Below are positions 1 through 64,000 of a stretch of DNA of 64,000 nt, in pieces. The DNA comes from Micromonospora sp. HNM0581 (GTDB lineage Bacteria > Actinomycetota > Actinomycetes > Mycobacteriales > Micromonosporaceae): NCBI RefSeq assembly GCF_012726175.1, contig NZ_JAASAD010000002.1:310001-374000 (forward strand). The letters are read 5' to 3'. Each line of letters begins with the position of its first letter. The stretch's first letter is position 1. The notes under the pieces were generated by a model. That model had not been told where the DNA came from and did not search any database. It was given only the letters and a program-made list of their open reading frames with translations. Both the position numbers and the translations under genes were made by a program.

Positions 1-582
1 CGGCAGCCGGTCCAGTAGCGCCAGCGGGTCGGTGCCCCGGTTACGGGCGTTGGCGTAGACGTTCGCGACGTCGAGTAGCAGCAACGCCGAGGTACGTTCC
101 AGGATTTCGGTGAGGAACGCCGCCTCGTCGAGGTCGTCGTCCGGCCAGTCGAACAGGGCGGCGATCGGCTCCAGCGCTATCGGCACCGGCAGGTCGGCCT
201 GGGCGCGGGAGATGTTGGCGCAGACCGCGTCGATCGCCTCGTGGGTGCGCGGCAGTGGCAACAGGTGACCCGCCTCCAGACCGCCGGCCCGGACGAAGGC
301 GATGTGCTCGCTGACCAGAGGAGCCGCGAGCAGCTGCGCAACCGCTGCGAGGTGAGCCACGCGGTCCGGGTCGACCGGTTCTGCGCTGCCGAGGGAGAGG
401 CGCACGCCGTGGGGTACGACCGCGACGCCTCGGTCGCGCAACTCGACCAGCTCGTGCGGGGCTGGTCCGGCGGTCGGCACCGACTCGGCGATCACCTCGA
501 CGAAGCGCAGGCCGGGCAGCCCGGCCACGAACCCGGAGATCTCCGGGCGCCAGCCGATCCCTACACCGTGCGGGGTGCTCAT
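1..582 (-). CDS. DUF692 family multinuclear iron oxidative enzyme (MNIO), C-terminus cut by window edge
   Basis: 194 residues from ATG 582 are visible; the gene continues past base 1. I translated it directly: it opens MSTPHGVGIGWRPEI and carries the TIM-barrel family signatures VVPHGVRLSLGS (about 60-71), PLVSEHIAF (about 94-102), the IALEPIAALFDWP stretch and LLLLDVANVYANA, with the His, Glu and Asp residues expected to bind iron. Known members of this family (MbnB, TglH, BufB) oxidise or rearrange cysteines in peptide substrates. The start overlaps the stop of the upstream TIGR04222 gene by ATGA, so the two are translationally coupled. The substrate is probably that neighbour's Gly/Cys tail; this is inference. 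Family call is firm, reaction unknown. Confidence 0.9.
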   Translation of the reverse strand, partial: MSTPHGVGIGWRPEISGFVAGLPGLRFVEVIAESVPTAGPAPHELVELRDRGVAVVPHGVRLSLGSAEPVDPDRVAHLAAVAQLLAAPLVSEHIAFVRAGGLEAGHLLPLPRTHEAIDAVCANISRAQADLPVPIALEPIAALFDWPDDDLDEAAFLTEILERTSALLLLDVANVYANARNRGTDPLALLDRLP

Positions 583-1487
583 CCGCCGCATCCGCCGCCG
601 CAGCCTCCTCCTCCGCCACAGCTGGTGTCGCCGGCTCCTGACGTGCTGCCGCCACCGCATCCGCCGGTGGAACTCGCGCCGCCGGCCGCTGCTTGGCGTT
701 GGATCTCGGCCTGCTGGGCGAAGGTCGGATCAAGTGCCCAGAGTGACGCGGGTCCGTAGAGGGCCACCCCCATGGCCGCGCCCGCCGCGCCGTAGGTGGC
801 GTACGCCGGTTTCGAGGCGGGTGCCAGGTGCCGGTTGCGCTGGCGGAGAGTCCGGAGCGCGGCATCGGCTGCCCGGGTACGGCGGGGTACCCGCAGGAGC
901 AGCACCGTGGTCAGCACGCCGAGTGTGAGGACGGTGAGCACCAGATACCAGACCGGGCGGTTGTTGGCGAGCCCGCCGACGATCCGGGCGATCCCGATGG
1001 CCAGCAGCGCGGCCAGCAGCAGTGGTGCGCGGCGCAACGACGCCCGTCGGTCCGGCCCGATCGTGAGACCGCGTTGGTCGAGCCCGTCGCGCAGCTCGGT
1101 GAGGGCGCGCTGGACCCATTCGGTGCGCCGCACGTCCCGGGCGAGGGTGCGCTGCGCCGCGGAGTAGTGGACGGCCCGGTCGAGTGGGGTGGCGTCAGCC
1201 GGCAGTGGACCGTCGACGGTCAGCCGGTGGTCCGGGTCGACACCGAGCGCGCCCTGGCTTCGCAGGGTGCCCAGCGAGGTGCAGACGGCAAGGTCGTCGC
1301 CGCCGTTGAGGTAGGCCACCTGCTGTGCGCCGAGTTGGTCGGCCGGTGCAGCGGTCCGGCCGTTCAGCAGCGTCCGGCGGCGGACCAGGACGATGGCGAC
1401 GGCGACCACCACAGCCGCCAGGTAGAGCGTGATGAAGGTGGGACCGGGAACTCCCCAGGTGTCGTAGTCGGCAGCGAAACCCGTCAT
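579..1487 (-). CDS. TIGR04222-type membrane protein with Gly/Cys-rich C-terminal tail
   Basis: 302 aa. A transmembrane helix lies at about 17-37, followed by the family signature LGAQQVAYLNGGDDLAV (about 52-68). Further hydrophobic segments are at about 154-172, 178-199 and 230-251. From about residue 266 the chain becomes low-complexity Gly/Ser with four cysteines (277, 290, 296, 300) and ends in Gly-Gly. TIGR04222 proteins are known for such uncomplex Gly/Cys tails, but their function is unknown. The stop codon overlaps the start of the DUF692 enzyme by four bases. I infer that the tail is the target of that enzyme and that this protein presents it at the membrane. Confidence 0.85.
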   Translation of the reverse strand: MTGFAADYDTWGVPGPTFITLYLAAVVVAVAIVLVRRRTLLNGRTAAPADQLGAQQVAYLNGGDDLAVCTSLGTLRSQGALGVDPDHRLTVDGPLPADATPLDRAVHYSAAQRTLARDVRRTEWVQRALTELRDGLDQRGLTIGPDRRASLRRAPLLLAALLAIGIARIVGGLANNRPVWYLVLTVLTLGVLTTVLLLRVPRRTRAADAALRTLRQRNRHLAPASKPAYATYGAAGAAMGVALYGPASLWALDPTFAQQAEIQRQAAAGGASSTGGCGGGSTSGAGDTSCGGGGGCGGGCGG

Positions 1488-1590
1488 GGCCTGCTCCTGT
1501 CACGGGAGGGAACGCGGCTTCATTGTCCAGCGGCGATGCCAGCCCCAGGCCGCCCAAACAGTTGAGTCATCTTCTCGTCAGCTGTCGGGG

Positions 1591-2163
1591 TCAGCGGCGG
1601 CGTACGGCCTCCTCGACCAGGTCGAGCACCGCCCCCAGGTCTCCGGCGGGTCGCCCCATGGCCAGGTGCAGCACCAGCCCGTCGTAGGCGAGTTCGAGGA
1701 ACCGCGCCAGCACGTCGATGGGGATGTCCTCGCGGAGCACGCCGGCCTCGCGTTGGCGGGCCAGCCGGTCCCGGGTCGCCTCGGCGATGGCGGCCGACCG
1801 CTGTGCCCAGCGGGTGGCGAAGTCGGGGTCGGTACGCAGTCGTCGTGACACTTCCAGCTGGCTGCCCAGCCATCCGGTGGTGTCCGGGGAGACGGCCCGG
1901 GCGAGCAGGTCCCGCATCACCTGGACAAGCCCGTTGCGGGCGACGGTCTCCACCATCGTGGCCGCGTCGTCCTCGGCGACGGCGAGGAAGAGCGAGTCCT
2001 TGTCCCGGAAGTGGTGGAAGATGGCGCCGCGGGACAGGCCGGTGGCCTCCTCCAGTCGACGTACGGTCGCGCCCTCGTAGCCGTGCCGGGCGAAGCAGGC
2101 TCGCGCGGCGGCGAGGATCTCCTGTCGGCGGGCGTCGAGTTGATCCTGGCTTACTCTTGGCAC
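1591..2163 (-). CDS. acnR: TetR-family repressor, AcnR-like (aconitase repressor)
   Basis: 190 aa from GTG 2163. The N-terminal helix-turn-helix occupies about 10-60 and includes the run HGYEGATVRRLEEATGLSRG followed by AIFHHFRDK. The C-terminal ligand domain includes WLGSQLEVSRRLRTDP and ends VLDLVEEAVRRR. From memory, the whole length closely matches corynebacterial AcnR, which represses aconitase, and the Rv1474c group found near acn in mycobacteria. Here the acn gene lies about 4.4 kb away rather than adjacent. A palindrome 34 bases upstream of the start recurs upstream of acn, fitting autoregulation plus control of acn. The family call is strong; the exact role is inferred from similarity and the shared motif. 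Confidence 0.82.
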   Translation of the reverse strand: MPRVSQDQLDARRQEILAAARACFARHGYEGATVRRLEEATGLSRGAIFHHFRDKDSLFLAVAEDDAATMVETVARNGLVQVMRDLLARAVSPDTTGWLGSQLEVSRRLRTDPDFATRWAQRSAAIAEATRDRLARQREAGVLREDIPIDVLARFLELAYDGLVLHLAMGRPAGDLGAVLDLVEEAVRRR

Positions 2164-2196
2164 GAGTCGATCGTGTCAGCTCCCCTCGGCCAGCGC

Positions 2197-2214
2197 AAAC
2201 CGTACGTACGGCTT
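2197..2214. promoter_or_regulatory. Candidate AcnR operator upstream of acnR
   Basis: The 18-mer AAACCGTACGTACGGCTT contains a perfect 12-base palindrome (CCGTACGTACGG, 2200-2211). It lies 34 bases upstream of the acnR start in the divergent region with the HAD gene. A copy matching 16 of 18 bases is found upstream of acn at 9555-9572. Binding is inferred. Confidence 0.55.
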
Positions 2215-2318
2215 GGGAACCTCCGGCCGGGACACCCGCGCGACACCGCTCCTGACCGACATCACTACGTAACCTTCCGCCCTGTCGGCAAGGTGCCCGG
2301 TTCCCGTAAGGTGCCCGA

Positions 2319-2963
2319 GTGCCGCTGCTCCTGCTGGATCTGGACAACACCCTGCTCGACCGGGCCGGGCCGTTCCGCATCTGGGCGCAGCAGTTCCTCG
2401 ACGAGATCGGCGCACCACCACACGACATCGAGTGGTTGCTGTCCATCGACGCCGACGGTCTGACGGATCGCTGGGACGTGGCGGACGCCATCCGGGACCG
2501 CTACCGGTTGCGGATCCCCTCCATCGACCTGGTGGAGGAACTGCACGACGGGGTCGTGCAGTTCACCCGACTGGACCCGCTCGTGGCGTGCGCCCTGCGA
2601 ATCGCCGACGATGCCGGCTGGACTCCGGTCGTGGTGAGCAACGGCGCGGTCCGGCAGCAGGACGTCAAGATCCGCCGCACCGGGTTGGACCGGTACATCG
2701 CTGACTGGGTGATCTCCGAGGAGGCCGGGGTCAGCAAGCCCAACCCCCGCATCTTCGCGCTCGCCGCGCAGCGGGCCGGGATGCCGCTGCGCGGTGCCTG
2801 GGTCGTCGGGGACGGCCCGGAGGTGGACATCGGTGGAGCTACCGCCGTCGGCCTGCCCAGCATCTGGCTGCACCGGGGGCGTCCCTGGACCGACGCCCGC
2901 TTCGCGCCCACGGCGACGGTCGACACCGTCATCGCCGCCATCGCCGAGATCATGGGTGCCTGA
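2319..2963 (+). CDS. HAD-superfamily hydrolase
   Basis: 214 aa from GTG 2319. Motif I is LLDLDNTLLD at the extreme N-terminus (nucleophile Asp and acid/base Asp). Motif II is VVVSNG (about 105-110), followed by the conserved Lys in EAGVSKPNP (about 137), then GDGPEVDIGGA for the acidic motif. A helical cap of about 80 residues sits between motifs I and II, as in subfamily IA phosphatases (phosphoglycolate-phosphatase type). The substrate cannot be read from sequence. It is transcribed away from acnR, and the region between them holds the acnR palindrome. Confidence 0.85.
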   Translation: MPLLLLDLDNTLLDRAGPFRIWAQQFLDEIGAPPHDIEWLLSIDADGLTDRWDVADAIRDRYRLRIPSIDLVEELHDGVVQFTRLDPLVACALRIADDAGWTPVVVSNGAVRQQDVKIRRTGLDRYIADWVISEEAGVSKPNPRIFALAAQRAGMPLRGAWVVGDGPEVDIGGATAVGLPSIWLHRGRPWTDARFAPTATVDTVIAAIAEIMGA

Positions 2964-3162
2964 CCGAGAGCGAACCGGCTGGTCCGGCACGTCAGCTCGG
3001 CGTGCTGGCGCCAATTCGGTTGACCCCGCCGTGAACTCTCGGCGAGCATGGTCCGCGCATCGCGCACCCGGGCGTCCGCCCGGTCGAGGAGAGGAGGCCG
3101 ATCATGGCCGTCTTCGCAGGTCACTTCCCACCTGTCCACAACTCGACCGAGGAATCCGCATC

Positions 3163-4092
3163 ATGCGCGACAGCGACTCTGCGAACCCCGAGCGCCGGCC
3201 TCGCGGCCGACGCCGTTTCGACGACGACGAACCACACTTCCTGAAGCGGGGCCGACCAAACGGCCCCGCCCCCACCGACGACGGGCCGGACCCGGAGACC
3301 GACGACACGTGGTCCACCTGGGACGATGCGCTGCACGGTCCGCAACCACACCCGCACTGGCTGGTCACCGAGCTGGCGGCGAAGGACACCGAACTCGGTG
3401 TGCTCAAGACCGGCAAGGAAGCCGACGTCCACCTGGTGCGCCGTGGCCTTCCCGGCACCGACCGGTCCTGCCTGCTGGCGGCGAAACGTTACCGGGATCC
3501 TCGGCATCGGCTGTTCCACCGCGACGCGGGCTACCTCGAAGGGCGCCGGGTGCGCCGCTCCCGTGAAATGCGGGCGATGACCGGTCGGACCATGTTCGGC
3601 CGGCAGATGATCGCCGGACAGTGGGCGGCGGCGGAGTTCGCCGCCCTGAGCCGGCTCTGGGAGATCGGTCAGCGCTACGGCACCGTCACCGTGCCGTACC
3701 CGGTGCAGCTGCGGGGTACCGAGCTCATGCTGGAGTTCCTCGGCGACGCGGAAGAGGGAAGAGCCGCACCCCGGCTGGCTGAACTGCGCCCGTCCCCGAC
3801 GGAACTACGTGGCCTGTGGGGGCAGTTGGTCGACGCCCTGGTCGTACTGGCCCGGGCCGGGTACGCGCACGGCGACCTGTCGCCGTACAACCTGCTTGTC
3901 TGTGCCGACCGGCTGGCGCTGATCGATCTGCCGCAGGTGGTCGACGTGGTGGTCAACCCGCAGGGGCGGGAGTTCCTCGCCCGTGACGTACGGATCGTCG
4001 CCACCTGGTTCGCCGCCAGGGGCCTGCCGGCAGACGTGGTGGACCCGACGGCGCTCACCGACATGCTGTGTCGCGAGGCCGGCCTGGCCTGA
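3163..4092 (+). CDS. RIO-family atypical serine/threonine protein kinase
   Basis: 309 aa. I chose ATG 3163 because GAGGAA stands about 8 bases before it; an in-frame upstream extension would overlap the HAD gene. A charged N-terminal tail of about 65 residues precedes the kinase fold: nucleotide loop LKTGKEADVHLV (about 81-92), Lys in LLAAKRYRD, catalytic loop HGDLSPYNLL (about 236-245), and the RIO metal-binding loop LALIDLPQVVDV. The IDLPQ form is typical of RIO1 proteins. Bacterial RIO kinases are poorly characterised; archaeal and eukaryotic relatives act in ribosome maturation. A strong hairpin follows the stop. Confidence 0.88.
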   Translation: MRDSDSANPERRPRGRRRFDDDEPHFLKRGRPNGPAPTDDGPDPETDDTWSTWDDALHGPQPHPHWLVTELAAKDTELGVLKTGKEADVHLVRRGLPGTDRSCLLAAKRYRDPRHRLFHRDAGYLEGRRVRRSREMRAMTGRTMFGRQMIAGQWAAAEFAALSRLWEIGQRYGTVTVPYPVQLRGTELMLEFLGDAEEGRAAPRLAELRPSPTELRGLWGQLVDALVVLARAGYAHGDLSPYNLLVCADRLALIDLPQVVDVVVNPQGREFLARDVRIVATWFAARGLPADVVDPTALTDMLCREAGLA

Positions 4093-4097
4093 CCAGC

Positions 4098-4131
4098 GGG
4101 CTCCGGGTGGCGGTCACCGCACCCGGAGCCC
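4098..4131 (+). terminator. Hairpin after the RIO kinase gene
   Basis: GGGCTCCGGGT (4098-4108) pairs with ACCCGGAGCCC (4121-4131), and the enclosed bases form a further short stem. It begins 5 bases after the RIO kinase stop. The DUF2630 gene converges on it, so it may act in both directions. There is no U-tract, as is usual in high-GC actinobacteria. Confidence 0.6.
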
Positions 4132-4192
4132 CTCCCGGTTGCACGACCTCAACGTGGCGGCGCGCACCGCCGGAGATCCGGGGCAGCGGCGA

Positions 4193-4441
4193 TCACTGCA
4201 GATACCGTTCGACCTCGGCCACCGGGCGGGCACCCTGAGCCTCGGGATCGCCGTGCGCCTGCCGAGCGGCGCGGCGGCGGCGCAGCAGATCCCAGCACTG
4301 GTCGAGGGATTCCTCCAACTCACGCAGACGGGTACGGGCCTCGTCGTCGGTGCCCGCCTCGTGGGCCTGCGCCTGTGCGCGTAGCCGGTGCTCCTCGTCG
4401 ACCAGATCCGAGATCCGGTTCAGGATGGTCTTGTCGTCCAT
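4193..4441 (-). CDS. DUF2630 family small coiled-coil protein
   Basis: 82 aa from ATG 4441. It is charged and almost entirely helical: MDDKTILNRISDLVDEEHRL at the start, then a heptad-like acidic/basic region with RLRELEESLDQCWDLLRRRR (about 38-57), ending in a short variable tail. The sequence matches the actinobacterial DUF2630 family, which has no known function. It converges on the RIO kinase gene. Confidence 0.85.
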   Translation of the reverse strand: MDDKTILNRISDLVDEEHRLRAQAQAHEAGTDDEARTRLRELEESLDQCWDLLRRRRAARQAHGDPEAQGARPVAEVERYLQ

Positions 4442-5152
4442 GTCCCTGAGCCTGGCACAGCGGTACCGGCCGCGGCCCGCGTTCGCGTCGGCGGCGTCCC
4501 CCGGAAGACCCGGCGCAGCGAACCGGTGGGCCCGGCATGACGTAGATCACCCGGATGGCGACGGGCGAGCCGGGGTGCCCTAGGCCGACCAGGGCATGAT
4601 CACCGGCGCTATCACCGGCGCTTGAGTTGCTGCGGTGACGTTGTTAGGTTGCGCCGGTGTCGGCGTGCGGGGTGACGTACTCCCGACTGACCGATAAACC
4701 AGTTCAGGGCCAGGGACGGTGTAATGGGTTCCCGCAGTAGGGATCTGCGTGCCAAGGTAGTGGCCCGATTGGCCCCGCCGGTGGCACTCTCGACGGTTAC
4801 CGCCCGGAGCACCGACCGCGATGGAGCCGGCGTCGATGCAGGTCAAGCCTGCCGATCCGGATACGCCAGGTGAGCCCGGCACCGCGATGGCAGGCCGATC
4901 CCGAGACTGTGGACGAGGGCGACGACCTGATCCGCGACCCGAACAGGTTCGACACACGATGAGTTCGTACCAGACCGGCACCCGGCGGGGAGACTCCGAC
5001 GACACACGGCTGCCCGGTGCTGGTGACAGGCCCGGGCCCGACGACGCCGACGAGCAGGTGCCCTGACCGGGGTGCGGCGGCCCGGTGAACCGGGGGATGA
5101 CGGTCAGGCCCAAGTGAGCCGGCGACGAGCCGGAGGAGAAGAGGACGACGAA
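4442..5152. other. Gap upstream of cvnB; possible relic of the cvnA C-terminus
   Basis: No convincing gene is seen. A plus-strand frame ending in TGA at 5064-5066 closes with a peptide containing MSSYQTGTRRGDSDD. This loosely resembles the Ser-x-Tyr/Phe-Gln-x-Gly-x-Arg tails of conservon sensor kinases, but the frame meets a stop at 4758-4760 and no kinase catalytic motifs are present upstream. A 12-base direct repeat (ATCACCGGCGCT) lies at 4599-4610 and 4611-4622. The conservon promoter is presumably within this stretch. Confidence 0.4.
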
Positions 5153-5575
5153 GTGGCGCAGAAGACGGCTTCGAGTGCCGACCTGACGTGGTTGCTGGAT
5201 GATCTGATCGGTCGGGTCAAGCAGGCCGAGCACGCGGTCGCGCTGTCCGCCGACGGTTTGCTGATGGCATCCTCGCAGGGGCTCGGCCGCGACGACGGCG
5301 AGCATCTGGCGGCGATGGCGGCCGGCATCCAGAGTCTGGCCCGTGGTGCTGGCAAGCGATTCGGTGGCGGGCAGGTGCAGCAGACGATCATCGAGATGCA
5401 GTCGTCCTTCCTCTTCGTCACCGCCGCTGGCCGCAACGCCTGCCTGGCGGTACTGGCCAGCGCAGGCGCCGACGTCGGTCTGATCGCGTACGAGATGGCC
5501 ATGCTCGTCACGCGGGTCGGCAGATACGTCGTGTCGCCGTCACGGTCAGCCGAACAGACCGGCGGGGAGCAGTAA
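5153..5575 (+). CDS. cvnB: Conservon roadblock/LC7 protein (CvnB type)
   Basis: 140 aa from GTG 5153, preceded by the purine-rich ribosome site GGAGGAGAAGAGG. It is a single roadblock/LC7 domain: DLTWLLDDLIGRV at about 9-21, LSADGLLMASSQGL at about 30-43, and a C-terminal beta strand and helix including GLIAYEMAMLVTRVG. In conservons this protein works with the CvnD GTPase, the DUF742 protein CvnC and the CvnA sensor kinase as a G-protein-like membrane signalling complex. cvnC follows after 4 bases. No cvnA is present upstream. Confidence 0.9.
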   Translation: MAQKTASSADLTWLLDDLIGRVKQAEHAVALSADGLLMASSQGLGRDDGEHLAAMAAGIQSLARGAGKRFGGGQVQQTIIEMQSSFLFVTAAGRNACLAVLASAGADVGLIAYEMAMLVTRVGRYVVSPSRSAEQTGGEQ

Positions 5576-5579
5576 CCGG

Positions 5580-5966
5580 ATGGCGGCGCAGGGAGAATCC
5601 GCGGACCACCAGTGGATGGACGACCACGCTGGCCCGGTCGTTCGCCCGTACGCGGTGACCGGCGGCCGGGGCCGCCCGGTCACCGGTACCTTCGACCTGA
5701 TCTCCCTGGTGACCGCCACCCGCGATGACGTCCCTCCGAAGGCAGGCCTGGGCCCGGAGCACCTGACGATCGTCGGTCTGTGCCAGCGCGTGCAGTCCGT
5801 CGCCGAGATCGCGGCGCACCTGGACCTGCCGGTAGGCGCCGTGCGGGTCCTGCTCGGTGACCTGGTCGCGCGCGACCTGGTGCAGATCCGCGAACCACAC
5901 ATCACCCTCGGACCACCCGAACACAGCATCTTCGAGGCGGTAATCAATGGACTACGGGCACTCTGA
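5580..5966 (+). CDS. cvnC: Conservon DUF742 protein (CvnC type)
   Basis: 128 aa from ATG 5580. It contains the DUF742 hallmarks VRPYAVTGGRGRP (about 21-33), a winged-helix-like centre (EIAAHLDLPVGAVRVLLGDL, about 78-97) and LVQIREPHITLGPPEH near the end. The terminal stretch IFEAVINGLRAL overlaps the next gene by 20 bases. DUF742 proteins are the third component of conservons. It probably interacts with CvnB and CvnD; there is no enzyme motif. Confidence 0.9.
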   Translation: MAAQGESADHQWMDDHAGPVVRPYAVTGGRGRPVTGTFDLISLVTATRDDVPPKAGLGPEHLTIVGLCQRVQSVAEIAAHLDLPVGAVRVLLGDLVARDLVQIREPHITLGPPEHSIFEAVINGLRAL

Positions 5967-6546
5967 GCGGCAGGCGGGCGGAGTCGTGCTGCCCACCGCG
6001 ATCAAGATTCTCATCGCTGGCGGGTTCGGGGCAGGCAAGACCACCCTCGTCGGCGCGGTGAGCGAGACGCGTCCCCTGCGGACCGAGGAGGTCCTCACCG
6101 AATCGGGAGTGGGCATCGACGACCTGGAAGGCGTCGAGGCGAAGCGGACGACCACCGTCGCGATGGACTTCGGTCGGATCACCATCAGTGACGACCTGGT
6201 GCTGTACCTGTTCGGCACTCCGGGCCAGGACCGGTTCTGGTTCGTCTGGGACGAGTTGGCACTCGGCGCGATCGGCGCGGTGGTGCTGGCCGACACCCGT
6301 CGATTGGCCGACTGCTTTCCCGCCATCGACTACTTCGAGGGCCGGGGGACACCGTTTCTCGTCGCCGTCAACTGCTTCGAGGGGGCCCGCAGGTACCGGC
6401 TCGACGAGGTGCGGGCGGCACTGAACCTCGACCCGGAGGTGCCGGTACTGCTCTGTGACGCCCGGCAACGGGAGTCGGCCAAGGAGGTGCTCATCATGCT
6501 CGTGGAGCACGCCATCAAGATCCGAAACGCCCGTCACGCCGACTGA
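5947..6546 (+). CDS. cvnD: Conservon GTP-binding protein (CvnD type)
   Basis: 199 aa from ATG 5947, overlapping cvnC. It is a Ras-like small GTPase of the MglA/CvnD group: P-loop AGGFGAGKTTLVGAVSE (about 23-39), switch I region with TTTVAMDFG, the G3-equivalent LYLFGTPGQDRFW (about 88-100), and the base-specificity segment VAVNCFEG, in which the usual NKxD is replaced. It acts as the switch of the CvnB/C/D module. A strong hairpin follows and separates it from convergent acn. Confidence 0.92.
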   Translation: MDYGHSERQAGGVVLPTAIKILIAGGFGAGKTTLVGAVSETRPLRTEEVLTESGVGIDDLEGVEAKRTTTVAMDFGRITISDDLVLYLFGTPGQDRFWFVWDELALGAIGAVVLADTRRLADCFPAIDYFEGRGTPFLVAVNCFEGARRYRLDEVRAALNLDPEVPVLLCDARQRESAKEVLIMLVEHAIKIRNARHAD

Positions 6547-6557
6547 CGGCGCACGAC

Positions 6558-6593
6558 TGTGGGCTCCCACCCCGCCCGGGATGGGAGCCCACA
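6558..6593. terminator. Bidirectional terminator between cvnD and acn
   Basis: TGTGGGCTCCCA (6558-6569) pairs perfectly with TGGGAGCCCACA (6582-6593) across a 12-base loop. It sits between the convergent stops of cvnD (6546) and acn (6605). Confidence 0.75.
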
Positions 6594-6604
6594 GGTCAGC
6601 GCTG

Positions 6605-9445
<2,841 letters not shown>

Positions 9446-9554
9446 GTCGTACTCCTTCACACCAGCGACCGTGAGTAGTCCTGAGCAGTCTTTCGTACTG
9501 GTCGGGGTGCTGCCGTGGTTAGGCCACACTTACCGCCGGTACGCACCGTCAACA

Positions 9555-9572
9555 AAACCGTACGTCCGTCTT
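9555..9572. promoter_or_regulatory. Candidate AcnR operator upstream of acnA
   Basis: AAACCGTACGTCCGTCTT matches the acnR-upstream motif at 16 of 18 positions. It lies 110-127 bases upstream of the acnA start. Read on the minus strand, it is immediately followed by TTGACG, a possible -35 element, so binding would hinder RNA polymerase. Confidence 0.5.
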
Positions 9573-9677
9573 GCTATTCACGCAACCTGGCGGACGGCAT
9601 CGTCGAGATGGTGCCGCCTCGTCCGTGCCGACCGGCACCTCTCCAGACAGCGGGCGCGGCGGGACGCGTGGGTACGA

Positions 9678-9711
9678 CGAAGGGCCGCCCCCGGGTGGGG
9701 GCGGCCCTTCG
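9678..9711 (-). terminator. Strong terminator after the C39 peptidase gene
   Basis: CGAAGGGCCGCCCCC (9678-9692) pairs perfectly with GGGGGCGGCCCTTCG (9697-9711) around a 4-base loop. It lies just past the peptidase stop at 9727 (minus strand), and upstream of the acnA promoter region. Confidence 0.8.
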
Positions 9712-9726
9712 CGACGGATCATTCGG

Positions 9727-10383
9727 TCAGGAGGTGGCGTAGCCGCGGGTGGCGATCCAGTTGGCCAGATCCTCGGTGGTCAGCCAGTAGGAAGCCTGGT
9801 TCGGGTCGGCCGAGTCGGCGATCTTCACCTGCTCACCGCCGTCGCGGTAGCCGACGACGCTCACGTAGTGCCCACCCTCGAAGCTGTGGGCGGTGCCGTC
9901 GGTGTCGGTGGCGGTGCCGGCGATGTTGGCGACGACGGCCCGTCCGGCGTCCACTGTGTGCACGACATCTTCGCGCAGCTTGTCGGCCTGAGCGGTGTCG
10001 GCCTTGGCGCCGGAGATCTCGACGGAGCGGTACACGTCCTCGCCGGTCTCCTTGTTCAGCACCGGGGTGATGTCGTTGATGGAGTCGGTGCCGGCCTCGG
10101 TGGTGCCCATGCGTTCGGCCATGTCGTGCTGGTCGATGTCCTTACCCTGCACCGACAGGGCGTTGCGGGTCGCGGCGGGTCCGCAGTAGTAGAAGGTGTC
10201 CTGGGCCTGGTACCGCACGTCGAGCTGACGCTCGCCGCCGGGCTTGCGCTCGGCTTGCACCTGGGCGACCGGTGCGGTCGCGGGGGCGGCCTGGGCGGCG
10301 ACGGCGGGGCCGGCGATGCCACCGGCGGTGGCGGCGGCTGCGGCGATGGTCAGGGCGGTCCTACGCAGGATGGTGGTAGCCAT
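9727..10383 (-). CDS. Secreted C39-like cysteine peptidase
   Basis: 218 aa from ATG 10383, with AAAGGTG about 10 bases upstream. It opens with a signal peptide (MATTILRRTALTIAAAAA, then an Ala/Gly-rich core, cleavage near AQAA about 30-33). The mature part is a papain-like C39 domain: oxyanion Gln61 and catalytic Cys67 in QAQDTFYYCGPAA, His in EGGHYVSVVGY (about 172-182), and Asp/Asn in IADSADPNQ. C39 family members cleave or process peptides, but single exported ones like this have no established substrate. It is monocistronic, with its own terminator and a long leader. Confidence 0.85.
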   Translation of the reverse strand: MATTILRRTALTIAAAAATAGGIAGPAVAAQAAPATAPVAQVQAERKPGGERQLDVRYQAQDTFYYCGPAATRNALSVQGKDIDQHDMAERMGTTEAGTDSINDITPVLNKETGEDVYRSVEISGAKADTAQADKLREDVVHTVDAGRAVVANIAGTATDTDGTAHSFEGGHYVSVVGYRDGGEQVKIADSADPNQASYWLTTEDLANWIATRGYATS

Positions 10384-10760
10384 GATGATCTGCACCTTTC
10401 GTCCGGGGGTGCGCGTCGGCTCCGGCCCGCTGGGGGATGCGGGTGGCCGTCGCGGGAAAGGGAGATGTGCTACTCGGTCGTCCTCGCGGTTACGCCCTGT
10501 ACAACCGTCGGACCTGTCCCGCGATTCCGCCAACGCGGTGACCGACGTCACCACACAATACCTTATACCGGACATTCATTGCATATGCGCCCGCCCGCCC
10601 GCCGCGCCGCACGCCACCCCGTCTGGCTGTCCGGCTGTCCGCCGGCCCGGTTGCTCGATCTGGTGCCGGGTGAGCCGGTGGGACGTACACGACGAGGCGT
10701 TTCCGGCACCGGCGACGGGGAAAGCCGCAGCCGTCGAAAGCCACGACCGAGGGAGGGGCT
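10384..10760. promoter_or_regulatory. Divergent intergenic region between C39 peptidase and beta-helix genes
   Basis: 377 bases. An AT-rich island at about 10,555-10,590 contains TATAAG on the minus strand and CATATG, the likeliest promoter for the peptidase; that would give it a leader of about 170 bases. I compared the leader with the c-di-AMP riboswitch often found before actinobacterial cell-wall peptidases and did not see a convincing match. Nothing else is recognised. Confidence 0.4.
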
Positions 10761-12434
10761 GTGCCGCAGCAGGGTCGAGTGATCGCCACCCGCGAGCGTC
10801 CGTCACCCGTGGCCGGGGCGCCCCTGTGGTGTGACGCGCAGGACTTCGGACTCCGGGGTGACGGCGTAACGAACGATCAACCCGCGCTGTCCGCACTCGT
10901 CGACCGCCTCGGTGAGGGATACGCAGCAGACGGCCGGGCGCGCGTCATCTACTGCCCGCCGGGGATCTACTCGATCCGGGACGCCGGCACGATCTGGCGC
11001 AGCGGGGTGTCGCTGATCGGGGCGGGGCCAGGCGCGACCCGGTTCATGTTGAGTAACGAGGGCAACCGTGCCGCCCCGACTCCACTCGCCTACTGGACCA
11101 CGGTGCAGCACGGCGCCGACCGGGAGCGCCACATTGCCGACTGCACCTTCGCCGACTTCGAGATAGACGGCTCAGGTGTGGCGATGGCCGAGTACAGCTA
11201 TCTGGCCAAAGGGCTCGGACTGCAGTACGTCGTGCGGGGTGTCTTCCGCAACCTCTACATCCATCACACCGGTGCCACCGGCCTCGGCTGCGACTTCCTC
11301 CAGGACACCCTGATCGATGGCGTCGTGGTGGTTGGCTGCGGTCGGCTGGACAACGGCGAGGAGATGGGCGGCGCGGGCATCGGCATCGGCATCGGCGGCT
11401 GGGGTGCGGTGGAGCGCTGCACCATCAGCAACTGCACCACCCTCGGCAACGGCACCAACGGGATCTTCCTGGAGTTGCAGAAGCCGCACTGGACGCCTCC
11501 ACGCGGGTACCGCATCGTCGGCTGCCACAGTCAGGCCAACCGGTTCGGCATCTCCGACTGGGGCGCCGACGGGCTGATCGTCTCTGCCTGCACGCTCACC
11601 GAGAACCTGGAGGCCGGGTTCGACGTTTCGGCCAACGGCACGGCCGGTATCGCCGGGCGGGGTGGCATCCTCAGCGACTGCGTGATCGACCGTAACGTCC
11701 GTGACGGCATCAGCGTGGGCAACACCCCCGGGTCGTACACGATCCGGGGCAACCGGATCAGCGGCAACGGCTGGTACGGGTACCACCAGCACGATCTGGG
11801 CAACGGCTACGAGGGTCCGGCATCGGACGTGGTGATTGACAACAACGAGTTCTGGGACAACGGTCTCGACGGGATCCGGGTGGACCGGCCGATGGTCGAC
11901 GCGACGGTGACGAACAACCGGATCCGGAGCAACGGACGGCAGTGCGCCCCGGCGGCCAGCGGCTCCGGCGAGTCGGTGCGGTACGACCGGCGCGGTGTGT
12001 CCGACCGGGCGGCGGTGTGGACGACCGACGGGCACCGCGGGAAGCTGCTCCGAGCGGGGTCCCGACGGGCACTCGTGATCGGCAACACCGGGATGGAGTT
12101 GGAGCTTGCCGATCTCCGGCCGGATGCCGCAATCGCGTGGAACGAGGACGTACCGCCACCCGGGACACGCTACGAGTTGCCGGCCGCGGCACCGGTACGG
12201 GCCGGGATCACGGTGAACGCCCGTTTCGAGTCCGCGACGGTGCGTGGCAACCGGATCTGGGACAGCCACGACGACCCGACGCAGAGATACGGCATGTGGA
12301 TCAGCGATCGGGGCGCCTGCGTCTCGTGTCGGATCGAGGACAACGACCTCGCCGGCAACGCCGAGGCGGCGCTGCGGCTGGACACCCGACCGGTCGGCGG
12401 CCGGTGGGACCGCAACCACGTCGAAGTGGACTGA
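10761..12434 (+). CDS. Right-handed parallel beta-helix protein (pectate-lyase-3 type)
   Basis: 557 aa from GTG 10761, preceded by GGGAGGGG. The N-terminus DAQDFGLRGDGVTNDQPAL (about 22-40) is the entry motif of pectate-lyase-superfamily beta-helix proteins. It is followed by a long series of Asn/Gly-rich coils such as IRGNRISGNGWYGYH, VIDNNEFWDNGLDGIRV and VTNNRIRSNGRQ, typical of PbH1 repeats, interrupted at about 425-475 by a non-repeat segment. No signal peptide or membrane anchor is evident, which is odd for a polysaccharide-binding fold. The likely role is carbohydrate binding or lysis, with substrate unknown. Confidence 0.75.
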   Translation: MPQQGRVIATRERPSPVAGAPLWCDAQDFGLRGDGVTNDQPALSALVDRLGEGYAADGRARVIYCPPGIYSIRDAGTIWRSGVSLIGAGPGATRFMLSNEGNRAAPTPLAYWTTVQHGADRERHIADCTFADFEIDGSGVAMAEYSYLAKGLGLQYVVRGVFRNLYIHHTGATGLGCDFLQDTLIDGVVVVGCGRLDNGEEMGGAGIGIGIGGWGAVERCTISNCTTLGNGTNGIFLELQKPHWTPPRGYRIVGCHSQANRFGISDWGADGLIVSACTLTENLEAGFDVSANGTAGIAGRGGILSDCVIDRNVRDGISVGNTPGSYTIRGNRISGNGWYGYHQHDLGNGYEGPASDVVIDNNEFWDNGLDGIRVDRPMVDATVTNNRIRSNGRQCAPAASGSGESVRYDRRGVSDRAAVWTTDGHRGKLLRAGSRRALVIGNTGMELELADLRPDAAIAWNEDVPPPGTRYELPAAAPVRAGITVNARFESATVRGNRIWDSHDDPTQRYGMWISDRGACVSCRIEDNDLAGNAEAALRLDTRPVGGRWDRNHVEVD

Positions 12435-12440
12435 GGTAGG

Positions 12441-12626
12441 TCAGTCGTCAGGGGAGACCGAGTTGGCCTCCGCGTGCCGGACACGCAGCCGGGTCCGGAT
12501 CTCCTCCGGGGTGTACGCGCGTCGCCGCCGTTCCGCCCGGGCGATCACCACGCCGGAGGCTGCGACACCGGCCAGACCGGCCAAACCGAGGACCTTCCAC
12601 CACCGCACCCGTCGCCGCATCCGCAT
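12441..12626 (-). CDS. Small single-pass membrane protein
   Basis: 61 aa from ATG 12626 (a second Met follows two codons later). The layout is a basic N-terminus MRMRRRVRWWK, a hydrophobic helix at about 12-29 (VLGLAGLAGVAASGVVIA), then a charged tail with RRRAYTPEEIRTRLRVRHAE, ending SPDD. The type-I-like arrangement suggests an inner-membrane anchor. No family is recognised. The start lies within an inverted repeat shared with the divergent gene, so the two may be co-regulated. Confidence 0.6.
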   Translation of the reverse strand: MRMRRRVRWWKVLGLAGLAGVAASGVVIARAERRRRAYTPEEIRTRLRVRHAEANSVSPDD

Positions 12627-12642
12627 AGGGTAGTCCCCTATG
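12624..12642. promoter_or_regulatory. Inverted repeat containing both divergent start codons
   Basis: CATAGGGTAGTCCCCTATG has 7-base arms and a 5-base centre. The left arm begins with the complement of the ATG of the small membrane protein; the right arm ends with the ATG of the 12,640 gene. Only 13 bases separate the two start codons. TAGGGT (12,626-12,631) is a plausible -10 element giving a leaderless transcript starting at ATG 12,640. Confidence 0.55.
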
Positions 12643-13299
12643 AGTATCAGCCTGGACGAGGCGGTGGAGCTGACCCGGACCGGCGATCTGTGGGTCTTCC
12701 GTGGCCGCAGCGTGCCCGACCGGGCCATCCAGCTGACCACCAACAGCCCGGTCAACCATGTCGGCATGGCCGTGGTGCTCGACGACATGCCGCCGCTGAT
12801 GTGGCATGCAGAGCTGGGCCGGTCGCTGCCGGATCTGTGGACCGGCACCCACCAACGTGGGGTGCAACTGCACGACCTGCGGGACGCTGCCTGCGTCTGG
12901 GCCAACCGGTACGGCCAACGTGGTTGGCTGCGCCAGCTCGAACCGCCAGCCGACGCGGAGATGGAGCGGTCGGTGCTACGGACAATTGCCCGGCTGGACG
13001 GCACACCGTTCCCGTCCACGGCTCAGCTTGTCTGGCGCTGGTTGCGTGGCCGGGTGCCGTCGCCGCGGTCACCGCGGTCGGTGGTCCACCGACCTGCTCC
13101 GGCCGCGCGGGAGCTGGCCCTGGAGACCGCGTACTGCGCGGAGGTGGTCGCGGTCACCTACGAGGCGATGGGTCTGTTGCCGGCCGGGCGTCGACCGAAC
13201 TGGTACGACCCGGGCCGGTTCTGGAGCGGCGACGACCTGGGTCTGCACGGCGGTGTCCGGCTGGGTAGTGAAATCGAGGTGCGGATCCCGCCGCGTTGA
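12640..13299 (+). CDS. Permuted papain-like (YiiX/LRAT-type NlpC/P60) protein
   Basis: 219 aa from ATG 12640. The N-terminal half has GDLWVFRGRS (about 15-24) then NSPVNHVGMAVVLDD (about 37-51), with a conserved His. The C-terminal half has TAYCAEVVAVTYEAMGLLP (about 164-182), with the candidate nucleophile Cys. His before Cys is the circularly permuted order of the YiiX/YaeF/LRAT group, whose members are amidases, peptidases or acyltransferases. No signal peptide is seen. The pairing with a divergent small membrane protein is noteworthy. Substrate unknown. Confidence 0.65.
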   Translation: MSISLDEAVELTRTGDLWVFRGRSVPDRAIQLTTNSPVNHVGMAVVLDDMPPLMWHAELGRSLPDLWTGTHQRGVQLHDLRDAACVWANRYGQRGWLRQLEPPADAEMERSVLRTIARLDGTPFPSTAQLVWRWLRGRVPSPRSPRSVVHRPAPAARELALETAYCAEVVAVTYEAMGLLPAGRRPNWYDPGRFWSGDDLGLHGGVRLGSEIEVRIPPR

Positions 13300-13336
13300 G
13301 GTTTCGGGCTGATGCGCCCCGGCAATTGCTTGCGGC

Positions 13337-13726
13337 GTGACCGCTTCCACCGATCTCGACCTGCTCACCGACTTCTTCGACCGGTACGGTGTGGCGTTGA
13401 TCGTCGGGGACCTGCCGACGATCACCGGTTGTTACGCCCTGCCTGGGCTGGTGGTGGCTGACACCTACAGTTTCTCGTTCAGTTCCGCGGCCGCCGTCGC
13501 GTTGTCCTTCGTGGGCGCCGCGCCGGACTACACCGAGCTTGAGTTGGTCGCGGCGCACGCCGGCATCGAGCAGGTACAGCAGGTTTCGTCGCTGCTGGTG
13601 GAGGTGGCGGTGCGCTGGGAGTTCCTGGACAGCCAGGGCCGGCAGGTATCCGGTGAACGGTACCGCTACCTGCTGCGCAGCACCGAGCAGGGGCCGGCCA
13701 TCTGCACCGTCGTGCGAACGGGCTGA
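13337..13726 (+). CDS. NTF2-like/SnoaL-like fold protein
   Basis: 129 aa from GTG 13337. An N-terminal helix DLDLLTDFFDRYGVALIVGD is followed by LPTITGCYALPGLVVAD and a long curved-sheet region ending with SGERYRYLLRSTEQGPAICTVV, a layout typical of the NTF2-like superfamily (often about 130 aa). Members include small enzymes, binding proteins and subunits of larger systems. No catalytic residues can be assigned. It stands alone between the papain-like protein and the CBM2-like genes. Confidence 0.55.
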   Translation: MTASTDLDLLTDFFDRYGVALIVGDLPTITGCYALPGLVVADTYSFSFSSAAAVALSFVGAAPDYTELELVAAHAGIEQVQQVSSLLVEVAVRWEFLDSQGRQVSGERYRYLLRSTEQGPAICTVVRTG

Positions 13727-13876
13727 ACACCGGTACGACGGTGACACCGCCCGGCCACAGGGCGTAGAGGCGTCCGTCATGCCGGCCGGGTCGGACCTCT
13801 CTTGCCCCGTCCCCGTTTCGCAGCCGGCTGTGGCCTGACTAGGCTGTCGCGTCGGCGACGACGAGTGGGGACCTCA

Positions 13877-14683
13877 ATGTCAGAGCGGCCGTCCGGTCAA
13901 GCGCGTGACGATGTCACGGGGAACCAGATCGGTGATTCCGATGGAGGAGTACCTGCCTCCGGTGACCAGAGTGACGACGCCGCCGGTGGTGGTCACCTGT
14001 CCCGGGTCATCGCCTCCGCGCCCTGGGTGGTGGTGCTCGTCGGTGTCGCGGTACTGACGGTGTTGATGGTGGCAGCGCTGCTGTCGTTCCGCGGGCCGGA
14101 GCGTCCGGCGGCGTGGACACCGGGCGATCCGATCACCCTGCCCACAGTCACCGGTGGGAGTGCGGAGCCCGTGCCCACGGCACGGCCAAGTGTGTCTCCG
14201 GGGGTCTCGATCTCCGCCACGCCGACGGCTTCGGTCACTCCGACCGGCTCATCGACGCCTTCCGGGTCACCGGCACCGGCCGATGACCCGCCGGCCACCA
14301 CCGCGCCGGTGAGCGACGACGCCACGACCGCTCCCGCCCCGGTGCCGCCGGCGGAGGAGGGTGCGGCCCTGACCGCCAGCTACCAGGTGCAGGACAGCGG
14401 CGCGGACTACGTCGAGGCCGGGTTGCTGGTGCGTAACGGTACCGCTCGGTCGGCGGACTGGCAGGTGGAGTTGCGCTTCAACGGCGGGGTCACCGGCATC
14501 CGTGCCTCCAGCGGCCCAGGTGTGTCGGTGACCATCAGAGGTAGCGGTTGGTACCTGCTCAGCGGCACCGGACAGTTGGACGCCGGTGCGCAGCAGTCGG
14601 TGGATCTGCGGCTCACCAGGTCCGGCGGCGGTGAGCACCCGGCACAGTGCACCGTCAACGGCCTCGCGTGCCGGGTGAACTGA
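13877..14683 (+). CDS. Membrane-anchored protein with CBM2-like C-terminal domain
   Basis: 268 aa from ATG 13877. A cytoplasmic N-terminus of about 50 residues precedes one transmembrane helix (APWVVVLVGVAVLTVLMVAA, about 52-71). A Pro/Thr/Ser linker of about 80 residues follows, then a CBM2-like beta-sandwich (about 165-268) beginning ALTASYQVQDSG and closing with the Cys pair CTVNGLAC. The aromatic residues used for cellulose or chitin binding are mostly missing, so carbohydrate binding is uncertain. The next gene has the same architecture, indicating duplication. Confidence 0.65.
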   Translation: MSERPSGQARDDVTGNQIGDSDGGVPASGDQSDDAAGGGHLSRVIASAPWVVVLVGVAVLTVLMVAALLSFRGPERPAAWTPGDPITLPTVTGGSAEPVPTARPSVSPGVSISATPTASVTPTGSSTPSGSPAPADDPPATTAPVSDDATTAPAPVPPAEEGAALTASYQVQDSGADYVEAGLLVRNGTARSADWQVELRFNGGVTGIRASSGPGVSVTIRGSGWYLLSGTGQLDAGAQQSVDLRLTRSGGGEHPAQCTVNGLACRVN

Positions 14684-14773
14684 TCGGACTGAAAGGACAG
14701 TCGGCTATCCGTCGGACTTTCCGCCTCGGCCGTAGATCGTTATCCTTGCCGGGGTCGCCCGCTGAGGAGAGAA

Positions 14774-15520
14774 ATGTCCGGCATGCGTCGCGCTTCTCGT
14801 CAATCCCCATTTCCAGGCTCCAATGCGGTGGCGTCTTCACCGTGGATCGTGGTGTCGATCGGTGTCGCCGTCATGCTGGTGCTGTTCGTCATCGCGATCG
14901 GCGCGTACCGGGGGCCCGGGCCGAATTTTGAACCGGTGCCGCCGGGAGCACCACCGGTCGCCGCCGCACCGATACCGGAGCGGGCCTCGTCGGCGGGGTG
15001 GGAGTTTCCGGTGCCGCCGTCCCTGGCGGTGCCGGGGCTGTCCCCGCGGCGGTCCGACTCACCGAGTCCTACCCCCGACGGGACGCCCGCCCCCGATGCG
15101 CCGCCGACCGGAACGGCGTCGGTGGCGGCACCGCCATCACCGGCACCGCCATCACCGGTGCCGGTGCCGTCGGCGTCGACGTCATCGCGTCCGGCGGCGT
15201 CCCCGGCATCACTCGATGCGCGCTACCGGATCATGCAGACGTTCCATGGTGGCTTCATCGCCGAGGTGAACATCCGCAACACCTCGCGCAACAACCTGAG
15301 CTGGGTGGCCCGCATCGACTATCCGGGTGGCCGGGTGGTGACAGCCTGGTTGGAGGGCGTGCCGCAGGGCACCTTCAACGGCGATGGCGGCGTGCTCACC
15401 TACCGCAGCGGGCCGGAGCTGGCACCGGGCACATCCGTGCAGCTGCGTTTCCACATCGAGGCTGGCCGTTCCCGGCCGGCGAGCTGCACCGTTTCGGGAC
15501 AGGTCTGCGCCGACAGCTGA
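14774..15520 (+). CDS. Membrane-anchored CBM2-like protein, paralogue of the preceding gene
   Basis: 248 aa from ATG 14774, with GAGGAGAG about 3-10 bases upstream. The order is a short basic N-terminus, a transmembrane helix (SPWIVVSIGVAVMLVLFVIA, about 22-41), a long Pro/Ala/Ser linker, and a CBM2-like domain (about 153-248) with SLDARYRIMQTFHGGFIAEV, NTSRNNLSWVARIDYPGG and the terminal Cys pair CTVSGQVC. The membrane helices of the two paralogues share SPWIV/APWVV and VGVAV/IGVAV. It retains more of the CBM2 core than its neighbour. Role: surface protein, ligand unknown. Confidence 0.65.
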   Translation: MSGMRRASRQSPFPGSNAVASSPWIVVSIGVAVMLVLFVIAIGAYRGPGPNFEPVPPGAPPVAAAPIPERASSAGWEFPVPPSLAVPGLSPRRSDSPSPTPDGTPAPDAPPTGTASVAAPPSPAPPSPVPVPSASTSSRPAASPASLDARYRIMQTFHGGFIAEVNIRNTSRNNLSWVARIDYPGGRVVTAWLEGVPQGTFNGDGGVLTYRSGPELAPGTSVQLRFHIEAGRSRPASCTVSGQVCADS

Positions 15521-15777
15521 TCGCCTGCTGCCGTCCAGTGTGGGTCGGCCGTGGGCTTCTCCGTCGGTGAAGCGACGTCGGCTGACGCCGCGGATCGCTT
15601 GCTTGCGCAAGACACTGCCGCGTAGCGCGGACATTCGCAAGGCATGCAGAGTGTTTCGGCAAGGGCTAGCGTGCGGGCCAATATGGACAGTCCGGCGGCA
15701 AGGCAGATCAGGATGAGGGCACGGTCCTCGGCCCCGGCCACCGGGAACGCGGTGGCGTGCGCCTTGGGGACGTCGGC
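15521..15777. other. Gap beside the Tn3 relic
   Basis: No gene recognised. A minus-strand frame continues here from the Tn3 relic (with a hydrophobic run ILICLAAGLSILARTLALAE), but it matches no family I know and then runs antisense through the preceding gene. Confidence 0.4.
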
Positions 15778-16527
15778 GGCGTGCCGTATCAGGCCCTCCA
15801 TCATCGCCGCTACCTCCGACGATCCGAACTTCTTCGAGTCGCTGGCGCAGGCGGTGCCGGCGCCCCACCAGCGCGGGTCCCGCTCGCGCAGCGTCGCGCC
15901 GACCACCGCGCCGACCACCGCGCCGACCACCGCGGCGATCGCGCGGCGCAGGCCGTCGCGGTTGACGAACAGGTGCCGGGTGCGGCGTAGCCGCGCCTCG
16001 GTGACGCCGTGGTCGCCGGAGTGCACGATCCGCTTCACACCGATGTTCGTGCCGAGTGCGAACAGCACCAGCAGCAGCCGCTTGCGTAGCTCGGCAGCTG
16101 GCAGGTGGTCACGGGTGGCGATCGACGCGAACTCGGTGTGCAGGCCGGTGAGCCAGTCGGTCTCCTTGAGCACGTCGAGCAGGCTGACCACGCCCCACCG
16201 GCGGATCACCTCGTCCTTGAGCGCGTCCAGGTTCGCCGGCACCGGCTGGGCCGGCTGCTTCGACACTGATCCACACCTGGCCCTTGCGGATGCCGATTGT
16301 GGTGCCGGCGGCCCGGCCTGCATCGCCTCGGCCCACCTTGCCAGGGACGCATCCAGGCGGGTGCGCAGGGCGGTGACGAACTCGGTCGGGTCGGTCGGCT
16401 GCGCGATCGCGGTGTAGTGCATGTCGCGGTGTAGGTCGAAGTCGACCGGCAGGTCCGCCTCCGGGTTGCGCCACGCCCGGGCGCCGACGACCCAGATCTC
16501 CCGGCGGCGCAGCGTCGCGGTCTTCGT
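15778..16527 (-). pseudogene. tnpA: Tn3-family transposase relic
   Basis: About 250 codons resemble the central part of Tn3 TnpA: LRRREIWVVGARAWRNPEAD, then LDALKDEVIRRWGVVSLLDV, KRLLLVLFALGTNIGVKRIV, and DPRWWGAGTACASDSKKFGS. Decay signs are clear. Between about 16,250 and 16,311 the family motif continues only in another frame (TIGIRKGQVWISVE), implying two compensating frameshifts. At about 15,820 KKFGS joins directly to SEVAAMMEGLIRH, so about 45 residues holding an active-site segment are deleted. A 12-base unit repeated three times (15,901-15,936) adds VVGAVVGA. Both ends of the gene are missing and no terminal repeats were found. Confidence 0.85.
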
Positions 16528-16655
16528 GCAGCGGTAGTGCCGCGCCGGGAACACGACGCGCACATGCCTCGGCCCCGCCGGTCCGATCCGTGTGGATCGT
16601 CCCGGCGGGGCCGAAGTCCCGTCACCTTGGTCCGGCGGAGCCGGCACCGTGTCGA

Positions 16656-18338
16656 TCAGCCGAAGCAGTTCGGGATCGGGGTCGGGATACCGGCGCAGTT
16701 GGTCGGCTTGTTGGCCGTGATGGCCGACTTGTCGTCCACTTTCACATTGCTGAGGAAGCTGAACACGCCGCCGGGAGCGAGGGTGGCGAAGTTGTGCGAC
16801 ACCTTCGTCTTCTGCAGGTCGATCTCACCGGCCACGGTGAAGATGCCTCCACCGATGCCCAGCGGGCCGACCGCCCGGTTGCCGCTGATCTCGCTGTGGC
16901 GGAAGGTTGCCGCACCGGCGACGTTGAACACGCCGGCACCGAAGAAGCCCGCCTTGTTCTCCACGATCTTGCTTTCCGTGACGTTGGCGATGGCCCGGAA
17001 GCCGAGCGCCAGACCGCCGCCGACGCCGGCCGTGGTGTTCTTGGCGACCTCGGCGTGCGCCAGCTCGACGGTGCTGTCGTCGCCCGCGGCGGTGACACCG
17101 GCGCCGGCCAGGACAGCGGTGTTGCCGACGATCTTCGTGTACTTCACGGTGGTGTTGCCCTGGATGTCCAGCAGGCCGCCACCGAAACCGAGAGCCTCGT
17201 TGCCGGTGATCTCGGCCTTCTCGATCAGGACGGTGCCACCGTCGATGTCCCGCCGGAAGATGAACGCGGCACCGTTGGCCACGCCACCGCCGCCGATGAT
17301 GGCGTCGTTGTTGAGGACCCTCGACTCGCCGACCCGCAGGACGCCGGCGTTGAAGATTCCGCCGCCGTAGAGGAAGGCGGTGTTGTCGGCGACCGTGGTG
17401 TGGTGCAGGCTGGCCTTACCGAAGTTGGCCAGGCCACCCCCGACACCGCCGGCCTGGTTGGCGACGATGTGCGTCTCCTCGAACGAGGCGCTGCCGCCGG
17501 GCTGGACGAGTACGCCGCCGCCGTCGTTCGACAACGGGTCGACGAGCGTCGACGGGGCGCTGTCGGCCTTGGCCTTGAGCGCGATGCCCTTCGGCGTGGC
17601 CTGGAGCAGCGGCAGGTACTCCTTCTTGGCCTCGGCGGCCTTGGTCGCCTCGACCGAGTTGGAGAACCGTGACCAGACCGCTTCCGGCGTTTCGTTGTTG
17701 ATCGGCAGTGCCCGGGTCTGGCCGTTCTTGATGGTCAGGCCCTTGACGGTCAGGTTGCCGCCCCGTCCCACGTTGAGGATCCGGAACTCCGCCGCTGTGG
17801 CGTCCCGGGTGATCGTGGTGTCGTGTCCCTTGAGGACGACATTCTCGGTGATGACCGGAAGTCCGTTGGGACCGGTGAGGTCGTGGCCGGCGTCGGACCG
17901 GGTCAGCTTGTAGGTGCACCCCTTGGCCAGGTTCAGCACCCCGCCGTGGTTCTCGTTGGCGAAGATCAGTGCCTGGATCAGCCTGTCGCTGTCGCAGGGC
18001 ACATCCTTGCCCTTCTGTGGGGGGACGGGCATCCCCCGGTCGTCGCGGTTGTCCCGGCCGTGGTCGTCGCCGCGGTCGGCCTGCCCGGGTGCGCCCTTCT
18101 TGCCCGCAGGTGCTGCGGGTGCCGCGGCAGGCCGGTCTTCGTCCTGGCTGACCTGCTGGGCGGTGGACCACCGCAGGCCATCGGTGCCGACCGCTCCGGC
18201 GCCGGTGGCGACTCCGACGGCGGCGATGCTGACCACGCCGGTGAGCCCGGCGACGCCACTGGCCAGCCAGAGCTTACGACGCCGTCTGGGCGTCGCCTCC
18301 GGCTCGCTGGCGTTGTTCTTAGCTGCGTAGTTGGACAT
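16656..18338 (-). CDS. Secreted beta-helix protein A
   Basis: 560 aa. ATG 18338 was chosen because its distance from conserved upstream blocks equals that of the paralogue at 20237. RRRRKLW and a hydrophobic stretch (LASGVAGLTGVVSIAAVGVA) form an uncleaved or cleavable export signal. A charged linker leads to DVPCDSDRLIQALIFANENH, then a right-handed beta-helix with repeated GGG motifs (GGGLANFGKASLHHTTVADN, YGGGIFNAGVLRV, IGGGGVANGAAF), as in Pmp/PbH1 surface proteins. It ends NKPTNCAG...PNCFG, sharing a Cys-containing tail with the paralogue. Probably an exported surface protein; function unknown. Confidence 0.8.
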   Translation of the reverse strand: MSNYAAKNNASEPEATPRRRRKLWLASGVAGLTGVVSIAAVGVATGAGAVGTDGLRWSTAQQVSQDEDRPAAAPAAPAGKKGAPGQADRGDDHGRDNRDDRGMPVPPQKGKDVPCDSDRLIQALIFANENHGGVLNLAKGCTYKLTRSDAGHDLTGPNGLPVITENVVLKGHDTTITRDATAAEFRILNVGRGGNLTVKGLTIKNGQTRALPINNETPEAVWSRFSNSVEATKAAEAKKEYLPLLQATPKGIALKAKADSAPSTLVDPLSNDGGGVLVQPGGSASFEETHIVANQAGGVGGGLANFGKASLHHTTVADNTAFLYGGGIFNAGVLRVGESRVLNNDAIIGGGGVANGAAFIFRRDIDGGTVLIEKAEITGNEALGFGGGLLDIQGNTTVKYTKIVGNTAVLAGAGVTAAGDDSTVELAHAEVAKNTTAGVGGGLALGFRAIANVTESKIVENKAGFFGAGVFNVAGAATFRHSEISGNRAVGPLGIGGGIFTVAGEIDLQKTKVSHNFATLAPGGVFSFLSNVKVDDKSAITANKPTNCAGIPTPIPNCFG

Positions 18339-18399
18339 CGGAGCTCTCTGCCCTCTCGTCGTACCAGACAGGGTCGTCACGCACAGGCGAGCGTCCCCT

Positions 18400-18418
18400 G
18401 CTACAAATCGGTTGTAGC
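18400..18418. promoter_or_regulatory. Palindrome in the beta-helix A promoter module
   Basis: GCTACAAATCGGTTGTAGC: 7-base arms around 5 bases, centred 71 bases upstream of the start. Further blocks ACCGTATGAGAG (18,429) and GCATT (18,477) recur upstream of the paralogue at the same spacing. A regulator-binding site is inferred. Confidence 0.6.
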
Positions 18419-18575
18419 TCCCATAAACACCGTATGAGAGGTTTCCTCGCCTCGGACCCTTATCGGAAAAAAACCCGCATTCGGTACGCGCGCCGTCAGT
18501 GGCCCCAGGTCCACGCGCACCGGCACGCCGTGGTGACTTCCGCCCGGAAGGGCGATGAGCGCGGTGACGGAGGGT

Positions 18576-18614
18576 GGGGCTCCTCCACGCCGCCGTGCGG
18601 CACGGAGGAGCCCC
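18576..18614 (-). terminator. Terminator after beta-helix B
   Basis: GGGGCTCCTCC (18,576-18,586) pairs with GGAGGAGCCCC (18,604-18,614). It is placed about 50 bases past the stop of the beta-helix B gene (minus strand) and upstream of the A promoter. Confidence 0.7.
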
Positions 18615-18662
18615 TCTATGTGGTGGTGCTGTCCTGTTACCTGTCGCTCGCCTCGACGATGG

Positions 18663-20237
18663 TCAGCCGAAGCAGCGGTCGGGGACCTGCGGGCTGCCGA
18701 CGCAGTTGGTCGGCCGGTTACCGGTCACCGCGGACTTCCGGTCGATGTCCACCCGGTCGTTGTCGGTGTGGATGCCGCCAGGTCGGTTGGTGGCCATGTT
18801 GTCGGCCACGCTCGTCCGGATCAGCGTGGTCACGCCGCCCAGGTTGGCGATGCCACCGGCGTGGCCAGCCGGCCCCGGCGCCTGGTTGGCCCACACCTCG
18901 GAGTCCTGCAGGGTCACCGAGGCTCCGTCGTTCGACAGGCCGCCGGCAGCTCCAGTGGCGGCCACGTTCTCCTTGATGGCGCCGTGGGTGACGACGGCGG
19001 TGGAATTCCCGGCGATGCCCAGGCCGCCCGCGTCGTGGGTCGCGAAGTTCCGGGCGACCAGTACGTGTTCCAAACTCAACCGGCTGTCTCCGAGAGCGAC
19101 CAGGCCGCCGCCGTCGAGGTTGCTGGTGTTGTCGGTGAGTTTGCTCTGGACGGCGGTGGTGTCGCCGCCGTCGACGAAGACACCGCCGCCGAGCGCGCCG
19201 GTCCGGTTGTGGCTGATCGTGCTCTTCCAGATCCAGACCGTGCCGCCGGAGCCGTTGATCGCGGAGCCGTTGGCGATGCCGCCGCCCCCGAGTTCCGAGT
19301 TGTTGTAGACGATCGTCGACTCCTCGACCCGCAACGTGCCCGTGCTGAACACGCCGCCGCCGAAACCGCCGGCACTGTTCTTCTCCACGGTGCTGTGGCG
19401 GATCGTGGTGGTGCCGTAGTTGGCGACACCGCCACCGTTGCGGGCCGCCTGGTTCTGCACGATCCGGGTCTGCTCAAGATCCGCAGTACCACCCCGCTGC
19501 ACCAGAATGCCGCCGCCGTCGACACCGTCAGCGATGACGGCCGGGACGGTGACGTCCGCTCCAACGGCCCCGGTGCCGGATGCCGGTTCTACGACCGGCG
19601 CCGCAGTCACCGTGCTCGGTGCGGTCTGCCCGCCCTTGACCGTCACACCCTTCAGCGTCAGGTGACCACCTCGACCGACGTTGAGGATGCGGAACCGCTC
19701 GGCGTTCGCCGCCCGGACGATCCTGCTGTCGTCGCCGGTCAACGTGATCGGCTTGGTGATCACCGGCAGCCCGTTGCCGTCGTGGCTGCGGGTCAGCTCG
19801 TACGTGCAGTGCCGAGCCAGGGTGAGTACCGCACCGTGGTTCTGGTTCGCGTGCACGATCGCCTGGATCAGCTTGTCGGTGTCGCAGGGCACCCGGTGGG
19901 GCCTGCCCGCGCTGTCACCTCTGCTGTCGTCCTTGCGGCCGACACCCTCACTGCCGGCGCGGGCGTCCGCCGAATCACCGGTGCCCCTCTCGGTCGCGTC
20001 GGCCGTCCCGGCGTCGCTGACGTTCTGCCGGGCGTTCGACTGCGCGTCCGTCCGGTCAGACGTGCCGGACCGGTCGTCACGGGCGGCGACTCCGCCCAGG
20101 GCGGCCAGACCGACGATGCCGGTCAGGCCGGCGACGCCCGCGGTCAGCCATAGTTTTCGTCGTCGAAGTCCCGGCGGTGCCGCCGGTGGTGGTGCCGGGG
20201 GCGGCCCACCGTAGGAAGTGGTCACGTCATCGGACAT
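18663..20237 (-). CDS. Secreted beta-helix protein B, paralogue of A
   Basis: 524 aa from ATG 20237. A Pro-rich start (PPPAPPPAAPPG) leads into LRRRKLWLTAGVAGLTGIVG, nearly identical to the export segment of A. It is followed by a charged linker, RVPCDTDKLIQAIVHANQNH, and a beta-helix with repeated GGG motifs (NGGGVANYGTTTIRHSTVEK, FGGGVFSTGTLRVEEST, LGGGIANGSAI). The C-terminus NRPTNCVGSPQVPDRCFG mirrors that of A. The shared architecture and promoter point to a gene duplication. Probably an exported protein of the cell surface. Confidence 0.8.
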   Translation of the reverse strand: MSDDVTTSYGGPPPAPPPAAPPGLRRRKLWLTAGVAGLTGIVGLAALGGVAARDDRSGTSDRTDAQSNARQNVSDAGTADATERGTGDSADARAGSEGVGRKDDSRGDSAGRPHRVPCDTDKLIQAIVHANQNHGAVLTLARHCTYELTRSHDGNGLPVITKPITLTGDDSRIVRAANAERFRILNVGRGGHLTLKGVTVKGGQTAPSTVTAAPVVEPASGTGAVGADVTVPAVIADGVDGGGILVQRGGTADLEQTRIVQNQAARNGGGVANYGTTTIRHSTVEKNSAGGFGGGVFSTGTLRVEESTIVYNNSELGGGGIANGSAINGSGGTVWIWKSTISHNRTGALGGGVFVDGGDTTAVQSKLTDNTSNLDGGGLVALGDSRLSLEHVLVARNFATHDAGGLGIAGNSTAVVTHGAIKENVAATGAAGGLSNDGASVTLQDSEVWANQAPGPAGHAGGIANLGGVTTLIRTSVADNMATNRPGGIHTDNDRVDIDRKSAVTGNRPTNCVGSPQVPDRCFG

Positions 20238-20297
20238 CAGAGCTTTCCGCCCTTTCTGCTACCAGACTGTCCCGTACAGAGCACCTGGGTGCGAACA

Positions 20298-20316
20298 GCT
20301 ACAAATGGGTTGCAGC
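20298..20316. promoter_or_regulatory. Palindrome in the beta-helix B promoter module
   Basis: GCTACAAATGGGTTGCAGC is the counterpart of the 18,400 palindrome, with one arm mismatch, centred 70 bases upstream of the start. ACCGTATGAGAAT (20,328) and GCATT (20,376) follow at the same spacing as upstream of A. The remainder of 20,238-20,602 shows nothing else recognisable. Confidence 0.6.
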
Positions 20317-20602
20317 CTCTGACGACCACCGTATGAGAATGTTCCTCGCTAGAAGGATGAAACAGAAATAACTCCGCATTTGCACCGGATCGGGCATCGC
20401 GCTCACCAACCCGGAAGGCCGTGGCCCACACCACTGACAAGGACAAACCACCGGTCCGCAAGACAACCGAAGGCGGACCCCGTACCAGGAGCAACAGTCT
20501 GGTCGCTCCGGTGGGATCCGCCCCCTACAGCCGGTTCCGTGGCTCGGACGAGCCACGTGCAACGCGGTCTACACGCATCACCCGATCAGTCGGGCGCCCC
20601 GG

Positions 20603-22084
20603 TCAGCCAGGCAGTCGAGGCCCGGCCTCGCGCTGCTCGGCCAGCCAGGTCTCCACCTCGTCGGCCCGGCGCGGCAGGCCCGCCGACAGGTTCACTGCGC
20701 CGGAGGTGGTCACCAGGACGTCGTCTTCGATCCGGATGCCGATGCCGCGTAGCTCCTCCGGCACCAGCTCGTCCTCCGGCTGGAAGTACAGCCCTGGCTC
20801 GACGGTGAGCACGTACCCCTCGCCCAGGCTGCCCCCGCGGTACATCTCCTTACGGGCGTTAGAGCAGTCGTGCACGTCGATGCCTAGCATGTGCCCGAAG
20901 CCGTGCAACGTCCAGCGGCGGTAGACGGACGAGGACTCGTCCATCGCCTCGTCCACGCTCACCGGCAGCAGCCCCAGATCGGCCAGACCCGCAGCGAGCA
21001 CCCGCATGCACGTCAGGTGGACGTCCTTGAAGGTCACGCCCGGCTTGATGACGTCGATGCCGGCCTGCTGCGAGGCGTACACGACGTCGTAGACCTGGCG
21101 CTGCAACGAGCTGAACCGTCCGTTGACCGGAAGCACCCGCGTCACGTCCGCCGTGTAGAGGTGGCGGCCCTCCACGCCCATGTCCATCAGCAGCAGCTCG
21201 CCCGGTCGGGTCGTGCCGTGGTTGTGAACCCAGTGCAGGATCGTGGCGTGCTCGCCGGCGCCGACGATCGAGCCGTAGCCGACGTCGTTGCCGTCGTGCC
21301 GGGCCCGCAGCGCGAAGATGCCCTCCAGCAGCCGCTCGGAGACACCCCGGTCAGCCGGCAGCGCCCGGGCCACGTCCTCGAAGCCGCGTACGGTGGCGTC
21401 GACCGCCGCCTGGAGCTGGGCGATCTCCCACTCGTCCTTGACCAGCTTCAGCTCCGCCACGGCGCTCGCCAGCTCACGGTCGCGGGTCGGCCGCCCGTCC
21501 ACCCGCGGTCCGTCCCAGGGCCGCACCGCGGCGTCCACCCGGGCGTCGAAGCCGCGCAGCACCCGGGTACGCGCGGGCGCCAGCTCGGCCAGCACGGCGT
21601 CCAGACCGGTCAGGTCGGCGGTGGGTAGGCCCAGCTCGGTCGACTTCTCGGTCAGGGTGTGTCGTCGACCCACCCACAGCTCACCGTGGCGGCTGCGGAA
21701 GAACTCGTCGTTCTCCCGTGACGAGCGGGGCCGCATGAACAGCGTGGCGTCGTGGCCGGAGCCGGTCGGCCGCAGCACCAGGACACTGTCCGGGTCGTGG
21801 TCACCGGTCAGGTACGCGAAGTCGCTGCCCGGTCGGAACCGGTACTCGGTGTCGTTGGCGCGTACCTTCTCGCCGCCGGTGGGGATCACCAACGTCTCGC
21901 CCGGGAAAGCCGCCGAGAGGGCGGCGCGGCGCTTGGCGTAGTTCGGCACCTCCGGGCGCGGTCCGACCGGCAGGGTGGTGTCCCGCCAACCCTGCCGCAT
22001 GAACGACAGGAACGCCGGTGGGAAGTCCGGGTCGTGCGACTCGGTGCCGTCGGTCGGCTCGCCGTCGGCGCGTTGCTCGGTCAT
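20603..22084 (-). CDS. pepP: Xaa-Pro aminopeptidase (aminopeptidase P, M24B)
   Basis: 493 aa from ATG 22084, with GAAGGGAG upstream. It removes N-terminal residues preceding proline. The N-terminal creatinase-like domain spans about 50-215. The pita-bread domain (about 225-480) contains all five metal ligands: Asp in LLMDMGVEG and TADVTRV, His in LHGFGHMLGIDVHD, Glu in TVEPGLYF and Glu in IRIEDDVLV. Length and layout match actinobacterial PepP. It is divergent from asnB with a 133-base intergenic region. Confidence 0.93.
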   Translation of the reverse strand: MTEQRADGEPTDGTESHDPDFPPAFLSFMRQGWRDTTLPVGPRPEVPNYAKRRAALSAAFPGETLVIPTGGEKVRANDTEYRFRPGSDFAYLTGDHDPDSVLVLRPTGSGHDATLFMRPRSSRENDEFFRSRHGELWVGRRHTLTEKSTELGLPTADLTGLDAVLAELAPARTRVLRGFDARVDAAVRPWDGPRVDGRPTRDRELASAVAELKLVKDEWEIAQLQAAVDATVRGFEDVARALPADRGVSERLLEGIFALRARHDGNDVGYGSIVGAGEHATILHWVHNHGTTRPGELLLMDMGVEGRHLYTADVTRVLPVNGRFSSLQRQVYDVVYASQQAGIDVIKPGVTFKDVHLTCMRVLAAGLADLGLLPVSVDEAMDESSSVYRRWTLHGFGHMLGIDVHDCSNARKEMYRGGSLGEGYVLTVEPGLYFQPEDELVPEELRGIGIRIEDDVLVTTSGAVNLSAGLPRRADEVETWLAEQREAGPRLPG

Positions 22085-22217
22085 GCCCCGCTCCCTTCGC
22101 CTCGTTGCTGGCCCCGACGGTACCGCGAATCCGGGTGCGGGCCAGCCGCCGGTGGCCGTCGCGGTGAGCCTGGCAGTGCCGCGACAGCCGATCAGCACGC
22201 GTGGAAAGATGACGGAC

Positions 22218-24179
22218 ATGTGCGGACTCCTGGCTTTCTTCAGTGCGCGCGGCGATGCCGCCGCCCACCGCGACAACATCGCCGGGGCGTTGGAATGCCT
22301 GCACCACCGAGGCCCGGACGAAACCGGAGTCGAGGTGGTCGGCGACGCCTCCGGCCAGTACGCGGACGGGGTGTTCGCCCACAAACGGTTGGCGATCATC
22401 GACGTCGCGCTCAGCCACGAACCGCTGCCCTACGCCGGTGGCCGATACCTGCTGACCTTCAACGGCGAGATCTACAACTACATCGAGCTGCGCGAGGAGC
22501 TGATCCGCGACTTCGGAGCCCGGTTCGCCACGAACGGCGACGGCGAAGTCATCGTCGCCGGCTTCCACCACTGGGGCGAGCAGGTACTCACCCGGCTGCG
22601 GGGCATGTTCGCCTTCGTCATCTGGGACCGCCAGGAGCGTCGTGCTTTCGGTGCCCGTGACTACTACGGCATCAAGCCACTGCACTATCTGGAGACCGCC
22701 GACGGGCTCTACCTCGCCTCGGAGAAGAAGGCCCTGCTGCCCTTCGCCCAGTCGGCGTACGCCGGTGACGCCGGAGTGGACCCGGCGAACCTCAGCCACT
22801 ACCTGACCTTGCAGTACGTGCCCGAGCCCGGCACTCTGCACCGGGGGATCAACCGGATCGGCTCGGGGGAGTATCTCACCTGGACCCCGGGTGGCCGGCT
22901 CGACGTACGGCGCTGGTACCGGCCGGTGTTCCGGCCCGCCCCGATCGCCGACGAGCAGAAGCTCTATCAGGAGATCCGCGAGACGCTGCGCGAGAGCGTA
23001 CGCATGCACATGCGTTCCGACGTTCCGGTCGGCTCGTTCCTGTCCAGCGGGATCGACTCCACGGCGGTGGTCGCTCTGGCGCGGGAGTTCAACCCGAACA
23101 TCCTCACCTTCACCGTCGGCTACGACGTGCCGGGCTACTCCGAGATCGACGTCGCCCAGGACTCGGCCCGTCACCTCGACGTCACCACGATCCCGACCAA
23201 GATCGGGCCGCAGGACATGATCGAGGCGCTGCCGAAGATCGTCTGGCATCTGGACGACCCGGTCGCCGACCCGGCGCTGGTGCCGCTCTACTTCGTCGCG
23301 AAGAAGGCCGCCGAGCATGTCACCGTGGTGCTCTCCGGTGAGGGCGCCGACGAGTTCTTCGGCGGGTACACGATCTACCGGGAGCCGCTCTCACTGAGCG
23401 GGGTCAACGGGCTGCCCGACGGGGTGCAGAAGGGCCTGCGGGCGGTCTCCAAGGCCATCCCGCAGGGGGTCAAGGGCAAGAGCTTCCTGGAGCGCGGCAC
23501 CACCCCGATCGAGCAGCGCTACTACGGCAACGCGCGGATGTTCACCGAGGAGGAGAAGCAGCAGCTGCTTCGCCGCTACGACCCCTCGGTGCGCTACACG
23601 GACGTGACCGCGCCGATCTACGCCGAATGCACCGAACTGGACGACGTCACCAAGATGCAGTACGTCGACCTGTACACCTGGCTGCGTGGTGACATCCTGG
23701 TCAAGGCGGACCGGATCTCCATGGCGCATTCGCTCGAGGTGCGGGTGCCCTTCCTCGACCGTGCCGTGTTCGACGTGGCAGCGAAGATTCCGGTCGAGCT
23801 GAAGCTGCCGCCCCGCTCCGACGCCACCAAGTACGCGATGCGGCAGGCGTTGCAGGGTGTGGTGCCACCAGCCATCGTCAACCGCAAGAAGCTGGGGTTC
23901 CCGACTCCTACCCGGGTCTGGCTGCGCGGCGAGATGTACGAATGGGCCCGGCACGTGCTGACCACCTCCGGTGCCGGGGATCTGCTCGATCTGTCGTACG
24001 CGCTGCGTCTGCTGGAGGAGCACAAGCGGGAGGAGTTCGACCACTCCCGCAAGGTCTGGACCGTGCTGATCTTCTGCATCTGGCACGCGATCTTCGTTGC
24101 GAAGACCCTTGACCCGGGCATCCAGCGCAACCAGTCGGCGCTGCTGACCAAGCCGGTCGTCGGCTCGATGGTGCGCTGA
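22218..24179 (+). CDS. asnB: Asparagine synthase (glutamine-hydrolysing)
   Basis: 653 aa. ATG 22218 is chosen because it puts the catalytic Cys at position 2 (MCGLLAFFSA), which is required for processing; an ATG three codons earlier would not. Domain 1 is an Ntn glutaminase, with YLLTFNGEIYNYIELREEL and GDGEVI. Domain 2 is the ATP-pyrophosphatase synthetase with PVGSFLSSGIDSTAVVAL (about 270-287), LSGEGADEFFGGY and KADRISMAHSLEVRVPFLD. It converts aspartate and glutamine to asparagine and glutamate. It converges on the LPMO gene with a strong terminator between. Confidence 0.95.
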   Translation: MCGLLAFFSARGDAAAHRDNIAGALECLHHRGPDETGVEVVGDASGQYADGVFAHKRLAIIDVALSHEPLPYAGGRYLLTFNGEIYNYIELREELIRDFGARFATNGDGEVIVAGFHHWGEQVLTRLRGMFAFVIWDRQERRAFGARDYYGIKPLHYLETADGLYLASEKKALLPFAQSAYAGDAGVDPANLSHYLTLQYVPEPGTLHRGINRIGSGEYLTWTPGGRLDVRRWYRPVFRPAPIADEQKLYQEIRETLRESVRMHMRSDVPVGSFLSSGIDSTAVVALAREFNPNILTFTVGYDVPGYSEIDVAQDSARHLDVTTIPTKIGPQDMIEALPKIVWHLDDPVADPALVPLYFVAKKAAEHVTVVLSGEGADEFFGGYTIYREPLSLSGVNGLPDGVQKGLRAVSKAIPQGVKGKSFLERGTTPIEQRYYGNARMFTEEEKQQLLRRYDPSVRYTDVTAPIYAECTELDDVTKMQYVDLYTWLRGDILVKADRISMAHSLEVRVPFLDRAVFDVAAKIPVELKLPPRSDATKYAMRQALQGVVPPAIVNRKKLGFPTPTRVWLRGEMYEWARHVLTTSGAGDLLDLSYALRLLEEHKREEFDHSRKVWTVLIFCIWHAIFVAKTLDPGIQRNQSALLTKPVVGSMVR

Positions 24180-24195
24180 CGGCACACACGACGCG

Positions 24196-24223
24196 GAAGG
24201 GGGCCCCGGCCGGGGCCCCCTTC
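24196..24223. terminator. Bidirectional terminator between asnB and the LPMO gene
   Basis: GAAGGGGGCCCCGG (24,196-24,209) and CCGGGGCCCCCTTC (24,210-24,223) form a perfect 14-base inverted repeat with no spacer, 17 bases after the asnB stop and 14 bases before the LPMO stop. Confidence 0.8.
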
Positions 24224-24236
24224 GTGACGCTGCGGG

Positions 24237-25331
24237 TCAGCTGCTCGAGCAGGTCGCCGTCGGCGTCGCGTTGCTGCCGCTGGCGAGGAAACCGAAACTC
24301 GTGCTGCCGTTGGCCGCGACGGTGCCGTTGTACGACACGTTGCGAGCTGTCACCGACGATCCGGACGTGGTCTGGGTGGCGTTCCAGACCTGGCTGATCT
24401 GTTGCCCGCCGGGCCAGGTCCACCTGGCGGTCCAGCCGCTCAGCGGCGAGGTGCCGGTGTTCTTGATCTCGACCTCACCCTGGAATCCACCGGACCAGCT
24501 GCTGGTCACCTTGACCGTGGCGGTGCAGCCTCCCGGGCCGGGTGGCGGGGTGGTCGGGTTCGGCGGCGGCGTGGTCGGGTTCGGCGGCGGGGTGGTGGGG
24601 TTCGGCGGCGGCGTGGTCGGGCTGCCACCGATACCGGTCACCTCACCATTGCCACCGTCGAAGACCACGTCGGAGCAGCCGAAGAAGTTCTCCTGGCTGT
24701 CCGAGCGGACCCACCGGGAGTAGATGATGTGCCGGCCGCTCTTGTTCGACGGCAGGTTGCCGGTGAAGTAGTAGTGGCCGTCATTGGTGCCGACCGCACC
24801 GCGCTGCGGCGGGTTCGTAACCGTCAGGAACGGCTGGGCCTCCAGGTCGCTCCAGGCCAGCGCCCGGGTCGGGCTCCAGCTGTCCCGGGTGACGTAGAAG
24901 TAGAACGTGCCCGGGTGGTGGGCCCAGTTGCTGTACTTGAACTCGATCGACCGGCCCGCCGTCAGGTGCGTCAACGGCCAGTCGTTGCGGGCCAGGTCGT
25001 AGCCGCGGAACCCGGTGGCCCCGCCGCTGCACAGCTGCCCGTCCGGGATGAAGCCGGTGGTGCGACCGCCGGCGTCCGAACGCAGCACGCTGAACCAGTT
25101 GTAGAGCGAGTTCGTCCCGCTCTGCGCGACGGCGGCGGCGCAGGCCGGGTTGTTCGGCCTGATCTCGCCGGTCTGGGTGAGGCCGTCGCGCCAGCACAGG
25201 AAGGTGCGGGCGCCCGGCGTCATCGCCGCGCCGTGCGCGGCGGCCGATTCGGCAGTGGCGGTCACGACGACCGCACCCGCGAGAAGAGTGAATGCCGCGG
25301 TGAGCAGCGCGGCCAAACGTGGACGGTGCAC
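24237..25331 (-). CDS. Lytic polysaccharide monooxygenase (AA10) with CBM2
   Basis: 364 aa from GTG 25331, with AGGAG about 6 bases upstream. The signal peptide ends at AESAAA, exposing His33 (HGAAMTPGARTF), the N-terminal half of the copper histidine brace. The second His is in NWAHHPGTFYFYVTRDSW (about 140-157). The AA10 domain spans about 33-220. A Thr/Pro/Asn linker of four repeats follows (DNA repeat of 21 bases, 24,541-24,620), then a CBM2 (about 263-364) with WSGGFQGEVEIKNTG and GWTARWTWPGG. It oxidatively cleaves chitin or cellulose. Together with the downstream NgcEF-like genes it suggests chitin use. Confidence 0.93.
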   Translation of the reverse strand: MHRPRLAALLTAAFTLLAGAVVVTATAESAAAHGAAMTPGARTFLCWRDGLTQTGEIRPNNPACAAAVAQSGTNSLYNWFSVLRSDAGGRTTGFIPDGQLCSGGATGFRGYDLARNDWPLTHLTAGRSIEFKYSNWAHHPGTFYFYVTRDSWSPTRALAWSDLEAQPFLTVTNPPQRGAVGTNDGHYYFTGNLPSNKSGRHIIYSRWVRSDSQENFFGCSDVVFDGGNGEVTGIGGSPTTPPPNPTTPPPNPTTPPPNPTTPPPGPGGCTATVKVTSSWSGGFQGEVEIKNTGTSPLSGWTARWTWPGGQQISQVWNATQTTSGSSVTARNVSYNGTVAANGSTSFGFLASGSNATPTATCSSS

Positions 25332-25731
25332 TGTGTTCTCCTGACTTGCGGGGCGCGATGCGTGATACGCCCCGCTGAAGGCGCGGGTGACGGGTGCGGT
25401 GCCGCCCCCGCTGCTGCGGGCGGATGCGACTACGCGGCGAGCGCGCGGATGGGGACGGATAAGCCCAGCCGGCACGCGGTAGCCAGCGGAGTGTCGACGC
25501 GTGATTGCCCTCGCGCGATGTGAAGCCCGGCACCGGTGGACGCGCAGCCCCGCGTCACCTGGCACCACTATCCCACCACGCCGGGTCGCCGCGTGCAATA
25601 GTCGCCTCTCGATGTATCGAAGGGTCCGGTGTACGGCGTCCGGGCCGCGCCAATACCGTCGCTCGTACGCCCGGCGCACACCCGCCGTGCCAGCCTGGGC
25701 ATCACGTACGGCATACGGAAGGGACCTGACG
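25332..25731. promoter_or_regulatory. Divergent intergenic region between LPMO and PfkB genes
   Basis: 400 bases. Two structures are visible: GCGGGGCG/CGCCCCGC (25,348-25,355 with 25,368-25,375), just inside the LPMO leader, and the short palindrome TCGATGTATCGA at 25,609-25,620 on the PfkB side. I saw no copy of the DasR-type motif. No gene is recognised. Confidence 0.4.
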
Positions 25732-26667
25732 ATGGGATACGCGGTGGTGCTCGGCGAAGCACTCGTCGACCTGCTGGACACCGAGTGCGCCGGTGCGCCG
25801 GTCTACCGGCAGGCAATCGGCGGTGGACCGCTCAACGTCGCCGTCGGCGTCGCCCGGCTCGGCGGCACGGTGCAGTTCGTCGGGTCACTCGGCGACGATG
25901 CGCTCGCCGACCGGATCCGTGCCTTCCTCACCGTCGAACAGGTGGGACTGGCCGGTGCGGTGACCGCGCCGGTGGCGACGACGCTGGCCGTGGCGACCTT
26001 CTCCGGCGCGGAGCCGGATTTCCGCTTCTACGGCGAGCCGCCTTCCTACGCACTGCTCGGCCCCGACGAACTCGACGCCACGCTCGTCGAGGGAGCCGAC
26101 GTGCTCTACTGCGGTTCGATCGTGCTGTTGGCACCGACGACGCTCGCCGCCGCCCGCCGGGCCTGGGCAGCGAGCCGAGGGCTCCGGGTGTTCGATCCGA
26201 ACGTCCGCCCCCGGCTCCTGACCGGTCCGCGGGCGCTGGCCGGGCTGCGTGAGGTGGTCGCCGAGTTCGCCGCGGGATCCCACCTGGTCAAGCTCAGTGG
26301 CGCCGACGCGGAACTGCTCTATCCCGGTGAGCCCGTCGAGTCGGTGGCGGTCCACCTACGGGAACTGGGTGCGGCCACCGTCGTGGTCACCCTCGGGGCG
26401 GCCGGTGCCGTGGTGGCCGCCCCGGACGACGACCCGGTACGCGTACCCGCCCCGAAGGTCGACGCTGTCGACGCCACCGGCGGCGGCGACTCGGTGATGG
26501 CCGCCCTCGTCGCCGACCTGTTGACCGCCGGTGAGCCGGGTGGACCCTCCGGCTGGCACCAGCGGGTCGGCTACGCCCTGCGCGTTGCCGGACTGGTCTG
26601 CGAACGTCCCGGTGGCGCGGTCGCGATGCCGACCCGTGCGGAGGTGAGTCAGCGATTCGGCGACTGA
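25732..26667 (+). CDS. PfkB-family sugar kinase (fructokinase-like)
   Basis: 311 aa from ATG 25732, with GAAGGGA upstream. PfkB signature 1 is IGGGPLNVAVGVARLGGTV (about 23-41) and signature 2 is VDAVDATGGGDSVMAALVAD (about 242-261), containing the catalytic Asp; GGGDS replaces the usual GAGDS. NVRPRLL (about 156-162) is typical of fructokinases and ribokinases. It phosphorylates a monosaccharide, most likely fructose. It stands alone, so pathway context gives no further clue. Confidence 0.88.
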   Translation: MGYAVVLGEALVDLLDTECAGAPVYRQAIGGGPLNVAVGVARLGGTVQFVGSLGDDALADRIRAFLTVEQVGLAGAVTAPVATTLAVATFSGAEPDFRFYGEPPSYALLGPDELDATLVEGADVLYCGSIVLLAPTTLAAARRAWAASRGLRVFDPNVRPRLLTGPRALAGLREVVAEFAAGSHLVKLSGADAELLYPGEPVESVAVHLRELGAATVVVTLGAAGAVVAAPDDDPVRVPAPKVDAVDATGGGDSVMAALVADLLTAGEPGGPSGWHQRVGYALRVAGLVCERPGGAVAMPTRAEVSQRFGD

Positions 26668-26706
26668 CGGACAGCCCGTCCTCACCGGCGACGGTGGTGC
26701 AGGGCC

Positions 26707-27540
26707 TCAGGCGGTGCCGTCGAGTTCGGCGTACCCACGCCGGGCGGCGATCAGCGCCTGACGGGCTGGGAAAGGCGCCTCGGCAGCCACCCGCTCCGGC
26801 GGTGCGCCGCCAGTGTGTCCGGCCCGGATCAGCCAGGCCAACTCCACCAGCTGGGCGTGCTGGGCGCGGACGAACTCCGCGTCGACCGGCTCGCCGTGCC
26901 CGGGAACGACCACCGTCGACGGTGAGGTCGACCGCGCGAGCTCGGCCAGCGTGTCGGGCCACTGCAACGGGTACGAATCCTCGAACGCCGGTGGGCCGGC
27001 CTGCTCCACAAGATCACCGGCGACCAGCAGGTCGGCGTCGGGCACCCACACGACGAGATCGGCATCGGTGTGGCCCCGCCCAGGATGCCGCAGCACCACC
27101 GATCGGCCACCGACATCGAGGACCGCCTCGGTACGCACGGTGTGGCTGGGTGCCAGCAGCACGGTCTCCGCCAGTTCGGCGGCCAGCTCCGGATGCCCGG
27201 CGTGCAGCTCCGCGTACGCCTCCCGGCGCAGTCGGTCCGCCTCGTCACGGATGGTCGCCGCAGCGAGCTCGTGGGACCAGACCGGGCGGGGCGGATCACC
27301 GGCGAGCGTGGCGTTACCGAAGCAGTGGTCGAAGTGGTGGTGAGTGTTCACCAACGTCAGCGCGTCGGTGGTGACCGCCCGTACGGCGACAGCCAGGTCG
27401 GCCGCCTGCCCGGCGGTGGACAGGGTATCGACGAGCAGTGCCGCGCCGTCGCCCAGCACCAGGGTGACGTTCACCGCGAGCGCCGGCTCACGCAGCACGA
27501 ACACCCGGTCGGCGACCTCGACGAACAAGCCCGTCGTCAT
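26707..27540 (-). CDS. Metallo-beta-lactamase fold hydrolase
   Basis: 277 aa from ATG 27540. The dinuclear zinc motif is NTHHHFDHCFGN (about 64-75), with further ligands in SHTVRTEAVLDV/PGRGHTDADLVVWV (about 145-165) and PGHGEPVD (about 219-226). The layout is that of a general MBL hydrolase (glyoxalase II or beta-lactamase-like), substrate unknown. Its start overlaps the stop of the thioesterase gene (ATGA), so they form an operon. A thioester or related substrate is plausible from that pairing. Confidence 0.85.
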   Translation of the reverse strand: MTTGLFVEVADRVFVLREPALAVNVTLVLGDGAALLVDTLSTAGQAADLAVAVRAVTTDALTLVNTHHHFDHCFGNATLAGDPPRPVWSHELAAATIRDEADRLRREAYAELHAGHPELAAELAETVLLAPSHTVRTEAVLDVGGRSVVLRHPGRGHTDADLVVWVPDADLLVAGDLVEQAGPPAFEDSYPLQWPDTLAELARSTSPSTVVVPGHGEPVDAEFVRAQHAQLVELAWLIRAGHTGGAPPERVAAEAPFPARQALIAARRGYAELDGTA

Positions 27541-27941
27541 GTCGCCCCGCCGGCCCGTGCCACGAACCGGTGCCGGTCGACGAGGACCCGCTCCACCCGC
27601 CCCTCGGCGATGATCTGCCCGCCCTCGGTGACGGTGATCTCGAACACCAGCCGGCGACGGTCGACGGCGGTGAGCCGGGCATGCGACACGACGGTACGAC
27701 CCACAGATGTCGCGGCGCGGTGCTCCAACTCCACCCGGGTGCCCACGGTGGTCGAACCGTCGGGCAGGTGGCCGGCGGTCGCGGCGACGGTTGCCGCCTC
27801 GGCCAGGGCGAGCACCCGTGGGGTGCCGAGCACCGGGACGTCACCGGAGCCGACCGCCTGAGCGGTGTCGGCGTCGGTGACGGTCAGCTCGACCCGGGCG
27901 GTCAGACCCGGGGCAAGGGCTTGCTCCGTCAGCTCCCGCAT
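27537..27941 (-). CDS. Hotdog-fold acyl-CoA thioesterase (fluoroacetyl-CoA thioesterase-like)
   Basis: 134 aa from ATG 27941; an in-frame GTG lies two codons earlier. The sequence carries VPVLGTPRVLALAEAATVAA (about 36-55), DGSTTVGTRVELEHRAATSV (about 62-81) and FEITVTEGGQIIAEGRVERVLVD near the end, matching FlK-like hotdog thioesterases, which lack the classical Asp/Glu motif of 4HBT enzymes and use Thr/Glu/His. It is translationally coupled to the MBL hydrolase. A role in acyl-CoA detoxification or turnover is inferred. Confidence 0.8.
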   Translation of the reverse strand: MRELTEQALAPGLTARVELTVTDADTAQAVGSGDVPVLGTPRVLALAEAATVAATAGHLPDGSTTVGTRVELEHRAATSVGRTVVSHARLTAVDRRRLVFEITVTEGGQIIAEGRVERVLVDRHRFVARAGGAT

Positions 27942-28049
27942 GGGCACAGCGTAGTGCCCACCGGGACCCGGGCCACGTCACCGGGCAGATGCGCCACGCA
28001 GGTGCTCCTGCGTCCGGTCCCGCCCCGGTCGCGGCTAACCTTGTCCGCG

Positions 28050-29096
28050 ATGTCTGCCGTGACCGACCCCCAGCCCTCAGCCTCGACCGAGCCGGCCGCC
28101 CGGCCTGACGGTGGCCGCCGCCGTGTGATCGCGATGTCGGTCTGGAGCGTCGCCTTCGTGGCGGGTTGGCTCGTCATCGGCCTGCCCACCGACCCGGTGT
28201 ACGCGTTCTTCTGGATCTGGGCCGGCACCATCGCCTGGTACTCCAGCCGTCCGTGGCGCAGCCACCTGCAATTCGCCCGGGACTGGGTGCCGGTGGTCCT
28301 GCTGCTGGTGGCCTACAACCTCTCCCGTGGGTTGGCCTACCACGACGGGACGGTGCCGCACGCCTACGAACTGATCCTGGCCGACCGGCTGATGTTCGGC
28401 TGGGCCATGGACGGCCAGGTACCGACCGTCTGGTTGCAGCAGCACCTCCACCGGCCGGAGGTGCGCTGGTGGGACGTACTCGTCAGCTGGGTGTACTTCT
28501 CCCACTTCGTGGCGGCGCTGACCGCTGCTGCGGTGCTCTGGTTGCGCGAGCGCAGCCGGTGGGCGGCGTTCATGCGTCGCTGGTTCTTCCTCTGCGCCAC
28601 CGGCCTGATCACCTACTTCCTCTATCCGGCCGCGCCGCCGTGGTGGGCAGCGCAGAACGGGCTGATCGAGGAGGTCGCCCGGATATCCACCCGGGGCTGG
28701 AAGGCGTTCGGCATGCACGGCGCGGGCAACCTGCTCAACGCCGGGCAGTTGGCCTCGAACCCGGTGGCCGCGATGCCGTCGCTGCACACCGCGTTCGCCC
28801 TGTTCGTGGTGCTGTTCTTCCTACCCGGCGTCCGTCGCCGCTGGTGGCCGCTGCTGCTGTCCTACCCACTGGCGATGACCTTCACCCTGGTCTACAGCGG
28901 CGAACATTACGTGATCGACGTGCTGGTCGGCTGGGCGTACGTCGGGGTGACCTTCCTGGCGGTCGGTCGGGCCGAGCGCCTCTGGGCCCGCCGCAAGTCC
29001 CGTCACATCTCGACCGACCCCGGCGCCCCGCCACCCCCCGCGCCCCAACCCGACCCCGCCGGCCCACCGAAACCTTCCACCCTGTCCACCCGCTGA
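28050..29096 (+). CDS. PAP2-superfamily membrane enzyme (AUR1/inositol-phosphotransferase-like)
   Basis: 348 aa from ATG 28050. About six transmembrane helices lie between 28 and 305. Active-site motifs of the phosphatidic-acid phosphatase type 2 superfamily are AAMPSLHTAFAL (about 234-245) and YSGEHYVIDVLVGW (about 280-293), with the catalytic His pair and Asp. The first motif (KxxxxxxRP) is not obvious, as in AUR1-like lipid phosphotransferases. The C-terminus is a Pro-rich cytosolic tail. Possible roles are lipid dephosphorylation or inositol-phospholipid synthesis; the sequence alone does not decide. Confidence 0.85.
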   Translation: MSAVTDPQPSASTEPAARPDGGRRRVIAMSVWSVAFVAGWLVIGLPTDPVYAFFWIWAGTIAWYSSRPWRSHLQFARDWVPVVLLLVAYNLSRGLAYHDGTVPHAYELILADRLMFGWAMDGQVPTVWLQQHLHRPEVRWWDVLVSWVYFSHFVAALTAAAVLWLRERSRWAAFMRRWFFLCATGLITYFLYPAAPPWWAAQNGLIEEVARISTRGWKAFGMHGAGNLLNAGQLASNPVAAMPSLHTAFALFVVLFFLPGVRRRWWPLLLSYPLAMTFTLVYSGEHYVIDVLVGWAYVGVTFLAVGRAERLWARRKSRHISTDPGAPPPPAPQPDPAGPPKPSTLSTR

Positions 29097-29193
29097 CCGC
29101 GCTGGCTCCCCACCGCCCCGCCGAGTCTCGCGGCCCGACCTTCGTCGGCCCGGTCGACACGAGGATGCCGAAGTGCGGGTGGACCGGTCAGGG

Positions 29194-30753
29194 TCAGCCG
29201 ACCCTGCGGGCGGCCTGACCTCGGGCGGTCAGCTCCGCCGCCAACTCCCAGGCATCGGCGAGATCCCGGTCCACCGCGGTCGCACCGGCCCCACCCGCGG
29301 TGTCGGCGTGTACGGTCGCCAGCCGGAGCAGACGCTGCACCGGCCCCTGCACCACCCGTACGCTCTGCAACCGTGCGTACGGCACGATCGTCAGCTGTCG
29401 GGTGAGCAGGCCGGAGCGGACGGCGAGGACCTGCTCGGTCAGGCCGGCACCGAGCACCTGGCGACTCAGCGGGTTGACCCAGCGGGCCCGGGTCGGCGGT
29501 GGTCGTAACGGCAGCGACGACAGGGCGACCCCGGGCAGCACCTCGGCGACGATCATTTCGCCGGTCGGTTGGTCACCCACAGGCAGCAACCGGTCCGGCC
29601 GGTTACGTTCGTCGGCCTCACCGGCGGCGTAACCGGCGACCTCCAGACGTAGCCGCAGCCAACCCTTCATCCGCCAGAGCAGCGGCCAGGTGACCCGTAC
29701 GGTCTGCACCCGATGCAACGGGACGGTCTGCGACCTGGTCTCCAACAGGCCGTTGCGGATTCGCAGCCGGTCCTCGTCGCGGGCCAGCTGGAACCGCCAG
29801 TCGTCGAGGACCCGCCGGACGGGCTGCAGCAGCACACCGGCCATCGCAGTGAGCGTGCTCGCCACCGCGACGAAGGACCAGGACCCCTCGGACAGGAACT
29901 GCGTCGCCACGAAAGCCACCCCGAAGGGCAGCAGGAACGCCTGCGGGGTCAGCAGCTGACTGACCAGCAGATCCCGGTTGTCCACCGCGTGCAGCGGCCG
30001 GCCGGGGGGCCGGGGCAGCTCGGCACCGGCCGATGCCGGCTGCGCCTGACCTGCCGGTACCGTGCCGGAGGGCTGACCGGCCAGATGCAGCAGACGCTGC
30101 CGCAACGCCGCGGCCTCGGCGACACCGAGATACGCCAGCGGCGCCTCGGTCTTCCCGCCGCCGACCACCTCCAGCCGCAGCTCCGCGAGCCCGGTGAGCT
30201 GGGCGAGCAACGGTCGGACCACCTCGACGGCCTGGAGCCGCTCCAGCGGAATCGCCCGACTGCGGCGCCAGAGCAACCCTTCGTGGATGCGCAACTCCCG
30301 GCCCACCACCTGGTAGCCGGTGTTGTACCAACTGACCACAGCCAGCACGCTCGCGCCGAGTGCCAGCACGATCACCATGGCGGCGAACCAGCCGAACCCG
30401 ACCCGCGACAGCGTCGACCACGACAGCCCCGCAATGACCACGACCAACGACTTGGCGCCGTGCAGCGCCGGACTCAACGGATGCAGTCGTTGCCGTGCCG
30501 GCATCGCCGTTGCCGGCGGGCCGGCCCAATCGGCGGGCGGCTGCGACGTCAAGGCGGGCGATGGTGACCCGGCTTCCTGGTACGGGCCGAGGAGCGGACC
30601 CGCGCCCCGGGGTGCTGTCGCGGTGGGCACCGCCGGCTCGGCTGGCCCCGACAGGCGGCCGGGATCATCGGCACCGGGCGCGTTCTCGACCTCGTCCCGG
30701 CCGTCGGCGATCTGTGGGTTCCGGTCCGGTGCCGGGCTGGTGGACCCGCTCAC
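29194..30753 (-). CDS. Membrane protein with three bacterial PH domains (YdbT-like)
   Basis: 519 aa from GTG 30753. A Pro/Ala-rich cytosolic N-terminus of about 100 residues is followed by paired transmembrane helices (about 110-140 and 280-320) and three bPH2 domains marked by repeated strands: GYQVVGRELRIHEGLLWRRS, DRLRIRNGLLETRSQTVPLH and LAVRSGLLTRQLTIVPYARL. This is the B. subtilis YdbT layout, paired as usual with a smaller YdbS-like partner whose stop overlaps this start by GTGA. In B. subtilis the pair influences resistance to membrane-active peptides. Here the role is inferred from the family only. Confidence 0.88.
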   Translation of the reverse strand: MSGSTSPAPDRNPQIADGRDEVENAPGADDPGRLSGPAEPAVPTATAPRGAGPLLGPYQEAGSPSPALTSQPPADWAGPPATAMPARQRLHPLSPALHGAKSLVVVIAGLSWSTLSRVGFGWFAAMVIVLALGASVLAVVSWYNTGYQVVGRELRIHEGLLWRRSRAIPLERLQAVEVVRPLLAQLTGLAELRLEVVGGGKTEAPLAYLGVAEAAALRQRLLHLAGQPSGTVPAGQAQPASAGAELPRPPGRPLHAVDNRDLLVSQLLTPQAFLLPFGVAFVATQFLSEGSWSFVAVASTLTAMAGVLLQPVRRVLDDWRFQLARDEDRLRIRNGLLETRSQTVPLHRVQTVRVTWPLLWRMKGWLRLRLEVAGYAAGEADERNRPDRLLPVGDQPTGEMIVAEVLPGVALSSLPLRPPPTRARWVNPLSRQVLGAGLTEQVLAVRSGLLTRQLTIVPYARLQSVRVVQGPVQRLLRLATVHADTAGGAGATAVDRDLADAWELAAELTARGQAARRVG

Positions 30754-31280
30754 AGCCCTTCCGCCCGGTCCTCGCCGAGCGCAGTCAGGCGGTCCCGCAA
30801 CCGGGACGCCTCCGCCGGACGCAGTCCCGGCACCCGGGCGTCGCTCGCCGCGGCCGCCGTGTGCAACTGCACCGTCGCCAGGTCGAAGGCACGCTCGAGC
30901 GGGCCGGCGCTGACGTCGACGAACTGCATCCGCGAGTACGGGACGATCGACAGCCGGCGTACCAGCAGACCGTGCCGGACCAGCAGGTCGTCCTCACGTT
31001 CGGCGTAGCCCCAGGCCCGTACCGCCCGGAAGATGGTCACCGTCCGCCAAAGGGCGAACAGCACGACGGCGCCGAGGGCCGCCCCGAACGTCCAGGAACT
31101 GGTCAGCGCCCAACCGACTCCGAGTACCGCCGCGACGACGGCCAGCCCGGCCGCCAACCGGAGCAACTCCACCCAGATCAGATCGGTCGATATCGACTGC
31201 CACCGGACAGTGTCCGGCCACGGTTCGAGCGGGTTCGTCGGCGCGGCAGGAAGCGGAACCTCAGCCGCGTCACCGCTCAC
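30750..31280 (-). CDS. Membrane protein with one bacterial PH domain (YdbS-like)
   Basis: 176 aa from GTG 31280. Two transmembrane helices (about 38-58 and 62-82) precede one bPH2 domain with DLLVRHGLLVRRLSIVPYSR (about 99-118) and FDLATVQLHTAA. It is the small partner of the following YdbT-like gene, overlapping it by four bases. Its start codon lies in the first copy of a 56-base tandem repeat, and AAAGGCAGG in that repeat acts as its ribosome site. Coupling to the upstream gene through minicistrons is likely. Confidence 0.85.
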   Translation of the reverse strand: MSGDAAEVPLPAAPTNPLEPWPDTVRWQSISTDLIWVELLRLAAGLAVVAAVLGVGWALTSSWTFGAALGAVVLFALWRTVTIFRAVRAWGYAEREDDLLVRHGLLVRRLSIVPYSRMQFVDVSAGPLERAFDLATVQLHTAAAASDARVPGLRPAEASRLRDRLTALGEDRAEGL

Positions 31281-31410
31281 GGGGCCTGCCTTTCGTTCAC
31301 GGCTGCGGGGCTCGCGGGCTCACTCCTCGCGCTCACGGGGCCTGCCTTTCGTTCGCGGCTGCGGGGCTCGCGGGCTCACTCCTCGCGCTCACGGGGCCTG
31401 CCTTTCGTTC
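31275..31410 (-). repeat. 56-base tandem repeat encoding GTGA-coupled minicistrons
   Basis: Units start at 31,275, 31,331 and 31,387 (the last partial, to about 31,410), differing by one base. Read on the minus strand, each full unit carries a ribosome site (GAAAGGCAGG) and a 19-codon reading frame, starting at GTG and ending CCG TGA. The TGA overlaps the next GTG. Minicistrons run 31,392 to 31,333 and 31,336 to 31,277; the last overlaps the PH gene start at 31,280. Their peptides are VSARSEPASPAA(A/V)NERQAP. The upstream gene ends in the same NERQAP and overlaps the first GTG. Confidence 0.85.
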
Positions 31411-31649
31411 GTACCCGTCCACTCTTCGAGCGTAGGCGATCCCGCCATCGGAGCGACCTCACGGAGGAAGCCCCGTGCGTCGAGGAAAGCGCCGAGCGAC
31501 GCCCGGTGGGCGGCACAGGCGAGCCACGTCTTGCGCCGTTCGGGTGGGTGCAGCCGGGGATTGTTCCAGCGCAGCGCCCACTGGGCCGGGGCGCGACACC
31601 CACGGGCCGAACAGGGCAGCGTCTCTGCGGAGCTGGCGGGGTGGGTCAT
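31389..31649 (-). CDS. Small conserved actinobacterial protein (often labelled acetone carboxylase)
   Basis: 86 aa from ATG 31649. It contains ETLPCSARGCRAPAQWALRW (about 9-28), NNPRLHPPERRKTWLACAAH (about 29-48) and FLDARGFLREVAPM. The Cys-x4-Cys and Cys/His spacing suggests a small zinc-binding fold. Relatives are widespread in actinobacteria and carry the transferred label acetone carboxylase, which I doubt for so short a protein. Its last codons lie in the tandem repeat, and its TGA overlaps the first minicistron GTG. Confidence 0.75.
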   Translation of the reverse strand: MTHPASSAETLPCSARGCRAPAQWALRWNNPRLHPPERRKTWLACAAHRASLGAFLDARGFLREVAPMAGSPTLEEWTGTNERQAP

Positions 31650-31884
31650 CCCGCCCAGTCTAGGCCGGCGGGGGAGAGTGAGCGCCGGGCGGCCACGGGG
31701 GAAGCCGCCCGGCGACGGATGAATGGTACACACGCTGGGGCGACCTTTGTCCACTGGTGACCGGCGATTCTCCCTCCCGGGACGGCGGGGCGGAAATCGG
31801 TCGCTCCCACCGTCGGTACCCAGTCGGGCATGCGAGGCTTGGTACCGCACACGCCGCGACGACTGATCACGCTGTGGAGGACCA

Positions 31885-32991
31885 GTGGCCCAGCCGACCA
31901 CGCCCGAAGCCCCGCCGCCCAACGGGGCGCAACCGCAGGCGCCCTCGCCGCCGACCACCCCGGCGCAGGACGCCACCCTGCTGGAGCGGGCGCTGTTCGA
32001 GATCAAGCGCGTGATCGTCGGGCAGGATCGGATGGTCGAGCGGATGTTCGTCGCGCTACTCGCCCGTGGGCACTGTCTACTTGAGGGCGTACCGGGGGTG
32101 GCCAAGACCCTCGCGGTGGAGACCCTCGCCAAGGTCGTCGGCGGATCGTTCGCCCGGGTGCAGTTCACCCCGGACCTGGTGCCCGCCGACATCATGGGCA
32201 CCAGGATCTACCGGCAGTCCAGCGAGAAGTTCGACGTCGAGTTGGGCCCGGTCTTCGTCAACTTCCTGCTCGCTGACGAGATCAACCGGGCGCCGGCAAA
32301 GGTGCAGTCCGCGCTGCTGGAAGTGATGAGCGAGCGGCAGGTGTCGATCGGCGGTGAAAGTCACCGGGTGCCGAATCCGTTCCTGGTGATGGCGACACAG
32401 AACCCGATCGAACAGGAAGGGGTGTATCCGCTGCCGGAGGCACAGCGGGACCGCTTCCTCATGAAGATCATCGTGGGATACCCGACCGACGCCGAGGAAC
32501 GGGAGATCGTCTACCGGATGGGCGTCGCGGCGCCCGAGCCCACCGCCGTGTTCGACACCGACGATCTGGTCGCCCTGCAACACAAGGCTGACCAGGTCTT
32601 CGTGCACAACGCGCTGGTCGACTACGCGGTCCGGCTGGTGCTGGCCACGCGTACGCCGGCGGAACACGGCATGCCCGACGTCGCGCAACTAATCCAGTAC
32701 GGTGCCAGCCCTCGTGCCTCGCTCGGGTTGGTGCGGGCCACCCGGGCGTTGGCCCTGCTGCGCGGGCGCGACTACGCCCTGCCGCAGGACGTGCAGGACA
32801 TCGCCCCTGACATTCTGCGGCACCGGCTGGTGCTCAGCTACGACGCGCTCGCCGACGACGTACCGGCTGACCACGTTGTGCACCGGGTGATGTCTACCAT
32901 CCCGCTTCCGTCGGTGGCGCCTCGGCAGCAGGCCACCCCGCCTGTCGGGGCGGTGGCACCTACCTCGGGGTGGCCTGGGCAGCGGCCGTGA
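31885..32991 (+). CDS. moxR: MoxR-family AAA+ ATPase
   Basis: 368 aa from GTG 31885, with GGAGG upstream. The N-terminal 35 residues are Pro/Ala-rich. The AAA+ core contains GQDRMVERMFVALLARGHCL (about 50-69), Walker A GVPGVAKTLAVETLAK (about 72-87), Walker B LLADEINRAPAKVQSALLEV (about 129-148), sensor 1 ATQNPIEQEG, and the sensor 2/lid helices. It forms the standard operon with DUF58 and von Willebrand genes, where MoxR acts as a chaperone for assembling complexes. It overlaps the DUF58 start by GTGA. Confidence 0.93.
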   Translation: MAQPTTPEAPPPNGAQPQAPSPPTTPAQDATLLERALFEIKRVIVGQDRMVERMFVALLARGHCLLEGVPGVAKTLAVETLAKVVGGSFARVQFTPDLVPADIMGTRIYRQSSEKFDVELGPVFVNFLLADEINRAPAKVQSALLEVMSERQVSIGGESHRVPNPFLVMATQNPIEQEGVYPLPEAQRDRFLMKIIVGYPTDAEEREIVYRMGVAAPEPTAVFDTDDLVALQHKADQVFVHNALVDYAVRLVLATRTPAEHGMPDVAQLIQYGASPRASLGLVRATRALALLRGRDYALPQDVQDIAPDILRHRLVLSYDALADDVPADHVVHRVMSTIPLPSVAPRQQATPPVGAVAPTSGWPGQRP

Positions 32992-33986
32992 CCTCGACCA
33001 CCCCTCGACCTGGTCAGCCGGACCACGCGGCGGGCACCAACCGAACCGGTGCCGTGCTGTCCCGGCTGCAACTGCTGGTGACCCGGAAACTCGACGGGCT
33101 GCTGCAGGGTGACTACGCGGGTCTGCTGCCCGGTCCAGGCAGTGAGGCCGGCGAGTCGCGCGAGTATCGCCCCGGTGACGACGTGCGCCGAATGGACTGG
33201 CCGGTGACCGCCCGAACAACCACCCCGCACGTGCGGCGTACCGTGGCCGACCGTGAGCTGGAGACGTGGCTGGCGGTGGATCTGTCGGCGAGCCTGGACT
33301 TCGGCACCGGCCGGTGGCTCAAACGGGACGTGGTGATCGCGGCAGCCGCGGCCATCACGCACCTGACGGTGCGGGGCGGCAACCGGATCGGCGCGGTGGT
33401 GGGCAGTGGTGCGGATCTGCCCGTGTCGCGGCGCAGCCGGCGCGGCGCAGCCGTGCCGGCGGAACCGGGGCGGCTCGTCCGACTGCCCGCCCGGTCCGGG
33501 CGGAAGGAGGCTCAGGGCATGCTGCGCGCCATCGCCGGCACCGAGATCCGGCCCGGGCGCGGTGACCTGGGGGCGCTCGTAGACATGCTCAACCGGCCGC
33601 CCCGGCGGCGCGGCGTCGCCGTGGTCATTTCCGACTTCCTCGCCCCGCCGGACCAGTGGGCGCGTCCGCTGCGCAAGCTGCGGGTACGTCAGGACCTGCT
33701 GGCGATCGAGGTGGTCGATCCGCGGGAGCTGGAACTGCCCGACGTCGGGGTGCTCCCGGTGGTCGACCCGGAGACCGGCGAACTGCACGAGGTGCAGACC
33801 GCCGACCCGAGCCTGCGACACCGCTACGCGGCGGCTGCCGCCGCCCAGCGGGCGGAGATCTCCGCTGCGCTGCGGGCCGCCGGCGCCGCCCATCTGCGTC
33901 TGCGTACCGACCGAGACTGGCTGCTGGACGTGGTGCGCTTCGTGGCCGGCCAGCGGCACGCCCGGACCCGAGGAACGACACGATGA
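32988..33986 (+). CDS. DUF58 protein of the MoxR operon
   Basis: 332 aa from GTG 32988, chosen because GTG overlaps the moxR stop; a further GTG lies six codons upstream. It carries the DUF58 hallmark SREYRPGDDVRRMDWPVTAR (about 58-77) followed by a von Willebrand-like fold including WLAVDLSASLDFG and VVISDFLAPPDQW. DUF58 proteins are soluble partners of MoxR and the membrane VWA proteins. Its stop overlaps the next ATG by ATGA. Confidence 0.9.
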   Translation: MTSTTPRPGQPDHAAGTNRTGAVLSRLQLLVTRKLDGLLQGDYAGLLPGPGSEAGESREYRPGDDVRRMDWPVTARTTTPHVRRTVADRELETWLAVDLSASLDFGTGRWLKRDVVIAAAAAITHLTVRGGNRIGAVVGSGADLPVSRRSRRGAAVPAEPGRLVRLPARSGRKEAQGMLRAIAGTEIRPGRGDLGALVDMLNRPPRRRGVAVVISDFLAPPDQWARPLRKLRVRQDLLAIEVVDPRELELPDVGVLPVVDPETGELHEVQTADPSLRHRYAAAAAAQRAEISAALRAAGAAHLRLRTDRDWLLDVVRFVAGQRHARTRGTTR

Positions 33987-34933
33987 TTCGACTGCTGCAA
34001 CCGTGGTGGCTGCTGGCCGTGCTGCCGGTGCTCGCCCTCGCCGCGCTCTACGTCTGGCGGCAACTGCGTCGGCGCGACTACGCGCTGCGGTTCACCAACG
34101 TGGACCTGCTGCGAACCGTGGCGCCGAAGGGACTCGGCTGGCGCCGGCACCTACCGGCCACCGCTTTCCTGCTGGCCCTGCTGGTGCTGGCCGGTGCGCT
34201 GGCCCGGCCCGCGGTCGACACCCGTGAGCCGCTGGAGCGGGCCACCATCATGCTGGCCATCGACGTGTCGCTGTCCATGCAGGCCGACGACGTACCACCG
34301 AACCGGCTGGAGGCGGCCCAGGAGGCGGCCATGCAGTTCGTGGCGGAGCTGCCGGAGACGTACAACGTGGGGTTGGTCTCGTTCGCGAAGTCGGCGAACG
34401 TTCTGGTGCCGCCGACCAAGGACCGTCCGGCGGTGACAGGTGCCATCGACGGACTGGTGCTGGCCGAGGCGACGGCCACCGGCGAGGCGGTGTTCACCTG
34501 TCTGGAGGCTATCCGGTCGGTGCCGGCCGATGGCGCCTCCGGTATCCCCCCGGCCCGGATCGTGCTGCTCTCCGACGGGTTCCGCACGGCCGGACGGTCG
34601 GTGGAGGAGGCGGCGGCCGCCGCCCAGGCGGCGAACGTGCCGGTCTCCACCATCGCCTTCGGCACCGACTCCGGTCATGTCGACATCGGCGGCCAGTTGC
34701 AGCGGGTGCCGGTGGACCGGCTCGCCCTGGCCGAGTTGGCCGAAAGCACCGAAGGGTTCTTCTACGAAGCGGCGACGGTGAGCGAGCTGAAGCAGGTGTA
34801 CCAGGACATGGGCAGCTCGATCGGGTTCCGTACCGAACCGAGGGAGATCACCCAGTGGTACGCCGGCATCGCCCTGCTACTGGCCCTGTGCGCAGGTGCG
34901 TCCAGCCTGGTCTGGTCCTCCCGCATGATCTGA
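33983..34933 (+). CDS. Membrane VWA-domain protein (BatA-like)
   Basis: 316 aa from ATG 33983. The N-terminal transmembrane helix is at about 7-25; a second at about 56-72 precedes the von Willebrand A domain (about 88-275), with MIDAS motif LAIDVSLSMQADD (about 91-103) and the conserved Thr/Asp positions of TATGEAVF and LLSDGFRTAG. The C-terminal helix is about 292-310 (WYAGIALLLALCAGAS). This is the Aerotolerance (BatA) layout. With moxR and DUF58 it forms one translationally coupled operon, probably a membrane-associated assembly system. Confidence 0.9.
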   Translation: MIRLLQPWWLLAVLPVLALAALYVWRQLRRRDYALRFTNVDLLRTVAPKGLGWRRHLPATAFLLALLVLAGALARPAVDTREPLERATIMLAIDVSLSMQADDVPPNRLEAAQEAAMQFVAELPETYNVGLVSFAKSANVLVPPTKDRPAVTGAIDGLVLAEATATGEAVFTCLEAIRSVPADGASGIPPARIVLLSDGFRTAGRSVEEAAAAAQAANVPVSTIAFGTDSGHVDIGGQLQRVPVDRLALAELAESTEGFFYEAATVSELKQVYQDMGSSIGFRTEPREITQWYAGIALLLALCAGASSLVWSSRMI

Positions 34934-34965
34934 TCCGGGGCGATGGTGCCGTGCCGGCCGTCGGG

Positions 34966-35052
34966 TCAATGGTTGCCACTGGCCAGGACGAACAGGACGG
35001 CCACCCAGACGGCGGCGAGGGTGAAGCCCAGCGGGGCGACGTAGCGGCTCAT
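34966..35052 (-). CDS. Very small membrane protein (28 aa)
   Basis: 28 residues from ATG 35052, with GGAG about 6 bases upstream. It starts MSRYVAPLG, has one hydrophobic helix (about 9-25, FTLAAVWVAVLFVLASG) and ends NH. The frame is short, but the ribosome site, hydrophobic pattern and position (stop 33 bases past the convergent VWA gene) support it as a real small membrane protein. I believe similar proteins are annotated in other Micromonosporaceae, but I cannot verify this. Confidence 0.55.
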   Translation of the reverse strand: MSRYVAPLGFTLAAVWVAVLFVLASGNH

Positions 35053-36271
<1,219 letters not shown>

Positions 36272-36295
36272 ATCCCGAGCACGGAGGAACAAGAA

Positions 36296-37063
36296 ATGTC
36301 CGGACTGCTGGCCGGTAAGCGGCTGCTCGTCACCGGCGTCATCACCGACGCCTCGATCGCCTTCTCGGTGGCCAAACTCGCCCAGGAGAACGGCGCGCAG
36401 GTCGTGCTCACCGGGTACGGCCGACTGTCGCTCGTACAACGGATCGCCAAGCGGCTGCCCGAGCCGGCACCCGTCATCGAAATGGACGTGACCGACCCCG
36501 AGCACCTCGCCGGTCTGGCCGACAGGGTCCGCGAGCACGTCGACGGTCTGGACGGCCTGGTCCACTCGATCGGATTCGCCCCGCAGACCTGCCTCGGTGG
36601 CGGGTTCCTCGACGCTTCCTGGGAGGACGTGTCGACGGCGCTGCACGTCTCGACGTACTCCTACAAATCCCTGGCCGTCGCGGCGCTGCCGCTGATGTCG
36701 CCGGGCGGCTCGGTGGTCGGCCTCACCTTCGACGCCACCCAGGCGTGGCCGGTGTACGACTGGATGGGCGTGGCCAAGGCCGGGCTGGAGTCCGCATCCC
36801 GCTACCTCGCCCTGCACCTGGGCCGGCAGGGCATCCGCAGCAACCTGGTGGCAGCCGGTCCGCTGCGCACCATGGCCGCGAAGTCCATCCCCGGCTTCGA
36901 ACAGTTCGAGGAGGCCTGGGCCGAACGCGCCCCGCTGGGTTGGGACCTCACCGACCAGGAACCAGCCGCGCGAGCCTGCCTCGCTCTGCTGTCGGACTGG
37001 TTCCCGGCGACCACCGGCGAGATCGTGCACGTCGACGGCGGCTACCACGCAGTCGGCGCCTGA
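36296..37063 (+). CDS. fabI: Enoyl-ACP reductase (FabI/InhA)
   Basis: 255 aa from ATG 36296, with GGAGGAA about 7 bases upstream. Enoyl reductase of the SDR superfamily: VTGVITDASIAFSVAKLAQE (about 13-32) is the InhA-type nucleotide motif. VHSIGFAPQ is present, and the catalytic Tyr-x6-Lys pair is in WPVYDWMGVAKAGLE (about 151-165). It saturates the enoyl-ACP in the last step of each fatty-acid elongation round. It sits in the conserved mabA-inhA-hemH order. A hairpin separates it from the ferrochelatase gene. Confidence 0.93.
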   Translation: MSGLLAGKRLLVTGVITDASIAFSVAKLAQENGAQVVLTGYGRLSLVQRIAKRLPEPAPVIEMDVTDPEHLAGLADRVREHVDGLDGLVHSIGFAPQTCLGGGFLDASWEDVSTALHVSTYSYKSLAVAALPLMSPGGSVVGLTFDATQAWPVYDWMGVAKAGLESASRYLALHLGRQGIRSNLVAAGPLRTMAAKSIPGFEQFEEAWAERAPLGWDLTDQEPAARACLALLSDWFPATTGEIVHVDGGYHAVGA

Positions 37064-37093
37064 GGTGTCAGGAAGGGCACCTTCCTGACACCT
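37063..37093. repeat. Intercistronic hairpin between fabI and hemH
   Basis: AGGTGTCAGGAAGG (37,063-37,076) pairs with CCTTCCTGACACCT (37,080-37,093) across a 3-base loop. The left arm begins in the fabI stop codon. Similar GTCAGGAAGGG palindromes occur widely in Micromonospora genomes as dispersed elements, to my recollection. It may attenuate or stabilise the transcript. Confidence 0.65.
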
Positions 37094-37172
37094 GAGGTAC
37101 AGCAGGGGCGTAACTGCCCGGCTACCCGGGGGCGTTGCCGGGATGCCGCAGGCCACCGGCAAGAATGGGCCC

Positions 37173-38204
37173 ATGACGTACGACGCGGTGGTGCTGGTGT
37201 CCTTCGGTGGCCCGGAAGGGCCCGACGACGTGATGCCGTTCCTGCAGAACGTGACCCGGGGGCGCGGTGTCCCGCCGGAGCGGCTGGCCGAGGTCGCCGA
37301 GCACTACCAGCACTTCGGCGGAATCTCCCCGATCAACCAGCAGTGTCGCGACCTGTTGGCGGCCCTCCGTACCGACTTCGCCGCCAACGGGCTCGACCTG
37401 CCGGTCTACTGGGGCAACCGGAACTGGGCCCCGATGCTCGCCGACACGGTGGCCCAGATGCGCGACGACGGAGTACGGCGGGCGCTGGCCTTCGTCACCA
37501 GCGCCTTCGGCGGGTACTCCTCGTGCCGGCAGTACCAGGAGGACATCACCGCCGCTCGGGCGGCGGTCGGTCCCGACGCGCCGGTGATCGAGAAGCTGCG
37601 CCAGTTCTGGGATCACCCGGGCTTCGTCGAGCCGCACGCCGATGCGGTACGCGCCGCGCTGGCCCAGCTCGACCCGGCGCGGCGGGACAGCACCCGGCTG
37701 GTCTTCACCGCCCACTCGGTGCCGATCTCGGCAGCCGACAGCGCCGGCCCACACGGCGGCCGGTACACCGCCCAACTCGCCGAGACGGCGCGGCTGGTGC
37801 ACGCGGCGGCAGCCCCGGACCTGCCGTACGACCTGGTCTGGCAGAGCCGGTCCGGCCCACCCCACGTGCCGTGGCTGGAGCCCGACGTCAACGACCACCT
37901 GGAGACGCTCGCCGAACAGGGGGTGACCGCAGTGGTGGTCAGCCCGATCGGCTTCGTCTCCGACCATCTCGAGGTGGTGTGGGACCTCGACACCGAGGCG
38001 TTGGACACGGCCAACCGGCTCGGTGTCGACTTCGTCCGCGCCGGCACTCCCGGCCACGATCCCCGCTACGTCACGATGGTGCGGGAGTTGGTGCGTGAAC
38101 GGATCGATCCGGATGGGGCGGGGCTGCGTCGTCGTCTCGGTCAGCTGCCGATGTGGGACACCTGTCCCACGGTCTGCTGTGTCCCGCTCCGCCGTCCGTC
38201 CTGA
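37173..38204 (+). CDS. hemH: Ferrochelatase (coproporphyrin type)
   Basis: 343 aa from ATG 37173. It starts YDAVVLVSFGGPEGPDDV and contains the metal-site region with FTAHSVPISAADSAG (catalytic His) and SPIGFVSDHLEVVWDLDTEA with the acidic residues. The C-terminus WDTCPTVCCVPLRRPS plus Cys in YSSCRQYQ (about 121) provide four cysteines for the [2Fe-2S] cluster found in actinobacterial ferrochelatases. In actinobacteria the enzyme inserts iron into coproporphyrin III (CpfC pathway). It lies third in the fabG-fabI-hemH operon, though the intervening hairpin may uncouple it. Confidence 0.93.
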   Translation: MTYDAVVLVSFGGPEGPDDVMPFLQNVTRGRGVPPERLAEVAEHYQHFGGISPINQQCRDLLAALRTDFAANGLDLPVYWGNRNWAPMLADTVAQMRDDGVRRALAFVTSAFGGYSSCRQYQEDITAARAAVGPDAPVIEKLRQFWDHPGFVEPHADAVRAALAQLDPARRDSTRLVFTAHSVPISAADSAGPHGGRYTAQLAETARLVHAAAAPDLPYDLVWQSRSGPPHVPWLEPDVNDHLETLAEQGVTAVVVSPIGFVSDHLEVVWDLDTEALDTANRLGVDFVRAGTPGHDPRYVTMVRELVRERIDPDGAGLRRRLGQLPMWDTCPTVCCVPLRRPS

Positions 38205-38240
38205 CGCCGCGGCGAACCCGACGACACCCTGGGGATGATC

Positions 38241-39020
38241 ATGCAGGACCGTAGGCCTGTCGAGAGCTGGCTCACCGACATGGACGGGGTGCTGGTACAC
38301 GAGGGACAGCCGGTGCCGGGCGCGCCCGAGTTCGTCAAGCGGCTGCGTGAGTCCGGTAGGCCCTTCCTGGTGCTCACGAACAACTCCATCTACACACCGC
38401 GTGACCTCCAGGCCCGGCTGGCCCGGATGGGGCTGGACGTGCCGGAGCAGGCGATCTGGTCGTCCGCGCTGGCCACCGCCCAGTTCCTGGCCGACCAGCG
38501 GCCGGGTGGGACGGCGTACGTCATCGGGGAGGCCGGGCTGACCACCGCCCTGCACGCGGTGGGCTACGTACTGAGCGACTTCGCCCCGGACTACGTGGTG
38601 CTGGGGGAGACCCGCACCTACAGCTTCGAGGCGATCACCAAGGCGGTCCGATTGATCAACGACGGGGCGCGGTTCATCTGCACCAATCCCGACGCCACCG
38701 GGCCCTCGGTGGAGGGCGCCCTGCCGGCCGCCGGTTCGGTGGCTGCGATGATCTCGAAAGCCACCGGGGTGGAGCCGTACTTCGTCGGCAAGCCCAATCC
38801 GATGATGATGCGGTCAGCCCTGAACACGATAAACGCACACTCGGAGAGCACCGCGATGATCGGTGACCGGATGGACACCGACATCCTCTGCGGCCTGGAG
38901 GCCGGGCTGGAGACCATCCTGGTGCTGACCGGGATCAGCTCCCGGGCGGAGGCGGAACGCTACCCGTACCGCCCGTCCCGGATCGTCAACTCCGTCGCCG
39001 ACCTGATCGACGAGGTCTGA
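38241..39020 (+). CDS. HAD-IIA phosphatase (NagD-like)
   Basis: 259 aa from ATG 38241; GGGG 9 bases upstream favours it over an ATG two codons earlier. Motif I is WLTDMDGVLVHEG (about 9-21), where the Met between Asp and Asp is typical of HAD-IIA. Motif II is LVLTNNSIYTPRDL (about 47-60), and the cap is C2-type. Then FVGKPNPMMMRSAL (about 181-194) and MIGDRMDTDILCGLEAG (about 208-224) complete the site. Such enzymes dephosphorylate small sugar or nucleotide phosphates. The substrate is unknown. Confidence 0.9.
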   Translation: MQDRRPVESWLTDMDGVLVHEGQPVPGAPEFVKRLRESGRPFLVLTNNSIYTPRDLQARLARMGLDVPEQAIWSSALATAQFLADQRPGGTAYVIGEAGLTTALHAVGYVLSDFAPDYVVLGETRTYSFEAITKAVRLINDGARFICTNPDATGPSVEGALPAAGSVAAMISKATGVEPYFVGKPNPMMMRSALNTINAHSESTAMIGDRMDTDILCGLEAGLETILVLTGISSRAEAERYPYRPSRIVNSVADLIDEV

Positions 39021-39094
39021 GTCGGCACCCGGTCACTGGCGTGCCGGGTCACGGCCCAGGAACTCGGTCAGCACCGGGGCGAGGGTGGCGTGGG

Positions 39095-39889
39095 TCAGGG
39101 ACGCAGGGGGGCGTTGCAGGCGGCGACGAGGGCCTGGCGGCAGGCGGCGGTGAGCGGGCGCAGCGCGGCGTCGCGCTGCTGGGCCTCGTAGTTGTTGACC
39201 GCGCCGCCGGGTGCCGCGTGCCCGGCCAAGGCGAGGACCCGGTCGAGCACGGCGGCGCGGGCGAACAGCCGGCGGGAGCGCGGATCGAAACCGGGAGGCA
39301 GGTCGGTGGTGCCGTCGGGGCGACGCAACGCCTCCAGGGCACCGGCCAACTCCGGACGCCACTGGGCCACGTCGAGGCGGGTGAGTGCGGCGGTGGTGTC
39401 GGCCAGGGCGGCGGCCAGCTCAGCCTCCGCTTCGGCTGCACCTGGCAGGGTGAGGCAGGCGGCGGGGGCGTCCGCCGGCAGCGGGTGCGTTCGCCAGAGC
39501 ACCGTCTCGAAGGTGTCGCCGGAACCGGAGGTGTGTACGCGTACCTCGGGGATCAGCCCCAGCGCGCCGGCTATCACGGCCTCGCCGGCGAGTAGCGCGG
39601 CACCGGCGAAGTCACCCGGGCCGGGTAGGCCACGTGGATCACCCGGCGCCGGTAGCACCAGCCGGATCTCATCCGGCGAGAGTTTCGCCAGGGTGGGCAG
39701 CGCCTCCCGCAGCGACACGTCCTTCCAGGTGCCCGGGGCGTCGGCGACGAGATGTTCCTCGGTGCCGGCGACCGCGTCGGCGACCTCGTCGAAGGGCACC
39801 AGCCCGGCGCGCCATGCGCGCACCCAGGCAACGAACCGGCTCGACCGGCGCGGCGCGAGGATGGCCGCACCCGCAGCGGGGGTGGACAT
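39095..39889 (-). CDS. Conserved actinobacterial hypothetical protein
   Basis: 264 aa from ATG 39889. It is rich in Ala and Asp/Glu, without transmembrane helices or a catalytic motif. Segments include SRFVAWVRAWRAGLVPFDEV (about 17-36), TLAKLSPDEIRLVLPAPGDP (about 66-85) and RVHTSGSGDTFETVLWRTHP (about 117-136). I do not recognise the family with confidence; relatives appear in Micromonosporaceae as hypothetical. It converges on the NagD-like gene. Confidence 0.6.
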   Translation of the reverse strand: MSTPAAGAAILAPRRSSRFVAWVRAWRAGLVPFDEVADAVAGTEEHLVADAPGTWKDVSLREALPTLAKLSPDEIRLVLPAPGDPRGLPGPGDFAGAALLAGEAVIAGALGLIPEVRVHTSGSGDTFETVLWRTHPLPADAPAACLTLPGAAEAEAELAAALADTTAALTRLDVAQWRPELAGALEALRRPDGTTDLPPGFDPRSRRLFARAAVLDRVLALAGHAAPGGAVNNYEAQQRDAALRPLTAACRQALVAACNAPLRP

Positions 39890-39951
39890 GCCGAAAGAGT
39901 ACGTGGTGACGCCCGTCCGTGTCTCGACTGCCGCGCCGCCGCCTCCCTGCC

Positions 39952-40026
39952 GCGCCGATCATGCAGGTGTGGTGGGCGATTGGCTCATCTTCACGACTTT
40001 TGTCATTTGCCACGTCTGCATGATCG
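39952..40026. repeat. Dispersed palindromic repeat, full copy
   Basis: CGATCATGCAG (39,956-39,966) and CTGCATGATCG (40,016-40,026) are 11-base inverted arms 49 bases apart. The left part, GCGCCGATCATGCAG plus KTGTGG, recurs at 53,130. It lies in a divergent intergenic region upstream of the DUF3097 gene. This may be a widespread Micromonosporaceae repeat; whether it affects promoters is unknown. Confidence 0.65.
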
Positions 40027-40093
40027 CGATCGGAAGGAAGGGGCGGGGTGTGTCGGGTCCCGGGCGTGGCAGCGGCGGGTCTAGCGTGGCGGG

Positions 40094-40906
40094 ATGGGGC
40101 GGCGGTACGGCGAGGACGTGTTGGCGGGGGACTGGCGGCGACGAAAGGTCACCCCGGAGGTCGACGCCGAAGCGGACCTTGTCGTCGAGGACGCCGAATC
40201 CGGTTTCTGCGGGGCGGTCGTCGGCTTCGAATCCGGCGCGGTGGTGCTGGAAGACCGGCACGGTCGGCGGCGCAACTTTCCGCTGCTGCCGGCGGCGTTC
40301 CTGCTCGACGGCCGCCCGGTCACCCTACGCCGTCCCACTCGGCCGTCGGTGCCGGCGGCGCGGCGGCGTACCGCGTCAGGGTCGGTCGCGGTGGAGGGGG
40401 TACGCGCCCGGGTGGCCCGGGCCAGCCGGATCTGGGTCGAGGGTGTGCACGACGCTGCCCTGGTCGAGCGGATCTGGGGCGACGACCTGCGCATCGAAGG
40501 CGTGGTGGTGCAGCCGTTGTCCGGTATCGACGCCCTCGACACCGAGGTACGCGACTTCGGTCCCGGCCCGGGTCGCCGACTCGGTGTGCTTGTCGACCAC
40601 CTTGTCCCCGGCTCCAAGGAGAGCCGGATCGTGGCCCGGGTCGACTCGCCGCACGTCCTGGTCACCGGTCACCCCTACGTCGACGTGTGGCAGGCGGTGA
40701 AACCCGCTGCGGTGGGCATCGCGGCGTGGCCGGTGGTGCCACCAGGACAGCCGTGGAAGGAGGGCGTCTGCGCCGCGCTCGGGGTCGCCGAACCGGCCGA
40801 CATGTGGCGACGGATCCTGTCCCGGGTGGACAGCTTCGCCGACGTGGAGACACCGTTGATCAACGCGATGGAGCGGCTCATCGACTTCGTGACCGAGCCG
40901 GACTGA
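40094..40906 (+). CDS. DUF3097 family protein
   Basis: 270 aa from ATG 40094. The N-terminal part reads KVTPEVDAEADLVVEDAESG (about 17-36); the centre and end include ASRIWVEGVHDAALVERIWG (about 112-131), PHVLVTGHPYVDVWQAVKPA (about 188-207) and NAMERLIDFVTEPD. This is the actinobacterial DUF3097 family, of unknown function. The WVEGxHDAxLVExxWG segment resembles a Toprim-like signature, which would imply nucleic-acid metal chemistry; this is a suggestion only. Confidence 0.88.
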   Translation: MGRRYGEDVLAGDWRRRKVTPEVDAEADLVVEDAESGFCGAVVGFESGAVVLEDRHGRRRNFPLLPAAFLLDGRPVTLRRPTRPSVPAARRRTASGSVAVEGVRARVARASRIWVEGVHDAALVERIWGDDLRIEGVVVQPLSGIDALDTEVRDFGPGPGRRLGVLVDHLVPGSKESRIVARVDSPHVLVTGHPYVDVWQAVKPAAVGIAAWPVVPPGQPWKEGVCAALGVAEPADMWRRILSRVDSFADVETPLINAMERLIDFVTEPD

Positions 40907-40984
40907 CTCGCCCGGACCCACCGGCGGGGTCGTCGACGGCTACCGTGAACGGCCTGATCCCTACCACCCCCTGGGGGTACGCAC

Positions 40985-42247
40985 GTGAGCCGGTTGGGGC
41001 AACTGCGACAGCGGTTGCGTGAGGCGTACGCGGCAGGACGGGAGTCGGCGCGTATCGCTCGTGAACGGGAGAAGGCGCGACGCGACGAGTGGACGGCCGA
41101 ACAGGAACGGTTCGTCGCCGAACCGGTGGCGCCGACGGCGGACAGTTCCGCCTCCACCGTGAGTCGGGACGACGCTGACGTGCCGAGAGGTCTGCGCATC
41201 GCCGCCGCCTGGTCATGGCGGCTGCTCGTCGTCGGGATCGTCGGCTGGGCGTTGTTGCGGATCTTCGGCGCCGTCCGCGTCGTCATCGTCCCGTTGCTCG
41301 TGGCCCTGCTGCTCGCCGCCCTGCTGGCCCCGGCTGTCGGGTGGCTGTTGCGCGCCAGGTTCCCGCGTACGCTGGCCACCGCCGTGGTGCTGATCGGTGG
41401 GCTGGCCGCGGTGGTCGGCACCCTGACCCTGGTGGTCGACGAGTTCATCGCCGGCCTGCCCGAGCTCAGTGCCAGCGCCGCTGCCGGCATCGGGCAGATC
41501 CAGGACTGGCTGCGTGACGGGCCGCTCAATCTCTCCGACGGACAACTCGACCAGTACGTCGAGGCCGGGCAGAACTGGATCAACGAGAATTCGCAGGCGC
41601 TGACGAGCAATGCGATCGCCACCGCCGGCACCGTGGTGGAGGTGTTCACCGGTGCACTTCTGGTCCTGTTCGCCCTGTTCTTCTTCCTGCGCGACGGCGA
41701 CCGGATCTGGCGTTTCCTGGTCGGGACGTTTCCGGCCGCCGCTCGCTGGCGGGTCGACGACGCCGGGCGTGCCTCCTGGCGGACCCTGGTCGCCTACGTA
41801 CGCGCCACGGTGCTGGTGGCGTTCATCGACGCGGTGGGCATCGGGATCGCCCTGGTGCTGCTCGATGTGCCGTTCGCCTTCCCGTTGACGGCGCTGGTGT
41901 TTCTCGGCGCGTTCATCCCGATCGTCGGCGCGACGCTGTCCGGCGCGGTCGCTGCCCTGGTGGCTCTGGTCGACGGCGGCTGGGTCACCGCGCTGATCAT
42001 CCTCGGCGCGGTGATCGTGGTGCAGCAGGTGGAGGGCAACGTCCTGCAACCGTGGATCATGGGGAGGGCGGTGGCGCTGCACCCGTTGCCGGTGGTGCTG
42101 GCGGTGACCGCCGGAGTGGTGCTGGAGGGCATCGTCGGTGCGCTCGTCGCGGTACCACTGATCGCGGTGCTCAATACTGCGGTGCGCCGCCTGTCCCGGG
42201 AGTCGCCGACGCCGCAGACGGTGGTGGTCCGCTCCACTGCGAGGTGA
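40985..42247 (+). CDS. AI-2E family transporter
   Basis: 420 aa from GTG 40985. A charged, coiled-coil N-terminus (about 1-70: RQRLREAYAAGRESARIARE) precedes about eight transmembrane helices in the family pattern, with the long loop after the third (about 150-215) and helices at LLVLFALFFFLRDGDRIWRF, TLVAYVRATVLVAFIDAVGI and GAFIPIVGATLSGAVAALVA. The family (PerM/TqsA) is annotated from AI-2 export but also includes Na+/H+ antiporters, so the substrate is open. Confidence 0.88.
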   Translation: MSRLGQLRQRLREAYAAGRESARIAREREKARRDEWTAEQERFVAEPVAPTADSSASTVSRDDADVPRGLRIAAAWSWRLLVVGIVGWALLRIFGAVRVVIVPLLVALLLAALLAPAVGWLLRARFPRTLATAVVLIGGLAAVVGTLTLVVDEFIAGLPELSASAAAGIGQIQDWLRDGPLNLSDGQLDQYVEAGQNWINENSQALTSNAIATAGTVVEVFTGALLVLFALFFFLRDGDRIWRFLVGTFPAAARWRVDDAGRASWRTLVAYVRATVLVAFIDAVGIGIALVLLDVPFAFPLTALVFLGAFIPIVGATLSGAVAALVALVDGGWVTALIILGAVIVVQQVEGNVLQPWIMGRAVALHPLPVVLAVTAGVVLEGIVGALVAVPLIAVLNTAVRRLSRESPTPQTVVVRSTAR

Positions 42248-42384
42248 CGTGCCGGTCGGGCGTGTCGGCGGTGGCCGGACGGTTCCGGACGCGGGGGCAT
42301 GAATTGTCGTCGCAGTGCTGGTGGTCGCGGCTCTGAGATCATGACAGTTCGATGACGCGTGCGCGGACATGTCACGATCGTTAC

Positions 42385-42855
42385 GTGGATGCCGTGCTGT
42401 GGATCGTGCTGGGTGTGGTGCTGGCGGTCGCCGAGATCTTCACGGCGACCCTGTTTCTGATCATGTTTGCGGTCGGTGCGTTCGCTGCCGCGGGCGCTGC
42501 CGCGCTCGGGGCCCCGGTGGCTGTGCAGGCGGTCGTCTTCGCGGTTGTCTCCGCGCTCACCGTCTTCGCCGCGCGGCCGGTCATCCAGCGACACAAACAG
42601 ACCAGCTCCGACAGCGGCGACGCCACCTTCGGGCTGGAGGCGATCGAGGGCTCGACCGCCCTGGTGTTGGAGCAGGTGGACGCCGACCAGGGCATGGTGA
42701 AGATCGACGGCGAGGTGTGGAGCGCTCGCGCCTACGACGCCACCCAGGTTTTCGCACCCGGCGAGCGGGTGCAGGTTATCCAGGTCAAGGGAGCGGTAGC
42801 CCTGGTCTGGCGGGACGTCACCACTCCCGGTGAGTTACCCGAAGCGGAAAGGTGA
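42385..42855 (+). CDS. NfeD-like membrane protein
   Basis: 156 aa from GTG 42385 (an in-frame ATG lies 11 codons upstream, without a better ribosome site). Two to three transmembrane helices lie in the first 70 residues (VLWIVLGVVLAVAEIFTATL, FLIMFAVGAFAAAGAAALG). The C-terminal OB-fold domain begins near SSDSGDATFGLEAIEGSTAL and contains KIDGEVWSARAYDAT, typical of NfeD. It is followed 4 bases later by its usual band-7 partner. Such pairs organise membrane microdomains. Confidence 0.88.
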   Translation: MDAVLWIVLGVVLAVAEIFTATLFLIMFAVGAFAAAGAAALGAPVAVQAVVFAVVSALTVFAARPVIQRHKQTSSDSGDATFGLEAIEGSTALVLEQVDADQGMVKIDGEVWSARAYDATQVFAPGERVQVIQVKGAVALVWRDVTTPGELPEAER

Positions 42856-42859
42856 GCGG

Positions 42860-43969
42860 ATGGAAGTCGTAGTTCCCGTCCTGCTGATAGCAGTGGCGCT
42901 GATCGCGGTGGTCACCCTGGCCAAGTCGGTGCGGATCGTGCCGCAGCAGCGTCAGGACGTCGTCGAGCGGCTCGGTCGGTACAAGCGCACGTTGAATCCT
43001 GGCTTGAACATTCTCGTACCGTTCGTCGACGCGGTGCGTACCAAGGTCGACATGCGCGAGCAGGTGGTCAGCTTCCCGCCGCAGCCGGTGATCACCTCGG
43101 ACAACCTGGTCGTCTCGATCGACACCGTTCTATACTTCAAGGTGGTGGACTCCGTCCGGGCCACCTACGAGATCTCCAATTTTCTCCAGGCGATCGAACA
43201 GCTGACCGTCACCACGCTGCGTAACGTCATCGGTTCCCTGGATCTGGAGCGGGCGCTGACCAGCAGGGAGGAAATCAACCGGCATCTCTCCGGCGTGCTG
43301 GACGAGACCACCGGCCGCTGGGGCATCAAGGTGACCCGGGTGGAGATCAAGGCCATCGAGCCGCCGCCGAGCATCCGTGACTCGATGGAGAAGCAGATGC
43401 GGGCCGAGCGGGACCGCCGGGCTGCGATCCTCAATGCCGAGGGTCACAAGCAGTCGCAGATCCTGTCTGCGGAGGGTGAGAAGCAGGCGGCGGTGCTGCG
43501 GGCCGACGGTGACCGGCAGGCGCGCATCCTGCAGGCCGAGGGTCAGGCGAAGGCGATTCGTACCGTTTTCGACGCCATCCACCAGGCCAATCCGAGCCAG
43601 AAGGTGCTCGCGTACCAGTATCTGCAGGCTCTGCCGCAGATCGCCAACGGCACGGCCAACAAGGTGTGGATCGTGCCGACCGAGCTGACCAAGGCACTGG
43701 AGGGTATGGGCGGCGCACTCGGTGGCCTGGGCCAGATGGTCGGTGACGCGCCGAGCAAGGAGGCCTCCGACGACGCCAGCGCCGTCGAGCGGGAGGCGGC
43801 GGAGGCCGCGCAGGCCGCCGCGGCGGCGGCCCAGCAGATCCACGACGAGGTACGCGTGGCCGAGGCGCAGGCCACCGGCGGCAACAGCCCGCAGGGGTTG
43901 CCGGCGCCGGAGCCGGTCTCTGCGGGCGCGTTGCTCAACGACACCTCGGATCAACGCGAGCGCGGCTGA
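42860..43969 (+). CDS. SPFH/band-7 protein (paraslipin/QmcA-like)
   Basis: 369 aa from ATG 42860, with GAAAGG about 7 bases upstream. The N-terminal transmembrane helix is at about 3-20. The band-7 domain (about 25-205) shows VRIVPQQRQDVVERLGRYKR, DMREQVVSFPPQPVITSDN and TSREEINRHLSGVLDETTGR. A coiled coil follows (KQMRAERDRRAAILNAEGHK, about 175-194) and an Ala/Gln-rich C-terminus. Paraslipins pair with NfeD and form oligomeric membrane scaffolds. A perfect 16-base hairpin terminates the operon. Confidence 0.92.
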   Translation: MEVVVPVLLIAVALIAVVTLAKSVRIVPQQRQDVVERLGRYKRTLNPGLNILVPFVDAVRTKVDMREQVVSFPPQPVITSDNLVVSIDTVLYFKVVDSVRATYEISNFLQAIEQLTVTTLRNVIGSLDLERALTSREEINRHLSGVLDETTGRWGIKVTRVEIKAIEPPPSIRDSMEKQMRAERDRRAAILNAEGHKQSQILSAEGEKQAAVLRADGDRQARILQAEGQAKAIRTVFDAIHQANPSQKVLAYQYLQALPQIANGTANKVWIVPTELTKALEGMGGALGGLGQMVGDAPSKEASDDASAVEREAAEAAQAAAAAAQQIHDEVRVAEAQATGGNSPQGLPAPEPVSAGALLNDTSDQRERG

Positions 43970-43980
43970 TCCGATCCGGA

Positions 43981-44015
43981 ACCGGCCCGGACCGCTCGCA
44001 GCGGTCCGGGCCGGT
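43981..44015 (+). terminator. Terminator after the band-7 gene
   Basis: ACCGGCCCGGACCGCT (43,981-43,996) pairs perfectly with AGCGGTCCGGGCCGGT (44,000-44,015) around a 3-base loop, 12 bases after the stop. Confidence 0.8.
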
Positions 44016-44216
44016 TCGGCGTTCGGGGCCGGCTCCTGGCCTGGTCGGCTGTTGCAGGGGCGGTTTTGATTGTTTGGCCCGGACGCGACGTCAAATGCGA
44101 AAAACGCTCATGAGCTGGTGTGGCGCCTGCGACCATCGGTCCTAGTGCGGGTGGTGACCAGGCACCGGGACACCTCGACGTGTCCCGGCACCGCCTGCGG
44201 GTGAGCGAGGTGACTC

Positions 44217-45026
44217 ATGGAGCCGGTGCGGCGGCTGTGGTCGACGCCGGAGGCGGCCGGCGTCCACGATCCGAAAGGGCCGATCGGGACCCGGCGTACC
44301 GGCGGGGGGTTCGGCGTCCTGCCCTTCATCGACGAGCCGGTGCCACCGGGACCCGCCACCAACGCCAGTTGGGCCTGGTCGCTGCGGCGGCTGGCGCGGG
44401 CCGCGGTCTGGCTGCTACCGGCGTACGCGATCCTCTACGGTGCGGTGGCGATGGCGAGCGACGGCGGGGTGGGCAACGATCCGTACCCGGCTGACGGCCG
44501 CGCGTTGTATCTGATCGGATGGGTCGCCGCGGTCTGGCTCGGCCTGCTGGCCCTGCTCGGCCTTGCCGGTCTGCTCGCCGCGACCCGGAGCCGGCACGCG
44601 GCCGTGGCCGGCGTGCTGGTCAGCATCGCCGGTACGGTGCTGATGCTGCCGTTCGCCGGGCTGTCCGAGCAGACTCCGGTCTTCGGCACCACCGCCAGGT
44701 CGCTGGTACTCGTCGGTGCCACCTGCTACAGCGCCGGTTGGCTGCTGACCGGGTGGGCGGTGGCCCGTTCGGGGATGTTCAGCATCGGGGACGGGGTGAT
44801 GTTGATGATCGCGAGCCCGCTGCTCGGACTTGGTGGCGCGTTGATCGGCTCGCTGCAGACCTTCGGGGCGATCTTCGCGTTGATCTCTGGCATCGGCATC
44901 TGCTACCGCTCGGGTCGCCTGCTGCCCCGGGAGATCCTCCGCGACGCCACAAGTGCCAGCGTCGCCACCGCTGGTCCGGCTGCTCCGGCGGGACCTGGTG
45001 GCGCGGGCCCGCTCGGAACCGCCTGA
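44217..45026 (+). CDS. Multi-pass membrane protein of unknown function
   Basis: 269 aa from ATG 44217, with GAGG upstream. A cytosolic N-terminus of about 55 residues is followed by about six transmembrane helices (about 64-84, 105-130, 138-157, 170-190, 195-212, 216-236) and an Ala/Gly/Pro-rich tail. No family motif is recognised. The 5' leader contains a hairpin (CCGGGACAC, 44,165-44,173, with GTGTCCCGG, 44,180-44,188). It precedes the penicillin-binding protein gene but is 260 bases away, so co-transcription is uncertain. Confidence 0.7.
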   Translation: MEPVRRLWSTPEAAGVHDPKGPIGTRRTGGGFGVLPFIDEPVPPGPATNASWAWSLRRLARAAVWLLPAYAILYGAVAMASDGGVGNDPYPADGRALYLIGWVAAVWLGLLALLGLAGLLAATRSRHAAVAGVLVSIAGTVLMLPFAGLSEQTPVFGTTARSLVLVGATCYSAGWLLTGWAVARSGMFSIGDGVMLMIASPLLGLGGALIGSLQTFGAIFALISGIGICYRSGRLLPREILRDATSASVATAGPAAPAGPGGAGPLGTA

Positions 45027-45256
45027 GGAACTCCGTACCACCCTGCGGCCCGGACCACTCGTAGCGCGGGCACGGAACGGTCGGCGGGCGCCGGGCCGGG
45101 CCGTCGACTGCCGGCTGTCGGGTTGCCGACAGGGTGGACTCGTTGGACTGTCCATACACCGGATGCGCCGGATGCCGGCTATCGGGTTCATTCCAGCTAT
45201 TCGCCGTCGGCCAGCACAGCAGCAGCTGGCAAATGGCGGTGAATTGCCTGACAACT

Positions 45257-45273
45257 GGCCAATTGTGTTGGCC
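45257..45273. promoter_or_regulatory. Inverted repeat next to the ribosome site of the PBP gene
   Basis: GGCCAATTGTGTTGGCC: 6-base arms, 5-base centre, ending immediately before GGAAGG (45,274-45,279). A separate hairpin, CTGTCGG (45,115) with CCGACAG (45,126), lies upstream. Either could affect expression; nothing else is recognised in 45,027-45,287. Confidence 0.4.
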
Positions 45274-45287
45274 GGAAGGCGGCTTTC

Positions 45288-47501
45288 GTGGCAATCCTGG
45301 TGACCATGGCCACCCCTACGCCGCTGTCGCGGCTGTTCACCGTCGTGCTGACCGGCGCACTCGCCGGTCTGGTCCTGGCGGTCGCTGTGCTGCCGGGCAA
45401 CCTGCTGCTCGGGTTCGCCGCGAAGACGGCACTCGGCCACTACGCCGCGCTGCCCGACGCGTTGCGGACCCCGGCCACCCCGCAGCGGTCCTACCTCTAC
45501 GCCAACGACGGCAAGACGTTGATCACCACCTTCTACGACGTCAACCGCACCGATGTGCCGTTGGCGGAGATCGCCCCGGTGATGCGCGAAGCAATCGTGG
45601 CAGCCGAGGACCGGCGCTTCTACGATCACGGCGGGGTCGACCTGCGCGGCATGCTGCGTGCGGTGGTCAGCAACGTCACCGAGGGCACCGGCCAGGGCGG
45701 CTCGACGCTCACCATGCAGTACGTACGCAACGTGCTCAAGACCGACCCGAGTCGCAGCGCGGAGGAACGGGCCGCGGCCACCGAGCCGACGATCGGGCGC
45801 AAGCTCCAGGAGATCCGGTACGCCAACGCGCTGGAAGAACGTCTCGACAAGGACGAGATTCTGAACCGTTACCTGAACATCGCGTACTTCGGCTCCGGGG
45901 CGTACGGAGTGGCTGCCGCCAGCCAGCGCTACTTCTCCAAGGCGCCGGCAGACCTGACCCTCGCCGAGGCGGCGCTGCTCGCCGGTCTGGTGCAGTCGCC
46001 GGAGGCGTACAGCCCGATCGACGGTGACGCCGACGCGGCGCTGGAGCGGCGGGGATACGTACTGGACTCCATGGTCGAGACCGGGGCGATCACCTCCGAG
46101 CAGGCCGCCGAAGCGCGGTCGGAGGAGTTGACCCTGGTCCCGAGCGAGCAGGCGAACGGTTGCGCCGCCACCGCCAGCGGGCGCGACGGGTGGGGCTTTT
46201 TCTGCGACTACTTGCGCCGCTGGTGGACCACCCAGCCGGAGTTCGGCGAGACCGTCGCCGAGCGGGAGCAGGCGCTACGACGCGGCGGCTACACCGTGGT
46301 CACCACGCTCGACCCGGAGATCCAGGCCACCGCGCAGCGCGAGGCCACGAGCATCTACGGGTACGACAACCCGCACGCGGTGCCGATCGCCGCCGTCGAG
46401 CCCGGCACCGGTCGGATCCTGGGGATGGCTGTCAACCGGCACTACAGCCTCGAAGGCAACCCCGACGGGCAGGTCAACTACCCGAACACCGTCAACCCGT
46501 TGATCTCCGGCGGCGTCGACGTCGCCGGCTACCAGGCGGGCTCCACCTTCAAGTTGTTCACCATGCTCGCCGCGCTGGAGTCAGGGCGTACCCTGTCCAC
46601 CGGCTTCGACGCGCCCAGCCGGCTACCCACCCGCTACCCGGCGGACGGGGACAGCAGCTGCTACGGCCGCTGGTGTCCAGCCAACGCCAACCCGGAGTGG
46701 ATGGACGGCTACCGGATGATGTGGGACGGCTTCGGTCGTTCGGTGAACACCTACTTCGTCTGGTTGGCCGAGCAGGTCGGTCCCGAGAAGGTGGTCGAGA
46801 TGGCCCAGCGGCTGGGCATCACCTTCCGCGCCGAGAACGACGCGGCCTTCGCCGAGAACGACGCGGCCGACTGGGGCGCGTTCACCCTCGGAGTGGCCGC
46901 CACCACCCCTCTGGACCTGGCCAACGCGTACGCCACCGTGGCGGCCGAGGGGACGTACTGCACGCTGCTTCCGGTGGTGTCGGTGACAGCGCCCGACGGA
47001 CGACAGCTGGCGGTCGGTGACCCGTCCTGCCGGCAGGTGCTCGACGCCGACGTGGCCCGAGCCGCCACCGACGCGGCACGCTGCCCGGTGGGCCAGCAGT
47101 CCGCCTTCGGGCAGTGCAACGGCGGCACCGCCACCGCCGTGAACCGGATCCTCGACGGGCGTCCCGTGGCCGGCAAGACCGGCAGCTCCGACCAGGCCGC
47201 CACGGAGAGCTTCGTCGGGTACACCCCGCAGGTCGCGGTGGCCGGCATCGCCGCCAACCCGGACGATCCGAGCGACCCCGTCGGCGCCGCCGTGCAGGCC
47301 CGGGTGATCGACGCGGTCGCCAGGATCATCGGCACGGCCGTCGAGGGCCAGCCGGAACAGGCGTTCACCCCGCCCAGCCCGGAGCTGGTCGGCACCCCCC
47401 GACGCCCGGTCGAACGAGAACCGCGCACCGAACCGCGTCGCACCGAGGAGGAAGACCCTCTGTCCGACCTCCGCCGCTGGCTCCAGAACCGCCGGGGCTG
47501 A
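45288..47501 (+). CDS. Bifunctional penicillin-binding protein (class A)
   Basis: 737 aa from GTG 45288, with GGAAGG 8 bases upstream. An N-terminal membrane anchor lies at about 14-36. The GT51 transglycosylase domain (about 65-235) has the catalytic Glu in AAEDRRFYDHGG (about 105-116) and QGGSTLTMQYVRNV. The transpeptidase domain (about 345-680) has the SxxK motif in GSTFKLFTML (Ser about 418), SVNT for SxN, and KTGSS (about 628-632). A charged C-terminal tail of about 60 residues follows. It polymerises and cross-links peptidoglycan and is the target of beta-lactams. Confidence 0.94.
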   Translation: MAILVTMATPTPLSRLFTVVLTGALAGLVLAVAVLPGNLLLGFAAKTALGHYAALPDALRTPATPQRSYLYANDGKTLITTFYDVNRTDVPLAEIAPVMREAIVAAEDRRFYDHGGVDLRGMLRAVVSNVTEGTGQGGSTLTMQYVRNVLKTDPSRSAEERAAATEPTIGRKLQEIRYANALEERLDKDEILNRYLNIAYFGSGAYGVAAASQRYFSKAPADLTLAEAALLAGLVQSPEAYSPIDGDADAALERRGYVLDSMVETGAITSEQAAEARSEELTLVPSEQANGCAATASGRDGWGFFCDYLRRWWTTQPEFGETVAEREQALRRGGYTVVTTLDPEIQATAQREATSIYGYDNPHAVPIAAVEPGTGRILGMAVNRHYSLEGNPDGQVNYPNTVNPLISGGVDVAGYQAGSTFKLFTMLAALESGRTLSTGFDAPSRLPTRYPADGDSSCYGRWCPANANPEWMDGYRMMWDGFGRSVNTYFVWLAEQVGPEKVVEMAQRLGITFRAENDAAFAENDAADWGAFTLGVAATTPLDLANAYATVAAEGTYCTLLPVVSVTAPDGRQLAVGDPSCRQVLDADVARAATDAARCPVGQQSAFGQCNGGTATAVNRILDGRPVAGKTGSSDQAATESFVGYTPQVAVAGIAANPDDPSDPVGAAVQARVIDAVARIIGTAVEGQPEQAFTPPSPELVGTPRRPVEREPRTEPRRTEEEDPLSDLRRWLQNRRG

Positions 47502-47518
47502 CCCGCCGCAGGTGCGGG

Positions 47519-49366
47519 TCAGCGGCGGGGGCGGTAGGTGGCCACGACGCTGGGGACGCTGCGGCGGATGATGCCGGCCCGGTCGCTGTCGCCACGTAGT
47601 ACCGCGGCGGCGGTGTTACGGGCCTGCTCGGCGGTGAAGTGCGGAGGCATCATCAGCTCGGCGGGGTCGACTAGCGCGTTGATGACCGTCGGGCGGTCGG
47701 CGCGCAGCGCCCGGTCCCACACATCGGCCACCTGGTCGGGACGGTCGACGAGTTCGCCGCGTAGTCCCAGCACCTCGGCCCAGCGGTGGTAGGCGATGTC
47801 GGGTACCTGTTGACTGTCGGGGAACATCGGGGTCCCCTCGGTCGAACGCTGTTCCCAGCTGACGAAGGCCAACTGCCGGTTGTTTAGCACCAGCACCACG
47901 AACCGTGGGTCGGTCCAGCCCTGCCAGTACTTCGCCACCGTGATCAGCTCGTTGACCCCGTTCATCTGCATCGCCCCGTCACCGATCAGCGCGACCAGCG
48001 GGCGGTCCGGGTGGGCGAACTTGGCCGCCAGGGCGTACGGCATGGCACCGCCCATCGACAGCAGGGTGCCCGACAGGCTGGCCAGCATCCCCGGACGCAC
48101 CTTGAGGTGCCGGGCGTACCAGGCGGTGGTGGTGCCACAGTCGACGGCGAGCATCACGTCGTCGGGCAGGCGCTCGTCGAGGCTGGCGAAGAGCAACTGC
48201 GGGTTGACCGGATCGGCGTCCTGCTCGGCCAGCTCCCGCTGCGACTGCCGCCACGCGGCGGTGGCCCCGGCGATGGTCTCCCGCCAGCGGGTCGGCCCCG
48301 GGCCCGGGCCGAGTGCGGCCAGCAGCGCCCGGAGGGTCGGCGCGGCGTCACCGGTCAGGTTGACCTCCGTCGGGTAACGCAGACCGAGCTGGGTGGCGTC
48401 ATGGTCGATCTGCACCGCGCGTGCCTGTCCGGGTGACGGATAATACTCCGAGTACGGCATGTTGCTGCCGACGATCAGCAGCCGGTCACACTGGTTCATC
48501 AGCTGCCAGCTGGGCCGGGTGCCGAGCAGTCCGATGGCGCCGGTCACCCAGGGTTCCCGGTGATCCACGGTGGCGAAGCCGAGCAGTGCCGTCGCCACTC
48601 CCGCCCCGAGGCGGTGGGCGATCTCGCGGACCTCGTTCTTGGCGCCGAGCGCGCCCTGCCCGACGAGCATGGCCACCCGCTGACCGCTGCCCAGCACCTG
48701 CGCGGCGTGCCGGATCTCCGCCTCCGGCGGCGTGGTCGGGCCGCTGCTCGGCACGCTGCTGGTGTGGTAGAAGCCGTGCGCGTGCGGTGGGTCAGGCACC
48801 GCCGGCAGGTCCTGCACGTCGAGTGGCAGCACCAGCGCGGTGACGGTACGCCGGGCCAGCGCGGTCCGGCACGCCCGGTCGACCAGATGGCCCACCTGGG
48901 AGGGGTGATCGAGCTGGGCGAGGAACGCCGCCGCCACGTCCTTGTAGAGGGCGAGCAGGTCCACCTCCTGGTAGTAGCCGCCGCCCTCGGCGGTGAGCGC
49001 GGTGTGCCCGACCAGGGCGACCACCGGCTGGTGGTCCAGCTTCGCGTCGTAGAGCCCGTTGAGGGCGTGGATGGCGCCCGGACCGCTCGTCACGAGTACC
49101 GCGCCGAGCGGTCCGCCGCCGTACTTGACGTGCGCCGAGGCGGCGAACCCGGCGGTCTCCTCGTGCCGCACCTGGACGAACTGCACCTGCTCGTTGGTGC
49201 GTTGCAGGGCGGAGGTCATCCCGTTGATGCCGTCGCCGGGGAAGCCGAAGTAGCGGCGGACACCCCAGCAGGCGAGCCGCTGCACGAGGTGGTCCGCGAC
49301 GCTGGCCGCACGGGGCAACGGCCACGGATCGGCCGACACGTGGGTGCCGACGTGGTCTGCGCTCAT
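47519..49366 (-). CDS. Thiamine-diphosphate-dependent enzyme (pyruvate oxidase/dehydrogenase-like)
   Basis: 615 aa from ATG 49366, with GGAAGG about 8 bases upstream. The PYR domain has the catalytic Glu in QVRHEETAGFAASAHVKYG (about 74-92). A central FAD/nucleotide-like domain (about 215-360) follows. The PP domain has the ThDP motif GDGAMQMNGVNELIT (about 455-469) ending with VLVLNNRQLAFVSWEQR. The layout fits PoxB-like pyruvate oxidases or acetolactate-synthase relatives; the sequence does not settle the reaction. It is divergent from the arsR-VOC pair. Confidence 0.85.
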   Translation of the reverse strand: MSADHVGTHVSADPWPLPRAASVADHLVQRLACWGVRRYFGFPGDGINGMTSALQRTNEQVQFVQVRHEETAGFAASAHVKYGGGPLGAVLVTSGPGAIHALNGLYDAKLDHQPVVALVGHTALTAEGGGYYQEVDLLALYKDVAAAFLAQLDHPSQVGHLVDRACRTALARRTVTALVLPLDVQDLPAVPDPPHAHGFYHTSSVPSSGPTTPPEAEIRHAAQVLGSGQRVAMLVGQGALGAKNEVREIAHRLGAGVATALLGFATVDHREPWVTGAIGLLGTRPSWQLMNQCDRLLIVGSNMPYSEYYPSPGQARAVQIDHDATQLGLRYPTEVNLTGDAAPTLRALLAALGPGPGPTRWRETIAGATAAWRQSQRELAEQDADPVNPQLLFASLDERLPDDVMLAVDCGTTTAWYARHLKVRPGMLASLSGTLLSMGGAMPYALAAKFAHPDRPLVALIGDGAMQMNGVNELITVAKYWQGWTDPRFVVLVLNNRQLAFVSWEQRSTEGTPMFPDSQQVPDIAYHRWAEVLGLRGELVDRPDQVADVWDRALRADRPTVINALVDPAELMMPPHFTAEQARNTAAAVLRGDSDRAGIIRRSVPSVVATYRPRR

Positions 49367-49507
49367 CGGGTACGCCTTCCGGGTCGGGCTGCGAACGCCA
49401 GTGGCCCGGCATTCCCGTGCCCGCAACGACGAAACCGGCACCCGTGGCGTGGCGCGGTCGTGAGCTCGGACAGGTCGTCGGGCGACTCACGGGTGGGACG
49501 GCCCCGC

Positions 49508-49537
49508 TTGACATGCAAGTGCTCGCTTGCCTATAAC
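49508..49537 (+). promoter_or_regulatory. arsR promoter with embedded operator
   Basis: TTGACA (49,508-49,513) and TATAAC (49,532-49,537) with an 18-base spacer form a near-consensus vegetative promoter. The spacer contains the inverted repeat GCAAGTGCTCGCTTGC (49,515-49,530), typical of ArsR-type operators, so the repressor would block its own transcription. GTG 49,545 is close to the expected transcription start, implying a leaderless message. Confidence 0.8.
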
Positions 49538-49544
49538 TGTGCCT

Positions 49545-49841
49545 GTGGACGCGGACCGTGACCTGTTCAAGGCCATCGGCGACGCGACGCGACGCACGAT
49601 CCTCGACGAGCTGGTCGACCGGGACGGTCAGACGCTCTTCGAGATCTGCGGCCGACTGGCCATGAGGCACAACCTGACCTCCTCGCGCCAGGCGATCTCA
49701 CAGCACCTCGCGGTGCTGGAACAAGCTGGCCTGGTACACACCCGAAGAGAAGGTCGGTACAAGTTCCACCACCTCGACACGAGCCCGCTGCGCTCGATCT
49801 TCCAGCGGTGGCCCATCGACCGAGAGGCACCAAGTTCGTGA
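49545..49841 (+). CDS. ArsR-family transcriptional regulator
   Basis: 98 aa from GTG 49545 (GTG 49539 is an alternative). The winged helix spans about 5-85: DLFKAIGDATRRTILDELVD (about 6-25), HNLTSSRQAISQHLAVLEQA (about 44-63, recognition helix) and GLVHTRREGRYKFHHLD for the wing. There are no Cys metal motifs, so it is not a metal sensor. It overlaps the VOC gene by GTGA and is autoregulated by the palindrome in its promoter. ArsR-VOC pairs often respond to small reactive compounds. Confidence 0.9.
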   Translation: MDADRDLFKAIGDATRRTILDELVDRDGQTLFEICGRLAMRHNLTSSRQAISQHLAVLEQAGLVHTRREGRYKFHHLDTSPLRSIFQRWPIDREAPSS

Positions 49842-50227
49842 TCCGTATCCACGTCACCAGCGTGTACGTCGACGACCAAGCCAAGGCACTCGCCTTCTAT
49901 ACGGAGAAGCTGGGGTTCATCAAGAAGACCGACCTGCCCGCCGGGGACGCCCGCTGGCTCACCGTCGTCTCGCCGGCCGACCCCGATGGCGTCGAGCTGC
50001 TGCTGGAACCGGCCGGCCACCCGGCCACCGGCCCGTTCCAGCAGGCGCCGGTCGCCGACGGCATCCCGGTCACCTCGTTCGCCGTCGACGACGTGTACGC
50101 CGAGGTCGAACGCCTCAAGGGACTGGGCGTCGAGTTCACCCAGGAGGCGACCGATATGGGCCCGGTGGTCACCGCCGTGCTCGACGACACCTGCGGCAAC
50201 CTGATCCAGCTCGCCGCCATGAAGTGA
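49838..50227 (+). CDS. VOC-superfamily (glyoxalase-like) protein
   Basis: 129 aa from GTG 49838 overlapping the arsR stop. It has a single vicinal-oxygen-chelate unit pair: IRIHVTSVYVDDQAKALAFY (about 2-21), PADPDGVELLLEPAGH (about 47-62), PVTSFAVDDVYAEVERLKGL (about 79-98) and DDTCGNLIQLAAMK with the C-terminal Glu position replaced by Gln. The metal ligands are partly unconventional, so it may be a binding or resistance protein (bleomycin-resistance type) rather than glyoxalase I. It is co-transcribed with arsR. Confidence 0.85.
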   Translation: MIRIHVTSVYVDDQAKALAFYTEKLGFIKKTDLPAGDARWLTVVSPADPDGVELLLEPAGHPATGPFQQAPVADGIPVTSFAVDDVYAEVERLKGLGVEFTQEATDMGPVVTAVLDDTCGNLIQLAAMK

Positions 50228-50319
50228 CATCCCGCCCGCCAGTCGATCACGTCGTAGGTGTCCGGTGCGCCGCCGGCACCTGCGACGTCCCGCGTCGGCG
50301 AGTCCGGCAGAATCGGCGG

Positions 50320-51129
50320 GTGCCCGTCCACCTGATCACCGAGCCCGACGACGAGCGGATCGCCGACTACCGGGCGCTCACCGACGTCGAGCTGCGCACC
50401 CGCTGGGAGCCTCCGCACGGACTGTTCATCGCCGAGGGGGAACTTGTGCTGCGGCGGGCCCTGCGGGCCGGCTACCCGGCCCGGTCCTTCCTCGTCGACG
50501 CGAAGCGGGTCGACCAACTCGCCGACCTCGACACCGGCGACGCCCCGGTGTACGCCGCCACCCCCGACGTGCTGCACGAGGCGACCGGATTCCACGTACA
50601 CCGGGGCGTGCTCGCCTCGTTCCGGCGCAAGCCGCTGCCGACCGCCGGTGAGGTGCTCACCACCGCCGGTCGCGTGGTGATCCTCGAAGACGTCAACAAC
50701 CATACGAACCTGGGCGCGATCTTCCGGGCGGTGGCAGGGCTGGGAGTGGACGCCGTGCTGCTCTCGCCCACCTGCGCCGACCCGCTCTACCGGCGCAGCG
50801 TACGGGTGAGCATGGGTGAGGTCTTCGCTGTGCCGTACGCGAAACTGGAACCGTGGCCGACCGCGCTGGCCGACGTCCGATCCGCCGGTTTCACCGTGCT
50901 GGCGATGACGCCGGCACCGGACGCGGTACCTGTCCAGCGACTGAACCCGGCCCAGCGGTCCCGGGCCGCGCTGCTGCTCGGTGCCGAGGGCGCCGGGCTG
51001 ACCGGCGCGGCGATGGCAGGCAGCGACGTCCGGGTGGTGATCCCGATGCGACGCGGCGTCGACTCGCTGAACGTCGCTGCCGCCACCGCCGTGGCCTGCT
51101 GGGAGCTGGGCCGCGACGATCCACTCTGA
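50320..51129 (+). CDS. SpoU-family RNA 2'-O-methyltransferase (TrmH/RlmB type)
   Basis: 269 aa from GTG 50320. An N-terminal substrate-binding domain (about 1-115) includes LFIAEGELVLRRALRAG. The knotted SPOUT domain has motif 1 NNHTNLGAIFRAVAGLGVDA (about 126-145), motif 2 ALLLGAEGAGL (about 217-227) and motif 3 IPMRRGVDSLNVAAATAVAC (about 243-262). It methylates a ribose in rRNA or tRNA. The exact site is not deducible. Confidence 0.92.
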   Translation: MPVHLITEPDDERIADYRALTDVELRTRWEPPHGLFIAEGELVLRRALRAGYPARSFLVDAKRVDQLADLDTGDAPVYAATPDVLHEATGFHVHRGVLASFRRKPLPTAGEVLTTAGRVVILEDVNNHTNLGAIFRAVAGLGVDAVLLSPTCADPLYRRSVRVSMGEVFAVPYAKLEPWPTALADVRSAGFTVLAMTPAPDAVPVQRLNPAQRSRAALLLGAEGAGLTGAAMAGSDVRVVIPMRRGVDSLNVAAATAVACWELGRDDPL

Positions 51130-51246
51130 GTTGCTGCCGGTGGCCTCGCGCCGACTGCGGCGCATCCCGTCCGGTTTCCGCCTCGACCGGGTCCTGGCAG
51201 CCGGAGAGGCACCGTCGAGCACGCGACGCGCGTCACGGACGGTAGC

Positions 51247-53109
51247 GTGGCGCGGGTGTTCCCTACCGTGCGTGAGGTTCTTGCCCTGGATCCGGTCCGT
51301 CACGGCGCGCCTCGCCTGGCAGCCGGGGAGGTCGGGCTGGACCGCCGGGTGCGTTGGGTGCACGTCGCCGAGGTGCCGGACATCGCCACCCTGCTCGGCG
51401 GGGGCGAGCTGGTGCTCACCACCGGTATCGGGCTGCCCGGCGACGACGCCGGGTTGCGGGCCTTCATCGGGGACCTTGCCGGCGTCGGCGTCTCCGGGCT
51501 GGTCGTCGAACTGGGGCGTCGCTATCTCGACGGCGTACCCCGGGTGATGGTGGCCGCCGCCGAACGTCACGGTCTGCCGTTGGTGGAGCTGCGTCGGGCC
51601 ACCCCCTTCGTACGGGTCACCGAGGCGGTGCACGCGTTGATCGTGGACGCGCAACTCACCGAGCTGCGCGCCACCGAGGAGATCCACCAGCGGTTCACCG
51701 AGCTGTCGGTGGAGGGCGCCGAGGCCGGGGAGGTGGTCCGGCAGGCAGCCGAGCTGTCCGGTTGCCCTGTGGTGTTGGAGAACCTGTCCCGCCAGGTGCT
51801 GGCGTACGACCCTGCGGGGGAGAGCGCCGAGCTGCTGCTGGACGGGTGGGAGCAGCATTCCCGGCGGATCCGACCCGAAGGGCGCACAGCGTACGACCAG
51901 GATCGGGGCTGGCTGGTCACCATGGTGGGTGCCCGTGGTCAGGACTGGGGCCGGTTGCTGCTGCGCTGGCCGCCCGGCGGTGACCTGACGGGTGGGCAGC
52001 CACTGGCGGCGGCCGGCGGGCGGTCCGCACCGGTGCCGGCCCACTCCCCGGCCGGGCACGGCGGCCCGTCCTCGACACCACCGACCCGACTGACGATCCT
52101 CGTGGAACGGGCGGCGTCCACGCTGGCGCTCGGTCGACTGATCCGACGCGACGCCGAAGGTCTGGAACGTCAGCTGCACCGAACCCTGCTCACCGCCCTG
52201 CTCGACCATTCCCGGCCGGTGGACGAGGTCGCCCTGCGGGCGCGGGCACTGGGGGTGGTGCTGGAACGACGTCAGCTCATCGGGGTGGTGGTCCGCCACC
52301 GGGGCGACGACGGCGACACGGACACGCCGCGCCGCCACCGACCAGTGGGCAGCGGGCCGCTGATCGAACCGGGACACCCCGGCGAGGCGCCCGAGAACGC
52401 CGACGCCGGTCCGGCCCGGTTGCGTGACCTCGCCGAGGCTGCCGGGCAGGCCCTACGGGAGGCCGGTCTGACCGGGCTGACAAGTGCGGTGGACGACCAG
52501 ACGGTGGGTGTCCTGCTCGCCCTGCCGGACGCGGCAGCGGAGGAGCGGTCGCTGTCCGCCTTCGCCGCTGCGCTGCGCCGGTCCCGCCCCGACGTGCCGG
52601 GCCGCGTCGAGCCGTCCGGCCGCGCCGACGACAAGGCGAGTTCGGCCCGCCCGCCCGGTGCCGGGCTGCTGGTCGCCGCGGGCTCCGGGGTGGGCAGCCT
52701 GCGGGAGGCCCGCCGGTCACTGATCGAGGCCCGTCAGGTCGCTGACGCGGCCCGCCGGGACCGGCGAGACCTGCCGATCTTCCGGCTGCCGCACGTCGGG
52801 TTGGCCGGGCTGCTGCACCTGCTGCGCGACGAACCCCGGGTACAGACCTTCGTCGAGCGGCAACTCGGCCCGCTTCTGGCGTACGAGGCGCAGCATCCCC
52901 GGGAGCAGTTGCTCGGCACGCTGCGGGCCTACCTGGAACAGGGCCGCAACAAGTCGGCGGCAGCCACTGCCGCCCATCTTTCCCGGCCGGCGTTCTACGA
53001 GCGGCTGGCCCGCATCGGTCGGATCCTCGACGTCGACCTCGACTCGGTCGACGCCTGCCTCTCCCTCCAGGTGGCCCTTCTCGCTCTCGACGCCATCCGC
53101 ACTCCCTGA
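51247..53109 (+). CDS. PucR-family transcriptional regulator
   Basis: 620 aa from GTG 51247. The N-terminal PucR sensory domain (about 1-125) starts PTVREVLALDPVRHGAPRLA and includes LVLTTGIGLPGDDAGLRAF. A long central region with a GGDEF-related fold (about 300-500) follows. The C-terminal HTH_30 domain (about 560-618) carries YLEQGRNKSAAATAAHLSRP and FYERLARIGRILDVDLD. PucR proteins control purine, pyrimidine and related catabolism. It lies about 3 kb upstream of an aminotransferase and MMSDH pair and may regulate them. Confidence 0.92.
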   Translation: MARVFPTVREVLALDPVRHGAPRLAAGEVGLDRRVRWVHVAEVPDIATLLGGGELVLTTGIGLPGDDAGLRAFIGDLAGVGVSGLVVELGRRYLDGVPRVMVAAAERHGLPLVELRRATPFVRVTEAVHALIVDAQLTELRATEEIHQRFTELSVEGAEAGEVVRQAAELSGCPVVLENLSRQVLAYDPAGESAELLLDGWEQHSRRIRPEGRTAYDQDRGWLVTMVGARGQDWGRLLLRWPPGGDLTGGQPLAAAGGRSAPVPAHSPAGHGGPSSTPPTRLTILVERAASTLALGRLIRRDAEGLERQLHRTLLTALLDHSRPVDEVALRARALGVVLERRQLIGVVVRHRGDDGDTDTPRRHRPVGSGPLIEPGHPGEAPENADAGPARLRDLAEAAGQALREAGLTGLTSAVDDQTVGVLLALPDAAAEERSLSAFAAALRRSRPDVPGRVEPSGRADDKASSARPPGAGLLVAAGSGVGSLREARRSLIEARQVADAARRDRRDLPIFRLPHVGLAGLLHLLRDEPRVQTFVERQLGPLLAYEAQHPREQLLGTLRAYLEQGRNKSAAATAAHLSRPAFYERLARIGRILDVDLDSVDACLSLQVALLALDAIRTP

Positions 53110-53129
53110 CATCCCCTACCCGCCCGGTT

Positions 53130-53150
53130 GCGCCGATCATGCAGTTGTGG
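53130..53150. repeat. Dispersed repeat, partial copy
   Basis: GCGCCGATCATGCAG (53,130-53,144) followed by TTGTGG matches the left part of the repeat at 39,952 in 20 of 21 bases. No right arm is seen. It lies between the convergent PucR and murL stops. Confidence 0.55.
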
Positions 53151-53213
53151 CGGCTGACAGAAGCCGCTGAAGTCATGAAACGACTGCCGTAACTGGTCGG
53201 GGGAGGTTGGGGG

Positions 53214-54569
53214 TCAGAAGGTCAGGGTTTGTAGGGTTTTCTGGTAGGTGGAGGGGATGTGGTGGTTGGCGGCAGCGGGGGTGAAGGTGTCGGAGGTGGC
53301 GGCGGTACTCCACGCCCCCTCGGGAACGGCGGCGACCAGGGCGGCCACCACCGGGGCGTCGCGCCAGTCGGCCTGTCGGGCGAGCAGGCTCAGCGCGACC
53401 ACCGATTCCTCCACCTCGCCGACACACTCGAACGGCTTGTGCCCATCGATGCCGAGAAGTTCACGGTAGCCCGGAATCTGCGTGGAGTCGGCGAGCAGGT
53501 CGCCGCCGAAGATGCCGGTGATCCGCTCCCGGGACATGAAGGGAGCCAGCGCCAGGAAGACGAACCGGCACTTGGGGCAGGCTCGGCACCAGCGTGCGCT
53601 GGCGTCGCGCAGTTTGAACGCGGCATTGCAGCTGGTGACCACGTCGTCGTAGCGGTCGATGCCGGCGAACAGCCGGGCGATGTGTAGTTCCGACAGCGGG
53701 CGAAGCAGAGAAAAGTACGGTTCGGCCAGCCCGGCGTGCTCGGCGAGCGCCGCCCGCAGCATTCCTTCGGCCTCGACGCCCTTGGACCACTGGTGGTTGA
53801 TCTCGTGCCCGTTCCAGATCAGGTTCGGATCTGACGCCGAGCGTTCGTTCGACATCACCACCGGGCCCAGCCCGTGCAGTACGGCGGTGGCCACCGCGAT
53901 CAGCGAGTTGATCGCGGTGACCGGGATGTGTCCGTTGCGGGCCCCGGCCGCGTTCAGTTCGAACAGCACCGGGTCGATGCGTCGCCGGGCCGCGAGGGGA
54001 GCCAGCCCGGATGCCTCGTTCACCGCGTTGATCACATGGTTCGGGTTGACCGAGAAGGGCACCGGGTCGAGGCCGGCCCGGCGCAGCGCCTCCAGGCTGA
54101 CGATCGAGTCCTTGCCACCGCCGACCGCCGACAGCGGGCGCCGGTCGGAGCTGTCGTACCCGGGCGCCTCCTGCACCTGCCCGTCGGGCACCTGCGGGCT
54201 CAGCTCCAGCACATGCGGCAGTTGGTTGCGGTACGCGTACTCGGCGAGGCCCTTGGTGTAGACGGCCGTGACGAACTCGACGGCGGCCGGGCCGAGCGGT
54301 GCCGGCAGTAGCAGTCGACCCGGCGCGGCCGTCTTGTAGTAGCTGACCCCCGCCACCACGTGCAGCAGCTCCAGCACCCGACCCAGCGCCGCCACGGCGG
54401 CGTCCGACGGGGACTCCGCCGGTACCGGCAACGTGACCACCTCGGTGAACCGCTGCTCACCAGCAGGTCCGGTCAGGGCGTAGTCGAACAACGCCTCGCC
54501 GGTGGACAGGTCGATCGAGTAGGACGGAAAGGTGAAGGCGTCCATCCGCGCCAGCTGCGTGTTGAGCAC
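53214..54569 (-). CDS. murL: UDP-MurNAc-L-Ala-L-Glu epimerase (MurL)
   Basis: 451 aa from GTG 54569, where TAGTAT followed by 5 bases fits a leaderless promoter. A PP-loop ATP motif LSAVGGGKDSIVSLEAL (about 146-162), GPVVMSNERSASDPNLIWNG, and the Cys-rich WCRACPKCRFVFLALAPF (about 348-365) match MurL. MurL converts the terminal L-Glu of UDP-MurNAc-L-Ala-L-Glu to D-Glu with ATP, in the alternative route to D-Glu in peptidoglycan. It is divergent from murD2, the matching L-Glu ligase, which supports the assignment. Confidence 0.88.
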   Translation of the reverse strand: MLNTQLARMDAFTFPSYSIDLSTGEALFDYALTGPAGEQRFTEVVTLPVPAESPSDAAVAALGRVLELLHVVAGVSYYKTAAPGRLLLPAPLGPAAVEFVTAVYTKGLAEYAYRNQLPHVLELSPQVPDGQVQEAPGYDSSDRRPLSAVGGGKDSIVSLEALRRAGLDPVPFSVNPNHVINAVNEASGLAPLAARRRIDPVLFELNAAGARNGHIPVTAINSLIAVATAVLHGLGPVVMSNERSASDPNLIWNGHEINHQWSKGVEAEGMLRAALAEHAGLAEPYFSLLRPLSELHIARLFAGIDRYDDVVTSCNAAFKLRDASARWCRACPKCRFVFLALAPFMSRERITGIFGGDLLADSTQIPGYRELLGIDGHKPFECVGEVEESVVALSLLARQADWRDAPVVAALVAAVPEGAWSTAATSDTFTPAAANHHIPSTYQKTLQTLTF

Positions 54570-54652
54570 ACGCCATACTAGGCCCTGGTTCGTCCGGCCG
54601 CGTCCGGTACGGGTGGACCGTGCCCTGCCGCCGTCGTACCCGAGGAGAGCCT

Positions 54653-56002
54653 GTGCGCTTGTCTGACCTGCGCGGACGTAAAGTCGCCGTCTGGGGTGCC
54701 GGCCGAGAGGGTCGGGCTGCGGTGACGGCCATCGCTGCCCACGGCCCGGCCGACCTCGTTGCCGTCGACGACGGCGCGAACTTCCTCACCCTGCCCTGGG
54801 AAGGGTCGCTGGCGGAGGCCGCGCCGCTCGTCACCGGGGAGGAGGGTTTCGCCCGGTTGGCCGCCGCCGACGTGGTGGTCCGCTCCCCGGGTGTGCCGCA
54901 GACGCATCCCTGGCTGCTGGAGTTGCGTCGTCAGGGTGCGACTGTCACCCAGGGCACGTCGCTGTGGATGGCCGACCATGCGGCGCGCACCATCGCGGTG
55001 ACCGGAAGCAAGGGCAAGAGCACCACGTCCAGCCTGATCAGTCACCTGTTGACCGCGGTGGACCGGCCGAATGTCTTCGGCGGCAACATCGGCGTACCGA
55101 CGCTGGACCTGCCGGAGGCGGAGCTCTATGTCCTTGAGCTGTCCAGCTACCAGTGCAGCGACCTGACCGACTCGCCCCGGCTGGCGGTGGTCACCGCCCT
55201 GTTCCCCGAGCACCTCGACGCGCACGGCGGCGAACGGGAGTACTACCGCGACAAACTCAACCTGCTCGCGTACGGCCCGCGCACGGTGGTGGTCAACGGC
55301 GCTGATCCGCGGCTGGCGTTCGAGCTGGGCGACCGTGCGGCGGTGCGCGCCGGCACCGCCGATTCGGTGAACGTCGCTACCGGCCCGGACGGTACGCCCT
55401 GGTTCCACCGGGTCGACCAGCCGCTCTTCCCTCGGACGGTGCTGCCGCTGGTCGGCCGGCACAACGAGGGAAACCTCTGCGTGGCCCTGGCCGTGCTCGA
55501 TGCCCTGGGCATCGACCTGGTCGACCGCAAAGACGCCCTGGCCGTGGCGGTCGCCGAGTTCCAGGGACTGGCCCACCGGCTCACCGAGATCGCCGACCCG
55601 TCGGGCCTGACCTTCGTCGACGACACGTTGGCGACCAGCCCGTACGCGGCAATTCACGCCATCGACGCCTACGACGGGCGTCCGTTGACCGTCATCGTCG
55701 GGGGTAACGACCGCGGGGTCGACTACACGCCGCTGCGCGAGCACCTGGCCGAGCGGGAGATGACCGTGATCGGTATCCCGGACAGCGGTCCGCGGATCGT
55801 CGGGGCACTCGACGGGCTGCCGAAGGTGCGCACCGAGCTGGTCGACGACCTCGCCGAGGCGGTGCAACTGGCCCGGCAGGTGACCCCGGCCGGTGGAGTC
55901 GTGCTGCTCTCACCCGCCGCACCCAGCTACGGCCGCTTCCGCAACTTCGAACACCGCTCGGAGGTTTTCGCCGAGGCCGTCCGCGTCACCGCCCCTGTCT
56001 GA
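54653..56002 (+). CDS. murD2: UDP-MurNAc-L-Ala-L-Glu ligase (MurD2)
   Basis: 449 aa from GTG 54653, with GAGGAGA about 6 bases upstream. A Mur ligase with N-terminal nucleotide fold VAVWGAGREGRAAVTAIAAH (about 9-28), ATP loop TGSKGKSTTSSLISHLL (about 117-133), LELSSYQCSDL and FPEHLDAHGG, and the C-terminal domain with FVDDTLATSPYAAI and IVGGNDRGVDY. General similarity is to MurD; the placement opposite murL makes the L-Glu-adding MurD2 the best call. It adds L-Glu to UDP-MurNAc-L-Ala. Confidence 0.88.
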   Translation: MRLSDLRGRKVAVWGAGREGRAAVTAIAAHGPADLVAVDDGANFLTLPWEGSLAEAAPLVTGEEGFARLAAADVVVRSPGVPQTHPWLLELRRQGATVTQGTSLWMADHAARTIAVTGSKGKSTTSSLISHLLTAVDRPNVFGGNIGVPTLDLPEAELYVLELSSYQCSDLTDSPRLAVVTALFPEHLDAHGGEREYYRDKLNLLAYGPRTVVVNGADPRLAFELGDRAAVRAGTADSVNVATGPDGTPWFHRVDQPLFPRTVLPLVGRHNEGNLCVALAVLDALGIDLVDRKDALAVAVAEFQGLAHRLTEIADPSGLTFVDDTLATSPYAAIHAIDAYDGRPLTVIVGGNDRGVDYTPLREHLAEREMTVIGIPDSGPRIVGALDGLPKVRTELVDDLAEAVQLARQVTPAGGVVLLSPAAPSYGRFRNFEHRSEVFAEAVRVTAPV

Positions 56003-56147
56003 CCCGTCAGCGCCGACCGGCGAAGATCCAGCCGGTCGGCGCTGACCGCCGCAGCACCGCACTGCCCCTGCCGGCGTCGGAAAACGCTACGCAGCGACCG
56101 GTCTGGCCACCGAAATCGTGGCGATGTCGCAGAATAGCGCCGGAAAG

Positions 56148-56166
56148 CGTTGACGCGTTGTCAACG
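56148..56166. promoter_or_regulatory. Palindrome upstream of the aminotransferase operon
   Basis: CGTTGACGCGTTGTCAACG: perfect 7-base arms, 5-base centre, about 87-105 bases upstream of the aminotransferase start. It is a candidate operator, possibly for the nearby PucR regulator; the binding protein is unknown. The rest of 56,003-56,252 shows nothing recognisable. Confidence 0.5.
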
Positions 56167-56252
56167 TTCGCAGGGCATCGCCGGACAGTCTGGCACTTGT
56201 CCGACAGTGACGGTGGTGAAAGCGTTCGGGGACGCGACCGAAGGGGCCGACG

Positions 56253-57557
56253 ATGACCGCCGACGACCTGCTGGCCCGGCACCGGGCTGTGCTTCCGTCC
56301 TGGATGACGCTCTACTATGCCGAGCCGATCGAACTCGTCCGTGGCGAAGGCCGTCGGGTCACCGACGCGCAGGGCCGCACCTACCTGGACTTCTTCGGTG
56401 GGGTACTGACCAACTCGCTCGGCTACGACATCGCCGAGGTACGCGAGGCGGTGCACCGGCAACTCGCCACCGGGATCGTGCACACCTCGACGCTCTACCT
56501 GATCCGTCAGCAGGTCGAACTGGCCGAGAAGGTGGCGCGGCTGTCCGGCATCCCCGACGCCCGGGTCTTCTTCACCACCTCCGGCAGCGAGGCCAACGAG
56601 GCGGCTCTGCTGTTCGCCACGAACCACCGACGTTCGCACCAGATCCTCGCGGTCCGCAACAGCTACCACGGCCGGACGTACGCGACGTTGGGCGCGACCG
56701 GTAACCGCACCTGGTCGGCGACGTCGATCAACCCGCTCCAGGTGGCCTGGTTGCACTCCGGTGAACGGCTGCGTGGCCTGCTGGCCCGGATTCCACAGGA
56801 GGATCGGATCGACGCGGCGGTGGAGGATCTGCAGGAGGTGCTCGCCACGCAGACCAGCGGGGACGTGGCCTGCCTCATCGCCGAACCGATCCAGGGCGTC
56901 GGTGGTTTCGTACACGGCCCCGACGGTCTGTTCGCCGCGTGGAAGAAGGTGCTCGACGAGCACGGAATCCTATTGATCTCCGACGAGGTGCAGACCGGCT
57001 GGGGGCGCACCGGTGAGCACTTCTGGGGTTACCAGGCCCACGGCGTCACCCCGGACCTGCTCACCTTCGCCAAGGGCGTCGGCAACGGCTTCTCGCTGGC
57101 CGGGGTGGTCGGCCGGGCGGAGGTGTTGGAGTCGGTGCAGGGCATCAGCTTCTCCACCTTCGGTGGCAACCCGCTCTGCACCGCCGCCGGCAATGCGGTC
57201 CTGGATTACCTGCTGGAGCACGACCTGCAGGCCAACGCCGCACGGGTCGGTCGGATCCTCGGCGACGGCCTGCGCGCGGCAGTCGCCGACCTCGACCGGG
57301 TCGGCGAGGTACGCGGCAAGGGGCTGATGCTCGGCATCGAGTTCGTCCGTCCGGGCAGCGGCGAACCCGATGCGGCACTGGCCTCCCGGGTTCACGAGAG
57401 GTGCCGGGAGGGTGGGTTGCTGACCGGCAAGGGCGGGTTGTACGGCAACGTGGTGCGGATGGGGCCGCCGTTGACCCTGACCGAGGAGGAGGCCCGGGAG
57501 GGCCTGGCCATCCTGGTCGACGCGATCCGTGGCGGTGTGTGGGAGGCGAGCGCGTGA
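56253..57557 (+). CDS. Class III omega-aminotransferase
   Basis: 434 aa from ATG 56253. PLP-dependent fold type I: FTTSGSEANEAALLFATNHR (about 109-128), NSYHGRTYA, LISDEVQTGWGRTG (about 240-253, with the PLP Asp), and the Schiff-base Lys in LLTFAKGVGNGFSLAGVVG (about 269-287). It overlaps the following MMSDH gene by GTGA. The pairing fits conversion of beta-alanine or 3-aminoisobutyrate to its semialdehyde, which the dehydrogenase then oxidises to an acyl-CoA. The donor and substrate are inferred. Confidence 0.88.
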   Translation: MTADDLLARHRAVLPSWMTLYYAEPIELVRGEGRRVTDAQGRTYLDFFGGVLTNSLGYDIAEVREAVHRQLATGIVHTSTLYLIRQQVELAEKVARLSGIPDARVFFTTSGSEANEAALLFATNHRRSHQILAVRNSYHGRTYATLGATGNRTWSATSINPLQVAWLHSGERLRGLLARIPQEDRIDAAVEDLQEVLATQTSGDVACLIAEPIQGVGGFVHGPDGLFAAWKKVLDEHGILLISDEVQTGWGRTGEHFWGYQAHGVTPDLLTFAKGVGNGFSLAGVVGRAEVLESVQGISFSTFGGNPLCTAAGNAVLDYLLEHDLQANAARVGRILGDGLRAAVADLDRVGEVRGKGLMLGIEFVRPGSGEPDAALASRVHERCREGGLLTGKGGLYGNVVRMGPPLTLTEEEAREGLAILVDAIRGGVWEASA

Positions 57558-59044
57558 ACGTCATCGGTCACTTCGTCGGCGGAAGGCGCTCCCGCGGCAC
57601 CTCGACGCGGCACGGCGACGTCTTCGACCCGGCCACCGGCAGGCGTACCGCCCAGGTGGAGCTGGCGGGCGGGGACGACGTCGCGGCGGCGGTACAGTCG
57701 GCTGAGCGTGCGGCCCGCACCTGGCGTGACGCGTCATTGGCGAAGCGGACGGCGGTGCTGTTCGCCGTCCGGGAACTGGTCAACGCCCGCCGCGACGAGT
57801 TGGCCGAACTGATCACCGCTGAGCACGGGAAGGTTCTCGCGGACGCCGCCGGGGAGGTGCAGCGCGGCCTGGAGGTCATCGAGTACGCCTGCGGCGTTCC
57901 TTCGGCTCTGCGCGGCGGTTTCAGCGAGAACGTCTCCACCGAGGTCGACTCGTACAGCCTGCGGCAGCCCCTCGGGGTGGTGGCGGTGATCAGCCCGTTC
58001 AACTTCCCGGTGATGGTGCCGCTGTGGTTCGTACCGGTGGCGGTGGCCGCCGGCAACGCCGTGGTGCTCAAGCCGAGCGAGAAGGATCCGAGCGCGGCGC
58101 TGCTGCTGGCCGAACTGTTCGTCGAGGCCGGCCTGCCGGACGGGGTGTTCAACGTGGTGAACGGTGACGCCGAGGCGGTCGACGCGCTGCTGGACCATCC
58201 GGCGGTCCGGGCGGTGTCTTTCGTGGGTTCCACCTCGGTCGCCCGACACGTGTACCAGCGGGGCACGGCGGCGGGCAAACGGGTACAGGCGCTCGGTGGG
58301 GCGAAGAACCACATGGTGGTGTTGCCCGACGCCGATCTGGACCTGGCCGCCGACGCGGCGGTCAATGCCGGGTTCGGCTCGGCGGGGGAGCGGTGCATGG
58401 CGATCTCGGCGCTGGTCGCCGTGGAGCCGGTCGCCGACGACCTGGTGGCGCGGATCGCGAGTCGCATGGCGGCGCTGCGCACCGGGGACGGGCGGCGTGG
58501 CTGTGACATGGGGCCCTTGGTCACGGCCGCGCACGCGGCGCGCGTGCACGCCTACGTCGAGGCGGGCGTGGCCGCCGGGGCGGTGCCGGTGGTGGACGGG
58601 CGGGACGTGACAGTCGACGGTGACCCGAGCGGCTTCTGGCTCGGGCCGACCCTCTTCGACCGGGTCACCCCGCAGATGTCGATCTACACCGACGAGATAT
58701 TCGGGCCGGTCCTGTCGGTGCTGCGGGTCGATTCGTACGACGCGGCGGTGGCGCTGGTCAACGCCAACCCGTACGGCAACGGTACGGCGATCTTCACCAA
58801 CGACGGTGGTGCCGCCCGCCGCTACCAGCACGAGGTGGAGGTCGGTATGGTGGGCGTCAACGTGCCGATCCCGGTACCGATGGCGTACTACTCGTTCGGC
58901 GGTTGGAAGTCGTCGCTCTTCGGTGACCTGCACGCCCACGGCGCCGACGGCGTCGCCTTCTTCACCCGGGGCAAGGTGGTGACGAGCCGGTGGCTGGACC
59001 CCCGCCACGGTGGGGTCAACCTCGGCTTCCCCACCCAGACCTGA
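57554..59044 (+). CDS. mmsA: CoA-acylating methylmalonate-semialdehyde dehydrogenase
   Basis: 496 aa from GTG 57554. Aldehyde dehydrogenase superfamily: VVAVISPFNFPVMVPLWFVP (about 140-159), NAVVLKPSEKDPSAALLLAE, the Rossmann motif FVGSTSVARHVYQRGTAAGK, AKNHMVVLPDADLDLAADAA, catalytic Cys in FGSAGERCMAISALVAVEP (about 274-292), and the C-terminal FFTRGKVVTSRW typical of MMSDH. It oxidises malonate or methylmalonate semialdehyde to acetyl-CoA or propionyl-CoA, releasing CO2. Its last 29 bases overlap the convergent acyltransferase gene. Confidence 0.92.
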   Translation: MNVIGHFVGGRRSRGTSTRHGDVFDPATGRRTAQVELAGGDDVAAAVQSAERAARTWRDASLAKRTAVLFAVRELVNARRDELAELITAEHGKVLADAAGEVQRGLEVIEYACGVPSALRGGFSENVSTEVDSYSLRQPLGVVAVISPFNFPVMVPLWFVPVAVAAGNAVVLKPSEKDPSAALLLAELFVEAGLPDGVFNVVNGDAEAVDALLDHPAVRAVSFVGSTSVARHVYQRGTAAGKRVQALGGAKNHMVVLPDADLDLAADAAVNAGFGSAGERCMAISALVAVEPVADDLVARIASRMAALRTGDGRRGCDMGPLVTAAHAARVHAYVEAGVAAGAVPVVDGRDVTVDGDPSGFWLGPTLFDRVTPQMSIYTDEIFGPVLSVLRVDSYDAAVALVNANPYGNGTAIFTNDGGAARRYQHEVEVGMVGVNVPIPVPMAYYSFGGWKSSLFGDLHAHGADGVAFFTRGKVVTSRWLDPRHGGVNLGFPTQT

Positions 59045-60380
59045 GCAGGCGCAACGTGCCTGCGCCGGCCAGGTAGGCCAGCAACGCGACCACCGGCCAT
59101 CCGAGCGGCTCCGGCGCGGTCTTGGCCGCCGCACCGTTGGCGGCCAGCGCGTACACGACGGCGGCGAAGGCGGCGACGGCGAGTGTCGCGCGGGCACCCG
59201 CCCACCTGACCGGCGCCCTCAGGTGTCGAGGGTGACCGGTGGACGCCTCGATCGGACCGAAGACGGCGACCAGCACGGCGAGCACCACCGTGAGCATCAG
59301 TACCCACGGCAGGCGCCAGGCCAGCCAGGTTGCCGTACCGGCCACGGGGGTGGGGAGCAGGCCGAGCCCGTGTAGCGCGCCGACCAGCAGTACGGCCGCG
59401 CTCAGGTGCCACAGAAAGACCGTGAGTACGACCGAGTTGACGGCGATCACCGCCTGCCACGGGCGGTCGTGGTGCAGCCACCGTTCCGCCCGCTCCCGCA
59501 GCAGGAGGATCAGCCCGAGCTGGGCGGTGGCGACCGCGAGCAGCGCCACGGTGGGTGGGGCGGCGTTGGCCAGGCGCTGCCCGGGAAGATTGATCATGCT
59601 GATCGGGTAGGGGCCGGGACCGGTGAGCAGGGCCGCCACGGCGAGACCACCGAGGAGCAGGGCGATCGCGGACCGGCGGGACATCGGCAGGCACCGGCTG
59701 CGTAGCCCGGCCCGGCGGCAGTGTCCCCGCCGGGCGTCGTACCAGGCGAAACCGAGCTGGTGGACGGCCAGCCAACCCAGGAGATGACCGGGCAGGGCCA
59801 GTTTGGCCGGTCCGATGGCGCGACCCAGGTCACTGGCGGCGACGAGCAGCGCCAGGGCAGGTGGCACCAACAGCCCGAGGCGACGGTGCAGCGCGTACAT
59901 GACGGGGGTCAGCGGCACCACGGCCAGGTAGGCGGCGAGAAACCACAGGGGAATGGTGGCGAACCAGACGACCGGGCGGACTTCGTCCGGCTGGGCGCCA
60001 CCGAGCCGGGCCACCAACGCGCCGCCGGCGAGCACCAGCACCAGGGCGCTGGTCGGGCGCAGCAGGCGTGCGCTGCGGCCGAGCAGCCAACCGACCGTGT
60101 CGCCGCCACGGCTCCGGTGCGCGGCCAGTGAGGCGGCGTTGGCGTAGCCGCCGACCAGGAAGAACAGCGGCATGACCTGGACCGCCCAGGTCAGCGGGTG
60201 CGCCCAGGGCAGGTCGGGCAGCGCCGAGTGCCCGTCGGGTCGGCCAGTCTCGTCGTACTCGACCACCGCTATCGTCCAGTGCCCGAGGACCACCAGGACG
60301 ATGGCCAACGCCCGGAGCAGGTCGAGGTAGCGCTCCCGGTCCGGTGGCGTACGGGCGGCGAGGCGGGCCAGGTGGCGCAT
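59016..60380 (-). CDS. Acyltransferase-3 family membrane protein
   Basis: 454 aa from ATG 60380. Motifs of the acyltransferase-3 family appear at the N-terminus: RERYLDLLRALAIVLVVLGH (about 14-33, with the conserved Arg and His), MPLFFLVGGYANAASLAAH, and a further ten or so transmembrane helices. Members acetylate or succinylate sugars and envelope polymers. It is tail-to-tail with mmsA, overlapping by 29 bases. The acceptor is unknown. Confidence 0.88.
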   Translation of the reverse strand: MRHLARLAARTPPDRERYLDLLRALAIVLVVLGHWTIAVVEYDETGRPDGHSALPDLPWAHPLTWAVQVMPLFFLVGGYANAASLAAHRSRGGDTVGWLLGRSARLLRPTSALVLVLAGGALVARLGGAQPDEVRPVVWFATIPLWFLAAYLAVVPLTPVMYALHRRLGLLVPPALALLVAASDLGRAIGPAKLALPGHLLGWLAVHQLGFAWYDARRGHCRRAGLRSRCLPMSRRSAIALLLGGLAVAALLTGPGPYPISMINLPGQRLANAAPPTVALLAVATAQLGLILLLRERAERWLHHDRPWQAVIAVNSVVLTVFLWHLSAAVLLVGALHGLGLLPTPVAGTATWLAWRLPWVLMLTVVLAVLVAVFGPIEASTGHPRHLRAPVRWAGARATLAVAAFAAVVYALAANGAAAKTAPEPLGWPVVALLAYLAGAGTLRLLRSGWGSRG

Positions 60381-60570
60381 GACCCGAGCGTAGGGCCAGT
60401 ACCGGCGCGGGTCGGGCGGATCAGCGGGGCGGTATCGACCCCGGTGGTGTCGACGGACTGTCCACTTCCACTCGGCCGGCGCCGCTGGCATTCGTGCTGG
60501 TCAAAGTGATTGATGGGGCCTGTCGTCGGGCTTCGCCCCAGGTAACGGTTTGAAAACTTCACCCATGGTC

Positions 60571-60604
60571 TTGACACAAGGGGGCTTTTAGTAAGAACTT
60601 TTAC
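60571..60604 (+). promoter_or_regulatory. Promoter/operator region of the RpiR gene
   Basis: TTGACA at 60,571-60,576 is a clear -35 element; the -10 (TAAGAA, 60,592) is weak. The AT-rich run downstream holds GTAA (60,591-60,594) and TTAC (60,601-60,604) around GAACTT, a small inverted repeat, and stands out from the local GC-rich sequence. Autoregulation is plausible. Confidence 0.5.
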
Positions 60605-60640
60605 CACTAACAGTTAACAGTCTTTTCCGAAAGGCGTCCC

Positions 60641-61627
60641 ATGGTCGATCATGAGTCGGACACCTCCGCGGGTACCGCGGTGGCGCAGGCCGACGGGATC
60701 GACCGGCGTAGCGCCCCCGACGGGACCGGCAGGCGGGTTGCCATCGTCGCCTCCGGCGGGACGCTGGCCCGGGTCCGCACCGGTGCCACGGAACTGACCG
60801 GCGCGCTGCGCCGGGTCGCCGACCACGTGCTCAGCGACCCGCAGGCGGCGGTCCGGGCGACGATCGTCGAACTCGCCGAACGCAGCGGCACCTCACCGGC
60901 CACGGTCACCCGGTTCTGCCGGGCGATGGGCTTCGACGGCTACGCCGACCTGCGTCTGGGCATCGCCGCCGAGACCGGCCGGGCCCGCTCGGCCGGGTGG
61001 GCCGTCGACATCGGACGGGAAATCCAACCCAGCGACCCGCTGGAACGGGTGTTGGAGCAGATCATGGCCGCTGACACCCGGGCCATGCACGACACGGCCG
61101 CGTTACTCGACCTCGCCGAGGTGGAGCGGGCGGCGGTGGCCATCGCCGGAGCCGAACGGGTGAGCATCTTCGGTGCCAGCGGCAGCGCCCTCGTCGGCGA
61201 GGAGATGCAGTTCAGCCTGCACCGCATCGGGGTCGCCGCGTGGGCCTGGAACGACGTGCACTCCGGGCTGGCCGCCGCCGCATTGCTGCGCCCCGATGAC
61301 GTCGCGCTCGGCATCTCGCACAGCGGCCAGACCCGGGAGGCCATCGAGATGCTCGCCGAGGGCGGCAGCCGGGGTGCCACCACCGTCGCGTTGACCGGAT
61401 TCCGCCGGTCGCCGTTGGCCGAACTGGCCGACATCGTGCTGCTCACCGCCAGCCAGGCCACCACGTTCCGGCCGGACGCCCTGTCCGCCCGGCACCCGCA
61501 GCTGGTTGTGCTCGACCTGCTCTACATCGCCGTCGCCCAGCGCACCCACGATCGGGCCCATGCGGCGTTCCGGCGTACCGCCCAGGCCGTCGACGGACAC
61601 AAGGCCGCGCGGGAGAGCGACGCATGA
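60641..61627 (+). CDS. RpiR/MurR-family regulator with SIS domain
   Basis: 328 aa from ATG 60641, with GAAAGG about 7 bases upstream. The N-terminal HTH spans about 40-110, including VLSDPQAAVRATIVELAERS and SPATVTRFCRAMGFDGYADL. The C-terminal SIS sugar-phosphate-binding domain (about 145-300) has VSIFGASGSALVGEEMQFSL, LRPDDVALGISHSGQTREAI and TTVALTGFRRSPLAELADIV. It is placed before NgcE-like transport genes. It likely senses a GlcNAc phosphate or similar sugar phosphate; the ligand is inferred from context. Confidence 0.92.
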   Translation: MVDHESDTSAGTAVAQADGIDRRSAPDGTGRRVAIVASGGTLARVRTGATELTGALRRVADHVLSDPQAAVRATIVELAERSGTSPATVTRFCRAMGFDGYADLRLGIAAETGRARSAGWAVDIGREIQPSDPLERVLEQIMAADTRAMHDTAALLDLAEVERAAVAIAGAERVSIFGASGSALVGEEMQFSLHRIGVAAWAWNDVHSGLAAAALLRPDDVALGISHSGQTREAIEMLAEGGSRGATTVALTGFRRSPLAELADIVLLTASQATTFRPDALSARHPQLVVLDLLYIAVAQRTHDRAHAAFRRTAQAVDGHKAARESDA

Positions 61628-61964
61628 CCAGCGCCCAGGGCCGCAGGCGGGCGGCTCCGTGCCGCCCCTGCAGGCAGCGGTTCGTCGACTTCGCCGACAG
61701 CGTGCTGGACGACGGCGCGCCGCACGGCGCCGCACCGCTGCCGCCTGAGGTCGGCGGTGCGGTCCGTGCGGTCTCCTCGATCGTGTCGCCGCCACCGCTG
61801 ACCGCTGAGGTCGTCCGGCCGTTCCACCAGACCGGAGAGGTACCCCCCGTCTATCTCTCCGCCAACGTCCCCGGTGGGGACGAGCATCACCTCGCCCGCG
61901 AGTCGCGGTGTGCCGGGCGATTCCGGCGCACCTCCTGGCCCGACATCACAAGGAGAGTCACACG
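61628..61964. other. Gap between RpiR and the sugar-binding protein gene
   Basis: 337 bases. A frame starting ATGA-coupled at 61,624 runs 136 codons into the next gene, with no ribosome site and a composition (Pro/Arg-rich, short) unlike its neighbours; I treat it as not a gene. No hairpin or operator is clear. The ABC operon could be transcribed from here or from the rpiR promoter. Confidence 0.4.
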
Positions 61965-63368
61965 ATGTCCGTTACCCCCGATCTCGACCGCCGGACCCTG
62001 CTGCGCCGCGCGGCGGCCGCAGGTCTCCTGGTGACCCCGGCCGTCGGCCTGCTCAGTGCCTGCGCTGGAAGCACGCCGAGCCAGAACGACGAGAGCGCCG
62101 GAGAGAAGAGCGACGACAACCCCTTCGGTGTGCAGGACGGCAGCGCCCTGAAGGTGGTCGTCTTCAACGGCGGCTTGGGTGACGCCTGGGCCAAGGAGGA
62201 CCAGGCGATCTTCAGCGCCAAGTACCCGGACGTCACCGTCAACATGAGCTCCACCCAGAAAATCAAGACCGAAGAGCAGCCCAAGATGGCGACGACGCCC
62301 AGCGACGTCGTGATGAACGCCGGCGCCGACATGATGGACATCAGCACCCTGGTCAACGAGGGCGCCATCGAGCCGCTGGACGACCTGCTCGCCGCGCCCG
62401 CCTGGGACAGCGAGGGCACCGTGGCCGACACGCTGCTGCCGGGCACCGTCGGTGACGGTACCTACCAGGGCAAGTTCTTCGTGGTGAACGTGGCATACAC
62501 GGTCTGGGGCAACTGGTACAACTCGGTGCTGTTCGACAAGGAGAGCTGGACGCCGCCGAAAACCTTCGACGACTTCTTCGCCCTCGCCCCGAAGATCAAG
62601 GCCAAGGGCATGGCCCCGTACGTGTACGACGCCGTGCACGGCTACTACCCGCGCTGGGCGCTGATGGCGACGGTCTGGAAGTCCGCCGGCAAGCAGGCCG
62701 TCGTCGACATCGACAACCTCGAGGAGAACGCCTGGCGTGCCGAGGGCGTCCTACCGGCGCTGGAGGCGTGGGAGAAGCTGGTCAAGGACAAGCTGCTGCT
62801 GCCCGGCAAGCTCGACCACACCCAGTCGCAGCAGGCCTGGCTCGACGGCAAGGCCGCCTTCATCCAAGTCGGCACCTGGCTGAAGAACGAGATGGCGGCG
62901 ACCATCCCGCCGGGCTTCGAGATGAAGATCTCCGACTACTGGGGTCTGGGCGCCACCGACAAGGCTCCCGACGACGTCTACGCCGGTGCCGGCGAGGGCA
63001 TCGTCGTCCCAGCCAAGGCGCCGAACAAGGCCGCCGCCAAGGAGTTCCTGCGCGCGGTGCTCTCCAAGGCCGGCTCGACGAAGTTCGCCGAGCTGACCAA
63101 GTCCCTCGCGTCGACCAAGGGCTCCGGTGACAACGTGCAGGACGCCGCCCTCGCCAGCGCCAACGAGCTGATGAAGAACGCCAGTTCGGACCTGATCTCG
63201 ATCAAGCTCTGGAACTTCTACGCCGACCTGGACAAGGAAAGCCAGAACCTCTCCGCCGAGTTGATGGCCGGCCGGCTGACCGCCGCGCAGTTCGTCGACA
63301 AGATGCAGGCCGCCGCCGACAAGGTCGCGAACGACTCGTCGATCACCAAGCAGACCCGCGACGCCTGA
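61965..63368 (+). CDS. ngcE: Carbohydrate ABC transporter substrate-binding lipoprotein, NgcE-like
   Basis: 467 aa from ATG 61965, with AAGGAG about 9 bases upstream. The signal sequence has twin Arg (RRTLLRR) and lipobox LLSAC (Cys33), so it is a Tat-type lipoprotein anchored outside the membrane. The mature part is a family-1 solute-binding fold: GLGDAWAKEDQAIFSAKYPD, VNVAYTVWGNWYNSVLFDKE and AGAGEGIVVPAKAPNKAAAK. The overall sequence suggests the NgcE (N-acetylglucosamine/diacetylchitobiose) group. Together with the RpiR regulator and the LPMO it fits chitin uptake. The sugar itself is inferred. Confidence 0.82.
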   Translation: MSVTPDLDRRTLLRRAAAAGLLVTPAVGLLSACAGSTPSQNDESAGEKSDDNPFGVQDGSALKVVVFNGGLGDAWAKEDQAIFSAKYPDVTVNMSSTQKIKTEEQPKMATTPSDVVMNAGADMMDISTLVNEGAIEPLDDLLAAPAWDSEGTVADTLLPGTVGDGTYQGKFFVVNVAYTVWGNWYNSVLFDKESWTPPKTFDDFFALAPKIKAKGMAPYVYDAVHGYYPRWALMATVWKSAGKQAVVDIDNLEENAWRAEGVLPALEAWEKLVKDKLLLPGKLDHTQSQQAWLDGKAAFIQVGTWLKNEMAATIPPGFEMKISDYWGLGATDKAPDDVYAGAGEGIVVPAKAPNKAAAKEFLRAVLSKAGSTKFAELTKSLASTKGSGDNVQDAALASANELMKNASSDLISIKLWNFYADLDKESQNLSAELMAGRLTAAQFVDKMQAAADKVANDSSITKQTRDA

Positions 63369-63391
63369 TCCGAACGGAAAGAGTGAGTCCC

Positions 63392-64000
63392 ATGCGGCAC
63401 GGTGTTGCACGTTTCGTCACGGGCTTCCTGGCCCTGCCGGTCGGGCTGTACCTCTTCTACGTGGTGTGGCCCTTCCTTCAGGCTGCCGGCTATTCGCTCA
63501 CCGACTGGGGTGGCTATTCCGACCGGCAGCAGTTCGTCGGCCTGGACAACTACCTCCGGCTGTTCACCGACGAGCTGATCAGGAAGGCGTTCTGGCACAA
63601 CGTCTTCTTCCTGATCACCGTGCCGCTGTTCACCATCGCGCTGGCCTTGTTCCTCGCGTTCCTGCTCAACGTGGGCGGACGCGAGGACAAGGCCGGCATC
63701 CGGGGCGTGTTCGGCTCCGGCCTCTACAAAGTGATCTTCTTCTTCCCGCAGGTGCTGTCCCTGGTCGTCATCGCCGTGATGTGGCAGCAGATCTACCGCG
63801 CCGACGGGCAAGGGCTGATCAATGGCGTACTGATGGGGATCGGGCTGGTCGACGAAGACGACCCGATCACCTTCATGTACGACCCGGAACCGTTCCTCGG
63901 CGTCCCGGCGGTGCTCTGGTGGCTGCTTCTGATCGCGGTCTGGAGCGGCGCCGGCTTCTACATGGTGCTCTTCTCGGCGGCGATGCAGTCGATCCCGAAG
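63392..64000 (+). CDS. ngcF: ABC transporter permease, NgcF/MalF-like, cut by window edge
   Basis: 203 residues visible from ATG 63392; the gene continues beyond 64000. I translated it directly: MRHGVARFVTGFLALPVGLY with a transmembrane helix at about 8-27, then VVWPFLQAAGYSLTDWGG and DNYLRLFTDELI. Helices at about 70-92 and 112-134 follow, with EDKAGIRGVFGSGLY between them. The layout is that of the first permease of a sugar ABC importer (MalF type). It directly follows the NgcE-like gene by 23 bases, so it is the partner channel subunit. Confidence 0.85.
   Translation, partial: MRHGVARFVTGFLALPVGLYLFYVVWPFLQAAGYSLTDWGGYSDRQQFVGLDNYLRLFTDELIRKAFWHNVFFLITVPLFTIALALFLAFLLNVGGREDKAGIRGVFGSGLYKVIFFFPQVLSLVVIAVMWQQIYRADGQGLINGVLMGIGLVDEDDPITFMYDPEPFLGVPAVLWWLLLIAVWSGAGFYMVLFSAAMQSIPK

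Follow-up and report, generated by a model that had tools for sequence, protein, structure and literature searches.

What might an MNIO (DUF692) enzyme do when its gene is coupled to that of a membrane protein ending in a cysteine-containing Gly/Ser tail? This question is raised by the first genes of the analyzed stretch of 64,000 nucleotides (the window; G000:C12:310001-374000), for which the adjoining DNA past base 1 was also read. An earlier note on this DNA had described the overlap of the two genes and had proposed that the enzyme modifies the tail, which would give a display of modified cysteines on the membrane.

Gene organization and protein families of the locus

The TIGR04222 gene, the MNIO gene and a third gene follow each other with overlapping stop and start codons (Table 1). 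The overlap between the first two was found as the earlier note had reported it, and the four tail cysteines likewise sit where it had placed them (codons 659-657 for Cys277, 620-618 for Cys290, 602-600 for Cys296 and 590-588 for Cys300). The MNIO gene has 582 of its 819 bases inside the window and 237 past base 1. There, where the earlier note had recommended a search for a partner, a candidate gene is present, its GTG start codon overlapping the MNIO stop as GTGA; it is followed by a gene for a short-chain dehydrogenase. These start-stop overlaps argue for coupled production of the proteins. Before the TIGR04222 gene, the ACAATG part of a conserved upstream element is identical in all aligned regions (28/28; the window and 27 named loci), and the TGGC/ACAATG element is a possible promoter. 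The spacing of its two parts looks unlike that of an ordinary sigma-70 promoter.

Table 1 Features of the locus and the evidence for each
Feature	Position	Strand	Basis and remarks
TIGR04222 membrane protein gene	579..1487	-	302 aa; NCBIfam match, model, hydropathy and charge
Gly/Ser-rich C-terminal tail (residues 266-302)	582..692	-	Codons; presumed MNIO substrate
ATGA overlap of TIGR04222 stop (581-579) and MNIO start (ATG 582-580)	579..582	-	Sequence
MNIO (DUF692, PF05114), first 194 of 272 residues	1..582	-	Pfam
Whole MNIO gene	L002 12583-11765		Crosses window edge; sequence beyond base 1
Candidate partner gene, 173 aa	L002 11768-11247		Wholly outside window; sequence beyond base 1, conservation
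Upstream element TGGC-11 bases-ACAATG	1521..1541	-	Alignment of upstream regions

The assignment of the enzyme is based on a Pfam match of 274.8 bits to PF05114 (cut-off 25) and on profile matches to 3bww, TglH and MbnB. Among NCBIfam models, the bufferin maturase BufB comes closest, with a score of 194 bits that lies under the equivalog cut-off of 310 and thereby outside the bufferin systems as this cut-off delimits them. Nine residues (H53, H88, E133, D166, N169, H197, D210, H212 and E239; A1 numbering) are invariant among 17 MNIO sequences and align with identical residues in 3bww; we take them to be the MNIO metal site. For the related HvfB, N175, D242 and H244 were reported to be essential (PMC13419390), and we infer that these correspond to N169, D210 and H212 of the MNIO enzyme.

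The TIGR04222 protein matches its NCBIfam model over the full profile (positions 1-229) with 158.9 bits (cut-off 43). Transmembrane helices are predicted at about residues 15-36, 154-172, 180-199 and 227-251, with an Arg-rich stretch and a domain (37-153) between the first and the second. The predicted model has a pLDDT of 87.3, falling below 50 for residues 272-302, and no significant match was found among the 15 Foldseek entries listed for this fold; a winged-helix appearance of residues 54-91 is no more than an impression. To orient the protein, the mean number of Lys and Arg was counted in 55 TIGR04222 proteins, giving 0.3 at the N-terminus, 3.3 after the first helix, 3.4 before the second, 0.8 between the second and third, 5.8 between the third and fourth, and 1.0 and then 0.1 past the fourth. 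By the positive-inside rule, this pattern gives a predicted topology with the N-terminus outside, the large domain inside and the tail outside. The fourth helix is the least hydrophobic one (median best 19-residue score 1.51), which makes the last crossing the weakest point of the topology argument. With the tail outside, a cytosolic enzyme would have to act before the tail crosses the membrane. The display of the tail on the membrane, as proposed in the earlier note, is thus consistent with the charge distribution. In the literature searched, no report of a TIGR04222 tail shown to be modified was found.

Tail cysteines and their association with the enzyme

In the alignment of the 55 TIGR04222 proteins, four columns contain at least 30% Cys; all of them lie in the tail (65, 80, 95 and 98%), the last three being those of Cys290, Cys296 and Cys300. 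No column with at least 30% Cys was found in the alignments of MNIO (17 rows) or of the partner (55 rows). Judged from these alignments, no cysteines other than those of the tail are conserved in the three proteins. Their arrangement was analyzed in the last 40 residues of 72 MNIO-linked copies from named loci. Here, Cys accounts for 10.9% of the residues and Ser for 21.9%, followed by Ala (3.3%), Asp (2.7%), Val (0.7%) and Arg (0.6%). These other residues are, like Cys, one base change away from Gly codons, and Ser is the only one of them to exceed Cys. The distance between cysteines is exactly six in 121/252 cases, the residue after a Cys is Gly or Ser in 320/324 cases, and the last Cys stands exactly two residues from the end in 61/72 copies, with CGG as the usual ending. 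The repeat unit of the tail is [GS][GS]CGGG. Composition and spacing indicate that the tail cysteines are more than a product of chance.

Next, we analyzed whether the enzyme and the tail occur together. The family of the window was taken to be Micromonosporaceae, since the nearest named relatives of its MNIO belong to Verrucosispora and Micromonospora. Among 61 genomes of this family, MNIO was found in 37 and TIGR04222 over the cut-off in 38, with the reservation that scoring was limited to 38, 13 or 7 candidate frames per genome, depending on the sample, and a TIGR04222 protein can be missed. All genomes with MNIO encode TIGR04222 (37/37) compared to a single one without (1/24; G021), and neither of the two TIGR04222 copies of the latter has tail cysteines. 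The co-occurrence for which the earlier note had suggested a search therefore holds within the family.

The tail itself was surveyed in 154 TIGR04222 proteins from the family and from class-level samples, counting a Gly/Cys tail where at least two Cys in Gly/Ser context lie within the last 60 residues; this rule had been tightened after the one false positive of a first version (G208, in a MNIO-less genome). Such a tail is present in 59/65 copies upstream of MNIO, in 6/18 copies downstream of MNIO, all in genus g62, in 15/36 copies of MNIO genomes where no MNIO is adjacent in the DNA examined, and in 0/35 copies from genomes without MNIO. Counted per genome, the tail occurs in 65/79 with MNIO and in 0/32 without. 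Of the 35 MNIO-less copies, 12 have at least 40% Gly and Ser over the last 60 residues, and none of the 12 carries Cys in that context (11 copies without G208, whose frame looks wrong). Among MNIO-less genomes, G350, of the same order, and G325, of genus g62, are nearer relatives, and their TIGR04222 copies have no tail cysteines. Among the 65 upstream copies, the six without a tail include five that stand beside a tailed copy; for the remaining one, in G188, no tailed copy was found beside it.

Fisher tests gave p values of 4e-21 for copies and 3e-17 for genomes, both inflated by relatedness. Using independent pairs on a FastTree tree, enzyme and tail were seen to change jointly in roughly 4 to 5 pairs, compared to an average of 0.0 pairs with opposite changes (median p 0.06 to 0.125), a consistent direction in an underpowered comparison. 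As to the composition of the sample, the MNIO-less set comprises every over-cut-off match listed plus G114, which lies just under the cut-off. G090 (contig end, no stop) was left out, G120 was counted as adjacent on account of a MNIO fragment beside it, the counts are without G143:C1:6547592, an over-cut-off copy in a MNIO genome, and of the further MNIO genomes listed only G257, G272, G330 and G401 were taken in. Altogether, the sequence comparisons suggest that tail cysteines go with MNIO, which makes the tail more likely to be what the enzyme modifies.

The exceptions are concentrated in genus g62. Here, tail cysteines are missing in 12/18 MNIO-linked TIGR04222 copies, although both MNIO and partner are retained. 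The genus is probably Streptomyces, as its MNIO-partner protein best matches a Streptomyces plasmid (77% over 77% of the query). In 16 entries with TIGR04222 downstream, the partner is fused behind MNIO in 15 and a separate frame in one. For example, L156, L158 and L164 have the fused protein followed by TIGR04222, which in most copies lacks tail cysteines, and in L309, a named Streptomyces plasmid record, MNIO, a separate overlapping partner frame and a Cys-less TIGR04222 gene stand in succession. Keeping MNIO and partner beside Cys-less copies suggests that this branch of the enzyme may have another target. The interpretation put forward in the earlier note is upheld in part, namely with respect to the coupling of enzyme and TIGR04222 protein, while against it stand the MNIO-linked copies of g62, most of them Cys-less.

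Two further deviations were noted. In L300 (G058), MNIO and partner are intact and a TetR-like frame ends before MNIO, where no TIGR04222 match was found; Gly/Cys-tailed copies occur elsewhere in the same genome (L065, L301). In L296 and L297, from the same family and another MNIO branch, MNIO is immediately preceded by short open frames with Cys codons and has no such partner, so that these loci look like a different system. These short frames are possibly ordinary RiPP precursors.

The candidate partner gene and the genomic neighborhood

A profile of the third gene was searched against the surroundings of 96 MNIO entries. TIGR04222 lies directly upstream of MNIO in 54 of them, 52 with enough downstream DNA to be tested, and a partner relative follows MNIO in 51/52, the exception being G330. 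Split by origin, it was found in 35/35 testable entries of Micromonosporaceae, two of them fused to MNIO, and in 16/17 from elsewhere, with six fusions, all in family f15. The linkers of six inspected fusions comprise 32 to 77 residues. Among 25 entries without TIGR04222 nearby, 12 have no partner (G057 counted twice, with two frames); 11 of these 12 score below 245 bits against the MNIO profile and therefore belong to other MNIO branches. The twelfth, G249, has a close MNIO (385 bits) without TIGR04222 upstream and yielded no partner match.

In the named loci, the partner is present throughout (80/80), and the overlap with MNIO is four bases in 76/80 if the partner is taken to begin at the start codon closest to the end of MNIO. 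These loci are the top 80 among 562 relatives of a profile built from 17 MNIO sequences which, except for one or two, have TIGR04222 as a neighbor, and do not represent an unbiased sample. With enough room upstream, TIGR04222 directly precedes MNIO in 69/71. Of the other two, L275 (Rhodococcus) gave no TIGR04222 match upstream of MNIO. L196 (Verrucosispora sioxanthis) has the TIGR04222 gene, but its reading frame is broken within the Gly/Cys repeats of the tail, and the frame of the partner continues into the next gene, either by sequencing error or in reality.

The partner of the window genome is encoded directly after MNIO and has no DUF2063 match over the cut-off, as expected of PME-type 2 partners. 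Searches of Pfam and NCBIfam gave no match for it up to an E value of 1, its profile gave no meaningful match to solved structures (best E 0.37), and Foldseek returned nothing significant for the model. This AlphaFold model, of the L197 orthologue and not of the window genome's own protein, has a pLDDT of 90.2 and consists of five helices followed by three short strands; the fold expected of PME-type 2 partners is a DUF2063-like helical domain with a truncated RRE. When it was compared with 300 chains, the top two were MbnC of two MbnABC structures, at low Z scores of 4.7 (122 residues, rmsd 5.6) and 3.8 (127 residues, rmsd 6.1), ahead of the next chain at 2.6. In addition, weak DUF2063 matches occur in 2/55 partner members (best E 0.018), and this is the family touched by most members. 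We read the third gene product as a divergent PME-type 2 or MbnC-like partner, on evidence that is weak for the fold and strong for synteny and fusion.

Fusion of enzyme and partner has a parallel in engineered proteins. HvfC is required for the mixed-valent diiron state that accompanies HvfB activity, and product formation by an engineered HvfB-HvfC fusion was markedly higher than with co-expression of the two proteins (PMC13419390); the domain order of this fusion is identical to that of the natural fusions described here. As reported, MovX is a MNIO with a fused RRE domain, and no natural MNIO-partner fusion of the present kind appears in the available sections of five papers on MNIO enzymes (PMC12452194, PMC13419390, PMC12668002, PMC13174530, PMC11002830).

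In Micromonosporaceae, the operon is often preceded by relatives of TetR and HAD genes, the TetR relative lying at most 600 nt upstream in 42/70 named loci with a TIGR04222 match. None of these 42 belongs to Actinomadura, Pseudonocardia or another genus outside the family, where HAD was likewise not found, and the TetR gene was therefore treated as vertical synteny and set aside as regulator of the operon. An ABC transporter gene (PF00664 and PF00005) lies downstream on the opposite strand in the window genome, and its cluster recurs in 39/64 named loci from 10 genera. As this clustering used crude open frames, lumped the two largest clusters and considered only clusters of at least five genera, rarer shared neighbors may have been missed. 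Ten open frames around three loci outside the family matched only an ArsA-type ATPase and NACHT in Pfam, eight of them matching nothing and some probably not being genes. No protease was found by Pfam among these ten crude frames and six neighbors in the window genome. Further into the window (5072-6546), three successive plus-strand frames look like roadblock, DUF742 and small GTPase genes, presumably of the conservon type.

Proposed function and comparison with known systems

Taken together, a substrate-enzyme-partner operon of an already proposed kind is well supported by gene order and conservation, with the TIGR04222 protein as presumed substrate, MNIO as enzyme and the third gene product as partner. 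Our preferred explanation, to which we assign a probability of roughly 60%, is that the three genes form a modification unit in which MNIO and partner oxidize the tail cysteines, so that a modified tail is presented outside and plausibly binds a soft metal. The MNIO, presumably a cytosolic multi-iron oxidase, would work in complex with the partner on the repeated cysteines, most likely turning them into thiooxazole-type or oxazolone-thioamide-type heterocycles. Oxidation might take place before or during insertion of the last membrane segment. The modified tail would then end up outside, tethered by four transmembrane helices, where by analogy it would most plausibly bind copper or another soft metal. 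More tentatively, we suggest that this represents a widespread protein-modification system of actinobacteria, placing sulfur heterocycles on hexapeptide Cys repeats, with the tail as tethered buffer or sensor for soft metals and not as part of a natural-product pathway.

The strongest competing explanation, in our view an unlikely one, is that the tail forms an unmodified metal-binding or disulfide surface, that MNIO has its target elsewhere, and that the genes are linked by a shared stress. MNIO and partner kept in g62 beside mostly Cys-less copies would fit this explanation, and MNIO enzymes can act on residues other than Cys (PMC11002830). However, neither the enzyme, the partner nor the remainder of the TIGR04222 protein offers another conserved Cys, tail cysteines are missing from all 35 copies of MNIO-less genomes, an absence that would not be needed for a free metal-binding tail, and the start-stop overlaps again point to coupled production. 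We consider it less probable still that the protein is a membrane-anchored RiPP precursor, whose tail, once modified, is cleaved to set free a small metallophore. Methanobactin is likewise released, and the repeated modifiable units, the disordered tail and the recurring ABC transporter gene would suit such a pathway, but it would call for a protease, and none was detected among the neighbors scanned, a weak argument given the crude choice of frames.

Mutational drift is clearly disfavored and has, in our estimation, hardly any chance of being correct. It would regard the cysteines as functionless products of GGC or AGC codons turning into TGC in a GC-rich Gly/Ser region, which the low complexity of the tail and the single step between the codons make conceivable. 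Yet, apart from Ser, the other residues reachable in one step are rarer (0.6-3.3% against 10.9% for Cys), the spacing of six and the CGG end recur, and Gly/Ser-rich tails without MNIO have no such cysteines (0/12).

If the tail is modified, MNIO chemistry would extend past small peptides to integral membrane proteins and be commonly found in the cell envelopes of actinobacteria. As far as the literature was searched, this would be the first multi-pass membrane protein shown to be a MNIO substrate. The three-gene unit including the partner provides a ready design for expression, and makes the open prediction of a 2025 survey directly testable.

Among known systems, methanobactin biosynthesis by MbnABC shares the MNIO profile, and MbnC provides the top structural matches of the partner model, at the weak Z scores given above. 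MbnA is a short peptide that is released as a metal chelator, whereas the presumed substrate here is a membrane protein of 302 aa and not the short precursor peptide by which RiPP clusters are recognized. BufABC and HvfABC are similar in that MNIO and partner act on cysteines. Their precursors have Sec signal peptides and their partner carries DUF2063 (PMC12452194), in contrast to the four-helix membrane protein and the partner without any Pfam family in the window genome. Among published cases, MerC-bufferin chimaeras with five predicted transmembrane segments come closest to a membrane-bound substrate (PMC12452194).

The pairing of TIGR04222 and MNIO is not new, and is already in print as a prediction by Antoine et al. 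2025 (PMC12452194). According to the sections of that survey available to us, more than 1,000 Cys proteins without signal peptide are encoded in front of MNIO, 40% of which are TIGR04222 proteins; subsets of these were proposed as MNIO substrates, and in a Micromonospora example the C-terminal Cys-rich region was predicted outside. It also states that one third of TIGR04222 genomes have no MNIO and that C-proximal cysteines are missing in more than a quarter of the proteins; no test of whether the cysteines depend on MNIO was found in these sections. Both analyses agree in placing the tail outside, but the survey describes large periplasmic domains, whereas the charge topology puts the large domain in the cytosol. 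PME-type 2 partners, including one from Micromonospora matsumotoense, were reported there for at least 10% of TIGR04222 clusters, with many seemingly lacking one and clusters without MNIO included, compared to 51/52 testable MNIO loci with TIGR04222 directly upstream in the present analysis; the two denominators are not the same. What is new here is the near-constant partner, its fusion to MNIO, the tail cysteines following MNIO and the charge-based topology.
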